Of a stretch of DNA of 24,067 bases, positions 1 to 24,067 are shown one piece after another (positions within the stretch are counted from its first letter, which is position 1; the number at the start of each line of letters is the position of its first letter). The notes below the pieces were generated by a model, which had not been told where the DNA came from, searched no databases, and was given only the letters and a program-made list of their open reading frames with translations. The position numbers and the translations under genes are program-made. The stretch comes from a virus, in IMG/VR virus record IMGVR_UViG_3300009169_000098, positions 1-24,067 of that record; one strand, written 5' to 3'.

Positions 1-197
1 TGAGGATTGAAATGGTTAATTTTTACAGTAACCTTTGTTTGATAAGTAGGAAAGTCATACTCTACTAAAGTATATACCATAACATAATCAAAAAATGTTT
101 CTGTTCCAGGTATTGGATTACCTTCTTCATCATACTCCCAATAAACTTGTTGTTGGGGTAAATCTGTTCTTTCTAACACTATCCAAGTAAAATCCAT
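1..197 (-). CDS. Partial gene, likely virion or tail protein, 3' end outside window
   Basis: An open frame starts at the ATG at 195-197 (minus strand), begins MDFTWIVLERTDLPQQQ, and runs off the left edge with no stop after 65 codons. It starts one base beyond the stop of the gene at 199-600, so it continues the same operon. The visible part is rich in aromatic and acidic residues and looks soluble; no known domain can be recognised. A virion or fibre role is inferred only from its place at the distal end of the structural operon. Confidence 0.6.
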   Translation of the reverse strand, partial: MDFTWIVLERTDLPQQQVYWEYDEEGNPIPGTETFFDYVMVYTLVEYDFPTYQTKVTVKINHFNP

Positions 198-198
198 T

Positions 199-600
199 TT
201 AAGGTAGTTTAGTTATGAATACTGTTACCCACGCTTGACTCAGTGTAGACGCATTGTCTAATACAATACCTACAATATCACCTGCATTAACAGCAGTTGT
301 CCATGTAGTCAAAGCTAAGTCTGAATTTATTTGTTGAGCTAAAAGGTTTGGTTTTTCTGTTCCCACAATGCTATCTGCTATTGTAGGTATTACTCCTGCG
401 GATTGTTTCCAAACATCAAAAGTACAGTTTCCTGATATATTTCCAATCACCTGCCAACCTGTAATAGTACCGTTGTAAGGAATGGTGATATAACCTATTA
501 ACCCTGTTGTAGATGCATCAGCTACAGCCCCAAAAGAACCCTTATCTGAACCTGCTGCTCCACCTCCGCCTGATCCTGCTATTTGTATAAATGTACTCAT
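199..600 (-). CDS. Small beta-rich virion protein, fibre-like
   Basis: 133 aa. The N terminus has a glycine-rich stretch (residues 9-15, GSGGGGA), then alternating hydrophobic, Thr, Ser and Asn residues typical of beta-sandwich fibre or receptor-binding domains. There is no signal peptide, membrane segment or cysteine cluster. The start overlaps the stop of the upstream gene (TAATG at about 598-602), which suggests coupled translation. It is the third of several consecutive small beta-rich genes. Fibre or tail-tip role is inferred from composition and position; no family was recognised. Confidence 0.65.
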   Translation of the reverse strand: MSTFIQIAGSGGGGAAGSDKGSFGAVADASTTGLIGYITIPYNGTITGWQVIGNISGNCTFDVWKQSAGVIPTIADSIVGTEKPNLLAQQINSDLALTTWTTAVNAGDIVGIVLDNASTLSQAWVTVFITKLP

Positions 601-1160
601 TAGTATGTTTTAGTTAAAACAAAGTTTTGTGATCGTATTGAATTATTGATATTTGCTAACCCCCATTGCCCTGTAATTGTTAAAGCATTTATAATGGTAG
701 TATCAAAAGTTGTATTAGAAATTAATGCAAAATTAGAGCCATCAAGAGTAGAATTACCATCTTGATTATAACTATACTGACCATTAACAAATAATTCAGC
801 TACTCCTGCAGCACCAATCTTAGTAATTGTAAAATCAACAATTAACTCAAAGTACTTATTAGTTGCAATTTTCATTTGAAAAATACCTAAATCTCCAATT
901 ACAATACCATTAGCCTTAATTCTAATATGTATAGTTTCATTATTTGCACAAGAAACATTCCCACACATTTTAAGAGCAAAGCTATCTCCCACTTGAAATC
1001 CATTTGCGGGAACTGTTAAAGAGCCTACACCCGTACTTATTAATGAAGATTCTACAATAGTATTAGCAATAGGCACACTTAATGCTGTTTGAGCAAATAA
1101 TCCTCCTGTTTGTGTAAAAGGATTAAGTGAAGATTTATCTATGTAGATCTCAGTAGACAT
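600..1160 (-). CDS. Beta-rich putative virion or fibre protein
   Basis: 186 aa, opening MSTEIYIDKSSLNPF and rich in Asn, Thr, Ile and Val, with regular alternation expected of beta strands. The N-terminal EIYIDKS recalls EIFIDKS in the 56-aa protein at 2558-2728 and EIFYNKN in the 316-aa protein at 1602-2552, perhaps a shared attachment strand. Start and stop both overlap their neighbours by one base, so it is translationally coupled. No catalytic motif is seen. Structural role is inferred from context. Confidence 0.65.
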   Translation of the reverse strand: MSTEIYIDKSSLNPFTQTGGLFAQTALSVPIANTIVESSLISTGVGSLTVPANGFQVGDSFALKMCGNVSCANNETIHIRIKANGIVIGDLGIFQMKIATNKYFELIVDFTITKIGAAGVAELFVNGQYSYNQDGNSTLDGSNFALISNTTFDTTIINALTITGQWGLANINNSIRSQNFVLTKTY

Positions 1161-1570
1161 TAGATCAAAAAGATGATTATCAATTCAGCTCCTACTGTAG
1201 TTGTACTATATGCAATAGTACCTAATGTATTATTAAGAGCACCTGCATCAAGATTTAATGTTTCTCCTGGCTTAAGTATGATCCCCCCTACTGTAGCGTT
1301 AGCAGTTCCAACACTAGCAAAAGATACAGAAAATATACCTACTGGTGTATTTCCAGTTACTCCTGACGGTCTTAAAAAATTAGGCGTTCTTTCTACACCT
1401 GTAGTATTAGTTTCTATTTGTTGCGTAGCAGTTTCAACATTTAATAATGTTGCCTCTGTTGCTAATCCGCTTGATGCAGTAGAGCTTAACTTAACAAGTA
1501 ACTCGTTTTGGCCTGTTACTTGTGCTTGGGTATTGTTATGGCCTACTATGGCTACTAGTCTTTGTGGCAT
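1160..1570 (-). CDS. Small hydrophobic beta-rich virion protein
   Basis: 136 aa starting MPQRLVAIVGHNN. A middle segment (about 38-58, LATEATLLNVETATQQIETN) is predicted helical and resembles short linkers seen in many phage structural proteins. The second half is Gly, Thr and Val rich and ends in a very hydrophobic tail (ELIIIFLI), more like a buried beta strand than a membrane anchor because it is at the extreme C terminus. An open frame on the other strand at 1173-1577 is its shadow. Role inferred from the operon. Confidence 0.6.
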   Translation of the reverse strand: MPQRLVAIVGHNNTQAQVTGQNELLVKLSSTASSGLATEATLLNVETATQQIETNTTGVERTPNFLRPSGVTGNTPVGIFSVSFASVGTANATVGGIILKPGETLNLDAGALNNTLGTIAYSTTTVGAELIIIFLI

Positions 1571-1601
1571 ATTTTAATTTTTTATAAATATATTAATTTT
1601 A

Positions 1602-2552
1602 TTAAGCTCCGAAAGTAATTGTTTTGTGGTAGATTTTAACTCTTAGTGTTCCGTCTCCTCCTGTTTGATTTGCACCTGACCAAGTAGTTAAATTAATACC
1701 ATTACCTATTGATGTGTATTCATTTACAACAACGTTCGATACTGCTGGTAATGTATAACTATAACCAGGTCTAAATGTTGAAACTAGAAATGGTGCTGTA
1801 TTAGTTAATATATTATCAATCCCTGTAAAAAATGGATCAAGCCATAATATATTTGGGGATAGAGCATTATAAGGAGTTATACCACCAGTGAATTCAAATA
1901 CTACTTTATCAATCTCGTAATACTCATTTCCCGATGGAGCAGGTAATAACACAATAGGACTTGAACCCATTGCAAGGATTCCACTAGCAACCAAAGGTCT
2001 GTCATCCGAATATGTGGTTTCCGTTGGTGTTATGTTTACTATTGTTTCTGTGTATTCTGAAGAGGATAATTCCTGTCCTAAAGCAGTAAGACCAGCATAT
2101 AATTGCTCTACCACCTCTTGAATGGTACCTGATACTAAATAAATACCTATAAAGATAGTCTCCGTAGGATCTGTATCTACAATGTCCCAATCTGTTGCAG
2201 GTGGTATATTATCTGTGCTTACAACGCTATAGATAACACCTCCATCCGTGATATACTCCCAAGTACCGTCTACGTCATTGTAAGAAATACGTCTATCTGA
2301 AGTGCTATCAAATAGATACCAATCCTTACTTCCAATTAAACTATCCTGCTTTCTAAATGCAATTGGGTTACCACCGACTCCTACAACTAAGAAGTCAACT
2401 ATTTCAGAAGATCCTGCGGGTAAAGCTGTCGTTGAATCTAATATTGCTTTGACAATACTATTCTTATCTTTATAAGAAAGTTTGTTTGTATTTTTATTAT
2501 AGAAAATTTCTTGTGAAGAAGCTTCTCTTGCAGATTTTGTTTCGTAATTCAT
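1602..2552 (-). CDS. Putative tail or fibre protein
   Basis: 316 aa. The N-terminal 50 residues (EIFYNKNTNKLSYKDK around 15-30) read like a short beta-hairpin module. The rest is Thr, Ser, Gly and Pro rich, beta-type sequence with several aromatic turns and no cysteine clusters, signal peptide or membrane segment. It is the longest of the small structural genes downstream of the 425-aa protein, with 5 nt between its start and the stop of the 56-aa gene upstream. A fibre or tail-tip role is inferred; no domain family was recognised. Confidence 0.65.
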   Translation of the reverse strand: MNYETKSAREASSQEIFYNKNTNKLSYKDKNSIVKAILDSTTALPAGSSEIVDFLVVGVGGNPIAFRKQDSLIGSKDWYLFDSTSDRRISYNDVDGTWEYITDGGVIYSVVSTDNIPPATDWDIVDTDPTETIFIGIYLVSGTIQEVVEQLYAGLTALGQELSSSEYTETIVNITPTETTYSDDRPLVASGILAMGSSPIVLLPAPSGNEYYEIDKVVFEFTGGITPYNALSPNILWLDPFFTGIDNILTNTAPFLVSTFRPGYSYTLPAVSNVVVNEYTSIGNGINLTTWSGANQTGGDGTLRVKIYHKTITFGA

Positions 2553-2557
2553 AATAA

Positions 2558-2728
2558 TTATTTTTTTGGAATATAATTATCTTCCATAATTTTTTTTGTA
2601 GAAATGATGACTTTTTTTCCTAAAGAATCTCTATAACATAATTCTCCAGTAGATTTATCAATAAATATTTCTACAGAATACGCATCTGCATTAGTAGCGT
2701 CTTTAAAATTTTTCTTTTCTACGTTCAT
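2558..2728 (-). CDS. 56-aa protein resembling N terminus of next gene
   Basis: Read directly: ATG at 2726-2728, TAA at 2558-2560, protein beginning MNVEKKNFKDATNADAYSVE and ending NYIPKK. It fills an otherwise empty 170-base gap in a tight operon, with 2 nt to the upstream gene's stop and 5 nt to the downstream gene's start. Residues 20-41 (EIFIDKSTGELCYRDSLGKK and on) align by eye with residues 15-37 of the 316-aa protein (EIFYNKNTNKLSYKDKNSIV). That suggests a duplicated N-terminal module. Function unknown; small virion or chaperone-like accessory is possible. Confidence 0.6.
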   Translation of the reverse strand: MNVEKKNFKDATNADAYSVEIFIDKSTGELCYRDSLGKKVIISTKKIMEDNYIPKK

Positions 2729-2730
2729 AG

Positions 2731-3330
2731 TTAGTAGTTTAATAAGTTTTTAATTTCTTGGTATGTAAATATATTATAATCTGTTGTGTTATTAGGGATA
2801 TCTCTAACATCATAACAATTTAATATTTTAAGTATTCTTTTTTTATTTTTTAATATTTCTAATGCTTCACATGGAGCTGATCCAAATTGAAGTAGCTGAA
2901 GATATTTATAAACACAATGAGCAAATTCACATTGTTTATTCCAGACTTGTATTTCAAAACATTCTTGCCCCTCTGTGAGTGCTGTGGGAATTTCGTTACC
3001 TAGTGCGGTGTTGACGTCTGATATTGCAGTATCTATTCCTATAACTACCCAACTGTAGGGTTCTGAAATATTTACAGGACAATCTGTGGGTGCTGTATTT
3101 AAAAAAGCAATTATTGTAAATCCTCCCCCATCATCGTACCCAAATTCCCAACGAGATTCTAATGTATTCCACCTAATAATAAAATCATATTGTAAAAAAG
3201 AATCATACCAAGTGTAATATGATTTTCCCCCATATATACCTGTAGAGTATATTGGAATAGGATCAAATACTTGAGGGGTCCTACTAGTAAAGGTAAAACC
3301 AAATAATATTTCGTAGGTACAGAGAGCCAT
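2731..3330 (-). CDS. Cysteine-containing putative virion protein
   Basis: 199 aa, MALCTYEILFGFTF. The first 100 residues are beta-rich with many Tyr and Trp; the last 80 are helical and Lys-rich and contain paired cysteines (QECFEIQVWNKQCEFAHC, then APC and NCY). The layout, beta-rich head plus cysteine-bearing helical tail, matches the 200-aa protein at 3851-4453, so the two may be distant paralogues. The start overlaps the stop of the upstream gene by one base. Function unknown; a structural role is inferred from the operon. Confidence 0.6.
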   Translation of the reverse strand: MALCTYEILFGFTFTSRTPQVFDPIPIYSTGIYGGKSYYTWYDSFLQYDFIIRWNTLESRWEFGYDDGGGFTIIAFLNTAPTDCPVNISEPYSWVVIGIDTAISDVNTALGNEIPTALTEGQECFEIQVWNKQCEFAHCVYKYLQLLQFGSAPCEALEILKNKKRILKILNCYDVRDIPNNTTDYNIFTYQEIKNLLNY

Positions 3331-3839
3331 TATCCTAAAATTACAATTCTTATAAGAACTGGCAAGACTCCTCCTGTAAGTACTACAGTTATTTCCCCAG
3401 TAATTTCATCTATTAAAATACTATCAAGATATATAGTACCATTTAATAATCGCCAAGGACCAGAAGGCCCTCCTTCAGCTGCCTGTGACCATACTTGAAT
3501 TTGTATATCTGTAAAAGGAGAAAACAAAGTTTCAGGGGCTAGGCATCCTTCAGGTACAAGAGAACAGCCTGTCCAAGTAGTATAAGGAATTACTACAGAG
3601 GCATCAGAATAAGTTAATTCTTCTAATACAAACTTAAAAGCATTAGTACCATTTGTTCCATTAGTACCTGCAGGCCCTGTAGGACCAGTTGCCCCAATTG
3701 GGCCAGTAAAATCAGATGTTGTAAAAGTAGAACCATCGGAATAATTGATAGTAAAAGTACCGTCAAAGTTATCTACTGTTGATACAATTCCATTACCTTT
3801 TAATAATGTTATTCCTTTACAATCTTTGCCGCAACACAT
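3330..3839 (-). CDS. Collagen-like repeat protein, putative fibre
   Basis: 169 aa. It begins with three cysteines in the first seven residues (MCCGKDC). Residues 46-66 form a run of Gly-X-Y triplets (GPIGATGPTGPAG, then GTNGTNGTN), the pattern of collagen-like triple helices. Phage collagen-like segments usually trimerise tail fibres or decorate heads. The C-terminal 100 residues are beta-rich and could form the globular tip. It lies 11 nt from the upstream gene. Trimeric fibre is the best guess; the triplets are direct evidence, the fibre role is inference. Confidence 0.7.
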   Translation of the reverse strand: MCCGKDCKGITLLKGNGIVSTVDNFDGTFTINYSDGSTFTTSDFTGPIGATGPTGPAGTNGTNGTNAFKFVLEELTYSDASVVIPYTTWTGCSLVPEGCLAPETLFSPFTDIQIQVWSQAAEGGPSGPWRLLNGTIYLDSILIDEITGEITVVLTGGVLPVLIRIVILG

Positions 3840-3850
3840 AATTTATAATA

Positions 3851-4453
3851 TTAACATCCGCTGCAACCGCAGCCACAATCGGATAGAGTTTGACAATAAG
3901 TAGTAGCTGCCGTTAAAATAGTAGTTGCTGTAGAAAAGTCTCCACAACTAAAAGCAGATTGAATGCCGTAGATAAATATTTCCATTTGATCTACCTGTGT
4001 TTTAAGATTTTTAATGTTCTCTACATCACAAGCTTTAATAAGTTTATGAATTAAAGAATCTCGGCAATTACATAAATTACATAAAAATAATTCATGCATA
4101 GTATCCCCGTAATAATTTACAGGAGTAACTGAATTATCAGTAATAATATATCGAATTTGATAAATGCCATCTGATTGGGCCCAACCTGTGTCTTTTAAAA
4201 TTTCAAAAGAAGTAGGTGTTGGGTAAGCAAAAGCTCCAGAATATAATCCTGTTAAATTATAAGTATCTAATAAAGTAAACCCTGTGTAGTCATATATATT
4301 GACTACTGAATTTGTAATGTCATTTGCTGAAATATTAACACTTCCCCATCCTCCTGGATTTGTAGTAACATTGTAAGGACTAGTGTTTTCAGTGAGAGTT
4401 ACTGTATTACACTTATTGCCAAGGGATAATGATATTACAGGTAAAAGTGCCAT
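3851..4453 (-). CDS. Cysteine-rich putative virion protein
   Basis: 200 aa with a beta-rich first half and a helical, cysteine-rich second half. Cysteines cluster at about 125-130 (LCNLCNC) and at the very C terminus (SDCGCGCSGC), which could bind a metal or form disulfides after release from the cell. The gene is the first after the terminator that follows the 425-aa gene, so it may depend on read-through or its own promoter. No family recognised. Virion role inferred from position. Confidence 0.6.
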   Translation of the reverse strand: MALLPVISLSLGNKCNTVTLTENTSPYNVTTNPGGWGSVNISANDITNSVVNIYDYTGFTLLDTYNLTGLYSGAFAYPTPTSFEILKDTGWAQSDGIYQIRYIITDNSVTPVNYYGDTMHELFLCNLCNCRDSLIHKLIKACDVENIKNLKTQVDQMEIFIYGIQSAFSCGDFSTATTILTAATTYCQTLSDCGCGCSGC

Positions 4454-4488
4454 AACAAATTATTTTGAGTAAAGATAATAAAAAATAT

Positions 4489-4530
4489 AGTAGCCCACCA
4501 CTAGACAGCAAAATTTCGTGGCAGGCTACT
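4489..4530 (-). terminator. Rho-independent terminator after the 425-aa gene
   Basis: On the minus strand AGTAGCCTGCCAC (4530-4518) can pair with GTGGTGGGCTACT (4501-4489), 13 pairs including two G-U wobbles near the middle, with a 16-nt loop, followed by ATATTTTTTATT. It lies just after the stop at 4544 and separates the 425-aa gene from the small downstream genes. Confidence 0.8.
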
Positions 4531-4543
4531 GAGGGTTGGAGAA

Positions 4544-5821
4544 TTACTCGTTAAAATCTGCAGCAGCAAAACCGTAAACTGGTCCTAGAACCTTTACTAG
4601 CTCGTCTCCTGTAGAACCTATTCCTACAAGAACACCTGTCCCTGCATTATCTTCAAGGTTAAGATCAACAATTACTGCACCTTTTCCACCATCCATTGAC
4701 ACAAGTCCTGAGATACTTTCTTCCCAAGCAAGGGTTAATGTAGAGTACTTAGAAGTCAAAGATTTGTTACCAGCTATTCCAGGAATCTTAACTTCTTGTG
4801 TACGGGGAGTAGATGGAACAGCCAATTGGTTGTTTTCACCTTCGAAACCGTAAGACATGTATTCGTCCATAGCAACTTGTTGCCACATACCTGTTCCGTT
4901 AAATGCTCCTTGCATGTGAGATACAAGAGTTGAACTATCAGAGAAAGTTGCAGTAAAACGGTTAGCATAGTAATCACGGAAAGTGTTTACGTTAAATGGC
5001 GCCTGAATACCTGTAAGACGTACACCGTAGTCAGTACCTGCAGCACCGAAATCGTATGCAGCAGCTAATTCTGTAGTTCCTTGATAAGCATAGTTTAAAG
5101 TAACTGAAGTAGCTCCTACTGCAGTAATTAAATATGTAGCGGTTAAACCTGTTATAGAATCAGTAATTACAATAGTGTCTCCTACAACTTCTGTAGTAAT
5201 AACAATATTTGTGATATCACGAGAACCCTTAGTTACGTCTCCTGTACTAGAAGCTGCGGGAGCTGCATCAGAAACTGCTTCAAATTTAAGATAGTGGTTA
5301 GCTGGCTCATCTTTAAAGTTTTTCAAACCGTTACGAACTAACAAATAAGCTAATTCTTCTTGAGTACCTGTAGCGTCTGTACGAACTGGTCCAGCAAAAA
5401 GAGACATTGGTTGAGAACGGTTAGCTGCATCGTTATCACGCTTACGAATTTTGATCCAGAAATCTGTATCATTTGCTGTAGGAAGTGCACCTGCAGTTCC
5501 GTTGTACCCAACAATAGTCATTTGTTGTTGTGCCTCTACGTGTTTAGATACACTAGCAAATACTCTGCTTTTAGTTAAAACTGGCGACTTCATTATTGGA
5601 CGTCCAGCACCTAATCCTTGTAAAATTCGGAATTGTCCGTTAGCAGGTAAAGCTAAAAATGCTGCGGCACTTAAACGGTTATTTCCTAAATCTGCTACTA
5701 CTACAGCACCTTGTGCTAGGTTTGAGCCAGTTACAGTTGTTGCTGCTAGGGGCAAATTTGCCTCTTTTTTAGTAGAGTCATCCAGTATAACACTGAATAC
5801 ATTGTTTGCTTTTCTTAACAT
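4544..5821 (-). CDS. Abundant virion protein, possibly tail tube or decoration
   Basis: 425 aa, rich in Ala, Gly, Thr and Val, without signal peptide or membrane segments. A Thr/Val-rich central section (about 200-250: DITNIVITTEVVGDT, later SITGLTATYLITAVG) looks like an inserted Ig-like beta domain. Codons appear more uniform and GC-richer than in flanking genes, as in the capsid gene, and a strong terminator follows directly, both fitting high expression. Position downstream of capsid and neck genes suggests a major tail, tube, sheath or head-decoration protein. Start at 5821 is preceded by TTTAAAA 10 nt upstream. Exact role uncertain. Confidence 0.65.
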   Translation of the reverse strand: MLRKANNVFSVILDDSTKKEANLPLAATTVTGSNLAQGAVVVADLGNNRLSAAAFLALPANGQFRILQGLGAGRPIMKSPVLTKSRVFASVSKHVEAQQQMTIVGYNGTAGALPTANDTDFWIKIRKRDNDAANRSQPMSLFAGPVRTDATGTQEELAYLLVRNGLKNFKDEPANHYLKFEAVSDAAPAASSTGDVTKGSRDITNIVITTEVVGDTIVITDSITGLTATYLITAVGATSVTLNYAYQGTTELAAAYDFGAAGTDYGVRLTGIQAPFNVNTFRDYYANRFTATFSDSSTLVSHMQGAFNGTGMWQQVAMDEYMSYGFEGENNQLAVPSTPRTQEVKIPGIAGNKSLTSKYSTLTLAWEESISGLVSMDGGKGAVIVDLNLEDNAGTGVLVGIGSTGDELVKVLGPVYGFAAADFNE

Positions 5822-5852
5822 TTCTGTTTGTTTTTAAATTAATAATTGTTAT

Positions 5853-6620
5853 CTATTCGAGCTCTTTAAACTGCTCAATATTTTGCATTCTTTGTTCTTT
5901 AATTCTATCTAACATTAAGTCTACTGCGATATCTACTATTACTACATGAGTAGAGGCATCTAATTCACAGTTTCTTTGGTTTGCTGCAGTATCTCTGTCT
6001 ACTACAATTGCAGTAGGGTTTTTTAGATATCGCATATGGTAAGTATTTATATTAAAGGTACCATCTGTAAATAATTCATGTCTTTTAGCAGTTGCTGGAG
6101 CACTTGGTAATATTCCTGTAACTGTTCTGGAAAATTCAGACCTCCAGACTCTAGCATCCCCGTAAGATTTATAAAACGGTTTTTTATACTTACTCCAATT
6201 AAATCTTTGCATTTCATTGTGAGCAATTTGTATTACATATGCTACTATATTTGTATTCTCAGTACCACACGTTATTTTGTCTATTACACATTCTTCATAG
6301 ATGGTGTACATATGGTCTGAAGGTAAATCAAAGAACTTTCCTGTTACATTATTGTTTACTATTACTCCTACTTGGGAAAGTGAGGGAGTTAGGGACGGGG
6401 CATCCATTATTAGTGCACCCAGTCCTTGATCCCTAATTTCAATTTCTTGAAAACCTTTACCTTTTCTATTATTTAATTCATCAAAATATTTTTTAACATA
6501 TAACTGCACGGCTTCTGTAAGAATAGAAGAATAGTCAAAGTCTTCATACCCAGGAGAACCAAAACTATCTACTCGATCTAGTTTTTGGTCTAATGCTTCA
6601 GCCATTTCGTTTGCAGTCAT
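5853..6620 (-). CDS. Probable neck ring or head-tail adaptor protein
   Basis: 255 aa. An acidic, helical N terminus leads into a mixed core, and the C-terminal part (YHMRYLKNPTAIVVD, then CELDASTHVVIVDIAVDLML) resembles connector proteins of Bacteroidota podovirus-like phages. In these, a segment of the form RYLK.P precedes a helical region that packs under the portal. The family link is from memory of the pattern, not an alignment. It is 3 nt downstream of the 312-aa gene. Likely a ring or adaptor protein closing the head after packaging. Confidence 0.5.
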   Translation of the reverse strand: MTANEMAEALDQKLDRVDSFGSPGYEDFDYSSILTEAVQLYVKKYFDELNNRKGKGFQEIEIRDQGLGALIMDAPSLTPSLSQVGVIVNNNVTGKFFDLPSDHMYTIYEECVIDKITCGTENTNIVAYVIQIAHNEMQRFNWSKYKKPFYKSYGDARVWRSEFSRTVTGILPSAPATAKRHELFTDGTFNINTYHMRYLKNPTAIVVDRDTAANQRNCELDASTHVVIVDIAVDLMLDRIKEQRMQNIEQFKELE

Positions 6621-6623
6621 ATC

Positions 6624-7562
6624 TTAATTTCTTTTTGCTAAATCAATTTTTGCTTTAATTCTAAGTTTTACTTCCTGATTATCAGGGTTAAGTAGGTAAT
6701 TAATAACGTCTGTCATATCACCCAATTCAGATCCATTGTCCAAAGTATAGCGCTTTTCTCCTTTACGAATAATAGCACCTGCTTCTACCGATTCTTGTAC
6801 AAAGATACGTTCATTGTACTGAGGATGATTAACAATTTCTAAGAAATATGCAGGATTACTATCCACAATATTTAATACTTCATTTTTCATCCACTCCTCT
6901 GTAGCCGTAGCTGGTATAGTTCTGCCGAGAGATTTAATAAATCCAATAGTAGCCTTTTTGCTATTAGTCACTTCTGCGAACTTAATGTACGCTTGAGATT
7001 TGACATTTGCTTCTTCTAATTTCTTAGTAGTAACACGGCTTTCATCTACAATCATAAACTCGTAAGTTGCTTTTAAATTTCTATCATCGTATGATGGCGA
7101 TACTAGAGATTTATTAGCAATAAGAATATGGTACTTTAACATATCTAAAGAATGATTTAGATTTAAAGTAGTACCTTCTTTGGTCATCACTACTCTTCCT
7201 CTTCTATCTGTTCTCCAGAAATTTTCTTCCTGTTTCAACGTAGGATTTAAATTTACTCCCAACTCTTTTTCAAAGAACTCTTTTTGAGTCATTCCGTTAG
7301 GAAAAGACTCCATATATTTTTGAATTTTAACTCTCTTTTGATCGTCTAAAATCACTTTAACTCCTCCGCCTAAATTAGCACTGTTAAGTGGTAATTGGTA
7401 GCTTCGTTTTGCTTTGTTATACATGAACGGATCTTTTTTATTATCCTGTCCCTGTACTAATAAGGTACTCCATTTCCCCGATGATTCTACTGGTTTTACT
7501 GATACAATTCTGTCTTGTAGAAATGTTCCGTAAACTACTTTTTCTGCTGTCGTTGTTTCCAT
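6624..7562 (-). CDS. Conserved-looking head-associated protein, function unknown
   Basis: 312 aa, soluble, Lys and Glu rich. It has a beta-type first 60 residues (VVYGTFLQDRIVSVK), a middle part with several helices (KEFFEKELGVNL), and a C-terminal helical section (MTDVINYLLNPDNQ). It lies between the major capsid gene, from which a terminator separates it, and the adaptor-like gene, the usual place for head-completion or minor capsid proteins. No catalytic motif was found. Role inferred only from order. Confidence 0.6.
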   Translation of the reverse strand: METTTAEKVVYGTFLQDRIVSVKPVESSGKWSTLLVQGQDNKKDPFMYNKAKRSYQLPLNSANLGGGVKVILDDQKRVKIQKYMESFPNGMTQKEFFEKELGVNLNPTLKQEENFWRTDRRGRVVMTKEGTTLNLNHSLDMLKYHILIANKSLVSPSYDDRNLKATYEFMIVDESRVTTKKLEEANVKSQAYIKFAEVTNSKKATIGFIKSLGRTIPATATEEWMKNEVLNIVDSNPAYFLEIVNHPQYNERIFVQESVEAGAIIRKGEKRYTLDNGSELGDMTDVINYLLNPDNQEVKLRIKAKIDLAKRN

Positions 7563-7604
7563 TTTATTTTGCTGTCAATTATTAATTCTTTTATTTAAAA
7601 ATGC

Positions 7605-7631
7605 CCCCTCGGAGTGATTAGCTCCAAGGGG
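7605..7631 (-). terminator. Rho-independent terminator after the capsid gene
   Basis: On the minus strand CCCCTTGGAG pairs with CTCCGAGGGG around a 7-nt loop, followed by CATTTTTAAAT. The one imperfect pair is a U-G wobble on the minus strand but an A-C mismatch on the plus strand, so the minus transcript is the functional one. It sits 18 nt past the capsid stop. Confidence 0.85.
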
Positions 7632-7648
7632 ATACATTTCTATAGTTA

Positions 7649-9160
7649 TTATCTTTCTACTGAAAGACGTAAGTCTACAACTTTAGTAGGATCTTCGATC
7701 ATCAACCCACCCCACTTCTGGAAGTGTACTGAGTAACCGTCTACTGGAGAAGCTACCATTTTAGGGGAACCTTTACCTGCAGGAGAGAAAGGATCTCTCA
7801 TACCAGGGATATACGCCCAATTGTAATCTGGAACTCCTTTTGGTTTAACACGGTAGATACCTGCATTATCACCATAGTCTAAAGCTAAGATTCTGTGAGA
7901 TTCTACAAGACCTTTTCCATCTGGGTGACGCTGTGGGAAGTAAACATCATCATCGAAGAAATCAACGATCTCAACCATAATAACAACTCCATTGTACCAT
8001 TCGTACACATTCCACTGTGGCTCCATTAAACCTTTAGTGTTTTTACCACCTAAGTTTCCTGGATCTGTGTTAGACATTAAGAATTTATCAGAGATTACAG
8101 TAAATTTACCTGTTCCTGATTTAGCCTGGATTTGCTTAGAGATTTCAATAGCACCGAATTCTCCTGTTAACAAGTGAATTACACGCTTACCTCTTTCAAT
8201 CTTACCAACACCCATATCTAACAATAATTCTAAATGCCAATCAAGGTCATAAGAGTTATAGTAGTGAACGTTAGATGGAGCAATTTGCTCGAAGAAACCT
8301 GCACCTGATTCGATAGCATATTTAGTCTTGTCATCTTTGTTCAAATATTTGTGGTCAGCTGTCCAGTTTTTCTTACCGTACATTAACATACGAGCAAACA
8401 TTTCTTCACATTGGTGATGAGCTACCATATCTTGGTAGTTAATCCAAATTGATTCTTGTTGTCCTTTGTAGTTAAATCCAAACTCTAATGGTTCGTTTTT
8501 ACCTTTGTTGATTGTATTACCAGCAACTTCATACTCCATACGCAACGTAGAAGGACGGTTTTCCATTCTCCAAGGAGAAGTGAAATACGGCTTCGCACCT
8601 TGGTAAGAAAGTGTAGAAGGAGATAAAGAATAGAATTTAGACCAACGACTTCCTGTAGCCAATTCCTCAGAAGGAACCGACTTAGTAGAATTGTCAGTTA
8701 CTAATTCAACTTCAACTTTGTAACGAGAACCTGCATCCATCGCTTTCTTAACCAACAAGTGGTAATCATCAACTTCACCGCGAAGTACGTTTGTTTCTTC
8801 AAACAAAGGTTCGTCAAAGATTAAGTAAAAACGCTCTCCGTTAGCACCAATGTTTGCTGGGAAAGTCCCTGCAGAAATAGTACGCCCATCAATAGTTTCA
8901 GCATCTACTAGAGGAAGATTTTTATCATGTTGTCCTTGCAACATCCAGTTATAAAAACCATTTTCTTGTTCTACTTCTTTAACAGGAAAACGATCTACGA
9001 ATTCACGTAATTTACCTTGTAGGTTAGTTTTGTAGATTTGTTTAATCACATTACTAATCAATTGTGGTTTTTGTTGATACAGAGCATGGAAGTGGTTATC
9101 AGTAACCAAACCGTTGTAATCTTTAGCTTCGTACCGTTGTAATGGAAGTAATTGAGCCAT
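7649..9160 (-). CDS. Major capsid protein
   Basis: 503 aa, the size expected for the large HK97-fold capsid proteins of crAss-like and related Bacteroidota phages. It opens MAQLLPLQRYEAKDYNG and has no signal peptide or membrane segment. It follows the portal and a coiled-coil acidic protein that fits a scaffold, the classical portal-scaffold-capsid order. Codon choice seems more biased and GC-richer than in most neighbours, and a strong terminator follows, both expected for the most abundant virion protein. Fold assignment is inferred from length, order and general appearance; no structure comparison could be made. Confidence 0.75.
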   Translation of the reverse strand: MAQLLPLQRYEAKDYNGLVTDNHFHALYQQKPQLISNVIKQIYKTNLQGKLREFVDRFPVKEVEQENGFYNWMLQGQHDKNLPLVDAETIDGRTISAGTFPANIGANGERFYLIFDEPLFEETNVLRGEVDDYHLLVKKAMDAGSRYKVEVELVTDNSTKSVPSEELATGSRWSKFYSLSPSTLSYQGAKPYFTSPWRMENRPSTLRMEYEVAGNTINKGKNEPLEFGFNYKGQQESIWINYQDMVAHHQCEEMFARMLMYGKKNWTADHKYLNKDDKTKYAIESGAGFFEQIAPSNVHYYNSYDLDWHLELLLDMGVGKIERGKRVIHLLTGEFGAIEISKQIQAKSGTGKFTVISDKFLMSNTDPGNLGGKNTKGLMEPQWNVYEWYNGVVIMVEIVDFFDDDVYFPQRHPDGKGLVESHRILALDYGDNAGIYRVKPKGVPDYNWAYIPGMRDPFSPAGKGSPKMVASPVDGYSVHFQKWGGLMIEDPTKVVDLRLSVER

Positions 9161-9194
9161 TTTTTGTTTTGTTGTTAATTGTTAAACGAATAAA

Positions 9195-10382
9195 TTATTT
9201 ATTTCCCTTAGTTGCTCTTTCAAGCAAACTTAGTATTCCTTCTGTTTTTTGAGAAGTTTCCATGGAAGTATTTCTTCCTACTCCTCTTTGTTCTTCAGCT
9301 GCAATGACTTTATCTAGTTCATTGATAGCTGCTGTTTTTGCCACGGCTTTTAACTTAGTAATATTAGGTTTAAACTTACCTTCTTTATCTAAATCAAACA
9401 ATCCCATAGTATCATAATAGTTAATTAGCATTTCGAATTCCACTGGATTTCTTTGTTGCTTATACATTAAACTATTAAATTCTTTTCCTGATTTAGGGTC
9501 TACATAAACAGGATTGATAATATTACTTTTTAATTTATCTTTGGCTATTTTGTTTAAAGTTAATCCATCAATAAAAAATTCTCTAGAATCAACGTGTCCT
9601 AAAAGATTTTCAAAAGCATCCGACTGAGCTTTTAATTCTGCTTTAGTTTTTTGTTCTTTTATATCTCTAGAGCTATCTACTACTGCTTGCGACTGTGCTT
9701 TTAATTCAGGAATAGCTTTTAAAGCTTTTTCTTCTAACTTATTAATGGCAACCGCATCTTCTATAGCTTCTATTGCATCTGCATCTGAAAAGTTTTTAGC
9801 TTTTAGCTGTTCGTAATAGATTTGTTTTTGCAAATTTTCATCAGCTCTAACTGCATCAGTATTTATTGTATCAAAGAACTCTAATCTTTGGGCCATTAAT
9901 ATTGCTTGGTCAGTTTCATCAAATGCATCTTCGATTTCTAAAAATCTTTTCTTCGCAGAAGACATACTACTTTTCCAATTACTTTCTTTGGCTTTAAAAT
10001 TTGTTTCAACTGTTTTATTTACAAGTTCTTTGATAGAATCAAATGTTCCTGGCATTTCGTCCAACTTTTCCACTTCTTCAATGGTCAGAACCCCAGAATT
10101 AACTAATTCTTTCATCAATGCTTTGTAAACTGCTTCATTTCTATTCTCGCTAGAATCAGAAGTAGCCTCAACTTTTGGTATTACTATTTTATTTTCTTTT
10201 GTAGTCGCATCATCCCCTGTTTCTGCTACTACAGGCTTTAATTCAAAGTCTACATCATCATCGCCTTCAAAATTTCCGTCTCCATTTTCGGAATCTTTCA
10301 CTGCGCTGTTTAATTCTGTAGGTGACATTATTTGAAGTCCTTCAAATAGGTCATTAACATCTTCACTCATATTTGCTGTCAT
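9195..10382 (-). CDS. Probable capsid scaffolding protein
   Basis: 395 aa, strongly charged, rich in Glu, Lys, Asp and Ala. The first 70 residues are highly acidic and probably disordered (GDGNFEGDDDVDFELK). Long helices or coiled coils follow at about 85-260 (for example KNFSDADAIEAIEDAVAINK). The C terminus is basic and Ser/Thr-rich, as in scaffolds that contact the capsid inner face. It sits between portal and capsid genes, the standard scaffold position. No protease triad was seen, so a fused maturation protease is unlikely. Confidence 0.65.
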   Translation of the reverse strand: MTANMSEDVNDLFEGLQIMSPTELNSAVKDSENGDGNFEGDDDVDFELKPVVAETGDDATTKENKIVIPKVEATSDSSENRNEAVYKALMKELVNSGVLTIEEVEKLDEMPGTFDSIKELVNKTVETNFKAKESNWKSSMSSAKKRFLEIEDAFDETDQAILMAQRLEFFDTINTDAVRADENLQKQIYYEQLKAKNFSDADAIEAIEDAVAINKLEEKALKAIPELKAQSQAVVDSSRDIKEQKTKAELKAQSDAFENLLGHVDSREFFIDGLTLNKIAKDKLKSNIINPVYVDPKSGKEFNSLMYKQQRNPVEFEMLINYYDTMGLFDLDKEGKFKPNITKLKAVAKTAAINELDKVIAAEEQRGVGRNTSMETSQKTEGILSLLERATKGNK

Positions 10383-10459
10383 TAATTGGTTACAATATTA
10401 AAATAATTTTTATAAATACCTTATATTTTTTTTATTAAGATGTCTATAATGCTATAGCT

Positions 10460-12895
10460 TTATTTATTACTAGTCCTCTTATTAATAGCGTCTTTTTGTA
10501 TTTCCTCTTTAGCCAGATTAGCTCTTTGAGTTTCTGCTAATTTATCTTCCGCTATTCTAATCTGATCTTGTTTATATTTTTCATCCACATCAGTACGTCT
10601 TATATCTAGATAATCATCTATACCGTTTTTATCGGTATCAATTCTTTCTCCGTCTACAGCTTGTCGGTTATCTGCATGTAATTCTCTCATACCTGCAATT
10701 TGTAAATCTGCTTGAATTTTCTCTCGTTTTACAGCAATGTCATCCTCATGGATTTTAAGTTCTATTTGGCGTTGCATATTTTTATCCTCAAGCATTGCTT
10801 TAGTCTGCTCCTCTTGAGATGCCATTTTTCTTTCTTCCATTTGTTGGCCTTCTTCCTTAATTCTTCTAGCAGAATCCTCAAGTCTTCTTGATACTTCCTG
10901 AACAGATTCAGATTGTGTAATAGCAATAAGGTCTGATATAGTAGCTTGACCATTTTGAATAGCAGCCTGTGATAAAGATCTTAAATCTTCATATAACTGT
11001 GTATCATTAGTAGAGTTAGAAACATGGATATCATACTCAGATGCTACAAATTCATCGAACTTAGTTACCATGTGTTGACCCATATCGTCAAGTAAGAATT
11101 GTCCTTTCTTAGGATTTTTCTTGTATGCATATTTACAACATTCAAGAAACTTAGTAAGGACTCTTTTGCGGAAGTTAGCATCAATAGCAAACCATTTTTC
11201 AGTAATATGTGAAGTCTGTGATACTTCTCTCTCAACATTACCTTGGGATTCTCTATTACTTATCTGGCCTTCTCTTGCTCCAGATACTCCAGCTAATTTT
11301 CCTAAAGTATTTTCTATATCCACCATCAAATTAGTGTACATGCCTATTTCATTAGGGTCGCCTACTTGTATTTGTTGAGCAGTAAGAGTATTAAATGCTC
11401 CCGCGGATTTCCCTTGAGAAGGGCCTTTAAGTATTTCATTAGTTGGGTCTAACCAAGCAAACTTGTTTATAGTAACATATCGCATCCACTCTTTGGGATC
11501 CCAACCTGAAGGAACTAAGGAAGAATTTAGAGCAGTAAAAGAGCCCTTGTAGGTAGCAATAGCTAGTTCTCTTTTGTAGTAAGCAATGTCATAAGAGTAT
11601 GTCATTGGCTTCATAATATCCATTAATGACTGTACTTTATAATCATTGGTACTATTTACACTTCCAACATAAGGAGGAGTTCCTTTAGATTTATTTACCA
11701 AAGATTTAGAAGCATACGGAACGGGCCGCATTACTGTGTAAATATGATCGGCAATTTTAGTACCTTCCATCCATTCATTAACCCATATCCATTTTACAGT
11801 TTCTCCTAATTCTTTTTTAACCTTATAGTCTTCAGGTACCCAATCTTTCTGCTCCTGCCCATCATCATCGAAGTATGCGAGTTCACCAATCTTTCTTCTA
11901 CTTCTCCAACATACTTTAAGTACTCGAACATTTCCATAAGTGTCAAAAGCTCCTGAAAAAGTTCTAGTTCCCATTTCGTTAGGGTGAAAAATACTTAGGG
12001 CTCCTTGTTCTCCGTAGTAATCATAAACAGAAATATCTCTGTTTAATCCTATTCCGCCTCCACCCATAGAAGCATCTGTCTTTCCTCTTTCTAGGAAATC
12101 TATATCATCTTCAGACAATTCTTCCCAGTAGTCATCTACTATTTGTCCTATAGATTTGTACCCATATTCTACAATAATATCCGCATCTTCTATATACATA
12201 GAGTTACCCCCCATTGTATATAAATTCATTGGATTTACTCTCCTCATTACTGGGTTACCTCCAAGTACTCCACAATACATTATTTCTTCACCGCCTACTA
12301 ATAAATCTTCAAAAGTTTTTAGAAAAGTAAAATCGAAATCCCCTTCTTTATATTCTTTTTTAAGAATTTTATTAGCGGTGATTTCTGCAATATCTTGGTA
12401 CTCGTAAGTTTGATAGTTTTGTAGTTGCTGTAATCTTTTTTGAATTTCTTCTTCTGAAACAGATTTTAGTTTTATTATATCAGTTAGTTCAGATTTAATC
12501 TGCTCCATTAATTCTGTTTCTTTTCTGCCTATGCTGTCTGCATCATTAGCAGAAATATATGCTTTGAATTCTTTTTTCCGTTTAGAGTACTCTCCTAATA
12601 AAAGATTAATTTTAGAATTCTCAATTCCGATGTGTTGAAACGATGCAGGTAATGATTCTAGATCTAGATTATCTGGATTAATAAATTTTTCAAAATCTTT
12701 GACACTAATTATATTAGCTCTTAAGTTATAATTAGATTTCTTGTTTTTAAAATTAGATCTTAGATTTACATCAGAGGTTAATAGATGCTCCGCAAAATCC
12801 ATATTTTTTTTAAACCAATTGTCATCTTTTTTAGAATCAGGTAGTTTCTGTCTTGGGAAACTAATATATCCCTGCATTTTAACTGGAGAACTCAT
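10460..12895 (-). CDS. Portal protein
   Basis: 811 aa. Its size, its place directly downstream of the large terminase, and its architecture fit a portal: an N-terminal helical region, a mixed alpha/beta clip and stem core (YEYQDIAEITANKIL, then GGEEIMYCGVLGGNPVMRRV), a segment around 530-580 with Gly, Arg and Gln-rich sequence (LAGVSGAREGQISNRE), and a very long charged C-terminal coiled coil from about 670 (EEGQQMEERKMASQEEQ) forming the barrel or crown. Twelve copies would form the DNA channel at one capsid vertex, where the terminase docks. The start lacks an SD sequence. Confidence 0.85.
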   Translation of the reverse strand: MSSPVKMQGYISFPRQKLPDSKKDDNWFKKNMDFAEHLLTSDVNLRSNFKNKKSNYNLRANIISVKDFEKFINPDNLDLESLPASFQHIGIENSKINLLLGEYSKRKKEFKAYISANDADSIGRKETELMEQIKSELTDIIKLKSVSEEEIQKRLQQLQNYQTYEYQDIAEITANKILKKEYKEGDFDFTFLKTFEDLLVGGEEIMYCGVLGGNPVMRRVNPMNLYTMGGNSMYIEDADIIVEYGYKSIGQIVDDYWEELSEDDIDFLERGKTDASMGGGGIGLNRDISVYDYYGEQGALSIFHPNEMGTRTFSGAFDTYGNVRVLKVCWRSRRKIGELAYFDDDGQEQKDWVPEDYKVKKELGETVKWIWVNEWMEGTKIADHIYTVMRPVPYASKSLVNKSKGTPPYVGSVNSTNDYKVQSLMDIMKPMTYSYDIAYYKRELAIATYKGSFTALNSSLVPSGWDPKEWMRYVTINKFAWLDPTNEILKGPSQGKSAGAFNTLTAQQIQVGDPNEIGMYTNLMVDIENTLGKLAGVSGAREGQISNRESQGNVEREVSQTSHITEKWFAIDANFRKRVLTKFLECCKYAYKKNPKKGQFLLDDMGQHMVTKFDEFVASEYDIHVSNSTNDTQLYEDLRSLSQAAIQNGQATISDLIAITQSESVQEVSRRLEDSARRIKEEGQQMEERKMASQEEQTKAMLEDKNMQRQIELKIHEDDIAVKREKIQADLQIAGMRELHADNRQAVDGERIDTDKNGIDDYLDIRRTDVDEKYKQDQIRIAEDKLAETQRANLAKEEIQKDAINKRTSNK

Positions 12896-12921
12896 AGTAA
12901 TAATTTATTTAAGATACAAAT

Positions 12922-15099
12922 TTATGTATAAAAATTGGAATTTATAGTTTCTATAGGTTTCTTTTTTAAAACTCCCATCTCTGCCCAATAAGGGTTATCC
13001 ATAAAACCTTTTACATCTTCTTTAAGTTTTACGTTTTCTTTAAACATTGTAGAGTCTAACCACAATAACATACCTAGGGCAGACACTCTATCAAAGTTAC
13101 CACTAGGATTCCACATTACTAATTCCATAATCATAGAGGGAGAATATAATGTTTCATAAACTCTTACCTCAGAATTAGTAGATATTCTTTCTTGTAACCA
13201 GGATTTAATCATATTTCTTCCTTCCGCATTGACGCTGCCAGAAGCGTTAATACCTTTAGATGTATTAGTTCCTGCTTTATAAGTATCTGTAGATCTTAAT
13301 TGATAGGGAGTATCTGCCAGTAAATAAGTACATTTATTTTGATCAAAGTGATTGTAAAGTCCAATAAGATTTTTTTCATACATTCCTATTGCATTGTAGT
13401 ATAGTAGCAATTTACGGCATACCTCATAAAAATCTTTTGCTTCTCCTGTACGTCCTGTATATTCTGCTACTATTTGTCGAGTATATCTATTCATTACAAT
13501 TATAGACGGCAGGGAATCAGTAGTGGATTTATCTTTATCGACTACGTCAATTCCCGCGATATACACTCCTCTAGGAGTTACTCCTTCTTCATTTTTTTGT
13601 GGTTTAACCCATAATTCTATACAACCTCGTTTATCATCATTTCTGTTTAGAGGAAATTTTCTAATTGGTTTAGCGTCCTGTTCTGTGTAAAACTCAGGTT
13701 CATTTTTAGAGTTAAAAGATATGTGGCCTTTAAAAGAAGCTTCGGTGTATTTATTATATTTTCCCCCTTCTACTTCAGCTAGCTGCTCTTTAAGTTGCAA
13801 TGTAGGAAAGAATGCTCCCTCAAGAACTAAGAAGGCCTCGCTAGGCACCATTGGCCCGTTGATAATTTCTGTTTGATATACAGTGGGGTCGGGAGATTTT
13901 TTAGCTATAGTCCTTCTGTGTTCTATGTTTACTCTTGCTAAAGCTTCATCTGTTTCTAGGTTAAGACCTTTCTTAAATTCATTCTGTACTAAAGAGTAAG
14001 GAACAAAATATCCTATCTTTCCTCTGTGCTCAAACACGTCCTCAAACTCTACGCAATTGTAATCTTGTGGATTTCTAAATATACTTTCTGCATATAAAGC
14101 CGCTTTTCCTGAGACAAGACCCCCTGTTCCCAGTGCCCATATTACAAGATTCTTTTTAGTCTTCGCTGCTTGTATTGCTTCAATTGCTCCCCAAGATTCT
14201 TTTATATTATACATGAACCCTACCTCATCTAGTGCTACTAAATTGGCACGAGTACCGTTGGCTGCTAATGGATTATCTTTAAAAGTTCTGTGATATAATT
14301 TAGACTTAGATAATACTGCTGTAATATATTTATTAGATTGTAGTGATCCTGTGTAGTTTGAAAATAAAGGTGCGGGGTATTCTTCGTCCCCTAAAATAAA
14401 TCCTCCTGGAAGTAGTTCGAAAGCAGTTTTAACTTTAGCTACTAAGGGTTCCGTGTACTTAGTATCAATGGCACCTATTATACTTTCAGATGAGGTATAT
14501 TGTTTTAATTTTCTTCTTTCTAAATAATCATCATAATCCGTAGCCCCATCAAATAGAAAGTTATGGGCAACTATTGCTGAAGTGGAGTAACTCTTTCCTG
14601 AACCCCTTGCCTGTATAGACATAAAATGTTTGGCAGCATTTTTATATAATGGTTTACCTAAAGATTTGCCGTGATTTTTTCTTAAGTATTCTCTTGCAGG
14701 GATGTAAGTCATCTTCTGAGATTCTTCTTCAGTAATTCTTTTAAGAATAATAGAGATAGCTTTATCGGGCCCATATTTTCTATCACAAGTATATATTTTA
14801 TCCCCCACAAAACCTGAGAATCCCCTACATTCTTCATAGATAAGAAATAATTCCCAATCTATATCTCGCAAGAAGGGCAAGCCAAATGCTTGTGCTACAG
14901 ATGTATCATCTTCAAATTGTATGTTATGAAAGTTGATGTAATAGTATAAAGGCCCTGGCATCCACTTCCCAGCAACCCAATAACCTTCTATGCATTTGCG
15001 CTTCTCTTCTTTCCAAAAGGCAATACGCTCATAATATTCTAATTCAGGATGATAATTAGGAATATTTTTAAGTCTAAAATTAGAGTTTTCTATTATCAT
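12922..15099 (-). CDS. terL: Terminase large subunit
   Basis: 725 aa packaging motor with ATPase and nuclease halves. Walker A is at 163-170 (QARGSGKS). Walker B is at 287-292 (LVALDE), with the catalytic Glu at 292. A coupling motif follows at 320-327 (IWALGTGG). The RNase H-like nuclease begins at about 512 with the first metal-binding Asp at 518 (AGIDVVDKD); a later acidic residue lies at about 670 (GNFDRVSALGML). The N terminus has an aromatic block (CIEGYWVAGKWMPGPLYYY, 36-54) typical of Bacteroidota phage terminases. It overlaps the upstream 173-aa gene by 4 nt (ATGA). Confidence 0.95.
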   Translation of the reverse strand: MIIENSNFRLKNIPNYHPELEYYERIAFWKEEKRKCIEGYWVAGKWMPGPLYYYINFHNIQFEDDTSVAQAFGLPFLRDIDWELFLIYEECRGFSGFVGDKIYTCDRKYGPDKAISIILKRITEEESQKMTYIPAREYLRKNHGKSLGKPLYKNAAKHFMSIQARGSGKSYSTSAIVAHNFLFDGATDYDDYLERRKLKQYTSSESIIGAIDTKYTEPLVAKVKTAFELLPGGFILGDEEYPAPLFSNYTGSLQSNKYITAVLSKSKLYHRTFKDNPLAANGTRANLVALDEVGFMYNIKESWGAIEAIQAAKTKKNLVIWALGTGGLVSGKAALYAESIFRNPQDYNCVEFEDVFEHRGKIGYFVPYSLVQNEFKKGLNLETDEALARVNIEHRRTIAKKSPDPTVYQTEIINGPMVPSEAFLVLEGAFFPTLQLKEQLAEVEGGKYNKYTEASFKGHISFNSKNEPEFYTEQDAKPIRKFPLNRNDDKRGCIELWVKPQKNEEGVTPRGVYIAGIDVVDKDKSTTDSLPSIIVMNRYTRQIVAEYTGRTGEAKDFYEVCRKLLLYYNAIGMYEKNLIGLYNHFDQNKCTYLLADTPYQLRSTDTYKAGTNTSKGINASGSVNAEGRNMIKSWLQERISTNSEVRVYETLYSPSMIMELVMWNPSGNFDRVSALGMLLWLDSTMFKENVKLKEDVKGFMDNPYWAEMGVLKKKPIETINSNFYT

Positions 15100-15617
15100 A
15101 TTTCTCCCGAGTCAGATAGTGATGCAATGGATTTGCCTTTTTTAGTAGTCTTTTCCTCCTCGTAGTCACGTTTGATTTTTTTATAATCCTCAAACATCTT
15201 AGGAGTGTTACTTAACATCTTATCTAGTTTAACTAACTCATCTGTGTCTCCTTCTTGTATAGCGTTTCTGTATAAATCCTTAAGAGAATTATCCCGAAGC
15301 ACCATTATTTCACTCCAGTTTACCAGGGATTTTTCTGCATCAGATAATACTAAGTTTTTAAATACATCAATAATACCCTGCACACTGTCCCATTTAAACT
15401 TAGGGATTTTTATAAAATCCTTAGAGAGCACTTCTAGTTTATTAGGATAATGAAAAAATTTTGAGTCAGGGTTAAAAGCATAGTTAATAGCCCACATTAT
15501 TCTAGAACTTTCTTCTTTCGCTTTAGATTTATCCTTAGTATAAAATTGAGAAAACTCAGGTAATAGTAAATACTCTGGGTTTATTTCCCAATAATTATTA
15601 TCGTGTTGCGCTTTCAT
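15096..15617 (-). CDS. Protein in small-terminase position
   Basis: 173 aa, mostly helical, with a charged C-terminal coiled-coil segment (about 140-160, KKIKRDYEEEKTTKKGK). It overlaps the terminase large subunit start by 4 nt, the place where the small, DNA-recognising subunit often lies. No helix-turn-helix can be stated with certainty, so small terminase is a positional guess. It overlaps the stop of the 66-aa gene upstream by 20 nt. Alternatively it is a conserved packaging accessory of unknown role. Confidence 0.55.
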   Translation of the reverse strand: MKAQHDNNYWEINPEYLLLPEFSQFYTKDKSKAKEESSRIMWAINYAFNPDSKFFHYPNKLEVLSKDFIKIPKFKWDSVQGIIDVFKNLVLSDAEKSLVNWSEIMVLRDNSLKDLYRNAIQEGDTDELVKLDKMLSNTPKMFEDYKKIKRDYEEEKTTKKGKSIASLSDSGEI

Positions 15618-15798
15618 CTTTAATTCGTTTTACTTTATCCCACAACTCACTTAAAGCCAGCGTGCACGTAAACTGCATTCCGTTACTATAAATAGTAGAT
15701 GTTGCTTCAGTAGGTCCTTTTCCTAAAGCAACTATTTCATAAAAGGTAACTGAATCAATGCTTTTGTCTTCCTTAATTATTTCTAGTGTTATATTCAT
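15598..15798 (-). CDS. Small protein of unknown function
   Basis: 66 aa, MNITLEIIKEDKSIDSVTFYE, predicted alternating strands and a C-terminal amphipathic helix (ALSELWDKVKRIKDES). It lies 4 nt from the IHF-like gene and overlaps the next gene by 20 nt, so it belongs to the packaging operon. No motif or family recognised. Confidence 0.6.
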   Translation of the reverse strand: MNITLEIIKEDKSIDSVTFYEIVALGKGPTEATSTIYSNGMQFTCTLALSELWDKVKRIKDESATR

Positions 15799-15802
15799 TT
15801 TT

Positions 15803-16051
15803 TTATTTTTTTAAATTTATACAGTGATTAGCATGTCTTATTTTACGTTGGTTTGGTATAAATTTTCCAAAATGATCTATGTGGATTGTGGGAAATTTTT
15901 CTGCATCGAATAGTTCATTTGTTTTTTTATTATTATCTGCAACTACTTCAGCTATTTTAGCACCAAAGAGATTCCAAATCTCTTCAGCTTGTCCTATATT
16001 TAAACCGTGATGCTTGGCTATCTTTAAAAGTATTTCTCTTTGTTTAATCAT
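15803..16051 (-). CDS. IHF/HU-like DNA-binding protein
   Basis: 82 aa. It opens with helices as in HU (REILLKIAKHHGLNIGQAEE) and carries the beta-saddle signature at 60-71 (HFGKFIPNQRKI), matching the G-F-G-x-F....R pattern of HU/IHF proteins. The usual RNP arm tip is not visible, so the DNA-bending arm may be short or divergent. HU/IHF-like proteins encoded near the packaging genes are a recurring trait of crAss-like phages. Likely role: bending DNA for packaging, replication or transcription. Overlaps the upstream gene by 8 nt. Confidence 0.75.
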   Translation of the reverse strand: MIKQREILLKIAKHHGLNIGQAEEIWNLFGAKIAEVVADNNKKTNELFDAEKFPTIHIDHFGKFIPNQRKIRHANHCINLKK

Positions 16052-16661
16052 TAGGAGGTGCTATAATAAAATCAAATTCTTCTTCTTCTAGTATGGGTGC
16101 CTTAGAAGCATCAATATCATTTTCTGCATTAATAGTAGCTTTAGCATGTTCCATTGCGGGGTCGTGTATGGGAGCACTCCATATTTGTTCCTGTATAAAC
16201 TCTTGTTCTTCTTTATTATTTTCCATAATAGCCTCATCTAACTCTTCAGTAAACTTTTTAGTAGTAGGAGGAATAGTAGTCATGATAAGATTTACCTCAA
16301 ATTGGAATCCATCTTGGTCAGGTTTGAACTGCAGTTGCGGATGCAGCATGTTATTTTCGTCTAGTAACGGTTTGCCCATGAAGGATTTTTTATCTCCCTT
16401 TAATTTAGACAAAATAACATTAAATTGTTTTTCCTCTATATTAAGCGTTTCTCTTATTTCTCTACGCATATCTGTAGAGAGAATAAACTTAGCTCGTTTA
16501 TCTGGAGGAAGGGCTTCATACTCATTGTCTAGCTTAATAATTTCTGCTAATACATCCCTTTCTTGGGGAGTTAGGTTTAGCATAAAGTTCATAAAAGCTA
16601 GTATCTGCTTGTATATCTTCCCTTCATTAGTTGGAAGTGATATTACCTTTCTTTGTTTCAT
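16044..16661 (-). CDS. Possible DNA-binding regulator or replication-linked protein
   Basis: 205 aa. The helical N-terminal half (LTPQERDVLAEIIKLDNEYE at about 30-49, then RREIRETLNIEEKQFNVILS) reads like a winged-helix domain, with a possible recognition helix near residue 80. The C-terminal third is very acidic and ends in EEEEFDFIIAPPND, a tail type often seen on phage proteins that contact partners. Overlaps neighbours by 8 and 35 nt. The winged-helix idea is an inference by eye; the family is not recognised. Confidence 0.55.
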   Translation of the reverse strand: MKQRKVISLPTNEGKIYKQILAFMNFMLNLTPQERDVLAEIIKLDNEYEALPPDKRAKFILSTDMRREIRETLNIEEKQFNVILSKLKGDKKSFMGKPLLDENNMLHPQLQFKPDQDGFQFEVNLIMTTIPPTTKKFTEELDEAIMENNKEEQEFIQEQIWSAPIHDPAMEHAKATINAENDIDASKAPILEEEEFDFIIAPPND

Positions 16662-17007
16662 CTATAAGTACTTTTTGTAAGTCTGTATCTGTTGCTAACA
16701 TTTTAGCCACTTCATACCAAGTAGTAAGCGCTCCTTGTGCCAACGCTCCTAGCACATCTAGTATAACATGATACTCCATATTTTTAGCATCTATGTTTGT
16801 AGGTCTTTCGTATTTAAACTGCTGAATAGCCCTTTCACTATATCCTGCTTCCTTAACAATAATATCTACAACCCACCCATCCTCTTCGGGTACAGGATAA
16901 GAATTATACTTAAACTGTAGTCCGTGAGACATTGATTTGTCTGTGGCATTAATAAAACAAGTCGCTAATACTTTTTTAATCTCTGTTAATTTTTCTGCTG
17001 TCTTCAT
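16627..17007 (-). CDS. Protein of unknown function
   Basis: 126 aa, soluble, helical at both ends, with a central beta-rich part containing aromatic residues (EDGWVVDIIVKEAGYSERA). No signal peptide, membrane segment or known motif. Its start overlaps the end of the 67-aa frame by 32 nt and its end overlaps the 205-aa gene by 35 nt. Such long overlaps are unusual, so one of the neighbouring starts may lie further downstream. Confidence 0.55.
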   Translation of the reverse strand: MKTAEKLTEIKKVLATCFINATDKSMSHGLQFKYNSYPVPEEDGWVVDIIVKEAGYSERAIQQFKYERPTNIDAKNMEYHVILDVLGALAQGALTTWYEVAKMLATDTDLQKVLIDETKKGNITSN

Positions 17008-17179
17008 TTTTTAAAATAATTTGTAAAGTAAATAAAACAGGATCTGATGCTGTAACGCAAATATTTGTTTCAAATATTTTATTGTGTGTCAAACAATAAT
17101 TTTTAAAACTATTTGCCAGATCCTGTTCTCGTTTAAATAATTTAATTAAATCCTCAGATATAAATTCTCCAATTTTCAT
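16976..17179 (-). CDS. Small protein of unknown function
   Basis: 67 aa, MKIGEFISEDLIKLFKREQD, amphipathic helical N terminus then short strands and a charged C terminus. It starts 9 nt after the stop of the winged-helix gene and fills the otherwise empty stretch 17008-17188, which supports its being real. The 32-nt overlap with the next gene lowers certainty. Confidence 0.5.
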   Translation of the reverse strand: MKIGEFISEDLIKLFKREQDLANSFKNYCLTHNKIFETNICVTASDPVLFTLQIILKNEDSRKINRD

Positions 17180-17188
17180 CTCAGTAGC

Positions 17189-17461
17189 TTAAGTCGATAG
17201 TAGTTCTAAATTAATTCTGTATCTTCCCCGCACTTCTGCAGGTTTAATAAAATTTCTTTCTTTTAAAGAAGCGATGTGTTTGTCTAAACCTGGTGTAGAT
17301 ATACCTAGCTTGTTCATTATATAAGTTTTGTTAATCTTATCTGAATACCAAAGATTAGTTTCAAAATTAGTTTGACGTAAAATATAATATAACACATGAA
17401 AGGTCCTATCATTAGATTTTAAAAGAATACTATCTTTTGTGTCTAAATATACCATTACCAT
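17189..17461 (-). CDS. Winged-helix-like regulator, first gene of the left operon
   Basis: About 90 aa from the preferred start at 17461 (MVMVYLDTKDS). A longer frame opens at 17545, but its extra 28 residues are hydrophobic and cross the TATATTTG promoter-like box at 17493-17500. The start at 17461 has GGAAG and A-rich sequence just upstream. The core (INKTYIMNKLGISTPGLDKH, about 40-59, then LKERNFIKPAEVRGRYRINL) fits a winged helix with a recognition helix followed by a basic wing. As first gene beside the divergent control region it may regulate the arms or control replication. Confidence 0.65.
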   Translation of the reverse strand: MVMVYLDTKDSILLKSNDRTFHVLYYILRQTNFETNLWYSDKINKTYIMNKLGISTPGLDKHIASLKERNFIKPAEVRGRYRINLELLST

Positions 17462-17492
17462 TTTTCTTCCTTTTTTATTTCTACTAAACATG

Positions 17493-17500
17493 CAAATATA
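17493..17500 (-). promoter_or_regulatory. Candidate Bacteroidota-type promoter for left operon
   Basis: TATATTTG on the minus strand matches the Bacteroidota -7 consensus TAnnTTTG. Several TTTG copies lie upstream, one 22 nt away, slightly longer than the usual 19-21. It lies about 30 nt before the start at 17461. Confidence 0.45.
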
Positions 17501-17611
17501 CAAATTTGATAGTACAAATATCCAAATTAATAAGTTACTATCCAAATTTTATAGGGAATAAAAAATAGTAGGAAATAGCTTGACTTTTACAATTATTTTA
17601 GTTATGAAGCT

Positions 17612-17681
17612 TACTATAGCTCTAGGTATAGTACCAACATACCCCTGGAGGTACGCCACTACTATAGCTGCAGGTATATTA
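17612..17681. repeat. Two operator-like interrupted palindromes
   Basis: Site 1 (17612-17633) is TACTATA, spacer GCTCTAGG, TATAGTA: perfect 7-bp arms. Site 2 (17660-17681) is TACTATA, spacer GCTGCAGG, TATATTA: one arm mismatch. The two 22-mers agree at 19 of 22 positions and their starts are 48 bp apart. The symmetry suits a dimeric repressor or activator. Confidence 0.6.
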
Positions 17682-17956
17682 GTAGCGACGCGCAACCTAT
17701 AGTAACTTTTTGTAACTAACTAATTTTAAATACTTTATCGTTTTTGAGTATAGTATAGGTAAACCTACACAGTAGGTGCGCGGATACCTATTCGTATACG
17801 GGTACCAGTGTTTAGCCACTTACCTTAGATATTACCTTTATTTTTTTATATATTTTTTTTATATATTTTTTAGGGTACCTATATTCTTTATGATATGATT
17901 GTAGTGTATCAGAAGTGGTTAGCACCTATAACCTAGACCCCTACTAAAGTTGGGCT

Positions 17957-17971
17957 GGGGGAAGTACCCCC
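17957..17971 (+). promoter_or_regulatory. G5/C5 hairpin in leader of the 104-aa gene
   Basis: GGGGG-AAGTA-CCCCC, a perfect five-pair stem in otherwise AT-rich DNA, 33 nt before the start codon at 18005. No T-run follows, so it is not an ordinary terminator. It could stabilise the transcript's 5' end or block exonucleases. Confidence 0.5.
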
Positions 17972-18004
17972 GTAACCAAACAAACCCCTTAAAACTTAGA
18001 AATC

Positions 18005-18319
18005 ATGGGACTTGACTTGAAAAAATTATCAGCTAGTGTTAAGATTTACGGTGAAAAACTGTATGTTGAAGAAAGCAATGCTGGTACAGTTGGTGCTGGC
18101 GAGTATGAGCTAATAAACGATAACACTCTCAAAATTAGTATTGGAGGGGGTAAGTTTATTTGTGCTCGTATCCAGCAGTCTGTGTTAGATGCAGGTATTG
18201 ACTTTGCTACTAAGGTGTTCACAATTGCTGAGTTTGTCGCAATGCGTGATGCGTCTGGTACAACAGACAATGGAGATTGGTCGGTTAGCAAAGGTGCGCA
18301 CAAGTTGTTCGCCTACTAA
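18005..18319 (+). CDS. 104-aa protein of unknown function, first rightward gene
   Basis: Begins MGLDLKKLSASVKIYG and ends SKGAHKLFAY. It is a small soluble protein with predicted beta strands in the first half (KLYVEESNAG, then TLKISIGGGKFICARI) and a helix near 70-85 (FTIAEFVAMRDA). Base composition is noticeably less AT-rich than in nearby genes. CTTAAAA lies 10 nt before the start. A strong hairpin-type terminator follows within 10 nt, so it forms a single-gene unit. The leader hairpin and terminator suggest high expression. No family recognised. Confidence 0.7.
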   Translation: MGLDLKKLSASVKIYGEKLYVEESNAGTVGAGEYELINDNTLKISIGGGKFICARIQQSVLDAGIDFATKVFTIAEFVAMRDASGTTDNGDWSVSKGAHKLFAY

Positions 18320-18326
18320 ATCAGCA

Positions 18327-18369
18327 ATGGTGAGAAGAGGGCGGGAGCCCCTTCCCCACCATCTCTTTT
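18327..18369 (+). terminator. Terminator after the 104-aa gene
   Basis: ATGGTG (18327-18332) pairs with CACCAT (18357-18362). Inside, GAAG and GGGC pair with GCCC and CTTC around a GGGA loop, with one bulged A. CTCTTTTG follows. It is the most GC-rich hairpin in the right arm. Confidence 0.75.
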
Positions 18370-18370
18370 G

Positions 18371-19080
18371 TCTATTAACTTGGCATAGATTAATGTAAAT
18401 CATTAACTTGTCATAGGACTTAAATATATCAACAGTGCATACTACTTGAGTGTATGAAAATGTTCGCAACTAATTGATTTTCAGCTATGTGTATAGTCAA
18501 TGGAGTGGTTACTAATCAAACCTGGTTACATAACCCTAATGCTTAAAGCATTGATAAACCATATCCCTTAAAAAGATATGGCTTAATATTAAACATTAGA
18601 TTCCTACGGTGTCTCCGAAGATTAAAGAACGTTGCAACACCATACTTACGAGTTTGGGTTAGTCTTCTTAGTACTTAATCCTACGGTAATCCGAAGAATC
18701 TATAAAACATCACAGTCCAATTGCTGTTAGGGTTTAACAAGGAAAGCTGGCTCTCCTTGCTGTGATGTTTATTAACACACCATTCCTCAGTGGATATAAA
18801 GACTTCTTAGACGAAAATGCCTCAACTATAGAGAGCTCTTCCTTAAATGGAACTACACTATAGCCTGTGCATAAGGAGAACTAAGCTAAGATGTGAAACC
18901 ACCTGATTAATATTTGCAAAGTGACTACTACTAAGCAGTGGTATCTTCACAGACCGCAGTTACAAGGTCATGATTAATCAGTTCCCAAGATGAGGAGCAA
19001 TTGTAGTAGCTTACATATAGTATTGGTCAGGGTCTTTTGAGATCGCAAGAAATATGACTGCTACAATTGCTAGTGTGGAG
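18371..19080 (+). ncRNA. Candidate large ornate structured RNA
   Basis: About 710 nt with no convincing gene on either strand but dense long helices. Clear pairings: TTAATG/CATTAA (18390-18406); ATTGA/TCAAT enclosing CTAT/ATAG (18473-18501); CCATATC/GATATGG (18559-18581); an 11-bp perfect helix AAACATCACAG/CTGTGATGTTT (18705-18715 with 18760-18770) with CAAGGA/TCCTTG stacked inside; a 9-bp helix (18903-18911 with 18973-18981) enclosing two hairpins as a three-way junction; and a 14-pair helix with one G-U wobble (18996-19009 with 19058-19071). Two similar CCTACGG...CCGAAGA hairpins recur. Size, phage context and multi-branched form recall GOLLD or ROOL RNAs; membership was not tested. Ends are approximate; strand is inferred from flanking genes. 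Confidence 0.65.
18374..18416. repeat. 15-bp direct repeat at the start of the structured region
   Basis: ATTAACTTGGCATAG at 18374-18388 and ATTAACTTGTCATAG at 18402-18416, 14 of 15 bases identical, 28 bp apart. The hairpin TTAATG/CATTAA lies between and partly over them. Could be a tandem protein or RNA contact site, or a promoter element of the RNA gene. Confidence 0.6.
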
Positions 19081-19114
19081 GGGTTATTAATTAGCTAACT
19101 TAAAAATTGAAATT

Positions 19115-19231
19115 ATGATAACTCTTTGTGTACTCCCTGCTTTCAAAGCAGATAGATCAACTGATTGGATATCAGTTATATTAACATGCCTTGCATTAGA
19201 TGCAATATATATTCTACCTATAATCCTTTAA
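19115..19231 (+). CDS. 38-aa hydrophobic peptide
   Basis: Read directly: ATG at 19115-19117, TAA at 19229-19231; begins MITLCVLPAFKADRSTDW and ends in one membrane-length hydrophobic segment (ISVILTCLALDAIYILPIIL). CTTAAAA lies 9 nt before the start, the same leader signature as several confident right-arm genes, and the next gene starts 12 nt after the stop. Probably a small inner-membrane peptide. Its shortness keeps certainty moderate. Confidence 0.45.
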   Translation: MITLCVLPAFKADRSTDWISVILTCLALDAIYILPIIL

Positions 19232-19243
19232 TAATTAGAAAAT

Positions 19244-19444
19244 ATGGAAACTTTAAAAGAAAGACTATTACAAATAATAGTATTCTTCCTATTCTACTAC
19301 ACCATAGCTACTTTAATATGGCTCCCTTTTAGCCAAATAGTTAGCTGGAAATCATTCATAACAAGTGATGCAATGTACATAATAGCAGGAATTATATCCT
19401 TTGCCCTAACTTTTGATTGGGTTTACGATAGAAAAAACAAATAA
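19244..19444 (+). CDS. 66-aa two-helix membrane protein
   Basis: Two hydrophobic segments at about 9-28 (QIIVFFLFYYTIATLIWLPF) and 43-58 (AMYIIAGIISFALTF), with charged ends (METLKER and DRKNK). A small protein with two membrane spans could be a holin, a superinfection-exclusion protein or another envelope modifier. The cell-wall hydrolase at 22146 is 2.7 kb away with several terminators between, so a holin call is weak. A stem-loop follows the gene. Confidence 0.6.
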   Translation: METLKERLLQIIVFFLFYYTIATLIWLPFSQIVSWKSFITSDAMYIIAGIISFALTFDWVYDRKNK

Positions 19445-19463
19445 ACTAAACACCTGTATAACA

Positions 19464-19498
19464 AAGCATATAGGATGTTCTCATACCTCAATGTGCTT
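19464..19498 (+). other. Stem-loop after the membrane protein gene
   Basis: AAGCATATAGG pairs with CCT and ATGTGCTT (one G-U, a 2-nt CA bulge), eleven pairs with an 11-nt loop. No T-run follows, so it may be a processing or stability element rather than a terminator. The rest of the gap to 19588 is AT-rich with nothing else visible. Confidence 0.45.
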
Positions 19499-19587
19499 AT
19501 CGCATACACCCACCATATAAAAACAGTATTATAGCTAAATACTACTATTTAATCAAAAAAATTATCCTAATCTTTAAATTAAAAATT

Positions 19588-19782
19588 ATGAAAAATCTTT
19601 TATCAATACTTATAATCCTGATCTCTTTTACTTCTCTATCTAACGATGGATGGCCTAGCAAAAAAGCTAGACACTCGAATGCTGGGTTTAATTACAAGAA
19701 ACTTCACAAAAAGCACAAAAAAGTAAAAAGACATAATATTTTGTTTAATGCAAATAACTGCAAAAACACAAAATATAAATAG
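19588..19782 (+). CDS. Small secreted basic protein
   Basis: 64 aa. A clear signal peptide (MKNLLSILIILISFTSLS, about 1-18) is followed by a short, very basic, His- and Lys-rich mature part (KKLHKKHKKVKRHN). Such a peptide would act in the periplasm or at the outer envelope and could bind nucleic acid or lipopolysaccharide by charge. A terminator follows 15 nt after the stop. Family not recognised. Confidence 0.6.
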   Translation: MKNLLSILIILISFTSLSNDGWPSKKARHSNAGFNYKKLHKKHKKVKRHNILFNANNCKNTKYK

Positions 19783-19797
19783 AACTTATAGTTCAGA

Positions 19798-19830
19798 AAG
19801 GGTCTTGGTAAAACAAGGCCCTTAATTAAT
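19798..19830 (+). terminator. Rho-independent terminator
   Basis: AAGGGTCTTG pairs with CAAGGCCCTT (ten pairs, one U-G) around GTAAAA, followed by AATTAATTTAATTT. It ends the secreted basic peptide's transcript. Confidence 0.75.
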
Positions 19831-19917
19831 TTAATTTATTCTTTAAATAATTATGTTAAGATAATTAATAAGCATAAATTAGACATAATTATAATATCCC
19901 ACTTTAATAATAATATT

Positions 19918-20178
19918 ATGGCGTTTGAATTTGAAACAGATTATGTATTTGTACTAGAATTAAAATTTACAGATGAAGATACACTAAGTGTACACATAAT
20001 AAGTCCTGATGTAGATAAATTTATAATAGCACTAGAAGATGATTTGCATTTAAAATACATTCATAAAGAATCTGATAGAAGTAAATATAAATTTAAAAAA
20101 CTATGGACATTGAAAACAGCAATGACAATATCCAACATAGCAACAGCTGCTATGAACAAAAAACATCTATGTAATTAG
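19918..20178 (+). CDS. 86-aa soluble protein of unknown function
   Basis: MAFEFETDYVFVLELKFTDE; strand-rich N-terminal half and a basic, helical C-terminal half (KYKFKKLWTLKTAMTISNI). No signal peptide, cysteine cluster or membrane segment. Its leader and the region from the previous terminator are AT-only over long stretches. A strong terminator follows at 20205, so it forms a single-gene unit. No family recognised. Confidence 0.6.
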   Translation: MAFEFETDYVFVLELKFTDEDTLSVHIISPDVDKFIIALEDDLHLKYIHKESDRSKYKFKKLWTLKTAMTISNIATAAMNKKHLCN

Positions 20179-20204
20179 ATTCCTTAAATCTTATATTTTT
20201 AAAT

Positions 20205-20236
20205 AAACCCTTATGTAAATTACATAGGGGTTTTTA
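20205..20236 (+). terminator. Rho-independent terminator
   Basis: AAACCC (20205-20210) pairs with GGGTTT (20228-20233), with TATGT/ACATA pairing inside, and the stem runs into TTTTTATT. Located 27 nt after the 86-aa gene. Confidence 0.8.
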
Positions 20237-20258
20237 TTAATCCCTTAAATCTTGTACT

Positions 20259-20645
20259 ATGAAATATATACTAATAGCCCTTCTCTTAGTTATATCTAAG
20301 ATAAGTACAGCCCAAGAAACTAATACGTTTATTATTTCTGCAATTAATTTAGATTCAGTAGAATTTACTATAAAACAGTGTACTACAACAGCAAATAATT
20401 TTAAGATACATACTAATAAAATATCAGATTTTACATATGAATATAATCTTGAAGGTTTCAGCAACTATGTTATTAGAATAAAAGATCTAAAAAACAATAA
20501 AACTAAATCTATATATATCAATACAGGAAGAATAATTAAAAATCTAACACCTTTAAAATTTAACGCAGATTTCAACACAACATCTTCTCTGCATATTAGA
20601 TATAATAAAAAATTAAAAATGTATGAATACTTAATTTTGAAATAA
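20259..20645 (+). CDS. 128-aa secreted or periplasmic protein
   Basis: N-terminal signal peptide MKYILIALLLVISKISTAQ with a likely cut after Ala-18, leaving Gln, a common Bacteroidota pattern. The mature part is strand-rich and Asn, Thr and Lys rich, ending MYEYLILK. Leader CCTTAAATCTT (20242-20252) repeats the sequence at 20182-20192. A hairpin terminator follows. Export suggests an envelope function, such as blocking other phages or altering the host surface; that is inference. Confidence 0.65.
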   Translation: MKYILIALLLVISKISTAQETNTFIISAINLDSVEFTIKQCTTTANNFKIHTNKISDFTYEYNLEGFSNYVIRIKDLKNNKTKSIYINTGRIIKNLTPLKFNADFNTTSSLHIRYNKKLKMYEYLILK

Positions 20646-20682
20646 TTAAGCTTATTCATACATAAACCTTATTAAAGGGGGG

Positions 20683-20720
20683 AATAGCGTGAAATTGTGA
20701 ATAAAGTACCGCTATTTTTT
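20683..20720 (+). terminator. Probable terminator of the secreted-protein gene
   Basis: AATAGCG (20683-20689) pairs with CGCTATT (20710-20716), seven pairs with a 20-nt loop, directly followed by TTTT and AATC. The loop is long, so certainty is moderate. Confidence 0.55.
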
Positions 20721-20747
20721 AATCTATTAAAATCTTACATACATAGA

Positions 20748-20853
20748 TAACTGTTTGCCGCTAGGCAGTAAAAAAGCAGTTACATTTTATTTAGGTTTAT
20801 TTTGAAAGAGTAGTAGTTATCCTAGACTACTAATTCTTAGACTTTAAAAGTCT
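20748..20853 (+). promoter_or_regulatory. Structured 5' leader of the 171-aa gene
   Basis: Three successive helices in about 106 nt. TAACTG/CAGTTA (20748-20753 with 20777-20782) encloses TGCC-GCTA-GGCA (20756-20767). TAGTAG/CTACTA (20811-20816 with 20827-20832) follows. Then AGACTT-TAA-AAGTCT (20839-20853). The gene starts 55 nt downstream. It could be a regulatory leader or a small RNA; no riboswitch class was recognised. The rest of 20646-20908 shows only the preceding terminator. Confidence 0.45.
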
Positions 20854-20908
20854 GTCCTATAGGAGAAATATATATACAAATTATTTTTAACTATTTAAAA
20901 CAACTATT

Positions 20909-21424
20909 ATGAACAAGGTAACATTAGTATCAGCAAAAGGAGTAAAAGGTGGAAAAGTTCAATTGACTTTCTCACAAATCGTAGAAACTAGCAAGAATGC
21001 TACAAGTTTAACTTCTCTATTAAACGCTTCAGATGAGCGATTTAATCAACAAAAACCAAGATTGGCATGGATGTCTGCAGAGCCTACAGATGTACAGAAA
21101 CTGTTTGGCATAGACGCTAATCTAGAAGAAGGGCAAGAATTAGAAATTAATATGGTAGATCCAAGAATAGCTGGAGATGACCGTCCTTTGAACATTCGTA
21201 TCATCGAAAGTACAAAAGGTAGTGACTATGATGTTGCTAATTTCGAAACTCGTGCTAAAAGAGCAGGTAAAGATGGAGATTACATTTTACATAATGGCAT
21301 GTACATTTATGTAAAAACTAGCATAGTACTAGGTACTCCTGAACATGTTCTTTACACTGAAACAACTCGCAAAGAAGCGGGTGCTTCTGCATCTTCAGCT
21401 ATTGCTGATGCACTAGGAGAATAA
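20909..21424 (+). CDS. 171-aa protein, possibly nucleic-acid binding
   Basis: MNKVTLVSAKGVKGGKVQLT; a soluble protein with strand-rich core (GQELEINMVDPRIAG, then DDRPLNIRIIEST), and an Ala/Ser-rich C-terminal tail (GASASSAIADALGE). A beta-barrel core with a flexible tail resembles phage single-stranded-DNA-binding proteins, but the tail lacks the usual acidic tip and no motif proves it. It is well expressed by appearance: structured leader, TTTAAAA 8 nt before the start, less AT-rich codons, and the strongest terminator in the right arm. Function open. Confidence 0.7.
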   Translation: MNKVTLVSAKGVKGGKVQLTFSQIVETSKNATSLTSLLNASDERFNQQKPRLAWMSAEPTDVQKLFGIDANLEEGQELEINMVDPRIAGDDRPLNIRIIESTKGSDYDVANFETRAKRAGKDGDYILHNGMYIYVKTSIVLGTPEHVLYTETTRKEAGASASSAIADALGE

Positions 21425-21439
21425 TACATTCAATAAATT

Positions 21440-21475
21440 AAGGGGAGTAGCGTTATGCGCTACTTCCTTTTTTTA
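21440..21475 (+). terminator. Strong rho-independent terminator
   Basis: AGTAGCG (21446-21452) pairs with CGCTACT (21458-21464) around TTATG; the flanking AAGGGG and TCCTTT extend the helix to about 13 pairs, followed by TTTTATT. Confidence 0.9.
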
Positions 21476-21508
21476 TTAAATCTAGTTTTAATTACTTAAA
21501 ATATTACT

Positions 21509-21778
21509 ATGAACAGTATTGATACAAGAAAAAGAGTAAATATAGAAGATATTGGACTTTATATTAAAAGTTTGCAAATAGATTATAATTTAGGGAATAA
21601 TGCTAGAATAGCTATGCTAATAACTAAGCATTTTAATGTATTTTGCACAGAAGAGGACATACTCAAATACGAAGAACTTTCTTATTATCATGAATGTTTT
21701 TCTGAAGAAGAATATGATTTATTAAACGAAAGAGAACAATATTTTAAACAACTAGGTAGAACAAACCCTTTTTACTAA
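21509..21778 (+). CDS. 89-aa acidic helical protein of unknown function
   Basis: MNSIDTRKRVNIEDIGLYIK; highly helical, with an acidic, Tyr-rich second half (EEDILKYEELSYYHECFSEE). CTTAAAA lies 7 nt before the start. Helices at 25-60 (NARIAMLITKHFNVFCTEED) could form a helix-turn-helix-like fold, but no clear signature is present. A 27-aa hydrophobic frame follows 11 nt later. Family not recognised. Confidence 0.6.
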   Translation: MNSIDTRKRVNIEDIGLYIKSLQIDYNLGNNARIAMLITKHFNVFCTEEDILKYEELSYYHECFSEEEYDLLNEREQYFKQLGRTNPFY

Positions 21779-21789
21779 AATTAATAGAT

Positions 21790-21873
21790 ATGAGAAATTG
21801 CCCACAATGGTTAAATAATCTTATATACTTTTTAGCTGGTATAGGTTTTTATGGAATATTATTAATGCTCTAA
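21790..21873 (+). CDS. 27-aa hydrophobic peptide, possible
   Basis: Read directly: ATG at 21790-21792, TAA at 21871-21873; begins MRNCPQWLNN, then one membrane-length segment (LIYFLAGIGFYGILLML). It lies between the 89-aa gene and the first tRNA-like gene with no better explanation for the stretch. Very short, with no clear leader motif, so it may be chance. Confidence 0.3.
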   Translation: MRNCPQWLNNLIYFLAGIGFYGILLML

Positions 21874-21960
21874 AATAAAACCAATACTAAATACTTTCGG
21901 TGCTGTGTATTGATTAGTAATTAATACAAACTGATGACAGACGGGGAAAGACCCGTACAT

Positions 21961-22120
21961 AATGCAGTGGCGGAATTGGTAGACGCTAACGTGTGTTAAT
22001 AAAGGCTTATGTCAGATATAGTGTCTGAGACTGACTTATGGTTGCACACACGGGAATGCTGGCAAGCAGAGTGTAGTTATAATACATTACACATCACAGG
22101 TTCGAATCCTGTCTGCATTA
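21961..22120 (+). tRNA. tRNA-Leu-like gene with expanded anticodon and variable arms
   Basis: Acceptor AATGCAG (21961-21967) pairs with CTGCATT (22113-22119), A as discriminator, no CCA encoded. A Leu-type D arm follows (GCG, loop with TTGGTAGA, CGC). The T arm is perfect: ACAGG-TTCGAAT-CCTGT. Between them, CGTGTGT and ACACACG form a 7-bp anticodon-stem candidate, but about 46 nt separates the strands instead of a 7-nt loop. TTAA just after the 5' strand would suit a UAA (Leu) anticodon. The variable region holds two hairpins, TGCT-GGCA-AGCA and a 7-pair GTGTAGT/ATTACAC. At 160 nt it is about twice normal size. Leader hairpin ACGGG-GAAAGA-CCCGT lies just upstream. Confidence 0.6.
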
Positions 22121-22145
22121 CTATTTATTAACTAAATCTAATATT

Positions 22146-22709
22146 ATGAAACTATATTATTTTGATGAAAAAGGCAAACCTTATAGATTTAAAATTTACC
22201 CATATTTATTCTTACTATTTTGTTTAACAATTCTGTTATCACTAACAGAAAATAATTCTAAAGAAATAGATTATGAAGTTGAGCCTCAATTTGTAGAAAT
22301 TTATACAGGAGAGGAACCTTTTGACTTCAAGCAGTTTAAACAATTTGTAATAGATTGTGGAATTAAATTCCCTGATATAGTAGTTGCTCAAGCTATTCAA
22401 GAAGCTAACTTTAAATCTCAAATATGGAAAGAAAATAACAATCCATTTGGAATGAAAGTAGCTAGATCACGTAACTCTACTGCTCTTGGTGAAAATAGGG
22501 GACATGCTAAGTTTAAAAACTGGAGAATGGCTGTATTAGATTACGCTTTAATGCAAGCAGTATTTGCTAGAAAGGTCACAACCAGAGCTCAATATTTTGA
22601 ATATTTAAAAAATTATGCTGGAGATCCTAATTATAGAGATAAATTAAAACAACATCTCAGAGATTATAAAGGATTTGGCATATCGGAAGATTATTTATAT
22701 GATTTATAA
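22146..22709 (+). CDS. Membrane-anchored GH73-type glucosaminidase (endolysin-like)
   Basis: 187 aa. A short cytoplasmic N terminus is followed by one membrane segment (about 18-34, YPYLFLLFCLTILLSLT), then the hydrolase domain. The core 79-103 (VVAQAIQEANFKSQIW, then NNNPFGMK) matches the GH73 / mannosyl-glycoprotein glucosaminidase pattern: helix with catalytic Glu (E86), then N-N-x-F-G-M/I-K. Conserved aromatic and YFEYLKNY regions follow, as in the family. It would cut the glycan strands of peptidoglycan from the periplasmic side while anchored in the inner membrane. Location among short right-arm genes, not beside the virion genes, is unusual for a lysis gene. Confidence 0.85.
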   Translation: MKLYYFDEKGKPYRFKIYPYLFLLFCLTILLSLTENNSKEIDYEVEPQFVEIYTGEEPFDFKQFKQFVIDCGIKFPDIVVAQAIQEANFKSQIWKENNNPFGMKVARSRNSTALGENRGHAKFKNWRMAVLDYALMQAVFARKVTTRAQYFEYLKNYAGDPNYRDKLKQHLRDYKGFGISEDYLYDL

Positions 22710-22720
22710 AATTTAGACAA

Positions 22721-22981
22721 ATGAGCAATGCAGATAAACCAATTAATCCATGCACTATTAAAGGTAGACAAGGATTCGGAAACCAACCAACAATACCAAA
22801 TAGAGAAGTTTACGGCTTAACTAAACGTGAATATTTTGCGGGATTAGCAATGCAGGGAATGATACAAAACATGCACATTAAACTTAATCTATCTAAAACT
22901 GAAGCTGATATAATTGCTTCTCAATCAATTCAATTTGCAGATGAACTACTTAAACAACTTGAATCAGATGCGAGAGGATGA
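22721..22981 (+). CDS. Small phage protein of widespread unknown family
   Basis: 86 aa. The motif GLTKREYFAGLAMQG (32-46) followed by a helix and a C-terminal A.ELLKQLE-type helix is a pattern I know from many short uncharacterised phage and prophage genes, where a T-x-R-x-Y/x-A-x-x-A-x-Q-G core precedes a helical tail. The role is not established. It starts 11 nt after the hydrolase stop, so the two are probably cotranscribed, and its stop borders the structured element at 22988. Confidence 0.7.
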   Translation: MSNADKPINPCTIKGRQGFGNQPTIPNREVYGLTKREYFAGLAMQGMIQNMHIKLNLSKTEADIIASQSIQFADELLKQLESDARG

Positions 22982-22987
22982 AATGAT

Positions 22988-23228
22988 GGAGGGGTGAGTG
23001 TAACGGTTTGCAAATAGGCAATCGTTTTAATGTTGCTTATTTGCTGTTATGAAATAGTTGGTCTTGTAGTTTAATGTAAATGGTAGTTAAGTACCGCCTC
23101 GCAAAGGTAGGCAAAACCCAACCGCAAGAAGGAGATTCAGGTTCGACTCCTGACAAGACCAATTTTTTATAACAGTCGTGCAGGCGCACGTTTCAATTGC
23201 GCTTATACTTTGTTATTAATCACCCTCC
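22988..23228 (+). ncRNA. Nested structured element enclosing a tRNA-like gene
   Basis: Outermost: GGAGGGGTGA (22988-22997) pairs with TCACCCTCC (23220-23228), one bulged G. Inside: hairpin GCAAATAGGCAA/TTGCTTATTTGC (23010-23044, 12 pairs, one G-U, 11-nt loop); CTGTTAT (23044-23050) with ATAACAG (23169-23175) enclosing the tRNA-like gene; and hairpin CGTGC-AGGC-GCACG (23077 is not used; positions 23177-23190). The whole gap 22982-23262 is explained by this nested set. It may be a processed tRNA precursor or an independent RNA with a tRNA-like centre. Confidence 0.5.
23060..23161 (+). tRNA. tRNA-like gene, anticodon not assignable
   Basis: Acceptor GGTCTTG (23060-23066) pairs perfectly with CAAGACC (23154-23160), discriminator A, no CCA encoded. 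The T arm is perfect, TCAGG-TTCGACT-CCTGA. A D-loop-like GGTA is present, but between acceptor and T arm lie 70 nt, where a class I tRNA has about 42-44. Possible anticodon stems are TACC/GGTA or GCCT/AGGC; neither gives a standard 5-bp stem with 7-nt loop and U33, so no amino acid can be named. It may be a true tRNA with an insertion, or a tRNA mimic. Confidence 0.55.
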
Positions 23229-23262
23229 CCCAACTAGAAGAAATACTTAAAAATCAGTAGAG

Positions 23263-23475
23263 ATGGAAGAAAGAGAATATTACACTTATAAAATTAAGTG
23301 TAGAAATTGTTTGAAAGTACGTGAAATGGTATTTTCATTAAAGTCTAAATTTACACCTGAACAATTTAAAGGTGCTATGAATGAAAAATCAACATACCCA
23401 CAAGCGGCTCAATGTAGATGTGATAACGGAAGTATTATGTATCACGATGTTGTGAGTTATTGTATTACATTGTAA
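23263..23475 (+). CDS. 70-aa protein with possible zinc-binding cysteines
   Basis: Cysteines lie at C13, C16 (KCRNC) and C50, C52 (AQCRCDNG), in a CxxC...CxC layout like small zinc ribbons of phage proteins. Between them is a mixed strand and helix part (MVFSLKSKFTPEQFKGAM). CTTAAAA lies 10 nt before the start. Probably a small zinc-dependent DNA- or RNA-contacting protein, but only the cysteines support that. Confidence 0.65.
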   Translation: MEEREYYTYKIKCRNCLKVREMVFSLKSKFTPEQFKGAMNEKSTYPQAAQCRCDNGSIMYHDVVSYCITL

Positions 23476-23494
23476 CCCTTAAAAACGAGAAAGG

Positions 23495-23719
23495 ATGAAA
23501 ACAGCAGTGGAATTGTTCGTTCAAGAATTATTCAATAATGGTTATTTTCATTATGGAATACCTGAAGATATGGTTAATGAAGCCAAAGAAATGGAGAAGC
23601 AACAGATAATTGAGGCTTATGCTAGCGGCGTTTTAAATGAATGCTCAGGCGCAAATATTAGAAGTGAACAATACTACAACGAATATTACAACAACACATT
23701 TAAAACCCACGACAAATGA
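23495..23719 (+). CDS. Small phage protein of common unknown family
   Basis: 74 aa, MKTAVELFVQELFNNG, with AKEMEKQQIIEAY at 30-42 and a Tyr/Asn-rich tail. The MKTAVE opening and the A-K-E-M-E-K-x-Q-I-I-x-A-Y helix are well-known in uncharacterised short genes of Bacteroidota phages and prophages. CTTAAAA and an AAAGG element precede the start, one of few SD-like cases here. Its stop overlaps the next start (ATGA), so translation is coupled. Function not known. Confidence 0.75.
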   Translation: MKTAVELFVQELFNNGYFHYGIPEDMVNEAKEMEKQQIIEAYASGVLNECSGANIRSEQYYNEYYNNTFKTHDK

Positions 23720-24067
23720 GAGAAATAAAATTTAAAGCGCAACGATTAGACGGTAAAGGATGGGTTGTTGGACATTACACAACCGCTGAAGATTGTGTTT
23801 ACAAATCAATAAGTCATTACATAATTGTTAAAGGCGTTATTTCTTATGGTGTTCAATGGGAACGATATACAGTCAACCCCGATACCGTTTGCCAATTTAC
23901 AGGCTTACTAGATAAGGATGGAAAGGAAATATTTGAAGGGGATATTATTGATACTGAAAAAGCCCCTATGCGAGTAGTTTATAAAGATGGATGTTTTTAT
24001 TCTGAATCAGAATCAATGTATAGACTCGGTGGTTGGAGCATAGAATCAATTCAAGTAATCGGTAACA
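23716..24067 (+). CDS. YopX-family protein, partial at window end
   Basis: Starts at 23716 (MREIKFKAQRLDGKGW), overlapping the upstream stop by 4 nt, and is still open after 117 codons at the window edge. The core TVCQFTGLLDKDGKEIFEGD (57-76) matches the YopX signature, in which Q-[FY]-T-G-L-x-D-x-x-G-K-x-I-[FY]-E-G-D forms part of a small beta barrel. YopX proteins are common in phages of many hosts and their role is not established. Likely nearly complete, since the family is usually about 120-150 aa. Confidence 0.9.
   Translation, partial: MREIKFKAQRLDGKGWVVGHYTTAEDCVYKSISHYIIVKGVISYGVQWERYTVNPDTVCQFTGLLDKDGKEIFEGDIIDTEKAPMRVVYKDGCFYSESESMYRLGGWSIESIQVIGN

What the first reader, a model, noticed from the sequence alone, without database searches (positions are those of the whole stretch)
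18371..19080. About 700 nt of gene-free DNA that folds into many long perfect helices: candidate giant phage RNA
In a genome that otherwise wastes almost no space, this stretch lacks any convincing gene but holds an 11-bp perfect helix, a 9-bp helix closing a three-way junction, a 14-pair helix with one G-U, and at least six smaller hairpins. It begins right after a terminator and ends before a new gene set. GOLLD and ROOL are large ornate RNAs known from phages and often near tRNAs; this could be a member, a diverged relative or a new class.
Basis: partly seen in the sequence, partly recalled or inferred. Interest (0 to 1): 0.88.

Follow-up and report, generated by a model that had tools for sequence, protein, structure and literature searches.

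The report
Swappable structured-RNA array in crAss-like phages
The gene-free stretch is an array of intricately folded, non-coding RNAs that recurs in dozens to hundreds of uncultured crAss-like phages, with constant frames and exchangeable inserts, and it matches no known RNA family.

Summary
The stretch is real non-coding, structured RNA, although its first 220 nt hold a conserved 20-codon micro-ORF and its hairpins. Behind that lie tandem RNA modules: D (18597-18702, no relatives found), A' (18706-18769) and B (18774-19085, about 310 nt). B belongs to a family I define here. A covariance model built without the window finds it at 86.8 bits, E = 4e-23, and finds nothing in 368 kb of control phage DNA. 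Across 39 long copies, helices P2, P2b and P3 change on both sides at every pair. A second recurring class (A: tRNA-acceptor/T-arm-like frame) has more than 100 copies; A' is a distant look-alike of it. Neither class is in Rfam 15. None was found in about 50,700 phage records, and one match in 84,980 microbial genomes. Of 40 large carrier contigs, 38 encode crAss-like terminase and 38 crAss-like capsid protein. In 32 of 32 the module lies on the strand opposite the terminase, 3-25 kb upstream. Inserts at least 90% identical sit in unrelated flanks in 85 of 112 class A pairs, so modules or inserts swap between phages. Function is untested; my best guess is trans-acting RNAs aimed at a host factor. 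It is not GOLLD, ROOL, HEARO or OLE.

The parts
18327..18369 (+). terminator-like hairpin with T run closing the 104-aa gene (18005-18319)
   Evidence: MFE fold; sequence
18487..18546 (+). conserved micro-ORF, 20 codons incl. stop, MCIVNGVVTNQTWLHNPNA*; not part of the RNA array
   Evidence: about 80% DNA identity block 18468-18593 in relatives, frame kept with 3-codon length differences
18538..18552 (+). small hairpin AATGC-TTAAA-GCATT carrying the stop codon in its loop
   Evidence: AACTC/GAGTT in L002 and L003, AATGCC/GGCATT in L036
18559..18581 (+). second conserved hairpin CCATATC/GATATGG followed by TTAATATT
   Evidence: alignment
18597..18702 (+). module D: closed by TAGATTC/GAATCTA, contains two copies of CCTACGGTnnnTCCGAAGA; no relatives found
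   Evidence: sequence; searches without relatives; z -1.15
18706..18769 (+). module A': P1 AACATCACAG/CTGTGATGTT, linker TCCAATTGCTG, hairpin CAAGG-12 nt-CCTTG abutting P1'
   Evidence: 91% identical copy L232:8188-8255; descriptor; class A model R1 does not recover it
18774..19085 (+). module B (long form), about 310-nt structured RNA
   Evidence: model R3 built without the window: 18774-19006 E=4e-23; model R2: 18975-19084 E=0.0012
18776..18780 (+). B P1 5' strand CACAC, pairs with 19073-19077 GTGTG
   Evidence: TGCAC/GTGCA and TGTAC/GTACA in other copies
18785..18789 (+). B P2 5' strand CCTCA, pairs with 18991-18995 TGAGG
   Evidence: CTCAC/GTGAG, CCTGA/TCAGG, TCTAC/GTAGA and others
18790..18808 (+). 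B invariant element GTGGATATAAAGACTTCTT; GTGG pairs with CCAC 18899-18902, TCTTAG 18805-18810 with CTAAGA 18886-18891
18888..18902 (+). B invariant element AAGATGTGAAACCAC
18903..18911 (+). B P2b 5' strand CTGATTAAT, pairs with 18973-18981 ATTAATCAG
   Evidence: 9 of 9 pairs changed on both sides among 39 copies
18996..19006 (+). B P3 5' strand AGCAATTGTAG, pairs with 19061-19071; the loop between is the hypervariable insert
   Evidence: 9 of 9 pairs counted changed on both sides

Best explanation
SHOWN: the stretch downstream of the micro-ORF is a tandem array of separately closed structured RNA modules. One (B) certainly belongs to a recurrent family in crAss-like phages, and one (A') probably belongs to a distant branch of a second family. 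Each family has a constant frame and a hypervariable insert, and inserts or modules are exchanged between phages. The array lies at one locus per genome, in the transcription arm that diverges from the terminase. INFERRED: the array is transcribed on the + strand with its neighbouring small genes and cut at the short AT-rich spacers into individual RNAs. The constant frame protects or presents each RNA (class A resembles a tRNA acceptor/T-arm stack), and the exchangeable insert is the part that binds a host or rival-phage factor. The most likely job is host take-over or counter-defence by RNA decoys or inhibitors, diversified by recombination through the constant frame. Likelihoods: structured RNA 0.97; modular exchange 0.9; trans-acting host-directed role about 0.4.
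For: Window B found by R3, E=4e-23, with no match in 368 kb of control phage DNA. Covariation: class B core 97.8% of cells paired, 15 of 19 pairs changed on both sides, 0 of 500 shuffles as good; long form, 39 copies, P2 5/5, P2b 9/9 and P3 9/9 pairs with double changes; class A P1 and loop-linker pairing. The unconstrained MFE of the window copy reproduces all six comparative helices. Carriers are crAss-like by terminase (38/40) and capsid (38/40). 32 of 32 modules lie opposite to and upstream of the terminase; one locus per genome in the records searched. Inserts at least 90% identical with unrelated flanks: 85 of 112 class A pairs; class B, inserts at least 85% identical, 5 of 6 pairs. G-U cells outnumber A-C cells (12:7 and 6:1), weakly favouring RNA of the + strand.
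Against: No transcript data. Energy z-scores are ordinary on the + strand and better on the - strand. The class A model does not find A'; module D has no relatives. No target or partner was identified, so the function is a guess. Crassvirales in the annotated phage collection that were tested (crAss001, phi14:2, cr85_1) lack the modules, so the RNAs are dispensable for the order as a whole.
Confidence: 0.5

Rival explanations
1. A single giant multi-domain RNA with an architectural role (such as a nanocage), working like GOLLD or ROOL but of a new family.
For: Modules abut with only 2-6 nt between them in places, long RNAs, pseudoknot-like pairing; GOLLD and ROOL are also phage RNAs near tRNA islands (PMC12286853).
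Against: Modules occur in different orders, numbers and combinations; some phages have B alone, others A alone; small ORFs lie between modules in some. No Rfam match.
Confidence: 0.15
2. Selfish mobile hairpin cassettes without RNA function, moving as DNA by their terminal inverted repeats.
For: Near-identical class A inserts in unrelated flanks, 85 of 112 pairs.
Against: One locus per genome, always the same orientation to the terminase (32/32), strong compensatory change including internal helices and a loop-linker pairing. Recombination through the constant frame explains the exchange.
Confidence: 0.15
3. tRNA-like or translation-linked RNAs that replace or supplement a tRNA island (ribosome, RNase P or synthetase ligands).
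For: Class A frame has a 7-bp P1 directly followed by a 5-bp/7-nt hairpin, the tRNA acceptor/T-arm geometry; crAss001 has a tRNA island 3.5-7.5 kb upstream of terminase; tRNA-His at this spot in six relatives.
Against: ARAGORN does not call the window modules tRNA; the loop GUUGCAA is not a T-loop and pairs with the linker; class B is not tRNA-like; only 43 of 201 module loci carry any tRNA.
Confidence: 0.15
4. Cis-acting elements of the surrounding mRNA (stabilisers, processing sites, riboswitches) of the small genes.
For: Co-directional with flanking small genes; some modules lie between small ORFs.
Against: Long runs of modules without ORFs (L004 about 1.3 kb, L232 about 2 kb); downstream genes differ; hypervariable inserts are not expected of simple stabilisers.
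Confidence: 0.12

Closest known systems
GOLLD RNA
   Same: Large structured non-coding RNA of phages, often near tRNAs
   Different: No Rfam match in window or relatives; modular array of 60-310-nt units with exchangeable inserts
ROOL RNA
   Same: Ornate phage or prophage RNA, unknown function, near tRNA islands
   Different: No Rfam match; different architecture; found in crAss-like phages of uncultured hosts, not in bacterial genomes
tRNA islands of Crassvirales (e.g. Bacteroides phage crAss001)
   Same: Tandem small structured RNAs, a few kb upstream of terminase
   Different: Modules are not tRNAs; opposite strand to terminase; constant frame with hypervariable insert
phi29-type packaging RNA (from own knowledge)
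   Same: Small phage RNA with a three-way junction
   Different: No sequence or locus link found; several per genome; variable inserts

Membership tests
GOLLD / ROOL / HEARO / OLE (Rfam) | match to the Rfam covariance model | tested here: not met
   0 matches at gathering in the window; only a chance snoRNA hit at E up to 5 in 17900-19500; chance hits only in the L232 array
Class B RNA (defined here) | match to a covariance model built without the window | tested here: met
   R3 86.8 bits, E=4e-23, 18774-19006; R2 E=0.0012, 18975-19084; 0 matches in 368 kb of controls
Class B RNA (defined here) | P1, P2, P2a, P2b, P3 helices with compensatory change | tested here: met
   window pairs differ on both sides from the commonest pair at many positions yet stay paired; P2a (GTGG/CCAC) never varies and says nothing
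Class A RNA (defined here) | P1 + TCCAA(TT)GCNG linker + CAAGG-loop-CCTTG abutting P1' | tested here: inconclusive
   anatomy met by A' but the class A model does not find it
tRNA | ARAGORN or Rfam tRNA call | tested here: not met
protein-coding gene | conserved reading frame across the stretch | tested here: not met
   no ORF of 50 aa or more within 18594-19116; longest stop-free run in B copies median 46.5 codons in about 300 nt; exception: micro-ORF 18487-18546
expressed non-coding RNA | abundant transcript during infection | not testable with these tools
   no transcriptome held for this uncultured phage

The most novel reading that the evidence does not exclude
crAss-like phages carry a dedicated RNA arsenal: arrays of structured RNAs with constant frames whose inserts are swapped between phages like cassettes, each directed at a different host factor or defence. 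This would be an RNA-based counterpart of variable protein repertoires.
Probability: 0.35. Interest if true: 0.95.

Novelty: categorically new. Interest (0 to 1): 0.88.

Why it matters
Crassvirales are among the most abundant phages known, and structured RNAs of this kind have not, to my knowledge or in the papers searched, been described for them. The finding gives at least two new RNA families with strong covariation and working covariance models, a defined genomic address, and evidence that RNA inserts are exchanged between phages in constant frames. That makes the open question of what large phage RNAs do testable with many natural variants.

Tried and rejected
Rfam at gathering and at permissive thresholds: nothing. 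The motif CCTACGGTnnnnCCGAAGA of module D in viral contigs: 49 hits, judged chance by context; no k-mer relatives near modules. Direct blastn of the stretch against INPHARED and of class A/B seeds: only chance. Protein search with the 104-aa gene: none. Class A pattern in genome contigs: none; class B 22-mer: one small MAG contig. The class A model hit in crAss001 (E=0.007) lies antisense inside a CDS: rejected as chance. A supposed conserved peptide RRDIRRIPEHVDKL in relatives turned out to be another non-coding element (class E) with covarying hairpin GACG/CGTC vs GCAG/CTGC. A first sliding-window z-score scan timed out. Group I/II introns, ribozymes and tmRNA: no Rfam or ARAGORN match.

Full report
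What is there. The window is a fragment of a crAss-like phage: its terminase, portal and capsid match PHROGs 6681, 6547 and 11589, and the nearest phage in the annotated collection by terminase is Cellulophaga phage phi14:2, Steigviridae, at 33% identity. Structural genes run on the - strand up to 17.5 kb; the + strand arm starts at 18005. The reported stretch begins behind a terminator-like hairpin (18327-18369).

The first 220 nt are not array. Block 18468-18593 is about 80% conserved in 16 relatives fetched through the terminase. It encodes a 19-aa micropeptide (18487-18546) whose frame is kept with 3-codon length differences. The stop codon sits in the loop of a hairpin whose stem covaries (AATGC/GCATT, AACTC/GAGTT, AATGCC/GGCATT). 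A second hairpin follows at 18559-18581.

The rest, 18594-19116, has no blastn relative in most of these phages at the same spot. They hold instead other non-coding stretches, an HNH-like endonuclease ORF or tRNA-His. Comparing those stretches exposed recurring modules.

Class A. ACTCTCA-UCCAA(UU)GCAG-insert-CAAGG-RUUGCAA-CCUUG-UGAGAGU, with inserts mostly of 24-160 nt, more than 100 distinct copies. P1 covaries (CTCTTA/TAAGAG, CTCTTG/CAAGAG, GTTCTTG/CAAGAAC) although copies were chosen without looking at P1. The hairpin loop pairs with the linker, and this pairing covaries too (GCAG/UUGC; GUAG/UUAC in L140; GCCG/UGGC in L232). The 7-bp helix stacked on a 5-bp/7-nt hairpin has the geometry of a tRNA acceptor/T-arm. 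The window's module A' (18706-18769) has the same anatomy with other sequences in P1 and loop. It is 91% identical to a copy in L232, but the class A model does not recover it, so I call it a class-A-like subfamily with three or four known members.

Class B. Core: AATGCACCA-nnn-P2-UUCCCAAGG-P2'-P3-insert-P3'-A-P1'-GAGGG, more than 60 copies. P2 is rewritten wholesale between copies (CTCAC/GTGAG, CCTGA/TCAGG, TCTAC/GTAGA, CTTAT/ATAAG, CTATC/GATAG). On 22 rows 97.8% of cells are paired, 15 of 19 pairs change on both sides, and none of 500 shuffles does as well. A long form carries in P2 an extra domain, GUGG-AUAUAAAGACU-UCUU...AAGA-UGUGAAA-CCAC, and a 9-bp helix P2b. A pattern scan with 18 nt of it returned 62 contigs, nearly all with the rest of the RNA at the right distance. 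On 39 long copies P2, P2b and P3 change on both sides at every pair. Module B of the window is a long copy, with P1 CACAC/GUGUG, P2 CCUCA/UGAGG, P2b CUGAUUAAU/AUUAAUCAG and P3 AGCAAUUGUAG/CUACAAUUGCU. Model R3, built from 11 other copies, finds it at 86.8 bits, E = 4e-23. R3 finds the held-out copies at comparable scores and nothing in 49 other phage loci. Free energy minimisation without constraints gives all six comparative helices, although the energy itself is unremarkable.

Caveats on selection: some class B rows were found by requiring P3 complementarity, so P3 counts lean upward. P1, P2, P2a and P2b were not used in the selection. In A3 and A4 MAFFT shifts the window row in P2/P3, which lowers rather than raises the pair counts. 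The tool's E-values are rough because calibration is short. Related sequences can exceed shuffles without structure, so the strongest single test is the model match of the held-out window copy.

Where it occurs. 38 of 40 large carrier contigs encode the crAss-like terminase and 38 of 40 the capsid protein. R3 matches 37 of 50 crAss-like records. In all 32 records with both coordinates the module is on the strand opposite the terminase, 3.2-24.6 kb upstream of it; the window has 3.7 kb. Multiple copies in one genome cluster at one locus. crAss001, phi14:2 and two other annotated records gave no credible match. crAss001 carries a tRNA island at a similar distance from its terminase, though on the same strand, so the parallel is suggestive only. 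Bacterial and archaeal genomes: no class A match and one class B match on a 4.6-kb MAG contig.

Exchange. Of 112 pairs of class A copies from different contigs with inserts at least 90% identical, 85 have both 150-nt flanks at the level of unrelated sequence (unrelated flanks score 0.60 on average, 0.67 at most). For class B it is 5 of 6 pairs. Modules, or inserts between constant frames, therefore move between phages as units. Recombination through the constant frame would suffice; a dedicated mechanism is not shown.

Mechanism. Shown: RNA structure under selection, fixed locus and orientation, constant frames, exchanged inserts. Inferred: + strand transcription, processing at spacers, trans action through the insert, a host-directed role. 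The exchange pattern and the constant-frame design argue for selection on insert diversity, which fits an arms race best. It does not prove it.

Relation to known RNAs. GOLLD and ROOL share setting and ornateness (PMC12286853) but not sequence or model match. Full-text searches found no description of such RNAs in crAss-like phages. Comparative screens of microbiome RNAs such as PMC8040213 were not checked in detail and might contain unnamed relatives.

Noticed in passing
window 18487-18581: Conserved 19-aa micropeptide gene whose stop codon lies in the loop of a covarying hairpin, followed by a second hairpin; possible leader peptide or attenuator.
   Followed up: partly
window 17560-17780 and 17710-18002: Conserved non-coding stretch with inverted repeats between the two divergent arms, a candidate regulatory or origin region.
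   Followed up: no
window 18005-18319: The 104-aa gene before the array is replaced by unrelated small ORFs in several relatives.
   Followed up: no
L004 - strand about 11803-11900; L145 507-600; L232 7548-7670: A further RNA class C (GAGTATAGTCAGACTGCAGATAACTGC core closed by ATATCAAGTAT/ATACTTGATAT), absent from the window.
   Followed up: partly
L007, L036, L119, L139, L178, L197, L215, L222 between A and B modules: Element class E: GACG-TGATATT-CGTC or GCAG-TGATATT-CTGC hairpin followed by GTATACCTGAGCATGTAGACAAACTGC.
   Followed up: no
L034 - strand, about +260 to +727 from the anchor: HNH-like endonuclease ORF (155 aa, judged by eye) inserted next to a class B module.
   Followed up: no
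L397 58-79: Only microbial-genome match to the class B 22-mer: a 4.6-kb contig of an Alphaproteobacteria MAG (title names Lanier), probably a mis-binned phage fragment.
   Followed up: no
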